From Pseudomonadota bacterium (GTDB lineage Bacteria; Pseudomonadota; Gammaproteobacteria; QQUJ01), in assembly GCA_008501635.1 (NCBI GenBank), contig QQUJ01000030.1, positions 186,001 to 250,000 on the forward strand: a DNA stretch of 64,000 bases, written 5' to 3'. This document shows, one piece after another, positions 1 to 64,000 of this stretch (positions are counted from its first letter, which is position 1; each line of letters opens with the position of its first letter). A program made the translations under genes and the position numbers. The notes below the pieces were generated by a model. That model was given only the letters and a program-made list of their open reading frames with translations. It was not told the origin of the DNA and did no database searches.

Positions 1-589
1 GGTTGGTCATGCCGCCCATCATCGGCGCCATCATCATGGGATTCATCATACCCATCATCGGCGCCATCATCATGGGATTCATCATGCCCATCATCGGCGC
101 CATCATCATGGGATTCATCATGCCCATCATCGGATTCATCATCCAACTCATCGGGTTCATCATGCTGCTGGCAGGATTCATCATCGACATCGGGTTCATG
201 GCCGTCCCGGGACTCATCATCGACAAGGGATTCATAGCAGTCCCGGGATTCATAGCAGTCCCGGGATTCATCATTCCCGTCCAGGCTGCGGGATTCCCCA
301 TGGCTTGGTAAGACGAGTCAGCCATATTCAGATAAGCACCGTAGTCTTTCTGATACCGGGCGACGGTCTCCGCCTCGTGACACGCAGCGCAGGTACCAAT
401 GGCCGGTTGTCCCTGCATCATCTGATTGACGACATTGCTCCAAACCGCGGGATCCATGCTCTTTGTTATGGCGTATGAGGTGGCCGGTGCGGCTGACGCA
501 GGATCGGTCGCCGCCGCCGTTATGCCCAATCCTGCGTAGGCAGAGGTTACGACCAGCACCATGGATGAGACGGTTTGCTTAACCTTCAT
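1..589 (-). CDS. Methionine-rich c-type cytochrome, partial (3' end beyond window)
   Basis: The minus-strand frame is open from an ATG at 589 to the window edge (196 codons). The start has AAGGA a few bases upstream. The N-terminus is a signal peptide (MKVKQTVSS, hydrophobic core, then SAYA). A single CAACH heme-c motif lies near residue 70, so the protein should be periplasmic. After about residue 100 it becomes extremely Met/Asn/Pro-rich, and the last part seen is three copies of MMNPMMMAPMMG. It is the last visible gene of the soxY-soxZ operon, 78 bp after the DUF302 gene. A role as electron carrier for SoxYZ-linked oxidation is inferred from context. The Met-rich part could supply an axial heme ligand or bind copper; this is not shown. 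I do not recognise a named family. Confidence 0.8.
   Translation of the reverse strand, partial: MKVKQTVSSMVLVVTSAYAGLGITAAATDPASAAPATSYAITKSMDPAVWSNVVNQMMQGQPAIGTCAACHEAETVARYQKDYGAYLNMADSSYQAMGNPAAWTGMMNPGTAMNPGTAMNPLSMMSPGTAMNPMSMMNPASSMMNPMSWMMNPMMGMMNPMMMAPMMGMMNPMMMAPMMGMMNPMMMAPMMGGMTN
15..122 (-). repeat. Three tandem 36-bp repeats coding MMNPMMMAPMMG
   Basis: Three head-to-tail 36-bp units lie at 15-50, 51-86 and 87-122 and differ at one visible base (the last base of the first unit). A decayed partial unit follows from 123. The period is a multiple of three and keeps the minus-strand cytochrome frame open. Each unit encodes the same twelve residues. Arrays this uniform often change copy number between strains. 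Confidence 0.9.
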
Positions 590-667
590 AGTTAAATGTC
601 CTTGACTTCTCGGTTGTCATCTCAGGCAATCGACCCCTGAGCCAAATTGCAGCGCCAGTACGGCGGG

Positions 668-1663
668 TCAGAAGTCGCCGGTCGCCGCGCCTTCCATAAT
701 GTAGCGCATGGCGTTGCGGATGCGCTGCGCGTCGGCCCTCAACTCTTTGTCGAGCTCACTGTTGGGATTCTGCGCATAGTCCAACCAGTTGATGTCCCAG
801 TCCATCGTCATTACCCAAAGCTTGCCCTCCCCATCTTCAAGCAGGGCGATGCGGCAGGGTATGAAGATGACGAACTCCGGCACGTAGTCGAGTATCTTGC
901 GTGCGACGACAGCGTCGCAGAACTGAAAGATCTCGACGCGCGGTGTGTTTTCATCACCAGTGATGGCGCGCACGTCTTTCCACAAGGGACTATGGCCTAC
1001 GAGCTTGAAATTCACCTCGTTGGCACGCAGCTTCATGGAATCGACCGCATCGTCGAACGAGACCCCTTCCTCCACCGGAAGTTTGTCGGTCATGATGCTG
1101 ATCATGTCGCGCATGGAGAGCGGGCTCATCAGCATCATGCTCTGGTACATGCTGCGTTTCGCCTCGGTGGAAATGCTCTCTGAAACGGTATTTGGCTTCC
1201 AGTTTCGAAGGGTTTGCGTAGGGAAACCCGGTACTCGGATGGCGGGGATGCGATCCGGAACAGTGCCCTCGCCTTTGGCCAGATCGACCAGGTCCAATTT
1301 CTCTTGCTGCTCAGCTCCAGGCGTTGGCGTCAGCCCGAACATGAACCGCGGATCGGCCGCGCGCATCATCGCATCCATGACCTGGAAACGTGTCGCCTCA
1401 TCCATCGCAGGCCCCATAAAATGGTTACCCATGACGTTCATCCACTGGAACATCATCCCGGCATAGTTGGCATTCGGGTTGTTGGCATATGCCGGAGGTA
1501 ACTGGCCTGCCGAGTTTGCCACCCACTGAAAATCCATCCAAGGTACGGTTGGAGGTACTTGCGGTGCCGGCGCAGCGCCGGAGTTCGCAGCATTCTGCGC
1601 TCCAGCAGGCGTCACCCAGAATGCGGCTGCCAGAACGATTGCGAGGACATTCCTCAACGCCAT
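668..1663 (-). CDS. Secreted Met-rich protein with C-terminal DUF302 domain
   Basis: 331 residues from the ATG at 1663, which lies 7 bases after GGGGAG. Longer in-frame starts (1666, 1678, 1702) are possible. The N-terminus is a signal peptide ending near TPAGAQ. Residues about 50-120 are rich in Met and aromatic residues (MMFQWMNVMGNHFMGPAMDE), echoing the cytochrome downstream. The C-terminal 150 residues match the DUF302 pattern: a segment like VEEGVSFDDAVDSMKLRANE, then an FCDAVVARKILD segment and a FIPCRIALLED segment. DUF302 has no agreed biochemical function. The gene lies between the small secreted protein and the cytochrome in the soxYZ operon, so a periplasmic role in sulfur oxidation is inferred from context only. 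Confidence 0.8.
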   Translation of the reverse strand: MALRNVLAIVLAAAFWVTPAGAQNAANSGAAPAPQVPPTVPWMDFQWVANSAGQLPPAYANNPNANYAGMMFQWMNVMGNHFMGPAMDEATRFQVMDAMMRAADPRFMFGLTPTPGAEQQEKLDLVDLAKGEGTVPDRIPAIRVPGFPTQTLRNWKPNTVSESISTEAKRSMYQSMMLMSPLSMRDMISIMTDKLPVEEGVSFDDAVDSMKLRANEVNFKLVGHSPLWKDVRAITGDENTPRVEIFQFCDAVVARKILDYVPEFVIFIPCRIALLEDGEGKLWVMTMDWDINWLDYAQNPNSELDKELRADAQRIRNAMRYIMEGAATGDF

Positions 1664-1715
1664 CATTGGTCTCCCCATCGTATCAATATAGATCAACCCC
1701 ACATAATCCGGCGGC

Positions 1716-1750
1716 GCTGAAGTCCCCCCGCAACGGACGCGGGTTTCAGC
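1716..1750 (-). promoter_or_regulatory. Intercistronic hairpin before the DUF302 gene
   Basis: GCTGAA at 1716-1721 pairs with TTCAGC at 1745-1750, and CCCGC at 1727-1731 pairs with GCGGG at 1739-1743 around a 7-base loop. There is no T-run after it on the minus strand. It is better read as an mRNA processing or stability structure than as a terminator. Confidence 0.4.
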
Positions 1751-1777
1751 CGCGGGAAAAGATTACCAGCTGTAATT

Positions 1778-2062
1778 CTACTGAGTCGTATCCGACGGCG
1801 CTCCCGACAGGAGCTGCCCGAACCATGAAATCACGGTGAAAGGCGTGCTGCAGGCCACGGTCACCATGTCACTGATCATTTTGGGCATATCCAGGCATCC
1901 GGCGCTCTGGCCATACGGTTGATTCACCGGACAGGTGGATGACTGGCTGGTTTGGCCTGTAGGACACAGGAAAGTCTGACACTGCTGCGGTTCCGATGTC
2001 GCATCCGCTGTCAAGGGCGAAGCGGCGATCAACGCGATGGCTAGTAGAAGTTTCTTAGGCAT
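1778..2062 (-). CDS. Small secreted Cys-containing protein of unknown function
   Basis: 94 residues with a signal peptide (MPKKLLLAIALIAASPLTADA). The mature part of about 73 residues holds five cysteines, four of them in the first 40 mature residues (QQCQTFLC, STCPVN, SAGCLD) and one in VACSTPF. The odd number leaves one Cys free, or available for a partner or ligand. It lies between soxZ (146 bp upstream) and the DUF302 gene (114 bp downstream) on the same strand, consistent with one transcript. I do not recognise the family. The signal peptide, ATG start and operon position support a real gene. Function cannot be assigned. Confidence 0.65.
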   Translation of the reverse strand: MPKKLLLAIALIAASPLTADATSEPQQCQTFLCPTGQTSQSSTCPVNQPYGQSAGCLDMPKMISDMVTVACSTPFTVISWFGQLLSGAPSDTTQ

Positions 2063-2208
2063 TGGCAGTATCCATATCCTGGTAACTGGGTAACGTAGTT
2101 AGCGGTAGATACGCCCAAGCGTCTGGCTTCTGAGCACACCTGAATGATAACGGTCGTATTTCCTTCTGTAACTCGATCGGGGCACACAAGACACGATCGC
2201 TCGGTGCG

Positions 2209-2520
2209 TTACGAGATCGTGTCCGAAAGCTCGCCCGTGGCCCCCTTGCTATCCGTCCATTTCAGCGTTACCGCTTCGCCCTTGTTACCCCCTTTGAAGC
2301 GGAACGACATATAGGGATTGGCAGAGACGCCACCACCCCAGTGGACTGTCAGCACCGTATTGCCGTTGTGCAGGCAGGCGATCTCCTTGATGAAATGCTC
2401 TGGAATCAGCTCGCCCGACGTTTTGTCACGACGGCGTCCACTCTCCATAGGATGAGCGAGGATCGCCTTCACTTCCGTAACGCCGTCTTTCAACTTCACG
2501 CGAATCTTGTCTTTCGCCAT
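2209..2520 (-). CDS. soxZ: Sulfur-carrier complex subunit SoxZ
   Basis: 103 residues, the usual SoxZ length, with no signal peptide. The SoxZ pattern is visible: ILAHPMESGRRRD near the N-terminus, then IPEHFIKEIACLHNG, an NPYMSFRFKG strand and a terminal VTLKWTDSKGATG segment. SoxZ forms a heterodimer with SoxY in the periplasm. It holds SoxY, whose C-terminal Cys carries the sulfur substrate, and is exported with SoxY by the Tat route. The gene follows soxY by 30 bp, the standard order. No soxAX, soxB or soxCD is visible in this window. Confidence 0.95.
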   Translation of the reverse strand: MAKDKIRVKLKDGVTEVKAILAHPMESGRRRDKTSGELIPEHFIKEIACLHNGNTVLTVHWGGGVSANPYMSFRFKGGNKGEAVTLKWTDSKGATGELSDTIS

Positions 2521-2550
2521 TTTCTCGACCTCGTAGATTCTGCTGTCGGA

Positions 2551-3027
2551 TCAGCCGCAACCGCCGATCGCCACCTTGACTGATTTCTGCGCCGAATAGA
2601 TTTTGCCGCCCGCGTAGACCAGCGCGGTCACCGGGCAGCTTTCCGCGACCTTGATTCGTACCGAGACGTAGGCCTCGCAACCCTGGCCAAGTACGTACTC
2701 CGCCACCATCGGCCGCGGATTCTTCTCGACCAACACGACGATCTTTTCGACGTTCTCAATGTCTGTGGTGACCTCGACGGGCACTTGCGAACCGTTCTCG
2801 GCAACGTCCGGTGCGTCTACCGTTACCCGCTCACTGGCTTCCGGAGCAACACCACCAGTGATTGCATTCTTCGCCACATCAAACTTGTCGGTCGCGAATG
2901 CCTCGGCAGGCCAGGCCGCCCAAACGATACGCGGTATCAGGAATCCTGTGCTTGCGACAACGCCCATCGCGCTGGCTGCCATCGCGCCTTTCACTACCAG
3001 TCTGCGCTTTTCGTTAATCTTGTTCAC
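2551..3027 (-). CDS. soxY: Thiosulfate carrier protein SoxY
   Basis: 158 residues from the GTG at 3027, which has GGGAG 8 bases upstream. A TTG at 3045 would add six residues but lacks a ribosome site. The N-terminus NEKRRLVVKG plus a hydrophobic run fits a Tat signal. The SoxY domain follows and the protein ends in GGCG. SoxY carries thiosulfate-derived sulfur covalently on the Cys of its C-terminal swinging arm. The usual ending is GGCGG, so this one lacks the last glycine. It is the first gene of the minus-strand operon. The divergent regulator starts about 500 bp away. Confidence 0.93.
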   Translation of the reverse strand: MNKINEKRRLVVKGAMAASAMGVVASTGFLIPRIVWAAWPAEAFATDKFDVAKNAITGGVAPEASERVTVDAPDVAENGSQVPVEVTTDIENVEKIVVLVEKNPRPMVAEYVLGQGCEAYVSVRIKVAESCPVTALVYAGGKIYSAQKSVKVAIGGCG

Positions 3028-3532
3028 TGCCAAAACTCCCACCAAAACGGATAGTCAAGCTGTTAAGAAGACCGAAACACCCCGCCGGGTGCTTGCGGCG
3101 TACAGGGTATCCAGAAAAACGACTGGCCCCCAAAGAAGATAGGTTAATTAGCACATTACCGAAAACTTCTAAACCAAAGACATAGCCCATAGTAGGTACT
3201 GAAAATGGCATCCGGTATTAATCGATTGTTTTCACCCGCCCGCGATGCACCTCACTGTATTTCATAGTGATTTACTGCGAATCTCCACGGGTGCTCATAA
3301 CCCGCGGTGCCGAAAGGCGTGTAACGCATCATCGGTTCAACCGCGCGCTCAAGCACATCCCACGCAAAACAGGAACGATCGAACTTTTCCGCAGATAACG
3401 CCCCAGCAACCGCATTACATCAACCCCGAACAGCCGCATCAAGTACCAGTGCGCTGCTCGGCAGTGATTCATCGATACTCGACTCGCAAACTTGCACGCG
3501 GCAGATCCCCAGTCTAGTGTTTGAAGGGCCGA
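3028..3532. other. Divergent intergenic region, soxY to sigma-54 activator
   Basis: About 500 bp without a convincing gene. It must hold the soxYZ promoter and probably the activator promoter. I found no good sigma-70 or sigma-54 match. A short palindrome, TCACT (3252-3256) and AGTGA (3266-3270) with a 9-base spacer, is a weak operator candidate. Short open frames on both strands here lack ribosome sites and recognisable content. Confidence 0.5.
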
Positions 3533-5002
3533 ATGCAGAGGCACAGGGAGCGCCTAACAAAAGTGCAAACCGAGCAATTTCTATCCGATGCCAAGCAGTT
3601 GCACCGGCAGGCGGTGCAGTCGCTGTTCCAGCTGTTCGAGTCCCAGTGCGAAGGCAGCATCGCCGTCGATCGAGACGCGCGCATTGTCTGGATCAACGAT
3701 AAGTACCGTCTGTTGCTTGGTTTGCCTGACGGATTGGATGTCATCGGCCGCGACGTCGAAGAGATCATCCCGCAGAGCATGATGCGACAGGTGATTCGAA
3801 CCGGTCGCCCAATTCTGCTCGACATCATGGCGTTCCAGAATCACGATTTCGTAGTCACGCGCATCCCGCTGATCGATGAGCAGGGAGAGATCACCGGGGC
3901 GGTCGGTTTCGTACTCTACGACACCATCGAACCTCTCAATCACATCCTTACCAAATTCAACCAGCTGCAGAGCAGATTGGCAAAAACGGAACGCGAACTC
4001 GCGTTTCACCGTAAAGCCAAGTACAGTTTTTCTCAGTTCCTGGGCAACAATCCGGCAATTCAGGAAATCAAGCGCCATGCGCGGCGCGCAGCCGAGCACG
4101 ATTCCAGCGTCCTGCTGTTGGGTGAAACCGGCACCGGCAAGGAGCTCCTGGCGCACGCTATCCACAACGCCTCCCCGCGCGCCGATCAACCATTCGTGGG
4201 ACTCAATGTCACCGCCATCCCTGAGACGCTGCTCGAATCAGAGTTCTTTGGGGTCGCACCCGGCGCTTACACGGGTGCCGACCGCAAGGGGCGCAAAGGG
4301 AAGTTCGAACTCGCCAATGGCGGCACGCTGTTTCTCGACGAGATCGGCGAAATGCCGCTGAACCTGCAATCCAAACTGTTGAGGGTGCTTCAAGAGCAGG
4401 AGTTCGAGCCGCTCGGTTCAAACCGCATCGTACGGGTCGACGTACGCATCATCGCCGCCACCAGTGCCGAGCTGGAGGAGAAGGTCAAGAAAGGCGGGTT
4501 TCGTGCTGATCTCTACTATCGGCTCAAGGTGCTACCCATCCGCTTGATACCGCTGCGCGATCGCCTGGATGATATCCCCATTCTCTGCGAACGCCTGCTC
4601 GAGCAGCTCGCCCTGCGCAACCACAGCAAAGCACGCGAACTCGATGACTCCGCGTTGGCGACGCTCACCGCCTACGCCTGGCCCGGTAACGTCAGGGAAC
4701 TCAGCAACGTGCTGGAGCAGAGCTGCGCGTTAAGCGACAAAGCCAAACTGGCCGCAGCTGATTTCGCGGGCATCCTTCCCGCGGCATCCAACTCGAAACC
4801 CACTCGCCCGCGCGCTGACAGCGTAAGACCCCTGGCGGAACTTGTCGCGGAGATCGAACGCTCCGCCATTGGTGCCGCCCTCGAGGCGACTCGCGGCAAA
4901 AAGACCGCTGCCGCGAAAATGCTGGGAATATCGCGGGCGAAGCTTTACGAACGACTCGCCGAATTCGGCATGCTGTCCAATAGCCAGACAGAAAACGTCT
5001 GA
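3533..5002 (+). CDS. Sigma-54-dependent transcriptional activator (PAS, AAA+, Fis-type HTH)
   Basis: 489 residues from the ATG at 3533; GAAGGG lies 4 bases upstream, and an in-frame TTG at 3521 is the alternative. Domains: a PAS-like sensor at about residues 40-150 ([17 protein letters not shown]), a coiled linker, an AAA+ domain with Walker A GETGTGKE near 198, and a sigma-54 contact loop GAYTGA at 244-249 (Tyr replaces the usual Phe). Walker B is LFLDEIGEM, and the C-terminal Fis-like helix-turn-helix is [17 protein letters not shown]. There is no receiver domain, so it is not an ordinary response regulator. It ends inside the first of two palindromes upstream of the TRAP operon, which is its likely target. 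The ligand of the PAS-like domain is unknown. Confidence 0.92.
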
Positions 5003-5012
5003 ATTCCGGACA
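4997..5012. promoter_or_regulatory. Upstream activator site 1 (palindrome)
   Basis: GTCTGAATTCCGGACA is the exact reverse complement of the 16 bases at 5058-5073. Each copy is itself near-palindromic (GTCnnGAATTCnnGAC). It overlaps the stop codon of the activator gene. The two centres are 61 bp apart, close to six helical turns, as expected for cooperative binding by a sigma-54 activator. Confidence 0.7.
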
Positions 5013-5057
5013 ATTACTATCCCAACTTGCAGATGGTCTGCGAGGATTGGCAGTGAG

Positions 5058-5073
5058 TGTCCGGAATTCAGAC
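5058..5073. promoter_or_regulatory. Upstream activator site 2 (palindrome)
   Basis: TGTCCGGAATTCAGAC is the exact inverted copy of site 1. It lies about 77 bp upstream of the -24 element, a usual enhancer distance for sigma-54 promoters. Binding by the adjacent activator is an inference. Confidence 0.7.
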
Positions 5074-5117
5074 AAGTAGCTGTCATTGGTCGGCTTGCAC
5101 AAGCCGAGCACTAATCA

Positions 5118-5130
5118 TAACTCTCTGATT
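5118..5130 (-). promoter_or_regulatory. IHF-like site between enhancer and promoter
   Basis: On the minus strand AATCAGAGAGTTA fits the IHF consensus WATCARNNNNTTR at every defined position. It sits in an AT-rich stretch between activator site 2 and the -24/-12 promoter, where DNA bending would bring the two together. Confidence 0.55.
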
Positions 5131-5149
5131 ATTCTGGTTTATATAAAAA

Positions 5150-5164
5150 TGGCATGAAGCCTGC
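5150..5164 (+). promoter_or_regulatory. Sigma-54 (-24/-12) promoter of the TRAP operon
   Basis: TGGCATGAAGCCTGC matches TGGCAC-N5-TTGC with correct GG to GC spacing and two substitutions outside the invariant GG and GC. Transcription would start near 5176, about 80 bp before dctP. The palindromes, the IHF-like site and the neighbouring sigma-54 activator all support it. Confidence 0.75.
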
Positions 5165-5257
5165 CTTAAAGTGTGGAATCCACGGCACCTGCCCTGGAAA
5201 TCCGTACAACCCCCTTCGGTCGGGGGGCGTTCACCGAATGAGGAGAGAGGGAAAACC

Positions 5258-6334
5258 ATGAAAGTATCCAAACAACTGTTGGCACTCACTGCAGCCGCCG
5301 CCTTGACCACAGCTACGGGCAGCGCCCTGGCTGCCAAAGTAAAGCCGGTACTGCTGAAGGTGCCGATTGCGTTTGCCACCGTCCTGCCGGCGCTGGGTAC
5401 ACCGATCAAATGGGTGGGCGACAATATCGACACGGTCTCCAACGGCACGGTCAAGATGAAGGTCTACGAGCCGAACAAGCTGGTCGCCCCGTTCGAGATT
5501 CTCGATGCCGTCAGCACCGGCAAGGTCAACGCCGGCTACACCACCGCCGGTTACTGGGCGGGCAAGATCCCCGCCTCGCCGCTGTTCTCGGCGGTGCCGT
5601 TTGGTCCTGAGGCGGGTGAGTACATGGCGTGGCTTTACTACGGTAACGGTCTGAAGCTGTATCAGGAGATGTACGATCAGGGCGGCTACAACGTCAAGGT
5701 GATCCCCTGTGCCATCATCGCGCCGGAGACCTCGGGCTGGTTCGCCAAGCCGATCAATTCGGTGGCGGATCTGCAGGGGCTGCGGATGCGCTTTTTCGGC
5801 CTTGGCGGCAAGGTGATGCAGAAGCTCGGGGTATCGACCTCGCTGATACCCGGGGGTGAGATCTTCCCGGCCCTGGAGAAGGGCGCCATCGACGCGACGG
5901 AGTTCTCCATGCCGGCGATCGATCAGCGCCTCGGCTTCTCCAAACTGGTCAAGTACAACTACTACCCCGGCTGGCACCAGCAGGCGACGGTGTTCGAGTT
6001 GCTGGTGAACAAGGACGAGTGGAACCAGATGCACGAGAGCCAGCAGGCGGTGGTCGAGACCATCTGCAAGGCCTCGATGGCGCAGTCGTTCGCCGAGGGA
6101 GAGGCGATTCAGTTCGAGGTGATGAAAAAGAACGTCGAAGAGGCCGGTGTGAAGAACATGTACTGGTCGGACGAGATGCTGGCCACCTTCCAGAAGACAT
6201 GGGACGAGGTCGTCGCGGAGGAGGCTGCAAAGGATGCCTTTTTCAAGAAGGTCTACGAGGATCTGGCCAACTTCCGCAACGGCTACGATCTGTGGGAGGC
6301 CTACGCCTTCCTGCCGCGCGCCCAGCGCCAATAA
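5258..6334 (+). CDS. TRAP transporter substrate-binding protein (DctP family)
   Basis: 358 residues from the ATG at 5258, after a GAGGAGAGAGGG ribosome site. An open frame from 5171 exists, but the signal peptide begins at MKVSKQLLALTAAAAL. The periplasmic protein binds the substrate and delivers it to the DctQ/DctM permease. Visible family marks are ETSGWFAKPI, then GLRMRFFGLGG with Arg178 in the position of the carboxylate-binding Arg, and GGEIFPALEKGAIDATE. The NYYPGWHQQ segment recalls the 2-oxoacid/lactate (TakP-like) subgroup. The substrate is therefore probably a monocarboxylate or 2-oxoacid, which fits the CoA-transferase downstream. This is an inference. It is the first gene after the sigma-54 promoter. 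Confidence 0.9.
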   Translation: MKVSKQLLALTAAAALTTATGSALAAKVKPVLLKVPIAFATVLPALGTPIKWVGDNIDTVSNGTVKMKVYEPNKLVAPFEILDAVSTGKVNAGYTTAGYWAGKIPASPLFSAVPFGPEAGEYMAWLYYGNGLKLYQEMYDQGGYNVKVIPCAIIAPETSGWFAKPINSVADLQGLRMRFFGLGGKVMQKLGVSTSLIPGGEIFPALEKGAIDATEFSMPAIDQRLGFSKLVKYNYYPGWHQQATVFELLVNKDEWNQMHESQQAVVETICKASMAQSFAEGEAIQFEVMKKNVEEAGVKNMYWSDEMLATFQKTWDEVVAEEAAKDAFFKKVYEDLANFRNGYDLWEAYAFLPRAQRQ

Positions 6335-6360
6335 CACGCGCGGCGACAGATGACAGGAAG

Positions 6361-6384
6361 AGGGGGCGACGCGAGTCGTCCCCT
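6361..6384 (+). terminator. Attenuator-like hairpin between dctP and dctQ
   Basis: AGGGGGCGAC and GTCGTCCCCT form a 10-bp stem with one G-U pair around a GCGA (GNRA) tetraloop. The following sequence, CCCTTATTTC, is only weakly T-rich. It may stabilise the dctP message or partly stop transcription so that the binding protein outnumbers the permease. Confidence 0.55.
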
Positions 6385-6528
6385 CCCCTTATTTCAGGGA
6401 GCAAACCATGGCCGTTTTGGCCTGCCGGTCGCCAAGAACAACGGAAATCCTAATTGCAGTTCACCTGATTCCAAGCCGTTGACTGGATTTCTTGAGCTCT
6501 GGCAACAAGTTGGGGGGAGGGAGGTTCG

Positions 6529-7065
6529 ATGAGCACACCAGTTATTGCTGAACATGAGCCCATACCCGTCCCGCTTGCGGACGCGATTGACCGGTTGATC
6601 CGCTGGTTAGGACACGGGATCTGCTGGGTCTACGGGGTGTTGGTGTTTGTGATCATCCTGCAGGTGGTGCTGCGCTATGGATTTGGCGAGGGCAAGGTGA
6701 TCCTCGAGGAGTTGCAGTGGCATCTGTACGCCGTGGGGGTGATGTTCGGCGTCGCCTACGCCCAGGCCAACGATGCGCACATTCGCGTCGACATCGTGCA
6801 CATGCGCCTGCGTCCCCGCACCCAGCGGCTGTGGGAGATCTTTGGCATCGTGGTGTTTCTGCTGCCTTTCGTGTGGGTGGTCTTTTATACCAGCCTGGAG
6901 TTTGTTACCGAAGCCTGGCGGGTGGGCGAGCGCTCCGATGCGCCCCTGGGGCTGCCCTACCGCTGGCTGATCAAAGGCGCCATTCCGGCGGCGTTCGGGC
7001 TGCTGGGGCTCGCCGCGCTCTCTAGGCTGTGGCGCGATCTTTACCTGCTGATGAAAAACAGATGA
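6529..7065 (+). CDS. TRAP transporter small permease subunit (DctQ family)
   Basis: 178 residues with GGAGG 5 bases before the ATG. Four membrane segments are visible, at about residues 28-48, 63-82, 103-125 and 145-165. The family signature lies around VILEELQWHLYAVGVMFGVAYA, with ANDAHIRVDIV following. DctQ pairs with the large subunit DctM in the inner membrane. It lies 194 bp after dctP, separated by a hairpin, and is followed by an inverted-repeat element before dctM. The three genes form one Na+-driven tripartite carrier. Confidence 0.9.
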   Translation: MSTPVIAEHEPIPVPLADAIDRLIRWLGHGICWVYGVLVFVIILQVVLRYGFGEGKVILEELQWHLYAVGVMFGVAYAQANDAHIRVDIVHMRLRPRTQRLWEIFGIVVFLLPFVWVVFYTSLEFVTEAWRVGERSDAPLGLPYRWLIKGAIPAAFGLLGLAALSRLWRDLYLLMKNR

Positions 7066-7150
7066 TTTCGCGCCAAGGCGCAAAGACGCCAAGGGGCGCG
7101 AAGATTTTTATTCATGATTTTCTTGGCGAACTTGGCGTCTTGGCGCGAAA
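7066..7150. repeat. Dispersed inverted repeat, copy A
   Basis: TTTCGCGCCAAG (7066-7077) is the exact reverse complement of 7139-7150, and GACGCCAAG (7085-7093) pairs with CTTGGCGTC (7131-7139). It begins directly after the dctQ stop codon. Similar GCGCAAAGACGCCAAG-type pairs occur at 17224-17316 and 41175-41333. Confidence 0.75.
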
Positions 7151-7188
7151 TCCCCTTCGCCCTCATTCAACGATTCTAGGCTGCGGTT

Positions 7189-8580
7189 ATGGGATTTGAC
7201 GTCAACAACCTCCTGGTCATTGCGATGTTTCTCGCCTTCATCGCGTTTTTGTTTACCGGCTTTCCGGTCGCCTGGGTGCTGGGCGGGATCGGCGTGCTGT
7301 TCGCCGGGGTGGGGTACCTGTCCGACCTCCACCTCGACACCATCACCGGGCTCGATTTCCTCACCCTCGGGCTGGTGGTCAACCGCATCTACAAGATCAT
7401 GGACAACTGGGTGCTCGTCGCCCTGCCGATGTTCATCTTCATGGGGCTGATGCTCGACAAGTCCGGCATCGCCGAGCGGCTGATGCACTCGATGCAGGAG
7501 CTCTTCGGCAAGGTGCGCGGCGGGCTCGCCGTGACCGTAACGCTGATCGGCATCATCCTCGCCGCCTCGACCGGGATCATCGGCGCCTCGGTGGTGCTCC
7601 TGGGACTGCTCTCCTTACCGGCGATGCTCAAGCAGGGTTATAACAAGGCGCTCGCCCTGGGCACCATCGCCGGGGCCGGCACCCTGGGGATCCTCATTCC
7701 CCCCAGCATCATGCTGGTGATCATGGCCGATCAATTGGGGCTCTCGGTGGGGGATCTGTTCATGGGCGCGGTGCTGCCGGGGCTGCTGCTCGGCACCCTC
7801 TACGGGGTCTACATCCTGGTGCTCGCGCTGTTTCGGCCCCGGCTCGCCCCGCTCAATCCCGAACGCCGCCCGATCACCGCGGCCATGGTGTTCGATGTGT
7901 TCAGATCGATCCTGCCCCCGGTGCTGCTGATCGTGGCGGTATTGGGTTCGATCTTCGCCGGCATCGCCACCCCCACCGAGGCCTCGGGGGTCGGCGCGCT
8001 CGGGGCGACGCTCCTGGCCGGGTACAACAAACGGCTCAGCTTCAAGGTGTTTAACGAGGTGCTGCGCTCGACCTACAACACCACCGCCTACATCTTCGCC
8101 ATCTTCCTGGGGGCCACCTGCTTTGCCCTGGTGCTGCGCGAACTCGGCGGCGATGAGCTGATCGAATCGGCCATCACCTCGCTGCCCTTCGGCCCCTGGG
8201 GGATCATCGCCTTCATCCTGCTGATCATCTTTCTGCTGGGCTTTATCCTCGACTGGATCGAGATCACGCTCATCGTGCTGCCCTTGATCGCCCCGATCGT
8301 CAGCGGGTTGGGGCTCGATATCCCCGGCTTTGGGGTGGTGGATAACCCGGAGCTGGTGTGGTTCGTGCTCCTGGTCGCGGTGGCGTTGCAAACCAGCTTC
8401 TTGACGCCGCCGGTGGGTTTTGCGCTCTTTTATCTCAAGGGCGTGTGCCCCCCCGAGGTGCGCCTGGCCGATATCTACAAGGGCGTGATTCCCTTTATCA
8501 TCCTCCAACTCATCGCCCTCACCACCGTCGCCCTCTGGCCCGCCATCGTCACCTGGCTGCCGTCGGTGGCGTACAGATAG
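7189..8580 (+). CDS. TRAP transporter large permease subunit (DctM family)
   Basis: 463 residues, the usual size, with about twelve hydrophobic segments. DctM signatures are visible: LFTGFPVAWVLGGIG near the start, GAGTLGILIPPSIMLV near residue 165 and TPTEASGVGALGA near 265. This subunit forms the Na+-coupled channel for the substrate released by DctP. It follows dctQ after a 123-bp gap filled by an inverted repeat and precedes the CoA-transferase by 21 bp. No clear ribosome site is seen before the ATG at 7189, but the start fits the family. Confidence 0.93.
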   Translation: MGFDVNNLLVIAMFLAFIAFLFTGFPVAWVLGGIGVLFAGVGYLSDLHLDTITGLDFLTLGLVVNRIYKIMDNWVLVALPMFIFMGLMLDKSGIAERLMHSMQELFGKVRGGLAVTVTLIGIILAASTGIIGASVVLLGLLSLPAMLKQGYNKALALGTIAGAGTLGILIPPSIMLVIMADQLGLSVGDLFMGAVLPGLLLGTLYGVYILVLALFRPRLAPLNPERRPITAAMVFDVFRSILPPVLLIVAVLGSIFAGIATPTEASGVGALGATLLAGYNKRLSFKVFNEVLRSTYNTTAYIFAIFLGATCFALVLRELGGDELIESAITSLPFGPWGIIAFILLIIFLLGFILDWIEITLIVLPLIAPIVSGLGLDIPGFGVVDNPELVWFVLLVAVALQTSFLTPPVGFALFYLKGVCPPEVRLADIYKGVIPFIILQLIALTTVALWPAIVTWLPSVAYR

Positions 8581-8601
8581 CCACACAGGAGAACCGCTTG
8601 C

Positions 8602-10158
8602 ATGGGTGTGAGCAAAGTCATCGACGCACGCGCCGCTGTCGCCAGCGTAAAACCGGGGGACACGCTGGCAACGGCAGGATTTGTTGGGATTGGCTTCCCC
8701 GAGGAACTGGCCATTGCCCTGGAGCAGCGTTTCCTCGACGAGGGCGGACCGCGCGACCTGACCCTGGTCTACGCTGCCGGACAGGGCGACGGCAAAGATC
8801 GCGGTCTCAACCACTTTGGCCACGAGGGGATGGTGCGCCGGGTCATCGGCGGCCACTGGGGGCTGGTCCCCAAACTGGGGGCACTGGCCAGTGCCAATAA
8901 AATAGAAGCCTACAACCTGCCGCAGGGGGTCATCGCGCACCTCTACCGCGACATCGCCGCGGGCCGCCCCGGGGCGCTCACTCGCGTTGGCCTCCATACC
9001 TTCGTCGATCCGCGGGTGGATGGCGGCAAACTCAATGCGGCGGCCCAACACAATATTGTTCGCCTGATGGAGATCGATGGCGAGGAGTATCTGTTCTACA
9101 AGGCATTCCCCATCAACGTGGCGCTACTGCGCGGCACCACGGCCGATCGCAACGGTAATATCACCATGGAACACGAGGCCTTGCCGCTGGAGTGTCTGGC
9201 CATCGCTCAAGCGGTGCGCAATTGCGGCGGAACGGTGATCGTCCAGGTGGAACGCATCACCGAACGCCATATCCTGAGCCCCCATCTGGTGCGCATCCCC
9301 GGGATCCTGGTCGATCACGTTGTCATTGCCCGCCCCGAGAACCATTGGCAGACATTCGGCGAGATCTACAACCCCGGCTATACCGGCGAGATCCGCACCT
9401 CGGCTGCCAACGCCAAACGACTGCCCCTCGACGAGCGCAAGATCATTGGCCGACGGGCCGTAATGGAGCTGCAGGCCGGCGCTGTGGTCAACCTCGGCAT
9501 AGGCATGCCCGAAATGGTGGCAGCGGTTGCCGAAGAGGAACAGACCTTCGAGCGCGTGGCGCTGACCGTCGAGCCGGGCGGCATCGGCGGGGTACCCGCC
9601 GGGGGGCTCAGTTTCGGCGCGGTTGCGAATGCCGACTCAATCATCGATCAGCCGGCGCAGTTCGACTTCTACGACGGTGGCGGCCTCGACCAGACCTTCC
9701 TTGGCATGGCTGAAACCGACGCCCGCGGCAATGTGAACGTCAGCCGTTTCGGCCCCAAGACCGCCGGTGCCGGTGGCTTCATCAACATCAGCCAAAACGC
9801 CAAGGCGGTTTATTTTCTCGGAACGTTTACTTCAGGCGGACTGGACATCCAGGTGCGCGACGGCGGGCTGCATATCGCTCAGGAAGGCAAGGCCCGCAAA
9901 TTCGTTGCAGCCGTGCAGCATCTCACCTTCAATGGCCGCTACGCGATCGAACGCGGCCAGCAGGTGATGTACATTACCGAACGTGCCGTGTTTCGCCTGA
10001 CAGGTGACGGACTGGATCTGCTCGAGATTGCACCGGGCATCGATCTGGAACGTGACCTCCTGGCCCATATGGCGTTTCAACCACGGATCGCCGAATCACT
10101 GAAGACCATGGACGCTCGAATTTTCCACGACGGACCGATGGGCCTCGCCGACGAGTAA
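8602..10158 (+). CDS. YdiF-type acyl-CoA:carboxylate CoA-transferase
   Basis: 518 residues from the ATG at 8602, after CAGGAG. It is a single-chain family I CoA-transferase with fused alpha and beta halves. The N-half holds [12 protein letters not shown]. The C-half holds [12 protein letters not shown] and [14 protein letters not shown], in which Glu324 is the expected catalytic Glu that forms the glutamyl-CoA intermediate. These enzymes move CoA between short acyl-CoAs and free acids. The gene is 21 bp after dctM, so it is probably co-transcribed and activates the imported acid. Which acid is not determined by the sequence. Confidence 0.88.
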
Positions 10159-10256
10159 GCATCGCTGAACCCGCCCGATATTGGGATGAAAATCGGGGAG
10201 GCTTTCTGTATCATTGCGCCTTTCCTGAAATCTGTCCCCAACGATCAGGTATCCGT

Positions 10257-10332
10257 GGGCCGTTAGCTCAGTCGGTAGAGCATCTGACTTTTAATCAGGT
10301 GGTCGCTGGTTCGAATCCAGCACGGCCCACCA
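10257..10332 (+). tRNA. tRNA-Lys (TTT)
   Basis: A 76-nt cloverleaf. Acceptor GGGCCGT pairs with ACGGCCC, the D arm is GCTCAGTCGGTAGAGC, and the anticodon loop CTTTTAA gives TTT with A37. The T arm is GCTGGTTCGAATCCAGC, and CCA is encoded. mtaB starts 30 bp downstream. Confidence 0.98.
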
Positions 10333-10362
10333 TCCCCTATCCCGTACTGTGGGGGGGCGACA

Positions 10363-11583
10363 TTGACCTCACCGCCACAAAAACCTGTCCGATTCTACAT
10401 CCGCACGCTGGGTTGCAAGATGAATTGGCTCGATTCTGCGCGTCTGAATGCGGCGTTGAGCCGCGCCGGACATGTTCCTGTCAACCGCGAATGCGACGCC
10501 GACTATGTTCTCGTCAACTCCTGCACCGTCACCGCGCAGGCGGATCGCAAATCCCGTCAGCAGGCCAACGCCGCGCGCCGCGCGCACAAGCAGGTCGCCG
10601 TTCTGGGCTGCGGACCCCGTATCGACGCGCAGAGCTATAACAATCAACTGAACGATGTCCTGGTCTTCGAGTCCGAGCAGCGCCTGTTCGACTACTTCGG
10701 TATCGAGGCCGACTGTGATCCACTGCCCCTCAACACCCGCACCCGCCTGCCGATCGCCATTCAGACCGGCTGCGATGACGTATGCGGTTTCTGCATCACG
10801 CGCTTCGTCCGCGGCGCACACCGCAGCCTGCCGGTCGAGGCCATCGTACGCCAGATCCGTCACGCGGAAGAGCTCGGGTTGCACGAGGTCGTGCTGACCG
10901 GAATCAACCTGGCGGCGTGGGGTTGCGATGACACCCGTCATCCGCACAACGCCCGGCTGCATGAGCTGCTCACGGCAATCCTCGCCAAGACCGGGATCCC
11001 GCGGATCCGCCTCTCCTCGCTGGGACCCCAGTATCTCAGCGCCGGGTTCTTCGAGGTCTTCGCCGATTCGCGGATCTGCGATCATCTGCACCTTTCCGTG
11101 CAAAGCGGATCGCCGGGCGTTCTAACACGCATGGCGCGCGGACACGGAATCAGCGAAGTGCTGAACGTTGCGGCGCAGGCTCGCGCGGCGCGCCCCCAGG
11201 CAGGGCTTGCCGCCGACCTGATCGCCGGCTTTCCGGGAGAGACCGAGGCCGAGTTTCGCGAGACGATCGACACTGTTGAAAGCGTCGGTTTCGCCAAGCT
11301 GCACGTCTTCCCTTTTTCCGCACGCCAAGGCACACCTGCCGCGGGTGCCAGCGACCAGGTCCCGGGTGAAGTGAAAAAGATCAGGGCTGCAGAACTGCGC
11401 GTCCTCGGCGATACACTGCGTCAACGCTTTATTCACTCGCAATGGGGAACAGGTCACGTCGTGCTGACCGAAAAGAACGCAACCGGTCTTACACCCAACT
11501 ACATCAGGGTCAGCATGCCAGGCGAAGACGAGGGCGAACTGCGCCCGGTCCGCCTGGGGCCGCACAACACGGTAGCCGGATAG
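10363..11583 (+). CDS. mtaB: tRNA t6A37 methylthiotransferase (MtaB-type)
   Basis: 406 residues, probably from the TTG at 10363, preceded by GGGGGGG. The N-terminal methylthiotransferase domain has the three cluster cysteines C18 (TLGCKMN), C54 (NSCTVT) and C83 (VLGCGPR). The radical-SAM domain has CDDVCGFC (C137, C141, C144), and a TRAM-like end follows. The family converts t6A37 to ms2t6A37, shown for Bacillus MtaB on tRNA-Lys(UUU). The lack of the MiaB signature and the GCKMN motif place it in MtaB rather than MiaB or RimO. It lies directly after a tRNA-Lys(TTT) gene, so enzyme and probable substrate may share a transcript. Confidence 0.88.
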   Translation: MTSPPQKPVRFYIRTLGCKMNWLDSARLNAALSRAGHVPVNRECDADYVLVNSCTVTAQADRKSRQQANAARRAHKQVAVLGCGPRIDAQSYNNQLNDVLVFESEQRLFDYFGIEADCDPLPLNTRTRLPIAIQTGCDDVCGFCITRFVRGAHRSLPVEAIVRQIRHAEELGLHEVVLTGINLAAWGCDDTRHPHNARLHELLTAILAKTGIPRIRLSSLGPQYLSAGFFEVFADSRICDHLHLSVQSGSPGVLTRMARGHGISEVLNVAAQARAARPQAGLAADLIAGFPGETEAEFRETIDTVESVGFAKLHVFPFSARQGTPAAGASDQVPGEVKKIRAAELRVLGDTLRQRFIHSQWGTGHVVLTEKNATGLTPNYIRVSMPGEDEGELRPVRLGPHNTVAG

Positions 11584-11588
11584 TGAAA

Positions 11589-11606
11589 CGGGCCTCGAAA
11601 GGCCCG
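11589..11606 (+). terminator. Hairpin between convergent mtaB and aminotransferase genes
   Basis: CGGGCCT-CGAA-AGGCCCG is a perfect 7-bp stem with a tetraloop, placed between two convergent genes. The T-run after it is poor, so termination may be weak or Rho-assisted. Confidence 0.5.
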
Positions 11607-11636
11607 CTCCTCATAGCCAGGCCCAGAACCAGGAAA

Positions 11637-12827
11637 TCACAGCACCGCCGCAATGGCCGAGCACAGTGCATCCATGTTGGCACGGGTTATTCCCGCCACG
11701 CTGATACGGCCTGATCCGACGATGTAGATGCCGAACTCGTCTTTCAGACGTGCGACCTTCTCGGGATTCAACCCCGAGAAGGAGAACATGCCGTTCTGAC
11801 GTTCGATGAAGCTGAAATCACGCTCCACTCCCTTGGCTTTCAGGGTCTCGACAAACAGCGTGCGCATCGCGTGGATGCGTTCGCGCATCTCGGTCACTTC
11901 CTTTTCCCATTGCGCGTAGAGCGCCGGGTCTTCCAACACAGTGGTAACGACGGCACCGCCGTGCGCCGGCGGATTGGAATACATGGTGCGCACGATGGAC
12001 TTGGCCTGACTGAACGCGGTATCCGCGGTTGCGCTGTCCCTGGCGACCAGAGTGAAGGCGCCGACACGCTCATTGTAGAGACCGAAGTTCTTCGAGAAAG
12101 AGCTTGCCACCAATAATTCGGCGTTCTTCGCAGCGAAGTTACGCAGCCCCGCCGCATCCTCGTCGAGACCCCTGGCGAAGCCCTGGTAGGCGAAGTCGAA
12201 CAGCGCGAGCCACCCCTTCTCGGCGCCGAGTTGCGCCAGCACTTCCCACTCTTCCGCCGTGGGGTCGATGCCGGTCGGATTGTGACAACAGCCGTGCAGC
12301 AGCACCACATCACCCGGCTGCGCCTGCTGCAGATCGCGCACCATCGCCGCAAAGTCTTTGTCCTTGGCGGCCGCATCGTAGTAACCGTACTGGAGCACTT
12401 CCAGACCCGCGGATTTGAACACCCCGCCGTGATTCGCCCAGGTCGGGTTGCTCACCCAGATGCGCCGACAGCCCAACTGACGCACGATGAACTCTGCCGC
12501 AACACGCAGCGCCCCGGTGCCGCCCGGGGTGTGCGCAGTGCGCGCGCGGTTGCCGGTCACGATTTCGCTGTCGGCGCCAAAGAGCAGGCGCTGAACACCC
12601 TTACCGAAGGCCGCGGTGCCTTCAATGCTCAGGTAGCTCTTGGTGTTCTCCTGCTCCACCAGGCGCTGCTCGGCCAGTTTGACGGTTTTAAGAATCGGCG
12701 TAGTACCGGCTTCGTCTTTGTAGACCCCTACACCCAGGTTGATTTTGTCCTTGCGTGAATCGCTCTTGAACGCCTCGCTCAGTCCCAGAATGGGATCGGC
12801 TGGTGCCTCGCTCACCTTTTCAAACAT
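11637..12827 (-). CDS. Aspartate/aromatic amino-acid aminotransferase (AspC/TyrB family)
   Basis: 396 residues from the ATG at 12827 ([20 protein letters not shown]). The open frame runs further upstream but without family similarity. It is a fold-type I PLP aminotransferase close to AspC/TyrB. Marks are [13 protein letters not shown], the substrate-site segment [11 protein letters not shown], and the PLP-lysine motif [15 protein letters not shown]. It transfers amino groups between 2-oxoglutarate and aspartate or aromatic amino acids. Which of the two it prefers cannot be told here. It is divergent from nothing obvious; the zinc-ribbon gene lies 89 bp upstream on the same strand. Confidence 0.92.
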
Positions 12828-12916
12828 GGCTGTCCTCACAATGGCTGGCCTGACAAAGGCGGCGATTATCCCACAACAGTGCGGACTTTGTGCAGCGCGG
12901 AATGCGATACCAGATA

Positions 12917-13135
12917 CTATTCCTGTTCCATCTCCCGCAATTGCTCTATGGAAAATCCCGCCTGCCCCCATTCGCCGCAGGAGGGACATTCGGCATGCAG
13001 CACCAGCAGTTGATCCGCGGGACTGGTGTAGTTGGCATCCGCCTCGCGGTGAAACTCCATGATTCCGGCAAAACCGCACGGACACTGGGTCCAGCGTTTG
13101 TAGGGCCCCAGGTTCTTCACGGGATTGGTACGCAC
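12917..13135 (-). CDS. Small zinc-ribbon-like protein
   Basis: 72 residues from a GTG at 13135, two bases after the stop codon of the BepA-like gene, so probably translationally coupled. Two cysteine pairs, CPCG at about residues 18-21 and CPSCG at about 50-54, are spaced like a zinc ribbon. The C-terminus is acidic. I do not recognise a named family. Tight coupling to the protease gene and the paired cysteines support a real gene. Zinc binding is inferred. Confidence 0.65.
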
Positions 13136-13137
13136 CG

Positions 13138-14583
13138 TTACGACTCGGCCTTTTCGCGCTTCATGTCCGTGCGCATCTCGTTGCGGCGGGATTCCAGACG
13201 CGCCCGCGTGTAGAGATCGAGATCATGCACCTTAAGCGCCAGTTCCAACTGGCGGATCGCTTCACCGTAGTGGCCCAATTGATGGAACGATTCGGCCAGA
13301 TAGCCGTGCGCTTCAGCAACTCTGCCTGCCTCACCACTGGCACGTGCCGCCAATCGATACAACTCTGCATCGGGGGCGCGTCCGCGCATGTACTCTTGGA
13401 GGAACTCCCGTGCTTTGGCGGCCTGGTCGGTCTGCATGAGCGTAGTCGCGTAACCCAGAGCAAGGGGGTAATTGCCCGGGAAGAGGCGCAACGCATCCGC
13501 GTAGATGGTCAGCGCCTCCTTCCATTGGGACGCGGCCACCTCAATGTCCGCCAGCAACAGACGATAGGCCAACCGATCCGGCTCCTCACGCTGCAGAGCG
13601 AGTGCCGCTTCGCGCGCGGCCGGGATACGTTTGGCGCGTAACAACAACAGCGCCTCTCCATAGCGGGCGGCATCACGAACCACGCCTTGGGATTCGGTGC
13701 TCATCTTGTGAAATTGCTGGTAAGTCGCATCGAGATCTTCGGCTGCCCGCGCCACCACGCGTGCCTGCGCCAAATGGAACTCCAGCGCCAACACCTGCTG
13801 CCGAACCGGCAAACTCGATGCCCGATCCCTGGCCTCCGCGAGTCGATCCGTGGTCACTGGGTGGGTCAGCAGATATGAGGGTAGTTGTGTGCCATAGTAA
13901 CGGCTGGCCCGCTGCATACGCTCAAAGAACTCGGGCATATCACCCGGATCGAAACCTGCGTTGGCCAGAATCTGAATTCCAATACGGTCGGCTTCGCGTT
14001 CGTTGTCACGGGTGAAGTTGATTTGGCGTTGCACAGTTCCTGCAGCAACACCCGCAATGGCCGCACTCCCCAACTGCGCATCGGCGCCACCCAGAAGAAT
14101 CGCCCCCAACAGCGCTGCTGCGGCAGGCAAACTCATACTGCTGGCATCCTCATAGGCACGTGCCAGATGATTCTGGGTCACATGCGCAATCTCGTGCGCC
14201 AGCACTGCTGCCATCTCTCCCTCGTCCTGGGCGGCTGCGATCAATCCGGTATGCACACCGATATAACCTCCCGGCGCGGCAAAGGCATTTATGGAGGGGT
14301 CATCCACCACGAAAAAGGTAAAGGGCTGATCGAGGACATCGGCACTGCCTACCAGCCGGGCACCAACCGCCTCGACGTATTCGGTGATCAGTGGGTCTTC
14401 CAGCAATTTGCCCGCCTGCTGCAGCCTGCGCATCAACTCTTTCCCGATACGCTCCTGTTCGTGCGCGGACCAGATACTGCCCGCGGTGCTGCCCATCTCC
14501 GGCAGTTGCACCCCGGCGGCCATGCCCACAGAGGACAACAGGAGAAGAACGGCTACGGTGGCTGCCTGAACTCTCGGTATCAA
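13138..14583 (-). CDS. bepA: BepA-like periplasmic M48 metalloprotease with TPR repeats
   Basis: 481 residues with a signal peptide ([14 protein letters not shown]). The M48 domain has H130-E131-x2-H134 in [11 protein letters not shown]195 in NEREAD and H242 in THPVTTD, matching the zinc ligands and regulatory His of BepA. TPR-like helices fill about residues 290-470. BepA degrades or matures stalled outer-membrane proteins such as LptD and works near the BAM complex. The length fits the family (about 487). It is followed by a zinc-ribbon gene and stands divergent to tusA. Confidence 0.9.
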
Positions 14584-14752
14584 AACGGTGTCCCCTGATT
14601 CTCATGCGTCCCGGGCGCGCAAATAGGCCTGTCGACGACTGCGACTAGGCATTCTGACTCTTGCCGCTGCACGGTGTTCCCGAAAACCCCGTTCGCCGAG
14701 TATCCCCACGGGGTAGGCTGCATGCTATCCCTTACGGGAGTGCGGACGTGAC

Positions 14753-14782
14753 TTGCCTTTACCCTGACCGCTGACATATAAG
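14753..14782 (+). promoter_or_regulatory. Candidate sigma-70 promoter of tusA
   Basis: TTGCCT and TATAAG are separated by 18 bp, 54 bp before the tusA ATG. This is the best match in the tusA-bepA gap, but only moderately close to consensus. Confidence 0.4.
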
Positions 14783-14835
14783 TACTGGCTGACATTCTAA
14801 TAGACACATCACCATCCAATTGGAGGAGTTCAACA

Positions 14836-15066
14836 ATGGCTGATTTCGATCAGGAACTCGACGCAACGGGCCTCAATTGCCCGCTCCCGATCCTGCGTGC
14901 CAAGAAATCCCTCGCGGGTTTACAGAGCGGCCAAGTCCTACGTGTGGTAGCCACCGACCCGGGATCCGTCAAGGATTTCGACGCTTTCGCCAGGCAAACG
15001 GGCAACGAACTACTGGATTCGAGCGAAGATGCAGGGACCTATTACTTCCGTATTCGCAAGGCCTGA
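14836..15066 (+). CDS. tusA: Sulfur carrier protein TusA
   Basis: 76 residues with GGAGGAG before the ATG. The TusA signature DATGLNCPLPILRAKKSL holds the sulfur-carrying Cys15. TusA passes persulfide sulfur in the cytoplasm. In E. coli it goes to TusBCD for tRNA thiolation; in Dsr-type sulfur oxidisers it delivers sulfur to DsrEFH and DsrC. The dsrE2 gene follows 164 bp downstream, an arrangement known from rhd-tusA-dsrE2 clusters of purple sulfur bacteria. The rhodanese gene is not here. The context therefore favours the oxidative sulfur pathway. Confidence 0.95.
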   Translation: MADFDQELDATGLNCPLPILRAKKSLAGLQSGQVLRVVATDPGSVKDFDAFARQTGNELLDSSEDAGTYYFRIRKA

Positions 15067-15230
15067 ACAGCATTCAACGTCGCAGCCGATCCAGTTGTGG
15101 CGTGCATCAATCGCACTCCCGCGAATGTCGCACTTGCCTGTCCAACCCGCAACCCCTTTCAGGGCTGTAGACCGGCTTGTCGCGATCCGCTGTGACCATT
15201 CTGTCGCTCTGTTGACCGGAAGGAAACTCA

Positions 15231-15713
15231 ATGTCTGATCAAAAAAGTTTGGCCATTATCGCCACCAAAGGTTCGCTGGACTGGGCCTATCCGCCGTTTA
15301 TTCTTGCGACCACCGCGGCCGCTCTGGGTTACAAGACGAGTATCTTCTTCACCTTCTACGGCCTGCAATTGCTGAAGAAGGACATGAACCTGCAGGTCAC
15401 CCCGCTCGGCAACCCCGCAATGCCCATGCCCATGGGCATGGACAAGTGGTTCCCGGTTCTCGGTACTGCACTGCCGGGTATGCAGTCGATGATGAGCATG
15501 ATGATGAAGCAGAAGATGAAGGCCAAGGGCGTGGCCAGCATCAACGAACTGCGCGATCTTGCGCTGGAGGCCGAGGTGAAAATGATCGCCTGTCAGATGA
15601 CCGTCGATCTCTTCGACTTCCAGCCCAAGGACCTCATCGACGGCATCGAATACGGTGGTGCCGCCATGTTCTTCGAGTTTGCCGGCGAATCCGACGTCAG
15701 CCTGTTCGTCTGA
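15231..15713 (+). CDS. dsrE2: DsrE2-like sulfurtransferase
   Basis: 160 residues with GGAAGG before the ATG. DsrE/F-like fold: KSLAIIATKGSLDWAYPPFILA at the start and a single cysteine, C121, in MIACQMTVDLF. This Cys would carry sulfur. The middle (about residues 60-100) is a Met-rich insert (NPAMPMPMGM, MMSMMMKQKMK) typical of the DsrE2 group rather than DsrE or TusD. In Allochromatium-type organisms rhodanese, TusA and DsrE2 pass sulfur toward reverse Dsr. The role here is inferred from family and from the adjacent tusA. Confidence 0.85.
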   Translation: MSDQKSLAIIATKGSLDWAYPPFILATTAAALGYKTSIFFTFYGLQLLKKDMNLQVTPLGNPAMPMPMGMDKWFPVLGTALPGMQSMMSMMMKQKMKAKGVASINELRDLALEAEVKMIACQMTVDLFDFQPKDLIDGIEYGGAAMFFEFAGESDVSLFV

Positions 15714-15730
15714 TCAGCAGATCGCGCAGC

Positions 15731-15760
15731 GGTGAGGTGGCGCTCTACAGCCACTTCACC
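15731..15760 (+). terminator. Hairpin after dsrE2
   Basis: GGTGAGGTGGC pairs with GCCACTTCACC (one G-U pair) around an 8-base loop, starting 18 bp after the stop codon. No T-run follows, so it may be a Rho-dependent end or a stabiliser. Confidence 0.4.
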
Positions 15761-15845
15761 GCCACTTCACGCCTGCCCCTCATCCAGCGTATAGCGGTCT
15801 ATACGGCGCACATCCTCTTCTGCACCAGGGTGGTGTTTCAACTAA

Positions 15846-16107
15846 AACCTATCTCAGAATCCCCCGCGAGCTGTGCCGGTCGCTCGTGGTTCGAGCGCCA
15901 GGTGTGGCGAGCGTGGTTGGGTCATTCCCAATGAGCGAGCCGCGACGCCGCGCTGGAGCCACGAGCGCCCGGCCCTGCGGGTTGGCCCCAGAGGAGCGCT
16001 GGGTAGGCCCGAAGGCGCAGCCAATAGCAGCGCTATTGGCAAGTCGAGAACACCGCCAGCGCACCTCTGGGGCTCAACACAGTACGCGGGGGATTCTGAG
16101 ATAGGTT
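15846..16107. repeat. MITE-like structured element with 23-bp terminal inverted repeats
   Basis: The first 23 bases (15846-15868, beginning AACCTATCTCAG) are the exact reverse complement of the last 23 (16085-16107). Inside are two further large stems: 15875-15889 with 15959-15973 (14 of 15 pair) and 15985-15994 with 16064-16073 (perfect). A small palindrome, CCAATAGC/GCTATTGG, lies at 16021-16039. There is no coding capacity. The right end touches the hisC stop codon. No clear target duplication was found. It looks like a non-autonomous mobile or structured repeat. Confidence 0.75.
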
Positions 16108-17214
16108 CTAGCCTGAAGAATATTGCAGCGCTGCGCTGGATACCAACGCAGCCAGGAAGGCCCGGTTCTCCTCGGGCGTCCCAACTGTCACCCGCAAGCA
16201 ATCGGTCAACCGCCCGCCGGCTCCATTGAGATTCTTGATCAACACTCCCCGCGCTTTGAGTGCGGCGAACAACTCATCGGCCCGGCCCGCAGGGCAGCGG
16301 ATCAGCAGGAAGTTAGCACGACTGGGATAGACGGTGATGCCAGGCAGGGTAGCCAGTGCCTCGAACAGCGACTCGCGCTCGCGGCAGATCTCCGCGGTCT
16401 GCGCATCGAACACCGCGCTGTGGCGGAGCGCGAACCGGGCGCTGACCTGGGTCAGTACGTTGATGTTGTAGGGCAGCCGCACCTTGTCGAACTCGCCCAA
16501 CCAACGAGGGTCGCCCACCAACAAACCGAGCCGCAGCCCGGCCAGCCCCATTTTCGAGACCGTGCGCATCACCACCAGATTGGGGTACTCCGCCACCGCT
16601 CCCAGAAGGGAGGCTCCCGCAAACGGCGCGTAGGCCTCGTCGACCACCACCAGCCCCGGCGCGGCCTCGATCAGCCGGCGGATCTCAGCCTCGGGCCACA
16701 GGTTGCCGGTCGGGTTATTGGGGTAGGCGAGGAACAGCACCGCCGGCTGGTGACGCTCGATGGCCGCCAGCATGGCCGGCATGTCGAGGGTGAAATCGTC
16801 ACCCTTCAACGCGACACCCACGTAATCCATGCCGGTAAACAGCCCGATCATCCGGTACATGACGAAACTGGGCTCCGGCGCCAACACGCTGCGCCCCTCC
16901 CCGGCCAGGGCCAGGGCGATCATCTGAATCAACTCATCGGAACCGTTGCCGAGCAGGATCTCGGCCGCGGCGGGAATCGGCATCGCCGCCCGCAGTGCAT
17001 CCTTGACACCGCGCGCATCGGGATCGGGGTAGCGATTGACCGGTGTCTCACGCAACAGCGTCAGCCACTCCTCGACCATCTCGGCGGGCCAGCGATAGGG
17101 GTTTTCCATGGCGTCGAGCTTGATCAGGTTGCCGGGATCGGGGACGTGGTAGGCGGACAACGCCCGTATCTCGGGCCGTATCCAGCGGTGCACCCATGCT
17201 TTGGAGTCGTTCAT
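16108..17214 (-). CDS. hisC: Histidinol-phosphate aminotransferase
   Basis: 368 residues. A PLP fold-type I enzyme of histidine synthesis that converts imidazole-acetol phosphate to histidinol phosphate with glutamate. Visible are IKLDAMENPY at the N-terminus, GNGSDELIQMI, AYPNNPTGN, VVDEAYAPFAG and the PLP-lysine motif TVSKMGLAGLRLG. It is the last gene of mlaFEDCB-ibaG-murA-hisG-hisD-hisC, separated from hisD by an inverted repeat. Its stop codon abuts a MITE-like element, which may have supplied or altered the final codons. Confidence 0.95.
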   Translation of the reverse strand: MNDSKAWVHRWIRPEIRALSAYHVPDPGNLIKLDAMENPYRWPAEMVEEWLTLLRETPVNRYPDPDARGVKDALRAAMPIPAAAEILLGNGSDELIQMIALALAGEGRSVLAPEPSFVMYRMIGLFTGMDYVGVALKGDDFTLDMPAMLAAIERHQPAVLFLAYPNNPTGNLWPEAEIRRLIEAAPGLVVVDEAYAPFAGASLLGAVAEYPNLVVMRTVSKMGLAGLRLGLLVGDPRWLGEFDKVRLPYNINVLTQVSARFALRHSAVFDAQTAEICRERESLFEALATLPGITVYPSRANFLLIRCPAGRADELFAALKARGVLIKNLNGAGGRLTDCLRVTVGTPEENRAFLAALVSSAALQYSSG

Positions 17215-17223
17215 CTAAAGTCT

Positions 17224-17316
17224 TTCAACGCAGAGCCGCAAAGACACCACGATCGCAAAGCGAACACAACCGATAAAATCTTCGTGCCCGTTGCGTCCTG
17301 GCGCCTTCGCGTTGAA
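17224..17316. repeat. Dispersed inverted repeat, copy B
   Basis: TTCAACGC (17224-17231) is matched by GCGTTGAA (17309-17316). Between them lie GCCGCAAAGACACC and, on the other arm, TTGCGTCCTGGCGCC, an imperfect pair of the same kind as copies A and C. It fills the hisD-hisC gap. Confidence 0.6.
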
Positions 17317-17320
17317 TTCT

Positions 17321-18631
17321 TTACCGATCCTCGCTCTTCACCCGATACTCCGCCGAGCGTGCATGGGCCGTCAGACCCTCGCCACGCGCCAGGGAAGCGG
17401 CAACCTTGCCCAGATGACTTGCTCCCTCGGGCGAGCAGAAGATGATGCTGGAGCGCTTCTGGAAATCATAGACCCCCAGCGGCGAGGAGAACCGCGCCGT
17501 CCTCGAGGTGGGCAGCACGTGGTTGGGGCCGGCACAGTAATCACCCACGGCCTCGGCGGTGTAGCGCCCCATGAAGATCGCGCCGGCGTGGCGAATCTTC
17601 TGCGCCAGCGCCTGCGGATCGGCTACCGAAAGTTCCAGATGCTCCGGGGCGATGAAATTGGCCACCGCGGCCGCCTCATCGAGATCCTTGACGCGTACCA
17701 GTGCGCCGCGCGCGCCCAACGAGGTGCGGATCAGTTCGGCACGCTCCATCCCGGGGCACAGGCGATCGATGCTCTCGGCCACCCGGTCGAGGAATCCGGC
17801 GTCGGGACTGATGAGTATTGCCTGGGCGTCCTCGTCGTGTTCCGCCTGTGAGAAGAGATCCATGGCGATCCAATCGGGATCGGTCTGCCCATCGCAGATC
17901 ACCAGGATTTCCGAAGGCCCGGCGATCATGTCGATGCCGACGGCACCAAAGACCATGCGTTTGGCGGTCGCCACATAGATATTGCCGGGGCCGACGATCT
18001 TGTCCACCTGCGGAATGGTTTCGGTCCCGTAGGCCAGTGCCGCCACCGCCTGGGCGCCGCCAATGGTGAAGACTCGATCGACGCCACTGATCGCCGCGGC
18101 TGCCAGCACCAGGTCGTTGACCTCGCCGTCGGGTGTGGGCACCACCATGATCAGTTCCGGTACTCCCGCCACCTTGGCCGGGATGGCGTTCATCAGTACC
18201 GACGAGGGGTAGGCCGCTTTGCCGCCAGGGACGTAGAGACCGACGCGATCGAGCGGCGTCACCTGCTGGCCGAGCACCGTACCGTCGGCTTCGGTGTAGG
18301 ACCAGCTCTCCATCTTCTGGTGCTGGGCATAAGCACGCAACCTGTGCGCCGCGAACTCCAGCGCCTCGCGCTGCTGGGCAGGCAAACTCCCTCGTGCCTG
18401 CTCCAGGCGATTCTGTGGGATCTCCAACTCGGCCATTCCCTCGGCCTGCATACGATCGAAGCGGTTGGTAAACTCCACCACCGCCGCGTCGCCACGTGCG
18501 CGAACCGCGTCGATAATCTCCTGCACCGTAGCGTGAACGGCGGCATCGGAAACGCCCTCCCACGCCAGCAATGCGGCGAGCTGCGACTGAAACCCGGGCC
18601 GGGTGCTGTCGAGGCGCTTGATGTCGATCAC
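17321..18631 (-). CDS. hisD: Histidinol dehydrogenase
   Basis: 436 residues from the GTG at 18631, with GAGGA 7 bases upstream. The frame continues 15 codons further but without a better start. HisD oxidises histidinol to histidine in two NAD-dependent steps, using zinc. Visible motifs are [58 protein letters not shown] (catalytic Glu/His region) and [14 protein letters not shown]. It lies 10 bp after hisG, the standard order. Confidence 0.97.
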
Positions 18632-18641
18632 TGCGAAATCC

Positions 18642-19280
18642 TCACTGCGCGGCTTGCACCGTCGTCTCCAGGGCATCGATCAGCTCCTGCACGGCGGTGT
18701 GTTTCATTTTCATCGACGCCTTGTTGACCACCAGGCGCGAACTGATGTCGGCGATGTGCTCCAGGGGAGCGAGGCCATTCGCCTTGAGGGTGTTGCCGGT
18801 ATCGACCAGATCGACGATACGGTCCGCCAGCTTTACCAGCGGCGCCAACTCCATGGAGCCGTAAAGTTTGATGGTCTCCACCTGCCTGCCCTGGCGGGCG
18901 TAGTAACGACGCGTGATGTTGGGGTACTTGGTCGCCACCCGCAGGCGTTCGGCCGGTTCCGCCTCCTCGGGTCGGCCCGCCACCATCAAGCGGCAGCGGG
19001 AAATTCGCAGATCGAGCGGCTCGTAGAGCCCATCGCCCCCATGCTCCATCAGCACATCCTTACCGGCCACGCCCAGATCGGCGGCCCCGTACTCCACATA
19101 GGTGGGCACATCGGAGGCGCGAATGATCACCAGCCGCACATCGGGCCGGTTGGTCTCCAGAATCAGCTTGCGGCTGGTCTCCGGATCGTCCCGGGGAATG
19201 ATCCCGGCGCCCGCCAGGAGCGGCAGCGCCTCCTGGAAGATGCGTCCCTTGGAGACAGCGATGGTCAGTGTGTCGCGCAT
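18642..19280 (-). CDS. hisG: ATP phosphoribosyltransferase, short form
   Basis: 212 residues from the ATG at 19280 ([22 protein letters not shown]). It catalyses the first step of histidine synthesis, joining ATP and PRPP. Visible are [21 protein letters not shown] and [15 protein letters not shown], the PRPP-binding segment. It lacks the C-terminal regulatory domain of long HisG (about 300 residues), so by family rule it needs the HisZ regulatory subunit. hisZ is not in this window. It follows murA by 19 bp. Confidence 0.96.
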
Positions 19281-19299
19281 GTTCGTTGCTGAGATGAGA

Positions 19300-20604
<1,305 letters not shown>

Positions 20605-20856
20605 TCAGGCACTGGGACGTCCCTCGGCTTCCCACTCTTCGGGGGTCAGCGTCTGTATCGAGAGCGCATGGATCTCGGCGCGCATCTTGTCCCCCAAAGT
20701 CGCGTAGACCTGACGGTGCTGCTGAACCAGCCCTTTACCGGCAAATGAATCGGCGACAATGACAGCCTTGAAGTAAGTACCGTCTCCACTGACAGATACG
20801 TGCTCGGCCTCGGGAAGGCCGGCACGGATTATCGCCTCGATATCTTGCGCTTGCAT
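20605..20856 (-). CDS. ibaG: BolA-family protein IbaG
   Basis: 83 residues. A BolA-fold protein with the helix-strand start QAQDIEAIIRAGLPEAEHVSVSG. A TYFKAVIVADSFAGKGLVQQHRQVY segment follows, holding the conserved His that ligates an Fe-S cluster with monothiol glutaredoxin. It ends with the ALSIQTLTPEEW tail. Position between mlaB and murA is conserved and marks it as IbaG (YrbA) rather than BolA. Its roles in acid response and Fe-S handling are known only in outline. Confidence 0.92.
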   Translation of the reverse strand: MQAQDIEAIIRAGLPEAEHVSVSGDGTYFKAVIVADSFAGKGLVQQHRQVYATLGDKMRAEIHALSIQTLTPEEWEAEGRPSA

Positions 20857-20945
20857 CTTTGCGGAAACTCCTGCCCGGACACGGGAAAAGGGACCTATGA
20901 TACGGGAAATTGCGGTGCGGCGTTAACGACCGGGGGACACGGCGC

Positions 20946-21266
20946 CTAATCGGCGTCGGGCGCCTCATCGTTCAACAATCCATACACCTGGCTAATTCGA
21001 GCCATGGCCTGCATCTGCTCGGGGATATTGCGAAACGTCAGCTTTGCGCCGCGCTGCCGCGTCTGCCGCAACCACTCAACCAGAAGCGCGAGACCGGCGC
21101 TGTCGCTGCGCTTGACGCCGCGCAGATCAATCACGGTTTCCTGGCCTGGTCTCTGCAACGGTTCCAGCAGCCCCTCCAGCTGCGGCACGCTGGCAAAACT
21201 CAGGGCGCCGGTCAGCAGCAGTTCGCCGTCGCCGCCCTGCTTCAGACAGGCGTCATTTTGCACCAT
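20946..21266 (-). CDS. mlaB: MlaB, STAS-domain subunit of phospholipid transporter
   Basis: 106 residues from the ATG at 21266; GTG codons at 21269 and 21272 are alternatives closer to the AAGGG site. A single STAS domain with the signature VIDLRGVKRSDSAGLALLVEWLR. In the cytoplasm MlaB binds MlaF and is needed for stability and activity of the MlaFEDB complex. Its start overlaps the end of mlaC by 14 bases, so the two are translationally coupled. Confidence 0.88.
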   Translation of the reverse strand: MVQNDACLKQGGDGELLLTGALSFASVPQLEGLLEPLQRPGQETVIDLRGVKRSDSAGLALLVEWLRQTRQRGAKLTFRNIPEQMQAMARISQVYGLLNDEAPDAD

Positions 21267-21879
21267 CACCACCCTTGTTGCGGGTCGCGAGGGTGGCGAT
21301 CAGGTTGTCGATACCACCACTGCTGATTTCGTTGGCGAAGGTGCTGCGGTAATTGGCAACCAGGCTGATATCGTCGATCGCGACATCGTAGACCTTCCAT
21401 GCACCATCCGTGAGATGCATCCGGTAGTCGATGGGAATCGGGAAGGCACCCGGCTGTTCCACCTCGGCCCGCACCTTGACCTGGGTATCATCCGGTTTCA
21501 TGCGCACCGGTTGCATGGTCACCTTCTGGCCTTTGTATTCGGCCAGCGCCGTTGCGTAGGTACGCACCAGTAACGCGGTAAACTCCTCTAAAAAGCGCTG
21601 ACGTTGTTCCGGCGTTGCCTTGCGCCAATTCTTCGCCAGCACCCAACGCGAGATGCGTTCAAAATCGAAATGGGGCAGCGCAATCTCCTCCACCAGCCGA
21701 TAGATCCGGTCCGGATCCTTTTCAATCACCGCCTTCTCGGCCTGGATCGCCTGCAACAGCCTGTCCGTGGTGTCCTGCACCAGTTCCAAAGGTCCCATCG
21801 CCGCCTGCGCCACGCCCAGCCAACCGGCCATTGCCAGCAGGAGCAGTATCACTCCGCCTCTGCGCACTCTTTTTCTCAT
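21253..21879 (-). CDS. mlaC: MlaC, periplasmic phospholipid shuttle
   Basis: 208 residues with a signal peptide (ILLLLAMAGWLGVAQA). The MlaC (Tol-Ttg2D) pattern is visible: LVQDTTDRLLQAIQAEK, ALPHFDFERISRWVLAKNWRKATPEQ and WKVYDVAIDDISLVANYRSTF. It carries phospholipid between the outer-membrane MlaA complex and the inner-membrane MlaFEDB complex. It lies 140 bp after mlaD, in a gap where I see no feature, and overlaps mlaB. Confidence 0.94.
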   Translation of the reverse strand: MRKRVRRGGVILLLLAMAGWLGVAQAAMGPLELVQDTTDRLLQAIQAEKAVIEKDPDRIYRLVEEIALPHFDFERISRWVLAKNWRKATPEQRQRFLEEFTALLVRTYATALAEYKGQKVTMQPVRMKPDDTQVKVRAEVEQPGAFPIPIDYRMHLTDGAWKVYDVAIDDISLVANYRSTFANEISSGGIDNLIATLATRNKGGDGAK

Positions 21880-22019
21880 GTAAGCTCCCTACCGACTTCT
21901 GTCGTTTGTACCCGGCAAACCGCCACCACGCTCAAACTGCCAACTTCCACCAGCGACGCCTTCGTGCACAACGGTCCGTTCTTGGGTGTTGAGAGTTCAA
22001 ACCGTGCGCCAAGTTCCAC

Positions 22020-22493
22020 CTATTCCTTGACGCCTTCCGCAGCCTTGCTGAAGAGAAACTGACCGATGATCTTCTCCAGCACCAGCGCGGACTGGGTCAG
22101 CTGGATGCTGTCCCCGTCCTTGAGAAACTGTTCCTCACCACCGGGCTCGAGACCAATATACTGCTCGCCCAGCAAGCCCGCAGTGAGGATGCTGGCGCTG
22201 GTATCCGTGGGCAACTTGTCGTAGTGCGCACTCACGTTGAGCGTCACCAGGGCCTCGTAGTTCTCATTGTCGTAGCTGATACCGGCCACCCGCCCTATCC
22301 TTACCCCCGAAACAGTCACCGGTGATCGCACCTTGAGGCCGCCGATGTTTTCGAATCGGGCTACCAGCGTGTAGCCTTTTTCATCCGTGAAACCGCTCAG
22401 ATTGCTGACCTTCATCGCCAGCACGAAGAGCGCCGCCAGTCCCGCAGCGACAAACAGCCCGACCCATATTTCCGTAGTTCGTGACTGAAACAT
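22020..22493 (-). CDS. mlaD: MlaD, MCE-domain subunit
   Basis: 157 residues: one N-terminal membrane helix (about 8-28, VGLFVAAGLAALFVLAMKV) and one MCE domain (about 40-120; RFENIGGLKVRSPVTVSGVR). The hydrophobic C-terminal helix lines the hexameric ring. MlaD anchors the inner-membrane complex and receives lipid from MlaC. It starts 2 bases after the mlaE stop codon, indicating coupling. Confidence 0.95.
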   Translation of the reverse strand: MFQSRTTEIWVGLFVAAGLAALFVLAMKVSNLSGFTDEKGYTLVARFENIGGLKVRSPVTVSGVRIGRVAGISYDNENYEALVTLNVSAHYDKLPTDTSASILTAGLLGEQYIGLEPGGEEQFLKDGDSIQLTQSALVLEKIIGQFLFSKAAEGVKE

Positions 22494-22495
22494 GA

Positions 22496-23278
22496 TTAGA
22501 CCTCTGTGAACATGAGTGCGGTGAGCAGGAAATCGAGCCCCAATACCGCCAGTGCCGTGTGCACCACGGTGCGGGTCGTCGCCCGGCTCACCCCCTCGGA
22601 AGTGGGCACTGCGTCGTAACCCTCGAATACCGCGATCCAGGTCGCCACGACTCCGAACACCACGCTCTTGATGACGCCATTATAGACATCCTCCTGCAGA
22701 TCCACCTTGGCCTGCATCTGCGACCAGAAGGCCCCTTCATCGACGCCCAGCAGGCCAACGCCGACAAAATAGCCGCCCACAACCCCCACGGCACTGAAGA
22801 TGGCGGCCAGCAGCGGCATCGAGATCACCCCGGCGAGGAACCGCGGACCGATAACACGCTGCAGGGGATCGACTGCCATCATCTCCATGCCGGAGAGTTG
22901 CTCGGTGGCCTTCATGAGCCCGATCTCTGCGGTTAAAGCCGACCCGGCGCGTCCGGCAAAGAGCAGTGCCGCGACCACCGGTCCCAACTCGCGCACCAGC
23001 GAGAGCGCCACCACCACGCCCAGCGACTCCTCGGCACCAAAATCGACCAGGGTGTTGTATCCCTGCAGTCCCAGCACCATACCGACAAACAACCCCGAGA
23101 CCAGGATGATCACCAGCGACAGCACACCCACGGAATAGATCTGCCGGATTACCAGACCAAAGCGCCACAGCAGTCCCGGCAGTGTAACCAGGGTATGAAA
23201 AAGAAAGAGGTGACCGCGTCCCAGGCGCTCGAAGAAATTGAGCCCGGCCCGCCCCAGTCGCTGCAGCAGGGTCAGCAT
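22496..23278 (-). CDS. mlaE: MlaE, phospholipid ABC transporter permease
   Basis: 260 residues with five or so membrane segments. The MlaE/DUF140 pattern is visible: [61 protein letters not shown] and the terminal [19 protein letters not shown]. It forms the membrane core of MlaFEDB. Its start overlaps mlaF by 7 bases. Confidence 0.95.
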
Positions 23279-24141
23279 GCCGCGTCCCCGTCGAGCAACT
23301 CCACAGCGAGGGGCGGCGCCGGATAGTGGAAGGGCACCGGTCCATCGGGCAGCCCCTGCATGAACTGGCGCACCCAGTCGGAATGGGAATCGCGCAGCGC
23401 CGCCGGTGTGCCGTGCTCGATAACCTTGCCTCCGGCAATCACGTAGATGTAGTCGGCGATGGAGGCGGTCTCAGCCACATCGTGCGAGACGATAATAGAG
23501 GTCAGCCCCAACGCGTCGTTCAGCGTGCGAATCAATTTCACCAGCACACCCATGGAGATCGGATCCTGCCCCGCGAAGGGCTCGTCGTACATGATCATCA
23601 GCGGATCGAGCGCGATGGCGCGCGCCATCGCTACCCGCCGCGCCATGCCGCCAGACAACTCACTGGGCATCAGATCACGTGCGCCGCGCAGTCCAACGGC
23701 CTCCAATTTCATCAGGACCAGATCGCGGATCATGCGCTCGGGCAGCCGGGTGTGCTCGCGCAGCGGAAAGGCGACGTTCTCGTAAACAGTAAGATCGGTC
23801 AGCAGGGCGCCGCTCTGAAACAGCATTCCCATACGCTTGCGCAGCTCATACAACCCGCTGCGTGACAACCGCGCCACCTCTTCGCCATCGACGTGCACAG
23901 CGCCTTCCAGCGGTCGCAGCTGGCCACCGATCAGGCGCAGCAGCGTCGTCTTGCCGCTGCCGCTCGGCCCCATGATCGCCGTGATTCGGCCGCGGCGGAT
24001 ATCGAGATCGACACCGTCGAAGATCGCCCGCGATCCGCGCAGGAACCGTAATCCGCGGATCTCGACGAGTGTCTCGGGTTGGTTGGCTTGCAAGGCAGAC
24101 GATCCAGGGTTGGTTGTGCTTTCTTGTTCGGGTCGCGTCAC
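23272..24141 (-). CDS. mlaF: MlaF, phospholipid ABC transporter ATPase
   Basis: 289 residues from a GTG at 24141. The start is uncertain: a TTG at 24171 is also in frame and neither has a good ribosome site. ABC ATPase with Walker [12 protein letters not shown], signature [14 protein letters not shown], Walker [12 protein letters not shown] and the switch SHDV. It drives lipid movement through MlaE. It is the first gene of the mla-ibaG-murA-his operon and stands divergent to yrbG, as in E. coli. Confidence 0.94.
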
Positions 24142-24375
24142 TGCGCCGGTGCTGCAGGTACTCGGCCGCAAGTGTCGGTGCTCGCAGGAATCAAGTCAAC
24201 TTCATCGGCGGCCCATCGGGCGGCACCTGGCAGCCACCCGGCGTGCGGCCCGTGCTGCCCTGCGCGGCGTCGTGTCATAATAGATCGCGTGTCGCCGGCC
24301 TGCTGAGACCCGTCGCACAGTAGGGCCTGTCGCCCCTGAACCCCGAGTCTCGCCCAAAACCAACGCCACCGCTTG

Positions 24376-25356
24376 ATGGATCATACGACCGGTCTCCTGT
24401 TACCCATTGCCGCCGTCATCGCCGGATTCCTCATGCTGGTCTGGGGCGCGGACCGCTTCGTCGTCGGCGCCGCCGCCACGGCGCGCAACCTGGGTATATC
24501 CACGCTGATCATCGGTCTTACGGTGGTGGGATTCGGCACGTCAGCCCCGGAGATGCTGGTCTCGGGCATGGCCGCCTGGCAGGGCAACACGGGGCTCTCG
24601 ATCGGCAACGCGCTGGGATCCAACATCGCCAACATTGGCCTGATCCTCGGGGTAACAGCCCTGATCGCCCCGCTCGATGTCCATTCGGACACCTTGCGTC
24701 GCGAGTTTCCCATCCTACTCGCCGTCGTTATGTTCGCAGGCGTACTGATGGCGGACGGCAACCTGGGACGTATCGACGGTCTGTTGCTGCTGGGCGGGCT
24801 CTGCATGATGCTCTACTGGCTGGTGACGCTGGGGATGCGCATGCGCCGCGGTGATCCCATGACCCGGGAGATCACGGCCGAAGTACCCGAAGCGCGGCCA
24901 CTCTCCCGCGCGCTGATGTGGTTGGTCTTCGGCCTGGCGGTACTGCTGGTCAGCTCGCGCATGCTGGTGTGGGGGGCGGTGGAGATTGCCCAGAGCCTGG
25001 GCGTCAGCGATCTGGTCATCGGCCTCACGATCGTTGCCATCGGCACCAGCCTCCCCGAACTGGCGGCCGCCATCGTGAGTGCCATAAAAAAGGAACACGA
25101 CATTGCGATCGGCAATATCATCGGTTCCAATATGTTCAACTTGTTGGCGGTGCTGCCACTGCCCGGCCTGATCAGCCCCGGAAGGTTTCCCGAAGAGGTG
25201 CTGGTGCGCGATCTGCCGGTCATGGCAATAATGACCCTGGCCCTGTTCGCCATGGCTTATGGATTCGGGGGACACGGCCGCATCAACCGCTTGGAGGGGG
25301 GTACGCTGCTCGCCGCCTTTGTCGGCTACCAGGTCATGCTCTACATCCAGCACTGA
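24376..25356 (+). CDS. Calcium/sodium antiporter (YrbG family)
   Basis: 326 residues from the ATG at 24376; the preceding TTG is the alternative. Ten or so membrane segments are arranged as two inverted halves. Each half has the alpha-repeat motif: GFGTSAPEMLVSG with GNALGSNIANIG, and AIGTSLPELAAAI with GNIIGSNMFNLL. This is the Ca2+:cation antiporter signature. Its divergent position beside mlaF and upstream of kdsD is the conserved gammaproteobacterial arrangement. The physiological ion is not proven for this family. Confidence 0.9.
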   Translation: MDHTTGLLLPIAAVIAGFLMLVWGADRFVVGAAATARNLGISTLIIGLTVVGFGTSAPEMLVSGMAAWQGNTGLSIGNALGSNIANIGLILGVTALIAPLDVHSDTLRREFPILLAVVMFAGVLMADGNLGRIDGLLLLGGLCMMLYWLVTLGMRMRRGDPMTREITAEVPEARPLSRALMWLVFGLAVLLVSSRMLVWGAVEIAQSLGVSDLVIGLTIVAIGTSLPELAAAIVSAIKKEHDIAIGNIIGSNMFNLLAVLPLPGLISPGRFPEEVLVRDLPVMAIMTLALFAMAYGFGGHGRINRLEGGTLLAAFVGYQVMLYIQH

Positions 25357-25383
25357 AACCTAAACCCAACGACGCGACCATAC

Positions 25384-26391
25384 ATGGCACCACAAGACTC
25401 GACATCTTCCCCGGTGGATCATCCCGACGCGAAGTTCTGTGATCTCGGGCGGGCGGTGATCACGACCGAGGCGGCCGCAGTGACGGCGCTCGCTCAACGC
25501 ATCGATGCCGGGTTCGCCCGTGCCTGCCGCATCCTGCTCGCCTGCGAGGGGCGCATCATCGTGCTCGGCATGGGCAAATCAGGGCATATCGGCAGCAAGA
25601 TCGCCGCCACCCTGGCGAGCACCGGCAGTCCGGCCTTTTTCGTCCATCCGGGCGAAGCGAGTCATGGCGATCTGGGAATGATTACCGCCAAGGATGTGGT
25701 ACTCGCGCTCTCCAACTCGGGGGAAACGGAGGAGATCCTCACCATCCTGCCGCTCATCAAACGCCTCGATGTGCCGTTGATCACCCTCACCGGCAAGCCG
25801 GACTCCACGCTGGGGCGCCAATCCAGCGTCTGTATCGATGTCAGCGTCGATCAGGAGGCCTGTCCGTTGGGTCTCGCGCCCACCTCCAGCACCACCGCGA
25901 CGCTGGCCATGGGCGATGCACTGGCGGTTTCGCTGCTCCAAGCGCGCGGCTTTACGGCCGCCGATTTTGCCCGCTCGCATCCTGCGGGGCGCCTGGGCAA
26001 GCGCCTGCTGCTGCGCATCCACGATGTGATGTACAGCGGCGCTGAAGTTCCGCGGGTGCCCGAATCTGCCGGCCTCAGTACCGCACTGCTGGAGATGAGC
26101 CGCAAAGGATTGGGGATGACCGCGATCGTCGATGGCGCCGAGCGTGTGGTCGGCATCTACACCGATGGCGATCTGCGCCGCACGCTCGACCAGGGCATCG
26201 ATATCCACAATGCTCCGGTCGCCTCGGTCATGACGCGCGGCTGCACGACGGTCACGGCGGATCTTCTGGCCGCGGAAGGGCTGCAGATCATGGAGGAAAA
26301 GAAGATCAACGGTCTGCTGGTGGTCGACGCCTCCAACCGGCTCATCGGCGCGTTGAATATGCACACCCTGCTGCGCGCGGGCGTGCTGTAG
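25384..26391 (+). CDS. kdsD: Arabinose-5-phosphate isomerase
   Basis: 335 residues. It converts ribulose 5-phosphate to arabinose 5-phosphate, the first step toward KDO for lipopolysaccharide. A SIS domain covers about residues 40-190 (IIVLGMGKSGHIGSKIAATLASTG, LSNSGETEEIL, GLAPTSSTTATLAMGDALAV). Two CBS repeats follow at about 215-335. It lies between yrbG and kdsC in the conserved order. Confidence 0.96.
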   Translation: MAPQDSTSSPVDHPDAKFCDLGRAVITTEAAAVTALAQRIDAGFARACRILLACEGRIIVLGMGKSGHIGSKIAATLASTGSPAFFVHPGEASHGDLGMITAKDVVLALSNSGETEEILTILPLIKRLDVPLITLTGKPDSTLGRQSSVCIDVSVDQEACPLGLAPTSSTTATLAMGDALAVSLLQARGFTAADFARSHPAGRLGKRLLLRIHDVMYSGAEVPRVPESAGLSTALLEMSRKGLGMTAIVDGAERVVGIYTDGDLRRTLDQGIDIHNAPVASVMTRGCTTVTADLLAAEGLQIMEEKKINGLLVVDASNRLIGALNMHTLLRAGVL

Positions 26392-26404
26392 GGGCGGCCG
26401 GCAG

Positions 26405-26932
26405 ATGCAGGATACTCTCGCCAAGGCTGCCGCAGTTCGTCTGGTGATCTTCGATGTGGACGGCGTACTGACCGACGGCAGCCTGTTCTTCAGCGATCGC
26501 GGGGAGGAATTCAAGATTTTCAATGCCCGCGACGGCCACGGCCTCAAAATGTTGCAGCGTTCGGGTGTGGAGGTCGCTATTCTCTCCGGGCGCCGCTCAG
26601 CCGCTGTTCAGACCCGCATGCAGGCCCTTGGCATCCGCCATGTCCATCAAGGTCTGGAGGACAAGGGCCCGGCCTTCGAGGCCCTGATCACGGAACTGGG
26701 CATCGGCGCCGACCAGGTCGCCTATGCCGGGGACGATGTCATCGATCTGCCGGTAATGTGTCGGGTTGGCCTGGCCATCGCGGTCAGCGATGCGCACCCG
26801 CTGGTGCGGCAACACGCCCATTGGCAAACCACCCTTCCCGGGGGGCGCGGCGCCGCGCGCGAGGTGTGCGAGCTGATCATGGAGGCCCAGGGCACACTGC
26901 AACCCGCCATGGCGGGGTATATCTCCAGATGA
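26405..26932 (+). CDS. kdsC: KDO-8-phosphate phosphatase
   Basis: 175 residues, the normal size of this cap-less HAD enzyme. D17 and D19 in FDVDGVLTDG are the nucleophile and acid/base, and LSGRRSAAV and YAGDDVIDLPVM are the other HAD motifs. It removes phosphate from KDO-8-P. The lptC start codon overlaps its stop codon (ATGA). Confidence 0.96.
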   Translation: MQDTLAKAAAVRLVIFDVDGVLTDGSLFFSDRGEEFKIFNARDGHGLKMLQRSGVEVAILSGRRSAAVQTRMQALGIRHVHQGLEDKGPAFEALITELGIGADQVAYAGDDVIDLPVMCRVGLAIAVSDAHPLVRQHAHWQTTLPGGRGAAREVCELIMEAQGTLQPAMAGYISR

Positions 26933-27486
26933 CCCGCGCCAGCGTGGTGTTTGTCGCCCTCGTCGCGCTCGCGCTGCTGAGCAACTGGGTTGCGGATATC
27001 CTTACCCCGCAACCGGCGATCAGCCGTCCCGAGCGGCATACGCCCGATTTCTTCCTTACCTCCGTCCAGCTACGCGCCATGGACGAGAACGGTGTCCTCC
27101 AGCACCGCATGAGCGCCGCGCGTATCGTTCACTACAGCGACGATGACAGCAGTGAATTGCTCGAACCGCGTTTCTACGCCATCGGCGATCAGGGACCACT
27201 CTGGGAGGTCCGCAGCGATCAAGGCAGCAGCGATGCGGACGGAAAAGTGGTTATGCTGCGTGGCGCGGTCACGATGACTCAGCTGGGCGCAGCGAACGGT
27301 GTACTCCAGACCCGCGATCTGTTGCTGCGTCCGCGGGAGAATTACGTCGAAACTGCAGCCCGGGTGACCTTTCAAGACGGCACCAGCCACATCGAAGCAA
27401 CCGGGCTGCGCGGTAATTTGGGAGAGGGCGGGTCATTGCAGCTCTTGGCAAAGGTACGGGGAGTCCATGCGCCGGCTAATCACTAA
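26929..27486 (+). CDS. lptC: LptC, LPS export subunit
   Basis: 185 residues from the ATG that overlaps the kdsC stop. One N-terminal membrane helix (about 5-22) is followed by a beta-jellyroll periplasmic domain (HTPDFFLTSVQLRAMDENG, LRPRENYVETAARVTFQDG). LptC receives LPS from LptB2FG and hands it to LptA. The end overlaps lptA by 20 bases. Sequence identity in this family is low, so context carries part of the call. Confidence 0.93.
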   Translation: MTRASVVFVALVALALLSNWVADILTPQPAISRPERHTPDFFLTSVQLRAMDENGVLQHRMSAARIVHYSDDDSSELLEPRFYAIGDQGPLWEVRSDQGSSDADGKVVMLRGAVTMTQLGAANGVLQTRDLLLRPRENYVETAARVTFQDGTSHIEATGLRGNLGEGGSLQLLAKVRGVHAPANH

Positions 27487-28003
27487 TTCGCTGATACTGA
27501 TCGTCACCGCGATGCCCGCATCCGCCTGGGGTCTCGACAGTGATCGCGACCAGCCTATGCACCTCGAAGCCGATAGCGTCACCATCGACGACCAGAAGAA
27601 GATCAGCCGTTACAGCGGTGCGGTGCAGATGAGCCAGGGCAGTGTACGCGCCACCGGCGATGAGATCGTGGTGCACTCCAACGAGGATGGACCGGAACGC
27701 ATCATCATGATGGGCTCCCCCGCCACCTTCCGCCAACGTCCCCAGGGCAAGGAGCAGGATGCTTACGGCCACGCCCGGCGCATCGAACACGATACCGAAC
27801 GCGAGACAACCCTGTTCATTGGCGAGGCACGCTTCTGGCAGGGAAAGGAAGAGTTCGCCGGTGCCAGCATCGAGTACGACGCTGCTCGCGACCGGGTGCA
27901 CGCCCAGGGCAGCACCGATGGCTCGAGCCGCGTTCGTATCGTCATCCAACCCAAAAACCAGTCCGCTCCGGACACCGCGGACACACCGAAAGCCGCGCAG
28001 TGA
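27467..28003 (+). CDS. lptA: LptA, periplasmic LPS bridge protein
   Basis: 178 residues with a signal peptide ([13 protein letters not shown]). The OstA-like pattern is visible: [41 protein letters not shown] and the [22 protein letters not shown] strand. It forms the bridge of beta-jellyrolls that carries LPS across the periplasm. It overlaps both lptC (20 bases) and lptB (GTGA, 4 bases). Confidence 0.94.
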
Positions 28004-28722
28004 CCCGGCTCACGGCGACAGCTCTGGCCAAGCGCTACCGCGACCGCAGTGTGGTCAGCGATGTCTCGCTGGAGATCAGCAGCGGTGAGGCGGTAGGCCT
28101 GCTGGGACCCAATGGCGCAGGAAAAACCACCTCTTTCTACATGATCGTCGGCCTGATTGCCGCCGATGCCGGGCAGATCGTCATCGACGGACGCGATATC
28201 ACCCGGCTTCCGATGCATGAACGCGCGCGGCTTGGCGTGGGGTACCTGCCGCAGGAGGCCTCGGTGTTTCGCAAACTGACCGTAGCGGAGAACATCCTTG
28301 CCATCCTGGAGATTCGCGGACTCTCCGGCGCCGAGTGCCAGGAACGCCTCGATGAGCTGCTGCATGAACTGCATATCGGACATCTGCGCGAGCATCTGGG
28401 CATGAGCCTCTCCGGCGGTGAACGGCGACGGGTCGAGATCGCCCGGGCCCTGGCGGCCGAGCCGCGCTTCATACTCCTGGATGAGCCTTTCGCGGGAGTC
28501 GATCCGATCTCGGTGCTGGACATTCAGCGCATCATCGAACACCTCTGTGAGCGCAACATCGGGGTATTGATCACCGACCACAACGTGCGCGAAACGCTGG
28601 GCATATGTCATCGCGCCTATATTCTCAACGCCGGTCAGGTGATCGCCCAGGGGAGTGCCGAGGAGATCCTGAACAACGCACTGGTACGTGAAGTCTATCT
28701 CGGTGAGAAATTCCGGCTGTGA
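28000..28722 (+). CDS. lptB: LptB, LPS export ATPase
   Basis: 240 residues from a GTG overlapping the lptA stop. ABC ATPase with Walker [11 protein letters not shown]-loop [14 protein letters not shown], signature [15 protein letters not shown], Walker [15 protein letters not shown] and H-loop TDHNV. It powers extraction of LPS from the inner membrane with LptFG, which are encoded elsewhere. It is the last gene of the kds-lpt run; 257 bp separate it from rpoN. Confidence 0.97.
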
Positions 28723-28857
28723 TCCGGAGTGCCGGCATGGTTTCACGATCACCGCGCTAGTTGCCACTGCGCGCGTGGCGGGTCACAATTGCCGCTTCGC
28801 TCAGGGAGGGGGCCCGGGCGGAACTTGAGCAACAGCTGTTCCGCCGCATGTCAAGGC

Positions 28858-28871
28858 TTGATACTTATCAA
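28858..28871. promoter_or_regulatory. FNR/ANR-type palindrome upstream of rpoN
   Basis: TTGATACTTATCAA fits the FNR/ANR consensus TTGATNNNNATCAA at all ten defined bases. It lies about 110 bp before the rpoN ATG in the 257-bp lptB-rpoN gap. The same TTGATA could serve as a -35 with AATACT at 28882-28887 (18-bp spacer), in which case bound FNR would block rather than activate. A separate hairpin, GGCGGAAC/GTTCCGCC at 28817-28845, lies upstream and may end the lpt transcript. Confidence 0.6.
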
Positions 28872-28979
28872 AGTTCGTGCCAATACTGTGCCGAGACCCG
28901 GAAAACGGGCATGGCATGGGTTATTATTTGGTTAGCCCAGCACACTTAAATAGGCTCCATTGCTCAACCAACCTCTCCA

Positions 28980-30446
28980 ATGAAGCAGTCGATTCAGCTA
29001 CGCCTAAGCCAGCAGCTCACGATGACACCGCAGCTGCAGCAGGCTATTCGCCTTTTGCAGCTCTCCACCCTGGAGCTGCAACTGGAGGTGCAGCAGGCGT
29101 TGGAGTCCAACGTGATGCTCGAAAACGAGGAGGAACTCGAGCAGCAGGAACCTGCACTCAGCATCGAGATCGAACTCAGCAACCGCAACGGCAGCAATGG
29201 CAGCAGCGCCGAAAGTGAAGTAAATCAGACACCTGCCGACATCCCTGAAGATCTGCCCGTAGACAGCGCCTGGGAGGATGTCTACGACACCGGCGGAATG
29301 AGCTACTCAAACTACGACGGTGACGACCGCGAGTACGACCACGCCGCTGAAATTGATGAAAAGCTCCACGACTACCTGCTCTGGCAACTGCAACTGACGC
29401 CTTTCAATGAGACCGATTTCACCATCGCCTCGGTGATTGTCGACTCCATCAACGACGACGGTTACCTCACCTGCAGCCTCGAAGATGTGCTGGAAGCAGT
29501 CAAAGAAGACCTGGGGGAAGTGGAACTGGACGAAGTGGAGGCGGTGCTGCATCGGATACAGAACTTCGACCCGCCCGGCATCGGTTGCCGGGACCTGGGC
29601 GAGTGTCTCTATTTGCAGTTGCGGCAACTACCCGACAATACCCCGTTCCGTAGAGAGGCGATGCGGTTGGTCACGGAGCATCTGGATCTTTTGGCGGGCC
29701 GTGATCAGCAGTTGCTGATGCGCCGCGCGCGGCTTGACGAGGAGACACTGCGCGAGGCGCTGGCGCTGGTCCGCTCGCTCAATCCTCACCCCGGCAACAG
29801 CATGCCGAGTACGACGACCGAATACATCGTGCCCGATGTATACGTGCGCAAGATGAACGGTGCCTGGCGCGTCGAGCTCAATCCGGAAACGACGCCACGC
29901 CTGCGAATCAACACTCAATACGCGGGCATGATCCGCCGCGCCGATAACAGCGCGGACAACACCACGCTCAAATCGCACTTGCAGGAGGCGCGCTGGTTCA
30001 TCAAGAGCCTGCAAAGCCGCAACGAAACGCTGCTCAAGGTTGCCTCGTGCATCGTCGAGCGCCAGCAGGCATTCCTGGACTACGGCGAAGAGGCCATGAA
30101 ACCGATGGTGCTGCGCGATGTGGCCGAAACCATCGAAATGCACGAATCCACCATTTCGCGCGTCACCACCCGCAAGTACATGCACACACCACGCGGCATC
30201 TTCGAGTTCAAATACTTCTTTTCCAGCCATGTCAGTACAGCGAGCGGTGGCGAATGCTCCGCCACCGCGATCCGTGCACTGATGAAAAAACTGGTCGCTG
30301 CGGAGAATCCGGCCAAACCGCTCAGCGACAGCAAGATTGCCCGTATCCTCTCGGATCAGGGCATACAGGTAGCTCGCCGTACCGTGGCCAAGTATCGGGA
30401 AGCGATGTGCATACCGCCCTCGAACGAACGCAAACGCCTGATCTGA
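28980..30446 (+). CDS. rpoN: RNA polymerase sigma-54 factor
   Basis: 488 residues. Region I is the Gln/Leu-rich activator-interacting segment ([23 protein letters not shown] from about residue 4), then an acidic linker (about 55-120), the core-binding domain and the DNA-binding domain. A helix-turn-helix with [19 protein letters not shown] and the RpoN box [10 protein letters not shown] near the end are clear. It directs polymerase to -24/-12 promoters, such as the one at 5150 in this window. It is followed by hpf and ptsN, the standard order. Confidence 0.98.
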
Positions 30447-30485
30447 GGTGACAGGCGCACCCTTTCAACCCCAAGGAGTCACAAC

Positions 30486-30818
30486 ATGCAACTCAACATT
30501 ACCGGTCACCACATCGAGATCACCGCCGCACTGCGCGACTACGTCAACACCAAGTTCGAGCGGCTGCAGCGCCACTTCGATCAAGTAACCAACGTGCATG
30601 TCATTCTCAGTGTCGAGAAACTGGCCCAGAAGGCTGAAGCCAAAATGCACATCAGTGGCGCCGATGTCTTCGCCGACTCCGTGCAGGAAGACATGTATGC
30701 CGCTATCGATGGGCTGGTAGACAAGCTTGACCGCCAGTTGAAAAAACATCGCGGCAAGCAAAACGATCACCACCGTGCCGAGGGTGGCATCAAGAGCAAG
30801 AGCGTCGAGTCGTTGTAA
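30486..30818 (+). CDS. hpf: Ribosome hibernation-promoting factor, short form
   Basis: 110 residues with AAGGAG before the ATG. The YfiA/HPF fold is visible: MQLNITGHHIEITAALRDYV, FDQVTNVHVILSVEK and DMYAAIDGLVDKLDRQLKKH. Short HPF binds the 30S decoding region and helps form inactive 100S ribosomes in stationary phase. The short form needs RMF to dimerise ribosomes in E. coli. The rpoN-hpf-ptsN order is conserved. Confidence 0.95.
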   Translation: MQLNITGHHIEITAALRDYVNTKFERLQRHFDQVTNVHVILSVEKLAQKAEAKMHISGADVFADSVQEDMYAAIDGLVDKLDRQLKKHRGKQNDHHRAEGGIKSKSVESL

Positions 30819-30859
30819 TCGAAACCTGTAACAGGGCCTGCCGGCCTGAGTGCTGCATC

Positions 30860-31333
30860 ATGACAATTTCCGATCTACTGAGCCCCGAACGGGTTGTGCC
30901 CAAGGCCGACATCACCAGTAAAAAACGTGCCTTGGAATATCTGAGCACGCTGATTACCGAGAGCTGTCCCGATCTCGATCAAGCGGAAATATTCTCCAGC
31001 TTGTTGAGCCGGGAGAAACTGGGCAGCACCGGACTGGGCAATCGTGTAGCGCTACCCCATGGCCGCATCGCCCACGATCGACCCGCGGTCGGGGCCTTCG
31101 TCACTGCGGCGGTGCCCGTTGATTTCGACGCCATCGACGACCAGCCGGTCGATCTGCTGTTCGCGCTGGTGGTCCCGGAAGAATCCACCGACGAGCACCT
31201 GCAGATCCTCGCACAGCTTGCCGAGATGTTTCGTGACGCAGACTTCTGCGAGCGGCTGAGACAGACCAGCGACCCCGCTGAGTTGCTGCAACTGCTCAGC
31301 GCCTGGCGCACAGCGGACAGTTCGGTCACATGA
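30860..31333 (+). CDS. ptsN: PTS IIA-like nitrogen-regulatory protein PtsN
   Basis: 157 residues of the EIIA-fructose/mannitol fold. His67 in RVALPHGRI is the expected phosphorylated residue. In the nitrogen-related PTS it is phosphorylated through HPr/NPr and regulates potassium uptake and other processes rather than transporting sugar. Its stop overlaps the hprK start (ATGA). Confidence 0.95.
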   Translation: MTISDLLSPERVVPKADITSKKRALEYLSTLITESCPDLDQAEIFSSLLSREKLGSTGLGNRVALPHGRIAHDRPAVGAFVTAAVPVDFDAIDDQPVDLLFALVVPEESTDEHLQILAQLAEMFRDADFCERLRQTSDPAELLQLLSAWRTADSSVT

Positions 31334-32277
31334 CGCAGCCGGTCACGCCCCGCTCTCTGTTCGAGACCTTCTGTGACCAGCTGGGTTTGGAATGGGTAGC
31401 GGGCGCGGCCGGCGGCGACATCCCCATCCCCTCCACCGGTTCCGGGTACACCGGCATGGCGCTGGTGGGGCATTTGAATTTCATACGACGACCGCGCGTG
31501 CAGGTGCTTGGCATTCGCGAACTCGACTACCTCGCCGCCCTCGATTCCGGTTCTCGCGCTGAAGCGATTTCCAGTATTTTCATCGAATCGTCACCATTCA
31601 TAATGGTGGCCAACAATCAGGTGGTGCCGCAGGAACTCATCAATGAAGCGGAGGCCACTGCCACCCCGTTGTTCTCCTCGCGGCTGGGCAGCCACGAGCT
31701 GATCAGCCACCTCCACTACTACCTGGCCAATCTATTGGCGGAGCGCCTCACCATCCACGGCGTCTTCATGGAGGTGATGGGCAGCGGGTTACTGCTGACC
31801 GGCGAGGCGGGATTGGGCAAAAGCGAACTTGCATTGGAACTCATCAGCCGTGGTCATCGGCTGATTGCCGATGATGCACCGGAGTTCGCCCGCATTGCTC
31901 CCGATATCGTCAACGGCACCTGCCCCGAGCCATTGAACGATTTTCTCGAGGTTCGCGGCTTGGGCGTTCTCAACGTCCGTGCCATGTTCGGCAGCAACGC
32001 CGTGAAGAGCAGCCGCTACCTGCGCCTGATCATAAATCTCAAAATCGCCACAAAGGAAAACACCCAGGGATTGGATCGTCTCTACGGCACCAGTCGGCCG
32101 CGCAACGTGCTCGGCGTCGATATCCCGGAAATCACCCTTTTCGTTGCACCAGGACGCAACCTGGCCGTGATGGTGGAGACCGCTGTGCGGCATCATTTGC
32201 TGGTACTCAAGGGTTACGACGCTGCGGAGGATTTCGTCAACCGCCAGCAACGATTCATCCAACAGGAAAGCACATGA
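31330..32277 (+). CDS. hprK: HPr kinase/phosphorylase
   Basis: 315 residues, normal length. The C-terminal kinase domain has the P-loop GEAGLGKSELALELISRGH, then LIADDAPEF and LEVRGLGVLNVRAMFG, the HprK signature region. It phosphorylates HPr on a regulatory serine using ATP or pyrophosphate and also removes that phosphate. The ptsH gene downstream keeps the target serine. HprK is absent from enteric bacteria but present in many other proteobacteria with regulatory PTS. It overlaps ptsN and rapZ by 4 bases each. Confidence 0.94.
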   Translation: MTQPVTPRSLFETFCDQLGLEWVAGAAGGDIPIPSTGSGYTGMALVGHLNFIRRPRVQVLGIRELDYLAALDSGSRAEAISSIFIESSPFIMVANNQVVPQELINEAEATATPLFSSRLGSHELISHLHYYLANLLAERLTIHGVFMEVMGSGLLLTGEAGLGKSELALELISRGHRLIADDAPEFARIAPDIVNGTCPEPLNDFLEVRGLGVLNVRAMFGSNAVKSSRYLRLIINLKIATKENTQGLDRLYGTSRPRNVLGVDIPEITLFVAPGRNLAVMVETAVRHHLLVLKGYDAAEDFVNRQQRFIQQEST

Positions 32278-33134
32278 AACTGGTCCTGATCAGCGGTCTT
32301 TCCGGTTCAGGAAAGAGCACGGCACTGCGCACGCTGGAGGATCTCGGCTACTACTGCATCGATAACCTCCCGGTGCTGCTGCTCTACGACTTTGCACAGC
32401 AGATGCAACGTCGGCCCGCCGACACGATCCGTAACTCCGCAGTGGGAATCGATGCCCGCAATCTGGAAGAGGATCTGCAGCAGGTGCCGAGCATTCTGGA
32501 GCGCCTCAAAAACGACGGTGTCGAATGCGAGGTGCTGTTTCTCACCGCCGACGACGACGCCCTTTTCAAACGCTTCAGCGAAACGCGCCGCAAGCATCCG
32601 CTAAGCGGCAATCGATACTCTTTAGCCGATGCCATCGAGAGCGAACGCGCGCGTCTTGAACCCATCGTCTCGTGCGCGAATCTCGTCATCGACACCAGTT
32701 TGACCAACATCCATGAATTGCGCGAATTGGTACGCGAGCGAGTCTACGGTCGGGCACGCAATTCGATTTCACTGTTATTCCAGTCATTTGGCTACAAACA
32801 CGGTGTGCCCGGCGATGCCGATTTCGTCTTCGATGTCCGCTGCCTCCCCAATCCCTATTGGGAACCGCAGTTGCGACCGCTGAACGGTTTTGATGCTGCG
32901 GTCATCGAATATCTCGAATCCCAGCCCATGGTGATGGCGATGATTGAAGATTTGCGCGGCCTGCTCGAACGCTGGCTACCCCACTTCGAGGCCGAGAACC
33001 GGAGTTACGTGACGGTTGGCATTGGCTGCACCGGTGGTCAGCACCGTTCGGTTTACACCGTTGAGAAGCTCGCGGCGCATTTTCGCAAACTGTTGAGCGG
33101 CACCGTACTGACACGGCATCGGGAACTCAAATGA
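32274..33134 (+). CDS. rapZ: RNase adapter protein RapZ
   Basis: 286 residues. The N-terminal P-loop ISGLSGSGKSTALRTLEDLGYYCIDN and C-terminal TVGIGCTGGQHRSVYTVEKLA are typical. In E. coli RapZ binds small RNA GlmZ and guides RNase E, controlling glucosamine-6-phosphate synthase. In other bacteria the function is less clear. It is translationally coupled (ATGA) to hprK before it and the EIIA gene after it. Confidence 0.95.
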   Translation: MKLVLISGLSGSGKSTALRTLEDLGYYCIDNLPVLLLYDFAQQMQRRPADTIRNSAVGIDARNLEEDLQQVPSILERLKNDGVECEVLFLTADDDALFKRFSETRRKHPLSGNRYSLADAIESERARLEPIVSCANLVIDTSLTNIHELRELVRERVYGRARNSISLLFQSFGYKHGVPGDADFVFDVRCLPNPYWEPQLRPLNGFDAAVIEYLESQPMVMAMIEDLRGLLERWLPHFEAENRSYVTVGIGCTGGQHRSVYTVEKLAAHFRKLLSGTVLTRHRELK

Positions 33135-33535
33135 GCGTCGGGTTGCTGATCATCACTCACGAGGGAATTGGTGGGGCGCTGCTCAGAACCGCTACACATA
33201 CGCTGAAATCCTGCCCGATAAACGCCGTGGTTCTCGAAGTTCCCCAGGACAACCGGCTCGAGTCGCATCAACTGCGAGCGCGCCGCCTACTCGACCAGGT
33301 TGACCAAGGGGATGGTGTGCTGATCCTCACCGATCTCTACGGCGCGACGCCCGGCAATATCGCCAGCGCACTGCACGATGGCAGGCGGGTGATAACCGTA
33401 ACCGGCATCAATCTACCGATGGTCATGCGGGTTCTCAACTACTCGTCGCTGCCTCTCGAAGAACTTGCGGAAAAAGCGATCGGCGGCGGCAAGGACTGTA
33501 TCTTCGCCTGTGATCAGGAGTCTGGTTGTGGCTGA
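33131..33535 (+). CDS. PTS EIIA component, mannose-family fold
   Basis: 134 residues of the EIIA-Man fold. His10 in IITHEGIGGALL is the expected phosphorylation site, and LILTDLYGATPGNIAS is the other family mark. No EIIB, EIIC or EIID partner is nearby, so it probably acts as a regulatory phosphate acceptor. Its end overlaps the HPr start by 8 bases. The C-terminus is unusual in ending with a Cys-Gly pair and another Cys in CIFACDQESGCG. Confidence 0.92.
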   Translation: MSVGLLIITHEGIGGALLRTATHTLKSCPINAVVLEVPQDNRLESHQLRARRLLDQVDQGDGVLILTDLYGATPGNIASALHDGRRVITVTGINLPMVMRVLNYSSLPLEELAEKAIGGGKDCIFACDQESGCG

Positions 33536-33803
33536 GATCGAGACCGAAATCACTATCATCAACAAGCTGGGGCTACATGCGCGGGCAGCCGCAAAACTGG
33601 TGACCGTCGCCTCGGGTTTCGAAAGCGATATACAGCTGCTGCGTGATTCGCGCCGCGCCAACGCCAAAAGCATCATGGGGGTGATGATGCTGGCCGCGGG
33701 CAAAGGCACCACGCTCAAGATGATTGTCGCCGGCGGCGATGCCGAGTCCGCGACCAGCGCCATCCAGGAGCTGGTAAACGACAAATTCGGCGAAGGTGAA
33801 TAG
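33528..33803 (+). CDS. ptsH: Phosphocarrier protein HPr
   Basis: 91 residues from a GTG at 33528, with AGGAG 7 bases upstream. A longer frame from 33465 lacks a start signal. His17 in KLGLHARAAAK is the EI phosphorylation site. Ser48 in NAKSIMGVMML corresponds to the Ser46 target of HprK, so both the catalytic and regulatory sites are kept. It overlaps the EIIA gene by 8 bases and precedes ptsI by 23. Confidence 0.95.
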   Translation: MAEIETEITIINKLGLHARAAAKLVTVASGFESDIQLLRDSRRANAKSIMGVMMLAAGKGTTLKMIVAGGDAESATSAIQELVNDKFGEGE

Positions 33804-33826
33804 CCAACCGTGAGCACCGCGCACCC

Positions 33827-35563
33827 ATGACGCTCGAACTGAACGGCATCGGCGTTTCCCGCGGCATTGCTATCGGCAAAGCCTACCATTTGCAGCGCCG
33901 CTCTTTGGAGGCCGTCGAGTACTGCCTGCCGAAGTACAAGATCGATGACGAGGTTGCCCGATTTCGCGCCGCCGTAAACAGCGCGAAGCGTCAATTACGT
34001 GGTATTCGCGACCAGATCCCCGAGGATGCCCCCAGCGACATCGCCGCCTTCATCGACACCCACCTGCTGATGATGGACGATGCGGCCCTCTCCAAGGCTC
34101 CCGCCAAGCTGATTCAGGAGCGGCGCATCAACGCCGAGTGGGCATTGCAGATGCAGCGCGACTCGCTGGTGAGGGTCTTCGACGAAATGGACGATCCCTA
34201 CCTGCGCACGCGCAAGGACGATGTCGATCACGTCGTCAACCGCATCCAACGGCTGTTGCTGGATGCCGATCATCACGAAGGCGAGACACCGGAGAAGCGA
34301 TTCAAGGGCCGCATCATTGTCGCTGACGACCTGACGCCCGCCGATACCGTGCTGATGCAGAACCAGGGCATCGCCGGCTTCATTACCGAGTTCGGCGGCC
34401 CTCTCTCTCATACCGCGATACTGGCGCGCAGCCTGGGCATACCCGCCGCGGTGGGAGTGCGCAACGCGCGGCGCTATCTGCGTGATAACGAACAACTGAT
34501 TCTCGACGGCCAGCATGGCATCGTACTCGCCGACGCCACGCCGAAGATCATACGCTACTACCGCGAGGGGCAGAGTGAGGAGAAGCGTTACCAGCAGGAG
34601 CTGCAAAAGCTCAAGTGGCGCAGTGCCATAACGCTCGACGGTGTAGCCATCAAACTGATGGCCAATATCGAACTCGCGGAAGACACCCGCGCCGTGCGCA
34701 CCGTGGGCGCGGAGGGGGTGGGACTCTACCGCACCGAATTCATCTACATGAACCGCACCGATCTGCCGGATGAGGAAGAGCATTTCGAAACCTACCGCAA
34801 TGTGCTGAAAACGCTGCGCGGCACCCCCATCACCATCCGCACGCTGGATCTCGGATCAGACAAGCAGGTGGACAGCGGGCGCGTCAGCGGCCCTCTGCCG
34901 ACCAATCCCGCGCTCGGCTTGCGGGCGATTCGCCTGTGCCTGCGCGATCCATCGTTGTTTCTTCCGCAACTGCGCGCCATTCTTCGCGTCTCTGCCCTGG
35001 GGCCGGTGCGCATCATGATCCCCATGCTTTCCAGCACCCAGGAGCTGTTTCAGGTGTTGCAGATCATTGCGGATTTGAAGCGCGAGTTTCGTGAATCCGG
35101 GATCAAGTTCGATGCCAATATTCCTGTCGGCGGTATGATCGAGGTGCCGGCCGCCGCCATCTGTGCCCACATCTTCGCCAAGCATCTCGACTTTTTCTCG
35201 ATCGGCACCAACGATCTGATCCAATACACCCTTGCCGTAGATCGGGTGGACGACACGGTAAACTACCTCTACGATCCTCTGCACCCCTCGGTGTTGCAGC
35301 TCATCGCCACCACCATCAAGGCCGGCAGAAAAGCCGGTATTCCGGTAGCGATGTGCGGCGAAATGGCGGGTGATCCCCGTTACACACGCCTGCTCCTGGG
35401 GATGGGGCTTTGCGAATTCAGCATGCATTCCTCGTCACTGCTGGAGGTAAAGCGCATCATCAACAACAGCGAAATCAATGCCCTCTCACACGCTGTCAAA
35501 CGTATTCTGCGAACCACCCACCATTCAGAGATCGCATCGCTGGTTGACCGCCTGAACGTCTGA
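33827..35563 (+). CDS. ptsI: PTS enzyme I
   Basis: 578 residues, the usual length for enzyme I without a GAF domain (so not the PtsP type). His195 in FGGPLSHTAILARS is the phosphorylated His. GSDKQVDSG, EFFSIG-like FFSIGTNDLIQYTLAVDR and the MCGEMAGDP segment of the PEP-binding barrel are visible. It starts the phosphate relay from PEP to HPr. Together with hprK, two EIIA genes and rapZ it makes a regulatory PTS. Confidence 0.95.
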   Translation: MTLELNGIGVSRGIAIGKAYHLQRRSLEAVEYCLPKYKIDDEVARFRAAVNSAKRQLRGIRDQIPEDAPSDIAAFIDTHLLMMDDAALSKAPAKLIQERRINAEWALQMQRDSLVRVFDEMDDPYLRTRKDDVDHVVNRIQRLLLDADHHEGETPEKRFKGRIIVADDLTPADTVLMQNQGIAGFITEFGGPLSHTAILARSLGIPAAVGVRNARRYLRDNEQLILDGQHGIVLADATPKIIRYYREGQSEEKRYQQELQKLKWRSAITLDGVAIKLMANIELAEDTRAVRTVGAEGVGLYRTEFIYMNRTDLPDEEEHFETYRNVLKTLRGTPITIRTLDLGSDKQVDSGRVSGPLPTNPALGLRAIRLCLRDPSLFLPQLRAILRVSALGPVRIMIPMLSSTQELFQVLQIIADLKREFRESGIKFDANIPVGGMIEVPAAAICAHIFAKHLDFFSIGTNDLIQYTLAVDRVDDTVNYLYDPLHPSVLQLIATTIKAGRKAGIPVAMCGEMAGDPRYTRLLLGMGLCEFSMHSSSLLEVKRIINNSEINALSHAVKRILRTTHHSEIASLVDRLNV

Positions 35564-35750
35564 TGTCGCACCCTGGTGGGTGGTTGGGCAACCGGCCCGA
35601 TCGTCGGTGTGCATCAGCTCCCACGTTCACGGTTCTCATGCGTCGCGTCAATATCACTTTACCAGTGTACTTGCTACACTTGCGGCGGCATCCGGCCAGG
35701 GGCCGGTCACGCCACCTCCCGTTACACGACTTACGGTCTGACAGATCGCC

Positions 35751-37100
35751 ATGCAGGAACAAGAACAACATCGCGAACGCCTGCGCAAGTTCACCGCCGC
35801 ATTGGAGGAGGGAACGCTGCGCCAGGTTGGACGGATGATCAACGAATTGCATCCGGCCGAGATCGCGTTGCTGCTCGAATCTCTGCCCCCCACCCAGCGC
35901 CATGTGGTCTGGGAGCTCGTCGATGAGGAGTACGACGGCGATGTGCTCACCCACCTCAATGACGAGGTGCGCGCCAAACTGCTGGAGGAGTACGACACCA
36001 GCGAACTGGTTGCGGCTACCGAGGGACTGGAAGCCGACGACATCGCCGACATCCTCCAGGATCTTCCCGACACCGTCATTCGGGAGGTCCTGAGCTCCCT
36101 CGACAAACAGGATCGCCACCGCATCGAGGCCGTTCTCTCCTACGCGGAGGATACCGCGGGCGGTATCATGAGCACCGACACCCTGACGGTGCGTCCCGAT
36201 GTAACGCTCGACGTGGTGTTGCGCTACCTGCGCATGCGCGGCGAAATCCCCGAACTGACCGACAATCTCATCGTGGTCAACCGCAACGACCGCTACCTGG
36301 GATTGCTGTCACTGACCGACCTGCTCACCAAAGACCCAACGCTGCGCGTGGGTCAGGTCATGGTGCGCGACGTCGACGGTATCGCCGCGAACGCTCCCAC
36401 CAGTGAAGTGGCAAAGATCTTCGAGCAGCGTGACTTTATCTCGGCGCCGGTAGTCGATGAGCAGCGCCGCCTGCTCGGTCGCATCACCGTTGACGATGTC
36501 GTCGACGTCATCAAGGAAGAGGCCGACCAGACGCTGCTCAGCATGGCCGGTCTGGACGAGGAAGAGGATCTCTTCGCACCGGTGCTGACCAGCACCCGAC
36601 GCCGTGCCATCTGGCTGGGTGTCAATCTGATCACGGCATTCCTTGCCTCGTGGGTCATCGGTCAGTTCGAGGGGGTACTCGACAAGATCGTCGCGCTCGC
36701 AGTGCTGATGCCTATCGTCGCCAGTATGGGCGGCAACGCCGGCACCCAGACCCTGACGTTGGCGATTCGCGGATTGGCACTGGGCCAGGTGAGCAGTGCC
36801 AACTCCGCCTGGCTGCTCGGCCGCGAGCTGGCGGTGGGGCTGCTCAACGGTCTGTTGTGGGCGGTCGTGGTCGGGATCGTTGCCGTCGCCTGGTTCAAGG
36901 ACTACTCGATCGGCTTCATCATCGCCGCCGCCATGGTCATCAATCTGGTCGCAGCGGCCATCGCCGGGCTCACCATCCCCCTGCTGATGAAGCGCATGGG
37001 CATCGATCCGGCGTTGGCGGGTACCGTCGCCCTCACCACCGTAACCGATGTCGTGGGCTTTCTTGCCTTTCTGGGACTGGCCAGTATCTACCTTTTGTGA
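35751..37100 (+). CDS. mgtE: Magnesium transporter MgtE
   Basis: 449 residues. An N-terminal Mg-sensing helical domain (about 1-125) is followed by two CBS repeats (about 130-255; LLSLTDLLTKDPTLRVGQVM) and five membrane helices (about 285-449). GGNAGTQTLTLAIRGLALG is the pore signature. MgtE is a Mg2+ channel gated by cytosolic Mg2+ through the N and CBS domains. It lies 187 bp after ptsI and converges with the EamA-type gene. Confidence 0.95.
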   Translation: MQEQEQHRERLRKFTAALEEGTLRQVGRMINELHPAEIALLLESLPPTQRHVVWELVDEEYDGDVLTHLNDEVRAKLLEEYDTSELVAATEGLEADDIADILQDLPDTVIREVLSSLDKQDRHRIEAVLSYAEDTAGGIMSTDTLTVRPDVTLDVVLRYLRMRGEIPELTDNLIVVNRNDRYLGLLSLTDLLTKDPTLRVGQVMVRDVDGIAANAPTSEVAKIFEQRDFISAPVVDEQRRLLGRITVDDVVDVIKEEADQTLLSMAGLDEEEDLFAPVLTSTRRRAIWLGVNLITAFLASWVIGQFEGVLDKIVALAVLMPIVASMGGNAGTQTLTLAIRGLALGQVSSANSAWLLGRELAVGLLNGLLWAVVVGIVAVAWFKDYSIGFIIAAAMVINLVAAAIAGLTIPLLMKRMGIDPALAGTVALTTVTDVVGFLAFLGLASIYLL

Positions 37101-37122
37101 CGGGTCACAAATCGAGCAGTGG

Positions 37123-38022
37123 TCAGGTACTTCGCCGCATGGTCACCACCAGCAGCACACTGCCCAGGATGAGAACGCTGCCCACCAGTCCCATTGTCCC
37201 GAACCGCTCGTCCCACCACCACCAGGCAACGAGCACCGCCACTACGGGTTCAACGGTGACGACGACCGCCGCACGCGTCGCGTCCAGATGGCGCAGTCCG
37301 GCGTAGTACGCCAGATAGGCGAAATAGGTCGAGACCACCGCCACGCTGATGACGCAGAGCCAGGCCAGCGGCGTCTTGTCCGCGAATTCGACAAAGGGCA
37401 GCAGCACCAGTGCGCCCACCGGCAGGGCATAAAGAAACAGCGTCGGTGTACTGTAGTGGCGGAGAAAACTTTTGCCGAAAATGAAATAGAGTGCATAGGT
37501 AAAACCGGACAGCAGGCCGAGTGCGATCGCGATCCCGCTCACCCCGCCTTCACGCAGTACACCGCCACCCTCCTGCGCGATAAACGCTACGCCAGTCAGT
37601 GTCAAAACTACCGCCAATATTTTGCGTGGTGTCGCACACTCGCCGAGAATCACCTGTGCCATCAGCACCACCCACGCGGGCGCGGTATAGAGCAGCATCG
37701 AGGCCAGGGCAGCACCGCCGGCCTCCACGGCGCCCTGATAAGCGGCGTAGAAAATTGCTATGCAGACCACGCCAAACACAGCAATGAGGGGCAGGTGCCT
37801 GGGGGCAACACGCATTTGGCGCCGGGCGGCGGCGTGGACGCTGAACAGTATCCAGGCGAGGGCGGCGCGCCAGAAGGCCACCTCAAGGGGTGCCACGCCC
37901 TCTTCAAAGGCGAAGCGCGCCACCGGACCGATCAGCGCCCAGAGGCTTGCCGCCAGGAGTAACAGCGCATACCCCCAGAATCGGTGATCGGAGCGATTCC
38001 CCGGAGAGTGGGGCATGTTCAC
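37123..38022 (-). CDS. EamA/DMT-family membrane transporter
   Basis: 299 residues with about ten hydrophobic segments in two EamA repeats. The second repeat is seen as LLSGFTYALYFIFGKSFL and TRAAVVVTVEPVVAVLVAWWWWDE. The family exports small metabolites such as amino acids; the substrate cannot be predicted. It starts 26 bp after the bamB stop on the same strand, in the place where der (engA) usually lies in this conserved block. Confidence 0.88.
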   Translation of the reverse strand: MNMPHSPGNRSDHRFWGYALLLLAASLWALIGPVARFAFEEGVAPLEVAFWRAALAWILFSVHAAARRQMRVAPRHLPLIAVFGVVCIAIFYAAYQGAVEAGGAALASMLLYTAPAWVVLMAQVILGECATPRKILAVVLTLTGVAFIAQEGGGVLREGGVSGIAIALGLLSGFTYALYFIFGKSFLRHYSTPTLFLYALPVGALVLLPFVEFADKTPLAWLCVISVAVVSTYFAYLAYYAGLRHLDATRAAVVVTVEPVVAVLVAWWWWDERFGTMGLVGSVLILGSVLLVVTMRRST

Positions 38023-38048
38023 AGGCGCTGCACGAAAACGTGGCCCGG

Positions 38049-39194
38049 TCAGGATGCGCTATCGAGTGTGATTGCTGTCAGGACCCCGCCCCGCCCGTAG
38101 ACATAGAGCGTGTCGTCGATCACCGCGGGCGCCTCCAGTAAACCCTTGCTATCGATTTGCACGCGGCCAACGATACGCCCATCGTCCTGTGACAGAAAAT
38201 GCAGATAACCCTCAAAATCTCCGACCACCACGTAATCCCGGTAGGCGGTGGGCGCGGTCAAACCCCGCGCCTGCAGCTTCTCCTGCTTCCACAGCGCCAC
38301 ACCGTTATCACGCGCCAGCGCCCACAGGTGACCGCGATCATCGGTCACGTAAAGCCGGTCGCGGTTCAGACCGACGGGTTGATAGCCCGAAATATCCCGC
38401 GCCCAGATCAACACTCCAGTGGTCGCGGCGACCGCGGCCACCCGCCCCTGATAGGCGGTAACGAACAGCGTGCCGTCATCCAGAACCGGATGAGCATCGA
38501 TGTCGACCATGCGATCGAGCTCTGTCCTCCCGCGTGGCACCGCAATGGTGCTCTCCCACAGCACGCGTCCGCCATTTAGCTCGAGCGCCGCGAGCTTGCC
38601 ACTGGCGAAACCGGCGTAGACGCGACCACCGTCGGTCACCGGCGTACTCGTACCACGTAGACTGAGCGCCGGCACGCGCTGTTGATAAAACCATTTGCGC
38701 TCACCGGTCGCCCCGTCCAAACCAAACAACTTGCCGTCGCTGCTGTGGGCAATGACCACACCACCCTCCATCTGCGGCGGGGCGAGGATCTCGCTGGAGA
38801 GCTCACTGCGCCAACGTTCAACGCCGTCCGCCGCATTCAACGCCACCACTTCGCCATTGATGGTGCCCACCAGCAACTGCTCACCTCTCAACCCCACGCC
38901 ACCGGTGATCTCCAGATCAGTGGAGCGCTCCCAGAGCCTTCTGCCATTACCCCGATCGACCGCGACGAGCTTGCCGCCACGGTCAGCGGCATAGATGGTG
39001 CCGCCATCGAACACCGGTCGCAGCGTCACGCGCTGCCCGTCGGTACCCGAACCCACCTGAGTACGCCACAGTGTGCGGACCGGAAGTTCGCTCTCCAGCA
39101 CCGGCAGCGGCGCCGGCGGATCCGGATCGACCACCGAGCTGCAACCCGCGAGCGCCGCGGTCACCAGGGCGGCAGCGAGCAGGGCGTGTCTCAT
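38049..39194 (-). CDS. bamB: BamB, outer-membrane assembly lipoprotein
   Basis: 381 residues. The lipobox LAGC near residue 18 marks a lipoprotein. The rest is an eight-bladed PQQ-type beta-propeller with repeats such as DGGTIYAADRGGKLVAVDRGNGRRLWE. BamB helps BamA insert outer-membrane proteins. The ATG overlaps the yfgM stop (ATGA), and hisS-yfgM-bamB is a conserved order. Confidence 0.95.
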   Translation of the reverse strand: MRHALLAAALVTAALAGCSSVVDPDPPAPLPVLESELPVRTLWRTQVGSGTDGQRVTLRPVFDGGTIYAADRGGKLVAVDRGNGRRLWERSTDLEITGGVGLRGEQLLVGTINGEVVALNAADGVERWRSELSSEILAPPQMEGGVVIAHSSDGKLFGLDGATGERKWFYQQRVPALSLRGTSTPVTDGGRVYAGFASGKLAALELNGGRVLWESTIAVPRGRTELDRMVDIDAHPVLDDGTLFVTAYQGRVAAVAATTGVLIWARDISGYQPVGLNRDRLYVTDDRGHLWALARDNGVALWKQEKLQARGLTAPTAYRDYVVVGDFEGYLHFLSQDDGRIVGRVQIDSKGLLEAPAVIDDTLYVYGRGGVLTAITLDSAS

Positions 39195-39832
39195 CGAATG
39201 GCCTCGTCCGCCGTCAGTCCCAGGTCGTCGAGCTTGAGTTGAATCAGCGCGCTGTTGGCAGGATTGCGGCCCAACGCCTTGCGATAGGCGTCGCGTGCGG
39301 CCTTGGTATCGCCATCCACCAGCGCGAGGTCGCCCTGGATCTCATGGTAGTCACTGGCAAACGTGCCGAACTCCACCCCCTGCAGCAATGCTTGCACTGC
39401 CGCGTGCTCTCCCTGTTCGAGCAGTACGCGGGCCAGACGGATACGGGCAACATGGCGTAACTCATCGGTATCGCCATTGGCCAATACCCAGCGCAGCCGC
39501 TCTTCAGCGGCACCGAGATCACCCTGCTCCACGTGCGCCCTGGCCATCATCAATGCGCTGAGTGCCGCGTAGGGCGTGTCGGCATACTGCCCCACGACCA
39601 CCTTGCCCTGCTCCAGCACCTCGTCATGGCGGCCAGCCTGCGCGGCAACATAGATCGCCTCGTACTGTGCCGAGGCCGCAGCGCCGCGCTCGTCGACATG
39701 TTTTTGCCAGTACTGCCAGCCGAACAGCCCCCCCAATCCGATCACTGCGCCGGTAATCAAGGCCACCGCATTCTCACGCCACCATTTTTTAAGGGCTTCG
39801 ATTTGTTCCTGTTCTGATGCGTAGACGTCCAC
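39191..39832 (-). CDS. yfgM: YfgM-like inner-membrane TPR protein
   Basis: 213 residues: a cytoplasmic start MDVYASEQEQIEALKKWW, one membrane helix (about 20-40), then a periplasmic TPR-like domain. In E. coli YfgM binds the chaperone PpiD near the Sec translocon. The gene links hisS and bamB, as usual. Confidence 0.93.
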   Translation of the reverse strand: MDVYASEQEQIEALKKWWRENAVALITGAVIGLGGLFGWQYWQKHVDERGAAASAQYEAIYVAAQAGRHDEVLEQGKVVVGQYADTPYAALSALMMARAHVEQGDLGAAEERLRWVLANGDTDELRHVARIRLARVLLEQGEHAAVQALLQGVEFGTFASDYHEIQGDLALVDGDTKAARDAYRKALGRNPANSALIQLKLDDLGLTADEAIR

Positions 39833-39856
39833 CGCTCGCTCCTGACTGCCTGCTCG

Positions 39857-41140
39857 TTATGATTCGAATAGCCGCGCGCGCAGCAACGCCGCAAGCTCTG
39901 TTTGGGGCACGGTCACCTGCCGCTCGCCGCCGCGCAGATCCTTGATACCGACACTCCCCTGCGCCAATTCCTCATCGCCAAGAATCAACCCCAACCTGGC
40001 ACCGCTCCGATCAGCCTTCCTGAACTGATTTTTGAATCCACCGCCGCCACAGTGGCAAAGAATCCGTACACCGGGAAGTGCATCGCGCAGCCGCTCTGCC
40101 AACAGGAACCCCTGCCGTTGTGCCGCTTCGCTGGCACTGATCAGGTAAACATGCGGCGCCTGTCCATCCTCTACCGATTGCCTGCGCTCTTCGATCAGCG
40201 CCACGAGCCGCTCCAGGCCCATGGCGAAACCTACACCCGGCGTAGGGCGTCCACCCAACTGCTCGACCAAACCATCGTAGCGGCCGCCCGCGCAGACCGT
40301 GCCCTGCGCGCCGAGTTGATCGGTTACCCACTCGAAGACAGTGTTGCAGTAGTAGTCGAGTCCACGCACCAGACGCGGATTGATGCGGTAGCGAATCCCG
40401 GCGGCCTCGATCAATGTCGTCAATCCCTCGAAGTGGCGCCGCGAAGCGTCGCCGAGAAAATCGGCCAACCCGGGAGCGCCGGCGATCACTTCCCGCATCG
40501 CCGGATTCTTGCTGTCGAGGATACGCAACGGATTGCTGGTGAGCCGACGCCGGCTGTCTTCGTCCAGCACTGTCACATGCGCTTGAAGATAGACGGTCAG
40601 CGCATCGCGGTAAACGGCACGCTCTTCGGCGGTACCCAGCGAATTGATCTCCAGTTCGACGATGTCATCGATACCCAACTCCCGCCACATGCGTGCGCTC
40701 ATCAGGATCTGCTCGGCGTCGACATCCGGCCCAGTCAAACCGAAAATCTCGGCGCCAATCTGATGAAACTGGCGGTAGCGTCCCTTCTGCGGGCGCTCGT
40801 GACGAAACATCGGACCGATGTACCAGAGACGTTGCACCTGGTTGTACAGCAAACCGTTTTCGATACCCGCCCGGACACAGCCGGCCGTGTTTTCCGGGCG
40901 CAGTGTGAGGCTGTCGCCATTGCGATCGTCGAAGGTATACATCTCCTTCTCGACGATATCGGTCACCTCGCCGATGGAGCGGGCAAAGAGCTCGGTACGC
41001 TCGAGGATCGGTGTGCGAATCTCACGATAACCGTAGGCTAGCAGCACACCGCGCAGCGTAGCTTCCACATGCTGCCAGAGCGAACTTTGCTCCGGCAGGA
41101 TGTCGTGCATACCGCGAATGGCCTGGATCTCTTTGGACAA
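39857..41140 (-). CDS. hisS: Histidyl-tRNA synthetase
   Basis: 427 residues from a TTG at 41140, 6 bases after AAGGAA. A GTG at 41146 is in frame but touches the ribosome site. Class II motifs are visible: [11 protein letters not shown], the motif 2 segment [40 protein letters not shown] (histidine-A) and [17 protein letters not shown] (motif 3). It charges tRNA-His. Confidence 0.96.
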
Positions 41141-41174
41141 ACCCACTTCCTTATTCGATAAAATGGCAACATCT

Positions 41175-41333
41175 TCTCGCGCTAAGGCGCCAAGGGCGCA
41201 AAGTTCGCCAAGAAGAATCCTATCAATTCAGATCTTCGGCACCGCAATCCGACACCGACAGCGAAGCGGTGAGGAACGGCGTTGAAACACTACTTCCGCT
41301 CTTTCTTTGCGAGCCTGGCGTCTTTGCGCGAGA
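41175..41333. repeat. Dispersed inverted repeat, copy C
   Basis: TCTCGCGC (41175-41182) is matched by GCGCGAGA (41326-41333). Next to these lie GGCGCCAAGGGCGCAAAG on one arm and CTTTGCGAGCCTGGCGTCTT on the other. It fills most of the 196-bp hisS-ispG gap and has a longer middle than copies A and B. Confidence 0.65.
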
Positions 41334-41336
41334 GGC

Positions 41337-42428
41337 TTATACATCCCCTTCCCGCTGGCGGCGCAAGCGCTCCCGGATCTCGCGTTCCAGCCGGTCTACC
41401 AGATCATCGTCGGTCACCTTCTCCGCCGGTTTGCCGTCGCGGTACATGAGATTGGGTTCACCACCGGCTATCCCGATATCGGCAATTTTCGCCTCTCCGG
41501 GGCCGTTGACCACGCAGCCTATGACTGCCACATCGAGGGATTCGGTGATATCCGCCAGACGCACTTCGAGTGCATTCACGGTTTTAATCACATCGAAGCG
41601 CTGGCGCGAGCACGAAGGACAGGCGATCAGGTTGATGCCGTGACTGCGCAGATGCAGGCTCTTGAGGATATCGAAGCCCACCTTCACCTCTTCCACCGGA
41701 TCGGCCGCCAGCGAGACGCGCAGCGTATCCCCGATACCTTCAGCCAGCAGCATCCCGATACCGACCGCCGATTTTACGGTCCCCGAACGCAGCCCCCCCG
41801 CCTCGGTTATGCCCAGATGCAGGGGCTGCTCGATCTCCCCCGCCAAGGTACGGTAAGCGGCGACCGCAGTCTGCACATCGGAGGCCTTGAGACTGATTTT
41901 GAACTCATGAAAATTCAGACGATCAAGGATCTCCACATGGCGCAAGGCGGACTCGACCAACGCCGCTGGCGTCGGCTCCTGGTACTTTTCCAGAAGATCC
42001 TTCTCCAGCGAACCGGCATTGACGCCAACACGGATCGGAATCCCCCGGTCGCGTGCGCAATCGACCACTGCGCGGATACGATCCTCCCGGCCTATGTTGC
42101 CCGGATTGATGCGCAGGCAATCGGCCCCCAGCTCGGCCACCCGCAATGCGATTCGGTAGTCGAAGTGGATATCCGCAACCAACGGCACGCTCACCTGCTT
42201 GCGAATCGCGCCAAAGGCGTCCGCAGCTTCCATGGAGGGGACGGAGATGCGCACGATGTCCGCGCCCGCTGCCGCAATCGCCTGCACCTGCGCGACGGTG
42301 GCCGCCACATCGCAGGTTTCGGTATTGGTCATGCTTTGCACCGAGATCAAAGCGTCGCCACCGACGGCGACCGAGCCGACCTTGATCTGGCGTGATCTAC
42401 GCCGTTGGATGGAGATGGTGGGATGCAC
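41337..42428 (-). CDS. ispG: 4-hydroxy-3-methylbut-2-enyl diphosphate synthase
   Basis: 363 residues from a GTG at 42428. It converts MEcPP to HMBPP in the MEP isoprenoid pathway using a 4Fe-4S cluster. The cluster cysteines are seen in [11 protein letters not shown] and [39 protein letters not shown] is the usual N-terminus. It lies between rodZ and hisS in the conserved order, split from hisS by the inverted repeat. Confidence 0.96.
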
Positions 42429-42486
42429 GATCAGCCTCTGCCGTGGTCGCGAATGCTCGCGCCATACCCGCTAGAGCGCCCCATGG

Positions 42487-43575
42487 CTAGCGCTCACCGT
42501 CAGGTGCAGCGCCGAGGGTAAGGCGCGCTACGCCGCGGCTGCTGGCACGAATATCGGTGACCGGCTCACCATTGAAACGCAGCTCAACTCCGGGAGCATT
42601 GCCCAGGAAAATGGCGAACGGACCCTGGCCGGTCACCTCGCGAACCGTGCCGGCCTTCAGCAACTGATAAACCAGTCGCTCTCCGTTCACATCGGTCACC
42701 TCCGCCCACGAGTCGCCCAGCAACTCGAGAACCAGGCGATCTCCACCGCTGTCTGCAGCATCGGATCGCGTCACGGGCGTGACGACCGCGGGCAACGCTG
42801 CAGCGACTGGATCGGCCATTGGCTCGGGCATGCTGGAAATCGCCGGATCCGGCCGGGAAACCACGGCCGGCGCTGGCTCTGGCGGTTCGGCAACCATGGG
42901 TGTCGAAGGCGTCGATGCCACGATGGGCGGGGTCGGATCGGGGGCCATCACCACCTCTGGAGATGGTTCGGCTAGCGGCGGTTTCTTCGGTGCAGGTTCC
43001 GGAACGACGGGTGGCGGCACAAAGGCCGGTGTGCTCTCACTGTTTGCCTCGGCAACCGGCGGGTGCGCAGGCAACTCCACCTGCGCCGGGGTAAGCGCTG
43101 CGCTGCCCGGACTGCCGTTGATCCCTAACCGGCTGAGGAGCGATGAGGTCGATTCATCCTGAAACCAGGCGACCAACAGCGCACCCAGGACCACAACAAC
43201 CGCCACCGAACCCCAACGCAACAGCAGGTGCTCGCTGCGTTGTTTGTTCGTGAGGATCGCTCCTTTGGGCAACGCCGGCCGCGCTTCGATCAGCCCCAAT
43301 CGTTCGAAAGTTTCGATCACCTCGGTAACCGGTAGTCCGAGCAGGCGGGCATAGCTGCGCAGATAACCACGAGCGAAGAGAATAGAAGGCAGACGTTGAT
43401 AGTCGTCCGACTCCAATGCATCGATGATGGCCTGCTTGAGCTTGAGCTGATCAGCCGCCTGCGCCAGCGACAGGCCACGCGCCTCCCGTGATGCGCGCAG
43501 TAGCGCTCCGGGGCCCTCGGGGCGCTCCTGCCCAGACTCCGGCGATTGTTCCACAGGAAGCCACTCGGCGCTCAT
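42487..43575 (-). CDS. rodZ: RodZ-like cytoskeletal protein
   Basis: 362 residues from an ATG overlapping the pilW stop (TGATG). Layout: an N-terminal HTH (about 25-95; GALLRASREARGLSLAQAADQL), one membrane helix (about 125-145), a long Pro/Ala/Glu-rich periplasmic linker (about 165-285) and a C-terminal DUF4115 domain (about 290-360). RodZ links MreB to the cell-wall machinery and keeps rod shape. The linker is low complexity. Confidence 0.9.
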   Translation of the reverse strand: MSAEWLPVEQSPESGQERPEGPGALLRASREARGLSLAQAADQLKLKQAIIDALESDDYQRLPSILFARGYLRSYARLLGLPVTEVIETFERLGLIEARPALPKGAILTNKQRSEHLLLRWGSVAVVVVLGALLVAWFQDESTSSLLSRLGINGSPGSAALTPAQVELPAHPPVAEANSESTPAFVPPPVVPEPAPKKPPLAEPSPEVVMAPDPTPPIVASTPSTPMVAEPPEPAPAVVSRPDPAISSMPEPMADPVAAALPAVVTPVTRSDAADSGGDRLVLELLGDSWAEVTDVNGERLVYQLLKAGTVREVTGQGPFAIFLGNAPGVELRFNGEPVTDIRASSRGVARLTLGAAPDGER

Positions 43576-44327
43576 CAGCGTTTCGATTCCAGCAATAGCC
43601 GCGCTTCTTCCGAATCGGGATACTCTCCCTCCAGCAGCTGCGAATAGCTGGCGACCGCGTTGCGATCGCCCAACTCGCGCTCCACCTGTATTCCCAACCA
43701 CAGGGTCTGCGGTGTGGGCTTGGCAACCGCCTGGTAGCGCTGCAGGTAGCCCCGCGCGCTCAAAGCGTTGCCCTGCTCGAAACTGATGCGCGACATTTGG
43801 AACAGCGCCTGGGCAAACTGCGGGTTTTTGCGCAAGGCTGCACGCAGGTATTTCTCGGCCAGTGCGGGGTCCCGGGCACGCAGGCACTGGCCGGCATTGC
43901 TCAGAGCCACCTCCGGTTGCGGGTAGAGTGGATTATCGACAGCGGCATCGAAATGCTTCATGGCCATATCCACTTCACCCTTGCGGCATAAGAAAACGGC
44001 GTAGGCATTGCGTGCGTATGAATCGCTTGGGTCGAGCTCGACGGACCTGATGTAGTGGCCATCCGCCTTGTCCGCGCGCCCCATATTCTCGTAAACAACA
44101 GCGATCGCCGCCTGTGCCTTGGCGTTTTTGGGATCCTGCTCAACCGCTTTGGTGAGCTTGATCAAGGCCAGCTCCAGATCGCGTTCTTTCAGATAAGCCA
44201 GGCCCAACTCGGTATTGAGCTGGGAACTCTTGATCAACTGTTCCTCCTGCTGCCGTACCGCTGCGTTGCTGCAGGCAGCAAGGGTAAATCCCACGAGACA
44301 GAGCAGCGTGGTTTTTACAGCACTCAT
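43575..44327 (-). CDS. pilW: PilW/PilF-type pilotin lipoprotein
   Basis: 250 residues from the ATG at 44327, overlapping the rlmN stop (ATGA). The lipobox is LAAC at about residue 19, followed by six or so TPR repeats ([36 protein letters not shown]). The protein is the outer-membrane pilotin that helps the type IV pilus secretin PilQ assemble. The rlmN-pilW-rodZ order is conserved. No other pilus gene is in the window. Confidence 0.92.
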
Positions 44328-45448
44328 GGGTGCACCTCGACTACGGGTGGATTGACCGCGCGTGCGCGACGGTTCTGCACCTTGCCCGCCAGCTGACCAC
44401 ACGCGGCATCGATATCCTGGCCGCGTGGCTTACGGGTAACGGTCATAATGCCGGCCGCCAGCAGCACCTCGCGGAACTCGTCAAGTACGGCGTTGCTCGA
44501 GGCACGATAGGGCGCCCCTGGATACGGATTGAAGGGGATCAGATTGACCTTGGAGGGGATGCCGCTCAGTAACTTGACCAGTTTGCGCGCATCGTGGACG
44601 GAGTCATTGACCTCCGCGAGCATTATGTACTCCCAGGTGATGCGCCGGCGTGTGTCACCGCCGATGAATTTCCGGCACGCCGACAACAGCTCGCTAATGG
44701 GATATTTGCGATTGATCGGCACCAATTGGCTACGCAGTTCATCGTCAACCGCATGCAGCGAGACCGCGAGACTGATGTCGGTCAGCCCGGCAAGCCGCTC
44801 GAGACCCGGCACCACGCCGGCGGTACTCAACGTAACGCGACGCTTGGAAAGCCCGAAGCCGAGATCGTCCATCATCAGCCGGCAGGCCCGCACCACGTTT
44901 TCAACGTTGAGCAGTGGCTCTCCCATGCCCATCAAAACCACATTGGTGATAAGACGCGTATCGTTCACGCCGGGCCATGCCTGATCACCGACCGCTGAGC
45001 GGCCCAGCTGTTCGTTGGCTACCCAGACTTGTGCAATGATCTCGGCAGCGGTGAGATTGCGGTTGAACCCCTGTTGGGCAGTGACGCAAAAGGCGCAATC
45101 CAGCGGACAACCCACCTGCGAGGAGATACACAGCGTGCCGCGATCACCGTCGGGTATGAAGACGGTTTCGACGCAATTGCCGTCGTGCAGGCGCAACAGC
45201 CATTTACGGGTTCCATCCGCCGACACCTGATCGGTGACCACCTCGGGCAGGCGGATCTCGGCAATCTCACTGAGTCGGGTGCGCAACGATTTGCTGAGGT
45301 TGCTCATCCGATCGAAATCGATCACGCCCAGATGGTAGATCCACTTCATCAATTGGTGGGCACGAAAGCCTTTCTCACCCAATTCGGTGAACCAGGCCTC
45401 CAAGCCGATACGATCAAAATCCAGCAGATTGACGCGTGTTTCGCTCAA
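44324..45448 (-). CDS. rlmN: Dual-specificity 23S rRNA/tRNA adenine C2 methyltransferase RlmN
   Basis: 374 residues from a TTG at 45448, 10 bases after the ndk stop. A longer frame overlaps ndk. The radical-SAM motif [19 protein letters not shown] (CxxxCxxC) and the second catalytic Cys in [11 protein letters not shown] are both present. RlmN methylates A2503 of 23S rRNA and A37 of some tRNAs. It lies in the conserved ndk-rlmN-pilW run. Confidence 0.95.
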
Positions 45449-45458
45449 ACGATTGCTC

Positions 45459-45890
45459 TTAGCGGGTGCGCGGGCAGATTTCACCTTCGCTGAAAAAGAA
45501 GGCAATCTCGGCACGTGCAGTGTCGGGACCATCCGAGCCATGGACGGCGTTTTCGCTCACATCGTCAGCGAAGTCGGCGCGAATGGTGCCCGCCGCAGCT
45601 TCCTTGGGGTTGGTGGCACCCATGACCTCGCGATTCTTGGCGATGGCGTTCTCGCCTTCCAGCACCTGCACCACCACCGGCCCCGACATCATGAATTCGA
45701 CCAGGTCCTTGAAAAAGGGACGTTCCCTGTGAACGGCGTAAAAGCCCTCTGCCTGCTCACGGGAGAGGTGCAGCATCTTGGCCGCCACGATGCGCAAGCC
45801 CGCTTTTTCGAAACGGCTGTAGATCTCGCCGATCACATTCTTGGCAACCGCATCAGGTTTGACGATGGAAAAGGTACGCTCAATGGCCAT
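45459..45890 (-). CDS. ndk: Nucleoside diphosphate kinase
   Basis: 143 residues from the ATG at 45890 ([15 protein letters not shown]). The active-site His is in NAVHGSDGP. It transfers phosphate from ATP to nucleoside diphosphates. In gammaproteobacteria ndk usually follows iscX/pepB at the end of the isc cluster. Here it follows iscA after a 243-bp gap containing a hairpin. Confidence 0.97.
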
Positions 45891-45916
45891 TCGTAACTCC
45901 ACAGCTGGATAAGACA

Positions 45917-45940
45917 AGCCCGCGTCTTTGGCCGCGGGCT
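45917..45940 (-). terminator. Hairpin between iscA and ndk
   Basis: AGCCCGCG (45917-45924) and CGCGGGCT (45933-45940) form a perfect 8-bp stem around an 8-base loop. On the minus strand it is followed by TGTCTTATCC, moderately T-rich. It probably ends or attenuates the isc transcript before ndk. The rest of the 243-bp gap shows nothing clear. Confidence 0.55.
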
Positions 45941-46133
45941 GCATAAATCAACGTATAAGTTTACCGCTTTGGCGCGGGCCTAGGCAACGCAAGACCCGGG
46001 TTCAACGGGCAGCGGACTCACGCGCAAGGTCAATACAATGCGGTTATCCCCGAGGGCTGCCCCCTACATGCACCTTGGTACCTGCCGGGACAGGGAACGG
46101 GCAGGATGCGAGCGCAAAGCGCGCCCTTGCGGA

Positions 46134-46457
<324 letters not shown>

Positions 46458-46508
46458 AACGAACCTCTTTCCAATCGTCTGTTCAGTTGCCCGTAAAGCC
46501 ACCGGTGC

Positions 46509-47702
46509 TCAACGACAAGCATCGGCGGCTAATGAATTCCACGTCGGCGACAAGGCCCGCAACTGGTTGACCTTGTCACATACCGCCTCGATCGTGATAT
46601 CGATCTCCTCCTCGGTAGTGTAACGCCCTACTGAGAACCGGATCGAACCATCGGCCAATTCTGCACTCCGCCCCAGCGCGCCCAGCACATAGGAGGGTTC
46701 ACGGTTGGCCGAAGAGCAGGCCGAGCCGGAACTGAGTGCGATCGAACCAAGGGCCATCATCAGTGCCTCGGCATCGATACCGCCGAAGCACACATTCAGA
46801 TTGCCTGCTACACGCCGCTCCAGATCACCATTGAGGCAGATCGACGGCAGTTGCTGCAAACCTTCCCAGAGGCGGTTGCGCATTCGGCGGATGCGCTCAT
46901 TCTCGAGCGCAAAACGCTCGCGTGCGATCCGATACGCCTCACCCATACCAACGATCTGATGCGTTGCCAGCGTTCCCGAGCGCAACCCCCGCTCATGGCC
47001 ACCACCGTGCATCTGCGGTGCGAGGCGAACCTCCGGCGCCGGACGCACATAAAGTGCGCCAATTCCCTTGGGACCGTAGAGTTTATGGGCCGAGAACGAC
47101 ATCAAATCCACCTGCCAGGTGCGCAGATCGATAGCCAATTTCCCGGCGCTCTGCGCCGCATCCACATGAAAGAGGACACCGCGTTCGCGCGCCAGTTCCC
47201 CGAGGGCGGTGATATCCTGCACTACGCCGATCTCGTTGTTGACGTGCATGACCGAAAGCAACGCGGTGTCATCGCTCAGCGCCTCGCGCACCTTGTCGAG
47301 ATCGAGCAGCCCGTTGGCCTCGGGACGCAGATAGGTCGCCTGGTAACCCTGAATCTCCAGATAACGGTAACAGTCGAGCACCGATTTATGTTCGGTCACC
47401 ACGGTAACGATGTGGCGCCGTGTACCGCCCAAGGCCTCGATCACGCCTTTGATGGCCAGATTGTTCGATTCGGTCGCTCCCGAGGTCCAGATCAGACTCT
47501 CCGAATCACATTGAATCAACTCGGCGACCTGCTGCCGGGCGCGCTCCACCGCCTGCTCTGCGTGACGCCCGAAACGGTGTGACCGCGAGGCCGGGTTACC
47601 GAAGACACCGTGTCGCGTCAGATACTCGGCCATGCGACCGGCAACCCGTTCATCGACCGGTGTCGTAGCGGCATAATCGAGATAGATCGAGCGTTTAGTC
47701 AT
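46509..47702 (-). CDS. iscS: Cysteine desulfurase IscS
   Basis: 397 residues from the ATG at 47702. An ATG at 47717 is also possible, and neither has a clear ribosome site. Marks are [15 protein letters not shown], the PLP-lysine segment [19 protein letters not shown], and the catalytic Cys loop [21 protein letters not shown] of the IscS type. It releases sulfur from cysteine as persulfide for Fe-S clusters, thiolated tRNA and TusA. A second, different desulfurase gene lies just upstream. Confidence 0.92.
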
Positions 47703-47758
47703 GGTGATCGGCATCATTTAGGGTTTTTATATACACGATCGGTCCCATCTCGAAGCCA

Positions 47759-48892
47759 CTAGCCTGTCAGCAATGGCGCCATGCGCTTACGCAATGTGTG
47801 CAGCGCGGCGATCAATCCATCGACGTCGGCGCGGCTGTTACCCACGCCGAAACTGACCCGCACCGCACTGAATGCCACCTCGCGCGCCACACCCATCGCC
47901 ACCAATACATGACTGGGATCGCCGCTGCCGCTGTGGCAGGCCGACCCGCTGGAAACAGCGATGCCGTGGCGATCCAGGTGCAGCAATGTGGTCTCGCCAT
48001 CGATGCCGGGTAGCGCGAACATGACGGTATTGGGTAAGCGTTCGGCATCAGCACCCAGTACCTTGGCACCATGCAGCTCGGCGAGACGCGAAATCAGGTA
48101 GTCACGCAGCCCTTCGGTGTGAGCCCGACGCTGCGCCTGCTCATTAGCCGCCAGTTCAGCCGCACATCCAAATCCGGCAATGGCCGCCACATTCTCCGTG
48201 CCTGAGCGCAGTCCGCGCTCCTGTCCGCCACCCCGGAGTATCGGTTCGAGATCCAGCGCCTTGTCCACAACCAGCGCACCCACGCCTTTCGGCCCGTTGA
48301 GTTTATGCGCCGACAAGCTCAACAGATGAGCACCCGTATCGGCAAAGCGCAGTGGCAGTTTGCCCGCCCATTGCACAGCGTCGGTGTGCATCACTACACC
48401 CCGTGTACGCGCCACAGCGGCCAGCTCAGCCACCGGTTGCAGCACGCCCGTCTCGTTATTGGCCGCCATCACCGAACAGATGCGGGTATCCGCGGAGAGG
48501 CCATCCATCAGGGACTCCGGTTGCGCGCGGCCCTGATCGTCGACGGCAATGGTCTGTGTCTCCCAGCCATCCCGCTCCAGCGCCTTCGCCGGCACCAGAA
48601 CACTGGGGTGCTCCACAGCGCTGACTAACAGGCGGCCCGGCTGTACGGTTTGCGCCACCCCCGAGAGTGCCAGGTTGTTGGCTTCGGTTCCCCCGCTGGT
48701 AAAGATCACCTGCGACGTCTGCACACCGAGCCACGCGGCAACCTGTTCACGCGCCGCTCCGACAGCGCCGCGCGCGGCGCGGCCAACGCGATGCACGCTG
48801 GAGGGGTTGCCACAATCGAGAAACGGCAGCATCGCCTCGCGAACCCGCTCATCAAGCGGGCTCGTGGCGTTGTGATCGAGATAAGCAGTCAT
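47759..48892 (-). CDS. Second cysteine desulfurase (NifS/IscS-like)
   Basis: 377 residues from the ATG at 48892 (MTAYLDHNATSPLDERV). The PLP lysine is in SAHKLNGPKGVGALVVD and the catalytic Cys in SSGSACHSGSGDPSHVL. This loop differs from the neighbouring IscS, and the protein is 20 residues shorter, so it is not a recent duplicate. It lies 37 bp after iscR, where iscS usually sits. It may supply sulfur to a separate acceptor, such as TusA. That role is inferred. Confidence 0.88.
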   Translation of the reverse strand: MTAYLDHNATSPLDERVREAMLPFLDCGNPSSVHRVGRAARGAVGAAREQVAAWLGVQTSQVIFTSGGTEANNLALSGVAQTVQPGRLLVSAVEHPSVLVPAKALERDGWETQTIAVDDQGRAQPESLMDGLSADTRICSVMAANNETGVLQPVAELAAVARTRGVVMHTDAVQWAGKLPLRFADTGAHLLSLSAHKLNGPKGVGALVVDKALDLEPILRGGGQERGLRSGTENVAAIAGFGCAAELAANEQAQRRAHTEGLRDYLISRLAELHGAKVLGADAERLPNTVMFALPGIDGETTLLHLDRHGIAVSSGSACHSGSGDPSHVLVAMGVAREVAFSAVRVSFGVGNSRADVDGLIAALHTLRKRMAPLLTG

Positions 48893-48929
48893 GACGGGTG
48901 GCCTGTGCGACCTTCCGCTCGCTATGGGC

Positions 48930-49400
48930 TCAGGAGGTGGCCGACTCGACCGTGAACTGCTGAACACGCTTCTCCTGACGATCGGAAATCTCGCGAATCG
49001 CGCTGCGCTCGACCAGCTGGCCCAGGGATATGTTGCTGAGAAAGTCCTGAATCTGCTGGCTGAGATCGCACCACAACTCATGGGTCAGACAGGTATCGTT
49101 GTCCTGGCAGTTGCCCAATCCGCCGCACTTGCGAATATCGACATCCTCATCCACGGCCGTAATCACGTCGAGGACGGCGATTTCCGGTGCCGCGCGCGCC
49201 AATCGGTAGCCGCCGCCGGGGCCACGGACGCTGCTCACCAATCCACGACGGCGCAGGCGCGAAAAAAGCTGCTCCAGATAGGAGAGCGAGATTCCCTGGC
49301 GTTTGGAAATATCTGCGAGCGTGATAGGACCATCCTTGTAATGGATGGCCAGATCCAGCATCGCCGTTACTGCGTATCGTCCTTTGGTCGTCAATCTCAT
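48930..49400 (-). CDS. iscR: Fe-S cluster regulator IscR
   Basis: 156 residues, Rrf2 family. The winged helix is at about residues 1-70 ([38 protein letters not shown]). The cluster ligands C92, C98 and C104 with H107 ([16 protein letters not shown]) match E. coli IscR exactly in number. It senses Fe-S status and represses the isc operon when loaded. It is first of iscR-nifS-iscS-iscA. Confidence 0.96.
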
Positions 49401-49431
49401 GGCTGCACTCCGCCTCTACAACAGTTGCCGA

Positions 49432-49462
49432 ATTATCCCACAAAACAAAGTGTTTATGTCAA
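49432..49462 (-). promoter_or_regulatory. Candidate iscR promoter
   Basis: On the minus strand TTGACA (49462-49457) and GATAAT (49437-49432) are separated by 19 bp, slightly wider than ideal. The hexamers are otherwise near consensus. It lies 32 bp before the iscR ATG and its -35 overlaps the cysE stop region. No clear IscR operator was recognised. Confidence 0.45.
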
Positions 49463-50304
49463 TTACTCGCAAGGCGCGACTCTGAGTCGGGCGGCTCGGG
49501 ATCGCCCGCGACGTGCGCCTTCTGGCGTTCGCCCTCGCCGGGCGCGGTACTGGCAATCTCGCACGGTTCCAGGTCGGGCACATCCACGTCACCGGGCTCG
49601 GCGCCAAGCTGCTTCAACGCCGCGCACATCGCCTCCATGCGCTGATCCATGCCGTGGATGTGGTCGAGCATGCTGTTGATGGCATGGGCCACCGGATCGG
49701 GCATGTCGCGTGTCGTGCCATAGGCATCGAAACCCATCTTTTCCGCGATGGCAGCACGCGCCTTGGCCTGTTCGGGATCGACCCTGTCGGGTTGGCGCGT
49801 GGCCACGACGCCCGGCACCCCGACCACCGTGGCTCCCGCAGGTACGTCCTTGAGTACGACCGCGTTGGAGCCAATGCGTACCCCGTCGGCGATGGTGATC
49901 GGCCCAAGAACTTTTGCACCGGCTCCGACCACCACATCCCTGCCCAGCGTGGGATGACGTTTACCGCGATCCCATGAGGTGCCACCCAGGGTGACGCCAT
50001 GGTAAAGCGTGCACTCATCCCCGATCTCGGCCGTTTCACCGATTACCACACCCATACCATGGTCGATGAAGAGCCGACGGCCGATGCGGGCCCCGGGATG
50101 GATCTCGATACCGGTAAGCCAGCGCGCGATATGGGACACCATACGCGCCAACCACTTCAGCTTGTGGTTCCACAACCAGTGCCCCAAACGGTAGCTGATC
50201 AGAGCGTGAATACCGGGATAGGTCGTCAGCACCTCAAAGGTGTTACGCGCCGCCGGATCGCGGTCGAAGACGCAACGGATGTCTTCACGCAGATGATCAA
50301 ACAT
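49459..50304 (-). CDS. cysE: Serine O-acetyltransferase
   Basis: 281 residues from the ATG at 50304 ([23 protein letters not shown]). A left-handed beta-helix of hexapeptide repeats with [30 protein letters not shown] and [22 protein letters not shown]. It makes O-acetylserine for cysteine synthesis and so feeds the desulfurases downstream. It ends with an extra acidic tail of about 50 residues that lacks hexapeptide repeats. The cysE-iscR pairing is common in gammaproteobacteria. Confidence 0.95.
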
Positions 50305-50523
50305 GGAAAACCTCTCGATAAATGATGGGCCGGCTATCTTGCAAAAAACTTTAAGGCGTCGTGCGGCAACATCGCCGAGAACCGCTCTGCGGGTGCGAAC
50401 CCCATCGATTGGCGCGGTATCGGAAAGCAATCTCCATGTCTATTTCAAACCCCATAAAACCTATCTAATCACTCAACTACGGTCAGAATCGCATAGTAGC
50501 AGAAAGCCCTTCAGCGTGCATGG

Positions 50524-51249
50524 TCATTCGTGACGCCGCGCCTGCCGTTGGGCCGCTTTCAGAATGCCGCGCAGCAGATTGACCTCGGTCTGTTCCAGAT
50601 CGATGCGGTTGAAGAGCCGCTTCAGGCGCCGCATCAGCTGTTTCGGCGCCTCGGGATGGAGGAATCCGATCTCGACCAGCGCCTCCTCCATGTGCTGGTA
50701 GAGCCCCTGGATCTCCTCGTCGCGGGCCAAGGGGCTGTCGCGTTCCGGCACCGGGACGCGTGCCTCGCTGCTCGCAAGCTTGAGTTCGTAGGCGATCACC
50801 TGGACGGCCGCACCCAGATTCAGTGAGCTGAAGTGTTCGCTGGTCGGGATATGAATCAGATGAGCGCAGCGTTCCAGTTCCTGATTGCTCAGCCCCGAGT
50901 GCTCGCGGCCGAACAAAACAGCTACCCGCCCCTCCTGCGCGCCACGCCACAGCATTGTGGCCGCTTCGCGCGGTTCGAGCGCCGGCCAGGGAATGGTGCG
51001 CAAACGCGCGCTGGTGGCCATCACCAGCGTGCAATCGGACAGCGCTTCGTCAAGATCCGCGCACACCCGCGCCTGTGCCAGCAGATCGTCGGCTCCCGAA
51101 GCGCGCGCGGTGGCCTCCGCGCTCGGAAAACGCTCGGGCGCGACCAGGGTCAGGCACTTGAGGTCCATATTTTTCATGGCGCGTGCCGCGCTGCCGATGT
51201 TGCCGGGGTGGGTGGTGCCCACCAGAACGATCTCTATGTTTTCGAGCAT
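50524..51249 (-). CDS. trmJ: tRNA (Cm32/Um32) methyltransferase TrmJ
   Basis: 241 residues from the ATG at 51249 (MLENIEIVLVGTTHPGNIGSAARAMKNM). SPOUT-class knot motifs VAVLFGREHSGLSNQELERC and IPTSEHFSSLNLGAAVQVIAYE are clear. It 2'-O-methylates position 32 of several tRNAs. It is divergent to suhB with 114 bp between. The 219-bp gap to cysE holds nothing I can name. Confidence 0.94.
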   Translation of the reverse strand: MLENIEIVLVGTTHPGNIGSAARAMKNMDLKCLTLVAPERFPSAEATARASGADDLLAQARVCADLDEALSDCTLVMATSARLRTIPWPALEPREAATMLWRGAQEGRVAVLFGREHSGLSNQELERCAHLIHIPTSEHFSSLNLGAAVQVIAYELKLASSEARVPVPERDSPLARDEEIQGLYQHMEEALVEIGFLHPEAPKQLMRRLKRLFNRIDLEQTEVNLLRGILKAAQRQARRHE

Positions 51250-51363
51250 GGTGAGAGAAGGTACCGTTGGGCACCAGCCCACGCAACCGGCCATCACTGG
51301 CTTGTCACCGACTGCACTCGGTTGCTATCCTTGCCCGCCCTTCGCGTAGCTATGGCCACATCC

Positions 51364-52164
51364 ATGCACCCCATGCTCAACATCGCCGTGCGCGCCGCCC
51401 GCGCCGCAGGCAATCAGATCCTCCGCTACGTCGATCGCCTGGATACGCTGAACGTGTCGACCAAGCAACGGAATGAGTTCTTTAGTGAGGTCGATCAACT
51501 TGCCGAGCAAGAGATCATCAAGGTGCTGCGTAAATTCTACCCCGACCACGCCATCCTCGCCGAGGAGAGCGGTGCGCAGGGCAGCAACGATGACTACACC
51601 TGGATCATCGACCCGCTCGACGGCACCACCAATTTCCTCCATGGCTTCCCGCAGTTTGCCGTCTCCATCGGGTTGCAGCACCGCGGCCAGATCGAGCAGG
51701 GCGTCATCTACGATCCGCTGCGCAACGAGCTTTTCACCGCCACCCGGGGCTCGGGTGTACACATGAATGACCGGCGCCTGCGCATCAGCCGCAAGGAAGG
51801 GCTGGAGGGCGCACTATTGGGGACCGGCTTCCCCTTTCGCGATATTCACCACCTGGAGGCCTACCTCGCCATGTTTCGTGATCTCTTCCCCCTTACAGCC
51901 GGTATTCGGCGGGCGGGAGCTGCCGCGCTCGATCTTGCCTATGTGGCGGCAGGACGGCTCGATGGCTTCTGGGAGATCGGCTTGAAACCCTGGGATATGG
52001 CAGCGGGTGTACTGATGATTCAGGAGGCCGGCGGCAGTGTCAGTGACTTCAGCGGTGGCAAAGCCTATCTCGAGACCGGCAACGTGGTCTGCGGCGCACC
52101 CAAGGTCCACGCGCAGCTGCTCAGCACCATCCAACCCCACCTGCTCGATGATCTGAAGCGCTAG
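51364..52164 (+). CDS. suhB: Inositol-1-monophosphatase SuhB
   Basis: 266 residues from the ATG at 51364 (MHPMLNIAVRAARAAGNQIL). An in-frame ATG at 51352 adds four residues. Metal-site motifs AEESG, WIIDPLDGTTNFLHG and WDMAAGVLMIQEAGG are complete. SuhB hydrolyses inositol monophosphate and in E. coli also joins the NusA antitermination complex for rRNA. The trmJ-suhB divergent pair is conserved. Confidence 0.95.
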   Translation: MHPMLNIAVRAARAAGNQILRYVDRLDTLNVSTKQRNEFFSEVDQLAEQEIIKVLRKFYPDHAILAEESGAQGSNDDYTWIIDPLDGTTNFLHGFPQFAVSIGLQHRGQIEQGVIYDPLRNELFTATRGSGVHMNDRRLRISRKEGLEGALLGTGFPFRDIHHLEAYLAMFRDLFPLTAGIRRAGAAALDLAYVAAGRLDGFWEIGLKPWDMAAGVLMIQEAGGSVSDFSGGKAYLETGNVVCGAPKVHAQLLSTIQPHLLDDLKR

Positions 52165-52254
52165 CCCGACCCGATGGGCGACGGCTCAAGTTTCAGCCGC
52201 GTCGCCCGAAACAGTGGTAAGGAAACTCACGCTTTCTCACCACAGGAAATGGGG

Positions 52255-52545
52255 ATGGCCCACCACGATCACAGATCGAACAGACCGACCGCGCTCCTCG
52301 CGGACAAGGCGCTCGAGTTGGTGATGCGCGACGTGCTCGGCGGGATGAGCGAATTGGCCACGATCGCTGGTTTTTCGCCCGCCCCCTGCGAGTTCGAGAT
52401 CCTGGAACCGCGACGCACGCCGGTGCGTGTCGAGCCTGGAGCCACGGCGCGCATCCTGCACTACCCCGGTCCGATTCGTGAGAGAAGCGCCGACGTCGTG
52501 GATTTTCTCACCCGCCGTGAACTATCGAGCGTGTCCGGGCGCTGA
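52255..52545 (+). CDS. Hypothetical protein, 96 residues
   Basis: Probable start ATG at 52255 with AGGA 7 bases upstream; an earlier frame from 52174 is open too. It is soluble, with no signal peptide, membrane segment or recognised motif. The His-rich start (MAHHDHRSNR) is followed by a helix-like stretch (LADKALELVMRDVLGGMSELA) and a strand-rich part. It lies between suhB and the convergent secF, 18 bp from the secF stop. I do not recognise it. The ribosome site is its main support. Confidence 0.5.
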   Translation: MAHHDHRSNRPTALLADKALELVMRDVLGGMSELATIAGFSPAPCEFEILEPRRTPVRVEPGATARILHYPGPIRERSADVVDFLTRRELSSVSGR

Positions 52546-52563
52546 AATCGAGGTCACCCCCGG

Positions 52564-53505
52564 TTACAACTGTGCGCCGTCGCCCACATCCTCTTTCTGC
52601 GGCGGCATCAAATCCTGCTTGCTGACACCCAGTGCCAACGCCACGGGGCTGGCAACGTAAATCGACGAATAGGTACCCACGACAATGCCGATGATCAATG
52701 CGGTGGCGAAGCCGTGGATGATCTCACCACCCAGTAAAAACAGCGCCACCAGCACCAGCAGCGTGGTCAGCGAAGTCATCAAGGTGCGCGAGAGCGTCTG
52801 GTTGAGGGAGGTATTGGTGATCTCCGTTGGGCTTCCCTTGCGCATTTTGCGGAAGTTTTCCCGGATGCGGTCGAAGACCACGATGGTGTCGTTGAGCGAG
52901 TAGCCGATCACCGCCAACACCGCTGCCAGCACCGGCAGATCGAATGGCAGCTGCAATACCGAAAACACGCCCAGGGTGATAATCACGTCGTGGATCAGTG
53001 CTGCGACCGAACCCACGGCAAAGCGCCATTCGAAACGGAACGCCACATAGATCAGAATCAAGATTAAAGCAGCCAAGGCTGCGAGTCCGCCGTCTTCCGC
53101 GAGTTCCTCGCCCACCTGCGGGCCCACGAACTCTACACGACGCAGCTCGGGTTGAGCCGCCCCGGTTGCGCCGCGCAGCGTGTTGAATACCTGGGTACTG
53201 AGATCGGCGCTGCTAACCCCCTCGCGCGGTGCCAGGCGCACCAGCACGTCACGCGAGGTGCCGAAATGCTGCACGGTGGCGTCGCCGAATCCGCCGCTTC
53301 CCAGCGCCGTGCGCAAACTACCGAGATCGGCCGAATCCTGATAACCCACCTCGATCAGCGTACCACCGGTAAAATCGATGCCCAGGGCCAGTCCACGGGT
53401 GGCTAAAGACCCAATGGAGACGACCAGCAGCACGGCCGAAACGATCATAGCAATGCGTCGCAGTCCCATGAAATCAAAGTGAGTTTTCTTCTGCAAGAAA
53501 CGCAT
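52564..53505 (-). CDS. secF: Protein translocase subunit SecF
   Basis: 313 residues with six membrane segments. Family marks are LALGIDFTGGTLIEVGYQ in the first periplasmic domain, GYSLNDTIVVFDRIRENFRK and the LNQTLSRTLMTSLTTLLVLVAL helix. With SecD it uses the proton gradient to help SecYEG complete secretion. It is 21 bp after secD. Confidence 0.97.
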   Translation of the reverse strand: MRFLQKKTHFDFMGLRRIAMIVSAVLLVVSIGSLATRGLALGIDFTGGTLIEVGYQDSADLGSLRTALGSGGFGDATVQHFGTSRDVLVRLAPREGVSSADLSTQVFNTLRGATGAAQPELRRVEFVGPQVGEELAEDGGLAALAALILILIYVAFRFEWRFAVGSVAALIHDVIITLGVFSVLQLPFDLPVLAAVLAVIGYSLNDTIVVFDRIRENFRKMRKGSPTEITNTSLNQTLSRTLMTSLTTLLVLVALFLLGGEIIHGFATALIIGIVVGTYSSIYVASPVALALGVSKQDLMPPQKEDVGDGAQL

Positions 53506-53526
53506 AGCAGCTTTCCCGTCAACCGG

Positions 53527-55380
53527 TTAGATGGCAAGTTTGTGGACGCGTTTGCGTCCATAGATCAGATTGATCACCGCTCGAGTACCCATGATGGCGG
53601 TAAACATCGAGGTGACGATGCCGATGGAGAGGGTCACGGCAAATCCCTTGATCGGGCCCGTACCGAAGCTGAACAGCACGATGGCGGCGATCAGGGTGGT
53701 GATATTGGCATCGGCGATGGTCGAGAACGCCTTTTCGTAGCCGGCCTGAATCGAAGCCTGCGGTGAATTACCCAGGCGCAACTCTTCGCGGATGCGTTCG
53801 AAGATCAGCACGTTGGCATCCACCGCCATACCCACGGTGAGCACGATGCCCGCGATACCCGGCAATGTGAGCGTCGCTTGCAGCAGCGACAACACCGCGA
53901 CGATCATGACCAGATTGGCAAACAGCGCAAGATTGGCCACCAGGCCGAAGAGCCGGTAATAGAGTGCCATGAAGAACAGCACCACCACGAAACCGACCAG
54001 CACCGAGGTGAAACCCTGATCGATATTGTCCTGGCCAAGACTGGGGCCGACGGTGCGCTCCTCGATGATCTGCACCGGGGCGGCCAGAGCGCCGGCGCGC
54101 AGCAGCAAGGCGAGATCGCGCGCCTCGTTGGAGCTGTCCAGCCCGGTGGTCTGAAAGCGCTTGGAGAAGTGGTCGCGGATGGTGGCGACGTTGATCACCT
54201 CCTCCACGCGGCGCACCGAGTTCACCGGCTTGCCGTCGACGAGGCGTGTTTCGGTCTTGTTCTCGATGAACACCACCGCCATCGGCTTACCGATGTTTTC
54301 GCGTGTCACCTGGCTCATTTTCTTGGCGCCAGCGCCGTCGAGCGTGACAAATACCGCGGGGCTGCCGCTCTGCTGATCAAAACCGGAAGCGGCGTCAATG
54401 ATCTGATCACCGGTAACGATCACTCGCCGGTCGAGCAGGATCGGTGCGCCGTTACGCTCGCGATAGAGCCGCGAACCGGGCGGCACCTGTCCCGCCAACG
54501 CTTTTTGCACATCGTGCGTGCCATCGACCAACCGGTACTCCAAGGTCGCCGTGGCACCGAGAATCTCCTTGGCGCGCGCGGTATCCTGCACACCGGGCAG
54601 CTGCACCACGATGCGTGAACTACCCTGCTGCTGAATCACCGGTTCAGCGACGCCCAGTTCGTTGACACGATTACGCAGCGTGGTGATGTTCTGCTGCAGC
54701 GCGAACTCCTGAATCTCGTTGCGCTCCTGCTCCGAGACCACACCCAGCAGCGCGATATCGCTGCCTTCGCCTTCGTCGCTCAGCTTGAGCCCCGGGAACT
54801 CGCGTTCGATCTGCGCGCGCGCGGCGGAGCGTTCAGCGGCATCGCGAAACTTGACCCGCACCCCATCGCTGTCGCGGTTGATGCTGATGTAGCGCACCTT
54901 GCTGTCACGCAGCAAGGTGCGCAGGTCACTGATATAGCGCTCCTCGGCCTGCTGCACAGCAGCCACCATGTCCACCTCCATCAGGAAGTGCACGCCGCCC
55001 CGCAGATCCAACCCCAGGTACATGGGCTGCGCATCCAGCGCCTGCAGCCAGGCGGGAGTGCTGGCCGCCAGGTTCAGGGCCACGATGTAGTCGCCGCCCA
55101 GCGCCTGCTTGACCTGATCCTGCGCCGCAAGCTGGGCATCGGTATCGGCAAAGCGCACCAGAAGCCGGCCCTCTTCCAGCTCCAGTCCCTTGGCCTTGAG
55201 ATTGGACCGCGCCAGAGCCGCCTCCACCTGCGCCTGGGTGGATAGATCGACCTTCGCCGTGCGTGTCGCAGAGATCTGCAGAGCAGGATCCTCGCCAAAC
55301 AGGTTGGGAAGGAAGTAGAGCGTCCCGACCACTAAAACGACCAGGATGAGCAGGTTTTTCCAGAGGGGATAGCGATTCAT
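53527..55380 (-). CDS. secD: Protein translocase subunit SecD
   Basis: 617 residues, usual for gammaproteobacteria, with the N-terminal helix (NLLILVVLVVGTLYFLPNLFG). A large periplasmic part with GLDLRGGVHFLMEVDM and VQLPGVQDTARAKEILG follows, then five C-terminal helices with GMAVDANVLIFERIREELR. It works with SecF and YajC. The yajC-secD-secF order is conserved. Confidence 0.97.
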   Translation of the reverse strand: MNRYPLWKNLLILVVLVVGTLYFLPNLFGEDPALQISATRTAKVDLSTQAQVEAALARSNLKAKGLELEEGRLLVRFADTDAQLAAQDQVKQALGGDYIVALNLAASTPAWLQALDAQPMYLGLDLRGGVHFLMEVDMVAAVQQAEERYISDLRTLLRDSKVRYISINRDSDGVRVKFRDAAERSAARAQIEREFPGLKLSDEGEGSDIALLGVVSEQERNEIQEFALQQNITTLRNRVNELGVAEPVIQQQGSSRIVVQLPGVQDTARAKEILGATATLEYRLVDGTHDVQKALAGQVPPGSRLYRERNGAPILLDRRVIVTGDQIIDAASGFDQQSGSPAVFVTLDGAGAKKMSQVTRENIGKPMAVVFIENKTETRLVDGKPVNSVRRVEEVINVATIRDHFSKRFQTTGLDSSNEARDLALLLRAGALAAPVQIIEERTVGPSLGQDNIDQGFTSVLVGFVVVLFFMALYYRLFGLVANLALFANLVMIVAVLSLLQATLTLPGIAGIVLTVGMAVDANVLIFERIREELRLGNSPQASIQAGYEKAFSTIADANITTLIAAIVLFSFGTGPIKGFAVTLSIGIVTSMFTAIMGTRAVINLIYGRKRVHKLAI

Positions 55381-55394
55381 GACGACCAGCTTGT

Positions 55395-55721
55395 TTATTC
55401 GGACTTGGTGGTGCCCTTCGGCATGACGTTGGCGATCGCGTGCTTTTGCACCTTTATCTCGACGTTGTCAGCGATCATGACGGTGGCAAAGTTATCACCT
55501 ACATCGGTGATCTTGCCGAGGATCCCCCCACTGGTGACGACCTCATCGCCCTTACCCAAGGTCTCCACCATTTTCTTGTGCTCCTTGGCGCGCTTTGATT
55601 GCGGACGGATCAGCAAGAAATAGAAGACCACGAAGATCAGAATCAGCGGCAGAAAACCGATCAGTTGGTTGCCCGTTGCCGCCTCGCCCTGTGCCAGGGC
55701 GTCGGTGATAAAAAAGCTCAT
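55395..55721 (-). CDS. yajC: Sec translocase accessory subunit YajC
   Basis: 108 residues from the ATG at 55721. A single membrane helix (about 20-40; IGFLPLILIFVVFYFLLIRPQSKRAKEH) is followed by a small cytoplasmic domain (GDEVVTSGGILGKI). It binds SecDF. It lies 220 bp after tgt and 14 bp before secD. Confidence 0.96.
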   Translation of the reverse strand: MSFFITDALAQGEAATGNQLIGFLPLILIFVVFYFLLIRPQSKRAKEHKKMVETLGKGDEVVTSGGILGKITDVGDNFATVMIADNVEIKVQKHAIANVMPKGTTKSE

Positions 55722-55941
55722 GGAGTGCTTTCCTTGTGGCTGTTGAAAAAACGGATTAGCCGCCCGTCGCGCCCAGGCTGTTCCCCCGAGGCCGGGCCGG
55801 CGAAAGCGCGTATTGTAACCTGAACCGTTTGAAATAGGCGAAAGGGTGGAGAACGACCGGGAAAGGCAGGGTATCCGTCCGCCAACCCATTCGTTTTCGT
55901 TCCCCGTACGGGCCGCGGCGCACACGTCGCCGGCACGCTGC

Positions 55942-58153
<2,212 letters not shown>

Positions 58154-58248
58154 GGGGGGCGCATCTTACCGCCCCCACCCCTGCCACGGCCACCCTCGAC
58201 GCACCGGCGCGGTGGGCGCGCAACCATACCAGACCCGGTGGCAGCCGC

Positions 58249-59937
58249 TCAAACCTTGAAGCGATTGACCAGCTGCTCCATGCGTGTGGCCAACGCGGCG
58301 ACCTGATCCGCGGCATGCGCGGTTTGCTGGGCCTCATCGGCAATCGCCTCGGCCTTCTGGTTGGTGGCCACCACGTTGCGGTTGATCTCCTCGCTCACCG
58401 AGTTCTGTTCCTCGGCTGCGGTGGCGATCTGGGCGGTCATTTCGTTGATGGTCTTGATGCCGCCTGCGATCTCGGCGAGCGACTCCGCCACCTGATCCAC
58501 CATATCGGCGCTCTGCTTTGCCTTATCGCGTCCCTTGCCCATCACCTCGACGGCGCGCGCCGCGCCCGCCTGCAATTGGGCAATCATCGCCTCGATTTCG
58601 CGGGTCGACTCCTGCGTGCGACTCGCCAGTGAGCGCACCTCATCGGCGACGACCGCGAATCCCCGTCCCTGGTCACCGGCCCGTGCCGCCTCGATGGCGG
58701 CGTTCAGCGCCAGCAGATTGGTTTGATCGGCCACGCCACGGATCACGTCGAGTACGGTACCGATCTCTTCCGATCCCTTGGCCAGATTGTTGATCACCTC
58801 GGCTGCCCCGGCAATCTGCACGACCAGGGCCTCGATGCCGCCCATCGCCTCCACCGCCTTCAAGGCGCCGGATTGGGCATTGTCGTTGGTCGATTGCGCG
58901 GTAACGGCGGCCTCCGCGGTATTGCGCGCCACCTCCTGAACCGTGGCCACCATCTCGTGCATCGCGGTGGCCAGCTGCGCGGTCTCCCCCTGCTGCTCCT
59001 TGACCAGTGTCACCGAATGTTCGGTTACCGCCGATGTCTGTTTGGCCGCGCCGCTGAGCTGCGATGCGGCACTGACGATCTCGCCGACCAGACCGCGCAT
59101 ACTCTCGGCCAGGGCATTGAAAGTCCCGGCGATGAGCGCCACCTCGGATGCGCCCGATTCGTCAACGCGTTGGGTCAAATCACCCTCGGCAATCCTGGCC
59201 GCCGCTTGCGATACGCCTATCAGGCGCCGTTGCAGCCCCTGGCGCACCACCAGGAACATGATCACCCCGAGCACCACGAATGCCGCCACCAGGCCTGCGC
59301 CGATCTTGGCGCTGAGCACGGCACCGATCGCCACCTGTTCCGTTATCGGCACCATCACCTCCAGGATGCCCACCACGTCGTTCAGCTTCCAATCGGTTTT
59401 GGGGCTCGATTCATGGCTGTTGTGGCAGCGCACACAATCCTCGCTCACCATGCGATCGGCGATCGCCACCCGCACGAACTCCTTGTCGCGCTGAACGACG
59501 GTTTCTTCCGGTGCCGCCCGAATTCGTGTCCACGCATCCTGCGCGAAGGCATCCAGCTGGCGATCCTTGCGCCACGGGAACGGGTAGGCGCTGTACTGAC
59601 GAATGGAGAGTCCATCCTTGCCGAATTCTGCGTTGAGATCGTGAATGACGGTATCGGGCGACGGAATGTAGCCGATCCCCTTCGCCTTGTGCTCGTGAGA
59701 AACCTGAATCGGGTAGATGATCACGCGGGTCAGTACATTGTCGGCGTAGTAGTTGCGGATGGTCCGCATCTGATCGGCCGTTTGCCTGGCGGAGCGCACC
59801 GCGCTGTCGACCGCGTTGTTCTCGATGGCCTGGGGGATATAGATCGACAGGGCGCCAATCGCCATGATCGAAAACACCCCAAACGGAATCATCAGGCGCC
59901 ATACGAGGCTACGGCGGCCACTCGCGGAACTTTTCAT
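58249..59937 (-). CDS. Methyl-accepting chemotaxis protein with heme-c sensor domain (DUF3365-like)
   Basis: 562 residues from the ATG at 59937, after AAGGGG. Layout: first membrane helix (about 13-35), a periplasmic sensor (about 36-208), a second helix (about 211-232), a HAMP domain (about 233-286) and the signalling domain (about 290-562) with the highly conserved hairpin tip [32 protein letters not shown]. The sensor resembles DUF3365/Tll0287 and contains CVRCH at 168-172, a covalent heme-c site facing the periplasm. It probably senses redox state or a gas and controls motility through CheA/CheW. No CheR-docking pentapeptide is seen at the C-terminus. No other chemotaxis gene is nearby. 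Confidence 0.9.
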
Positions 59938-60090
59938 TGATATCCCCTTCAGCAAATCGCGCTCCACCCACCCGAATCATTCGGCTCGATCAGTTCTGTT
60001 TATTGTTCGGCACGCAAAATACCGCACATTTGTTGGATCTCCTACGATATCGGCGATCGCGGGTACTCCTTGAGTGCTTCCAATCAACGC

Positions 60091-60119
60091 TTGGCGCTCT
60101 ACCGGGGTTTCCTTATAAT
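60091..60119 (+). promoter_or_regulatory. Sigma-70 promoter of tRNA-Leu
   Basis: TTGGCG and a perfect TATAAT are separated by 17 bp. Predicted transcription start near 60126, just before the tRNA at 60133. Confidence 0.75.
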
Positions 60120-60132
60120 CCGCCGTTCGCGC

Positions 60133-60219
60133 GCCGGGGTGGCGAAATTGGTAAACGCAGCGGACTCAAAATCCGCCGGTGGTGACACCTTGAGGGTTCG
60201 AGTCCCTCCCCCGGCACCA
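60133..60219 (+). tRNA. tRNA-Leu (CAA)
   Basis: An 87-nt class II tRNA. Acceptor GCCGGGG pairs with CCCCGGC, the anticodon stem is GCGGA/TCCGC with loop CTCAAAA giving CAA. A variable arm (CGGTGGTGACACCTTG) follows, then the T arm GAGGGTTCGAGTCCCTC, and CCA is encoded. Confidence 0.97.
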
Positions 60220-60320
60220 CGATTCCCTCTCCCCCATCGTGTTGCCACTCCAAAACCGCTGCAATACGGCCCATAATGCGGGACAAGAACTAAAATCCCG
60301 CCATCAGCCAGGTCAACCGC

Positions 60321-62879
60321 ATGTTTGGTACTCGATTTACGCTAGAAGTCCGCCCGCGGATTCCCAAAAAACTGGAACGCCTCCGGGCGCTCGCCGATAA
60401 CCTGCTCTATAGCTGGGATCGTCGTGTGCGCGGCCTCTTCTACCGGCTCGATCACGAGCTTTGGCACAGCTCCAACCACAGCCCCAAGGTGTTCCTGCGG
60501 CGCATATCGCAGCGCCGCCTGGAGGATGCCGCGGAGGATCGCGTATTCATGGAGGAGTACAGCCGCGTCTGCTCGGCCTTCGACAGCTACATGCAAGAGC
60601 ACGTGCAATCCGACGTGCGCCTGCTCTTCGACCCCAAACGCGACATGGTGGCCTACTTCTGTCTGGAGTTCGGCTTCCACGAAAGCCTGCCCCTCTACTC
60701 GGGCGGCCTTGGCATCCTGGCGGGCGATCACTGCAAAGCCGCCAGCGATCTTGGCCTGCCCTTCGTCGCGGTGGGATTGCTCTACCGGCAGGGGTATTTC
60801 ACCCAAACTATCGATAATCACGGCAGTCAGATCGCCCACTACACACCGACCCATTTCGAGGATCTGCCGATCTCCCCGGCGCGCGATGCCGAGGGGCGCG
60901 AGGTGCATGTCCACCTCGACTTGCCGGGACGGCAGATCGAAATCAAAGTGTGGCGCGCACAGGCCGGGCGCATCAGCCTCTACCTGCTCGACACCGATCT
61001 CGATGTCAATGCCGAGCAGGACCGGCGCATCACCTATCAGCTCTACGGCGGTGACGAGAACGTCCGTATCCAGCAGGAACTGGTGCTGGGGGTGGGCGGG
61101 ACACGGGCGCTGCGGGCGCTGGGTATCCAGCCCACGGTCTGGCACACCAACGAAGGCCACGCCGCATTCCTGATCCTGGAGCGCTGCCGCGAATGCCATG
61201 GCGCCGGGATGAGCTTTGACGCCGCCCTGGAGTTTGTGGCCGCGCATACCGTCTTCACCACCCATACACCCGTCTCTGCCGGTCACGACGTATTCGACCA
61301 CGACACCATCAAACACTACTTCAAGGATCAACTCGGCGGTTACGGCACCACCCTGGAGCGGCTTCTGGAACTGGGCTCAAGTCCCGGCAATCAAGGCAGC
61401 TTCAACATGACCGCGCTGGCACTGCGCGGCTCGCGTTTTCACAACGGTGTCAGCAAGATTCACGGGCAGGTCGCCTCGCGCATGGAGGGGTATTGCTGGC
61501 CGCAGATCCCCCATGCGGAGAACCCGCTGGGCTACATCACCAACGGCGTACACGTGCCCACTTTTCTCGCACTGCAGTGGTCGAGTCTGTTCGATCTGCA
61601 GTTCAGCGCCGAGTGGCGCAATCAGCTGCTCAATCACGAGTACTGGCAGCGGCTCGACGATATACCCGATCACAATTTCTGGAGCGTGCGCCAGCTGCTG
61701 AAGTCGGAACTGCTCACCGATGTGCGGCGCCGTGCGATCCGTCGCCACCGGCGCAACGGTTGCAGCGAGGCACAGATCGAGCGCCTCACGCGTTTCCTCT
61801 CCCCCGATCACACCGACACCCTGATACTCGGCTTTGCGCGCCGCTTCGCCACCTACAAACGCGCGACGCTGCTGTTTCAGGATCCGGAACGGCTGGCCCG
61901 CCTGCTCAATGATCCGCATCGTCCTGTGGTGCTGATCTTCGCCGGCAAGGCCCACCCCCAAGACCTGCCGGGGCAGCAACTCATCCACACCATTCACGAA
62001 TACTCGATGCGGCCGGAGTTCGAGGGGCGTATCGTGCTTTTGGAAGGGTATGATCTGGCGCTGGCGCGCAAAATGGTGGTCGGCGTCGATGTCTGGATCA
62101 ACACCCCCGAGTACCCCCTGGAGGCTTGCGGCACCTCGGGGGAGAAAGCCGGGATCAACGGCGTGCTCAATCTCAGTGTGCTCGATGGCTGGTGGGGGGA
62201 GGCCTTCAACGGCAGCAACGGCTGGGGTATCACACCCCACGATCCGCATCTGGATCTCGCTGTCCGTAACCGCGAAGAAGGTCGGGAGCTGATGGATCTG
62301 CTGGAGCAGGAGGTGGCTCCGCTCTACTTCGACCGCGACGGTCACGGCTTCTCGGAGGGCTGGATCGAACGCTCCAAGAATTCCATGAAGACCCTCATCC
62401 CCCAATACAATTCTCAACGCATGGTGATGGACTATGTGATGCAGTACTACGGACCGGCCAATCTGCAGTACCAGACCCTGCGCGCCGCGGGCGGCGAACC
62501 GGCGAGCCGATTGGCCGAGTGGAAAAAGCGCATCGCTGCGGCCTGGCCGCACGTCACCATCCGCCGCCTCGATCAGGCCCGTGATTTCATCCTGGCCGGT
62601 GATGCGCTACCGCTGGACGTGGCGGTGCACCTCGGCGAACTGACGGCGGACGATGTGGTCGTCGAATGTCTGATCGGTCGGGATCAGGAGAACGGGGAGT
62701 TTACGATCCAGTCGCATTTCCCGTTGCACAAAACCGCCACCAACGAGCAGGGCGAAACCCTCTTTCACCTTGAACTGACCCCCAATCTGCCCGGCCTGCA
62801 GCACTACATGGTCCGGGTTTATCCCTACCACGAACTGCTCAGCAGCCCGTTCGAGATGGGCTGCATGATCTGGTTATGA
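60321..62879 (+). CDS. Alpha-glucan (glycogen/maltodextrin) phosphorylase
   Basis: 852 residues. The N-terminal DUF3417 domain (about 1-115; LERLRALADNLLYSWDRRV) marks the AgpA-like branch rather than E. coli-type GlgP. The GT35 core follows with YFCLEFGFHESLPLYSGGLGILAGDH, WHTNEGHAAFL, FARRFATYKRA and the PLP-binding lysine segment EACGTSGEKAGINGVLNLS. It releases glucose 1-phosphate from alpha-1,4-glucans. It lies with malQ, consistent with a glycogen or maltodextrin breakdown set. Its last 6 bases overlap the convergent DUF2784 gene. Confidence 0.94.
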   Translation: MFGTRFTLEVRPRIPKKLERLRALADNLLYSWDRRVRGLFYRLDHELWHSSNHSPKVFLRRISQRRLEDAAEDRVFMEEYSRVCSAFDSYMQEHVQSDVRLLFDPKRDMVAYFCLEFGFHESLPLYSGGLGILAGDHCKAASDLGLPFVAVGLLYRQGYFTQTIDNHGSQIAHYTPTHFEDLPISPARDAEGREVHVHLDLPGRQIEIKVWRAQAGRISLYLLDTDLDVNAEQDRRITYQLYGGDENVRIQQELVLGVGGTRALRALGIQPTVWHTNEGHAAFLILERCRECHGAGMSFDAALEFVAAHTVFTTHTPVSAGHDVFDHDTIKHYFKDQLGGYGTTLERLLELGSSPGNQGSFNMTALALRGSRFHNGVSKIHGQVASRMEGYCWPQIPHAENPLGYITNGVHVPTFLALQWSSLFDLQFSAEWRNQLLNHEYWQRLDDIPDHNFWSVRQLLKSELLTDVRRRAIRRHRRNGCSEAQIERLTRFLSPDHTDTLILGFARRFATYKRATLLFQDPERLARLLNDPHRPVVLIFAGKAHPQDLPGQQLIHTIHEYSMRPEFEGRIVLLEGYDLALARKMVVGVDVWINTPEYPLEACGTSGEKAGINGVLNLSVLDGWWGEAFNGSNGWGITPHDPHLDLAVRNREEGRELMDLLEQEVAPLYFDRDGHGFSEGWIERSKNSMKTLIPQYNSQRMVMDYVMQYYGPANLQYQTLRAAGGEPASRLAEWKKRIAAAWPHVTIRRLDQARDFILAGDALPLDVAVHLGELTADDVVVECLIGRDQENGEFTIQSHFPLHKTATNEQGETLFHLELTPNLPGLQHYMVRVYPYHELLSSPFEMGCMIWL

Positions 62880-63239
62880 GGCATACCACGAGACCAGCAG
62901 GTAGAGCAGACCGTTAGATGCCAACACCACCCAGCCGATGGCGCGCTGCAACCCCTCGGTCAGTCGGGTCCGGCCAAACAACGGCAGCAAATAGTGTTCG
63001 ACGAAACCGCCGCCGAAGGCCTGCTGCCCGGCCTGCACGCGAAGGCGTTTTTCCAGCGGGGTAAGCGGGCACGTCCAGCCGACAACCATGATCAGCCCCG
63101 CCCAGATCGCGATCGGCAGCTGCAGCCAGATCAGCGCGGGCCACGCGAACAGCAACAGAGCACCGAGCAGAGCGAAGGCAACGAAGAGCAGGTGCACCGC
63201 CAACACCAGCTCCGCGATCAGGCGGTAGACCGGTTTCAT
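62874..63239 (-). CDS. DUF2784-family membrane protein
   Basis: 121 residues from the ATG at 63239, overlapping the malQ stop (ATGA). Three membrane helices (about 8-28, 33-53, 100-118). The family motif WTCPLTPLEKRLRVQAGQQ and the GGFVEHYLLPL segment are clear. DUF2784 has no known function. Translational coupling to malQ is visible but may not mean a shared pathway. Confidence 0.85.
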   Translation of the reverse strand: MKPVYRLIAELVLAVHLLFVAFALLGALLLFAWPALIWLQLPIAIWAGLIMVVGWTCPLTPLEKRLRVQAGQQAFGGGFVEHYLLPLFGRTRLTEGLQRAIGWVVLASNGLLYLLVSWYAS

Positions 63240-64000
63240 CGTCCATAACTCTGCAGCAGACCCGCAAGCCATTTCGTATCCAACGCCTCCAGCCGCGACC
63301 ATTCAAAGCGCCAGTTCCAGTTCCCTTCGCTGGTGCCGGGGGTGTTCATGCGGTGTTCGCGATCGAGCGCCAGGAGATCCTGCAGCGGCACCACCGCCAG
63401 TCGCGCTACCGAGCGCAGCGCGGCACGGATCAACGGCCACGGCATCGTTTCCTGCGGATGGCCGAGGTAGGCCAGCAATCGCTGGCGGGTCTCCTCGGGA
63501 AGCGCGGCATACCAACCCACGGTGGTGTCGTTGTCGTGCGTGCCGGTGTAGACGACCCGGTTCGAGCGATGATTGTGGGGAAGATAGGGATTGCTGCTGT
63601 CGCCATCGAAAGCGAACTGCAGGATACACATGCCGGGCAACCCGAACCGCCGGCGCAGGGTGTGCACCTCGGGGGTGATGTGGCCGAGGTCTTCGGCGAT
63701 CAGGGGCAGCGATTCAAAACGCGCATGCAGCCATTCGAACAGCACCTCGCCAGGCACTTCCACCCACCTGCCCTCGCGGGCCGTCGCGCTGGACGCCGGG
63801 ATCTGCCAACAGGCCTGAAAACCGCGGAAATGATCGACCCGCACCCAGTCGAAGAGCCGCAGCTGGGTTGCCAGACGCTGCTCCCACCAGGTAAAGCCCT
63901 CGGCAGTCATGCGATCCCAGTTGTAGAGCGGGTTGCCCCAGCGTTGCCCATCCGCCGCGAAATAGTCCGGAGGCACGCCCGCCACGAATCGCGCGTGTCC
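63236..64000 (-). CDS. malQ: 4-alpha-glucanotransferase (amylomaltase), 3' part
   Basis: About 255 C-terminal residues; the gene continues past the right edge. The GH77 motifs are visible: GVPPDYFAADGQRWGNPLY, then WVRVDHFRGF (nucleophile Asp), LPLIAEDLG (acid/base Glu) and YTGTHDNDTTVGWY (transition-state Asp). The enzyme disproportionates maltodextrins and makes longer chains for the phosphorylase. The end NWNWRFEW is typical. Its stop overlaps the DUF2784 start. Confidence 0.95.
   Translation of the reverse strand, partial: GHARFVAGVPPDYFAADGQRWGNPLYNWDRMTAEGFTWWEQRLATQLRLFDWVRVDHFRGFQACWQIPASSATAREGRWVEVPGEVLFEWLHARFESLPLIAEDLGHITPEVHTLRRRFGLPGMCILQFAFDGDSSNPYLPHNHRSNRVVYTGTHDNDTTVGWYAALPEETRQRLLAYLGHPQETMPWPLIRAALRSVARLAVVPLQDLLALDREHRMNTPGTSEGNWNWRFEWSRLEALDTKWLAGLLQSYGR

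Follow-up and report, generated by a model that had tools for sequence, protein, structure and literature searches.

A tRNA-Lys(UUU) gene 30 bp upstream of a divergent MtaB-branch gene in a gammaproteobacterium, and the recurrence of tRNA-Lys(UUU) near mtaB in other lineages

Within the window, by which I mean the whole 64,000-nucleotide stretch of DNA analysed here, a tRNA-Lys(UUU) gene with an encoded CCA end is followed on the same strand by a gene for a methylthiotransferase of the MtaB branch (Table 1). The ARAGORN boundary of the tRNA and the start of the open reading frame leave a gap of 30 bp between them, as the original prediction had stated. The Rfam tRNA model scores 77.8 bits at 10257-10329, and the anticodon loop, CTTTTAA, places a U at position 36 and an A at position 37, so that the A37 claimed at the outset is indeed present. 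Both U36 and A37 are required for t6A. Among the 43 tRNA genes of the genome that were read for their anticodon (Rfam counts 44), this is the sole Lys(UUU) tRNA, accompanied by one Lys(CUU) tRNA. Upstream of the tRNA, a sigma-54 activator, a complete TRAP transporter (DctP, DctQ and DctM) and a CoA transferase lie in one run (3521-10158). The soxY and soxZ genes stand without soxB, the soxB of this genome being on a different contig (G000:C17), and the left window edge (3-311) carries an open reading frame of low-complexity repeats (GFIIPIIGAIIM and similar).

Table 1. Features of the tRNA-Lys(UUU)/mtaB region, in window coordinates.
Feature	Position	Strand	Basis
soxZ and soxY, part of an older sox/tRNA-Lys neighbourhood	2209..3045	-	
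Promoter-like site ATGAAA-17-TATCAT, probable promoter of the whole putative unit	10186..10214	+	consensus scan
tRNA-Lys(UUU) gene, encoded CCA, A37	10257..10332	+	ARAGORN tRNA-Lys (ttt); Rfam
30-bp spacer; predicted hairpin 10334-10355 overlaps candidate ribosome site; no T-run	10333..10362	+	
Divergent MtaB-branch methylthiotransferase, 406 aa, TTG start	10363..11583	+	
GC-rich hairpin directly behind mtaB without a proper T-run; might serve as a weak 3' terminus of the unit	11589..11606	+	
Class I/II aminotransferase, convergent with mtaB	11637..12827	-	PF00155
BepA/YfgC-like M48 peptidase	13138..14583	-	Pfam Peptidase_M48 and TPR; the label BepA is given here

The protein scores 305.9 bits against TIGR00089, the model for MiaB, RimO and MtaB methylthiotransferases (cut-off 251), and only three loci in the genome exceed this cut-off: the window gene and one unambiguous representative each of MiaB and RimO. 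Its best NCBIfam model is that of MtaB (TIGR01579), but at 316.9 bits it stays below the equivalog cut-off of 357.05, and I have filed it under the MtaB branch and not as a certified MtaB. Three cysteines (C18, C54 and C83) and the CxxxCxxC radical-SAM motif (C137-xxx-C141-xx-C144) do not vary in any of 20 sequences compared. The structure predicted by AlphaFold (mean pLDDT 90.5) finds its top match in B. subtilis MtaB (9a6d), with which it aligns across 390 residues and up to residue 406 (Z 44.4), ahead of MiaB (Z 41.2) and RimO (Z 40.6). A quick tree of 75 proteins places the window protein within a 15-row branch (SH-aLRT 100), separate from a 48-row group that contains the canonical gammaproteobacterial proteins. 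Taken together, the models, tree, cysteines and structural match demonstrate that the gene encodes a divergent MtaB-branch enzyme. The initial assignment as mtaB therefore stands for branch, best model and structure, and falls short of the curated threshold. Like B. subtilis MtaB/YqeV, the protein has the methylthiotransferase architecture, the six key cysteines and MtaB as best model and structure; unlike it, it scores below the curated cut-off, has a shorter C-terminal part and is only 32% identical (structural alignment). I also considered a loss of the TRAM domain: Pfam TRAM does not match the window protein, yet it fails equally on three canonical MtaB proteins and matches MiaB only, so that Pfam is unable to decide, and the structural model, with C-terminal strands at 364-397, argues against a loss.

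Passages in two published papers state that B. subtilis needs MtaB for the ms2t6A in its tRNA-Lys(UUU) and that E. coli has neither the enzyme nor the modification (PMC10702137, PMC5372745; for E. coli, PMC5372745), which agrees with what was said when the locus was first described: that MtaB makes ms2t6A on this tRNA in Bacillus and that the modification is not typical of E. coli. The window enzyme probably decorates tRNA-Lys(UUU) as well.

On the + strand, the site listed upstream of the tRNA is the only promoter-like one within 9000-13000, and sites scoring at least 8/12 in the two stretches scanned lie only upstream of the tRNA. The same TATCAT is found upstream of tRNA-Lys at three further loci (L127, L132 and L137). 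A looser scan of 10225-10385 revealed no second promoter ahead of mtaB, although a missing consensus is weak evidence here since other kinds of promoter, or one inside the tRNA, would escape the scan. No terminator was found by rule in the 90 nt 3' of the tRNA; the same rule calls a terminator in 12 of 26 tRNA-Lys 3' flanks examined, including 7 of the 12 from genomes of the same MtaB branch, and none in the other 14 (window included), so this absence is not special. The candidate ribosome site in the spacer, a purine-rich GGGGGGG at 10351-10357, would be hidden by the predicted hairpin, which could mean that mtaB is poorly translated. At seven pairs and a stability of z -0.11 relative to shuffles, this hairpin is no stronger than shuffled sequence, and I rejected it as a regulatory device. 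The hairpin behind mtaB comes from a fold of 11575-11640, where the rule-based scan calls no terminator.

One promoter upstream, with neither terminator nor promoter between the genes, is thus what consensus scans, and these only, give for this locus; the combination would make a dicistron likely, and for this genome alone I regard a coupling of tRNA and mtaB as plausible from its sequence. RNA polymerase would most likely start at the tRNA promoter and, in the simplest reading, continue through the tRNA into mtaB with no terminator between the two. Processing of the tRNA 3' end at the CCA would then free a short-leadered mtaB message, and the MtaB-branch enzyme made from it would methylthiolate t6A37 of tRNA-Lys(UUU), presumably yielding ms2t6A. 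The pairing itself may have arisen via local gene movement at an old locus of the form tolB-pal-cpoB-queE-queC ... tRNA-Lys ... bepA, which frequently has sox genes but lacks mtaB in relatives. To this explanation as a whole, from shared promoter to local origin, I assign a probability of roughly 0.6; the TTG start codon and the hidden ribosome site count against it.

Enzymes that modify tRNAs are usually expressed separately from their targets. If the dicistron is real, one transcript would carry both a tRNA and the enzyme that modifies its position 37, a simple way of matching enzyme to substrate. Bacterial transcripts that join tRNAs to an mRNA (thrU-tyrU-glyT-thrT-tufB) or a tRNA to an enzyme (pylT-pylS) are familiar; unlike in these, the predicted target of the protein encoded in the window is position 37 of the very tRNA with which its gene would be co-transcribed. 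A search of the literature on tRNA dicistrons found nothing useful.

The surroundings of the tRNA can be traced further than the pairing itself. In the window genome (G000), tolB, pal, cpoB, queE, queC and yeeE lie on the tRNA's contig; the run from tolB to queC ends about 16 kb upstream of the tRNA and the whole set, yeeE included, about 14.5 kb upstream. In 10 of 12 branch genomes tRNA-Lys(UUU) is adjoined by yeeE and/or queC. Among the best 30 soxB loci of the class, nine have tRNA-Lys(UUU) in the flank, seven of them without mtaB. The queC-yeeE-tRNA-Lys locus is old, and often lacks mtaB. Genome G060 retains bepA, soxYZAXB, mtaB, tRNA-Lys, yeeE and queC together in one run, and a continuous sox/mtaB/tRNA-Lys locus of this type would account for the presence of soxYZ and of a bepA-like gene close to the tRNA in the window. 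Two broader ideas about this neighbourhood were rejected. mtaB is not generally tied to sox, as the two are neighbours in just a few lineages (soxB is present in 143 of 369 class genomes). Nor is the aminotransferase an ancestral neighbour of tRNA-Lys, an idea prompted by Pseudomonas: the protein is found in 4 of 56 genomes (E 1e-60), one of them the window's, and no tRNA lies within the 1.5-kb flanks of its gene in the remaining three.

The immediate, co-oriented pairing of tRNA and mtaB is not conserved and is a local oddity. None of the 15 other branch loci has a tRNA within 1.5 kb of mtaB (close loci plus class survey, with L039 and G335 counted once and G356 cut by a contig end), and the eight close loci from named genomes (L036-L042 and L094) have no tRNA in the flanks examined. 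In G060, tRNA-Lys(UUU) lies 2.2 kb upstream of the branch mtaB on the same strand; its order is represented by G060 alone, just as that of the window genome is by G000 alone. The original prediction, which envisaged an unusual coupling of a tRNA with its own modifying enzyme, thus keeps its support from the signals between the genes, where no separate promoter or terminator is apparent, and loses any support from conservation. It had named absence of the pair in relatives, together with a promoter belonging to mtaB, as evidence against itself: the first is what the survey found, and the second is not visible.

These observations speak for a reading that is possible but clearly less probable than the dicistron, namely that the gene order is a coincidence, mtaB having landed behind tRNA-Lys in an old, rearrangement-prone neighbourhood, with any read-through serving no role. 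The immediate pairing is missing everywhere else in the branch, the tRNA-Lys/yeeE/sox neighbourhood does without mtaB in 7 of the 30 soxB loci, and, according to passages in two papers, the tRNA-Lys near queC is a known integration site for mobile elements in Pseudomonas (PMC9495688, PMC10945833). What speaks against coincidence comes from MtaB loci at large. tRNA-Lys(UUU) lies within 1.5 kb of mtaB at 27 of 153 MtaB loci, the 27 falling in four families, versus two loci from two families for any other tRNA. Of 62 control loci with MiaB or RimO as best match, one in a set of 36 has a tRNA-Arg nearby, the other set of 26 has no tRNA, and none of the 62 has a tRNA-Lys. At an expectation of 1/43, Lys(UUU) in 4 of 7 families has a binomial probability of 9.7e-6, and in 3 of 6, with two families merged, of 2.4e-4; both values are post hoc and assume independence, and the seventh case, a RimO-type locus with tRNA-Arg, was left in for caution. 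Should the gammaproteobacterial cases all go back to a single event, the number of independent cases falls to two and the evidence becomes weak. Even so, the observed distribution suggests that in other lineages mtaB lies near tRNA-Lys(UUU) at a frequency above chance, a recurrence that goes beyond what was originally predicted.

The 27 linked loci comprise the window, five gammaproteobacteria in which the two genes converge, and 21 loci of a single alphaproteobacterial family (f223) in which they diverge across dapF; since 40 alphaproteobacterial regions were added by hand-picking (28 from other families, 12 from f223), 21 of 153 overstates the frequency of this family. In two gammaproteobacterial families, f127 (3/3 genomes of its order) and f48 (two genomes), a canonical mtaB converges with tRNA-Lys(UUU) at a distance of 66-191 bp. 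These genes resemble the window's in their closeness to tRNA-Lys(UUU) and in occupying the same old locus, beside sox, whereas their products are about 35% identical to the window protein and their orientation precludes a single transcript. Two further gammaproteobacterial cases lie beyond the 1.5-kb limit, in G060 as above and in G135 (about 2.3 kb). Family f223 shares the proximity of mtaB to tRNA-Lys(UUU) but, unlike the window, has the tRNA 918-1318 bp upstream on the opposite strand at 21/21 loci, with dapF (PF01678, seen in L374) in between and oriented as mtaB is. The 49 loci from other families in the alphaproteobacterial set have no tRNA-Lys near mtaB. Among the 153 MtaB loci, only that of the window has a tRNA-Lys in the same orientation as mtaB within 1.5 kb. 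Convergent or divergent genes elsewhere do not form one transcript, and because orientation differs among lineages, co-transcription cannot account for the linkage in general. As a separate observation, one of those 49 alphaproteobacterial loci (L365) has tRNA-His(gtg) 58 bp upstream of mtaB and co-oriented with it, a candidate for read-through; tRNA-His is not a t6A tRNA.

The tally was drawn up after 36 loci with MiaB or RimO as best match and one without a match (L093) had been dropped; one of those dropped, L212, has an MtaB gene as well, for which the survey lists no tRNA. At least 1.4 kb is available on both sides at 134 of the 153 loci, the rest being cut by contig ends. A match was found in 64 class genomes, of which G272, G356 and a few cut by contigs were read in part or left out of the tally: G210 and G194 are included, whereas G356, G272 and G162 are not. 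At least one genome enters twice (L039 and G335). The scripted distances start at the tblastn match and not at annotated ends, which is why the gap in the window appears there as 31 bp instead of the true 30.

The wider linkage of mtaB with tRNA-Lys(UUU) is a more interesting lead than the local coupling. Its recurrence suggests, though it does not prove, that selection keeps mtaB near this tRNA, and the repeated neighbourhood makes selection for such matching testable by comparative genomics; a search of the open-licence literature found no paper on the linkage. I consider it doubtful, however, that the strongest form of this idea applies: that the linkage is selected and has at least two, perhaps four, independent origins in proteobacteria, with the window as its tightest case, a dicistron matching the supply of MtaB to tRNA transcription and 3' processing, perhaps with a spacer hairpin that would expose the ribosome site only after processing.

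A score below the curated MtaB cut-off means that the substrate of the enzyme could differ from the expected one, and the shortfall is common to the branch: all eight members scanned (the window protein and seven others) reach 305.5-342.6 bits, whereas three canonical MtaB proteins reach 374-392. The stem of the 15-row branch is also long, at 1.35 changes per column. The branch enzyme might then not be an ms2t6A synthase, having turned to another tRNA, to a further modified t6A or to a protein, and the tRNA-Lys neighbourhood would be uninformative. This seems improbable, given that MtaB is still the top sequence model in 8/8 members and the best structural match, and that MiaB and RimO are already encoded in the genome. 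Least probable of all is that mtaB was left as cargo by an island integrated at the tRNA-Lys 3' end, a scar to which the Pseudomonas insertion site beside queC and the roughly 14.5 kb between yeeE/queC and the tRNA in G000 would be suited, but against which stand the lack of a second tRNA 3' end (25 bases, allowing 3 mismatches) within the 64-kb window, the lack of an integrase among 10 neighbouring proteins scanned (668-14583), and the position of the extra stretch on the 5' side of the tRNA, whereas an insertion at the 3' end would lie on the other side.

Two minor observations concern other MtaB loci. A member of this gammaproteobacterial MtaB branch, at 53% identity, is encoded on a contig binned as Candidatus Peregrinibacteria (L040), through either misbinning or transfer. 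Directly downstream of mtaB in G083 (L251:10079-12806), repeat open reading frames with a period of about 23 codons occupy both strands and resemble a CRISPR array read as protein.
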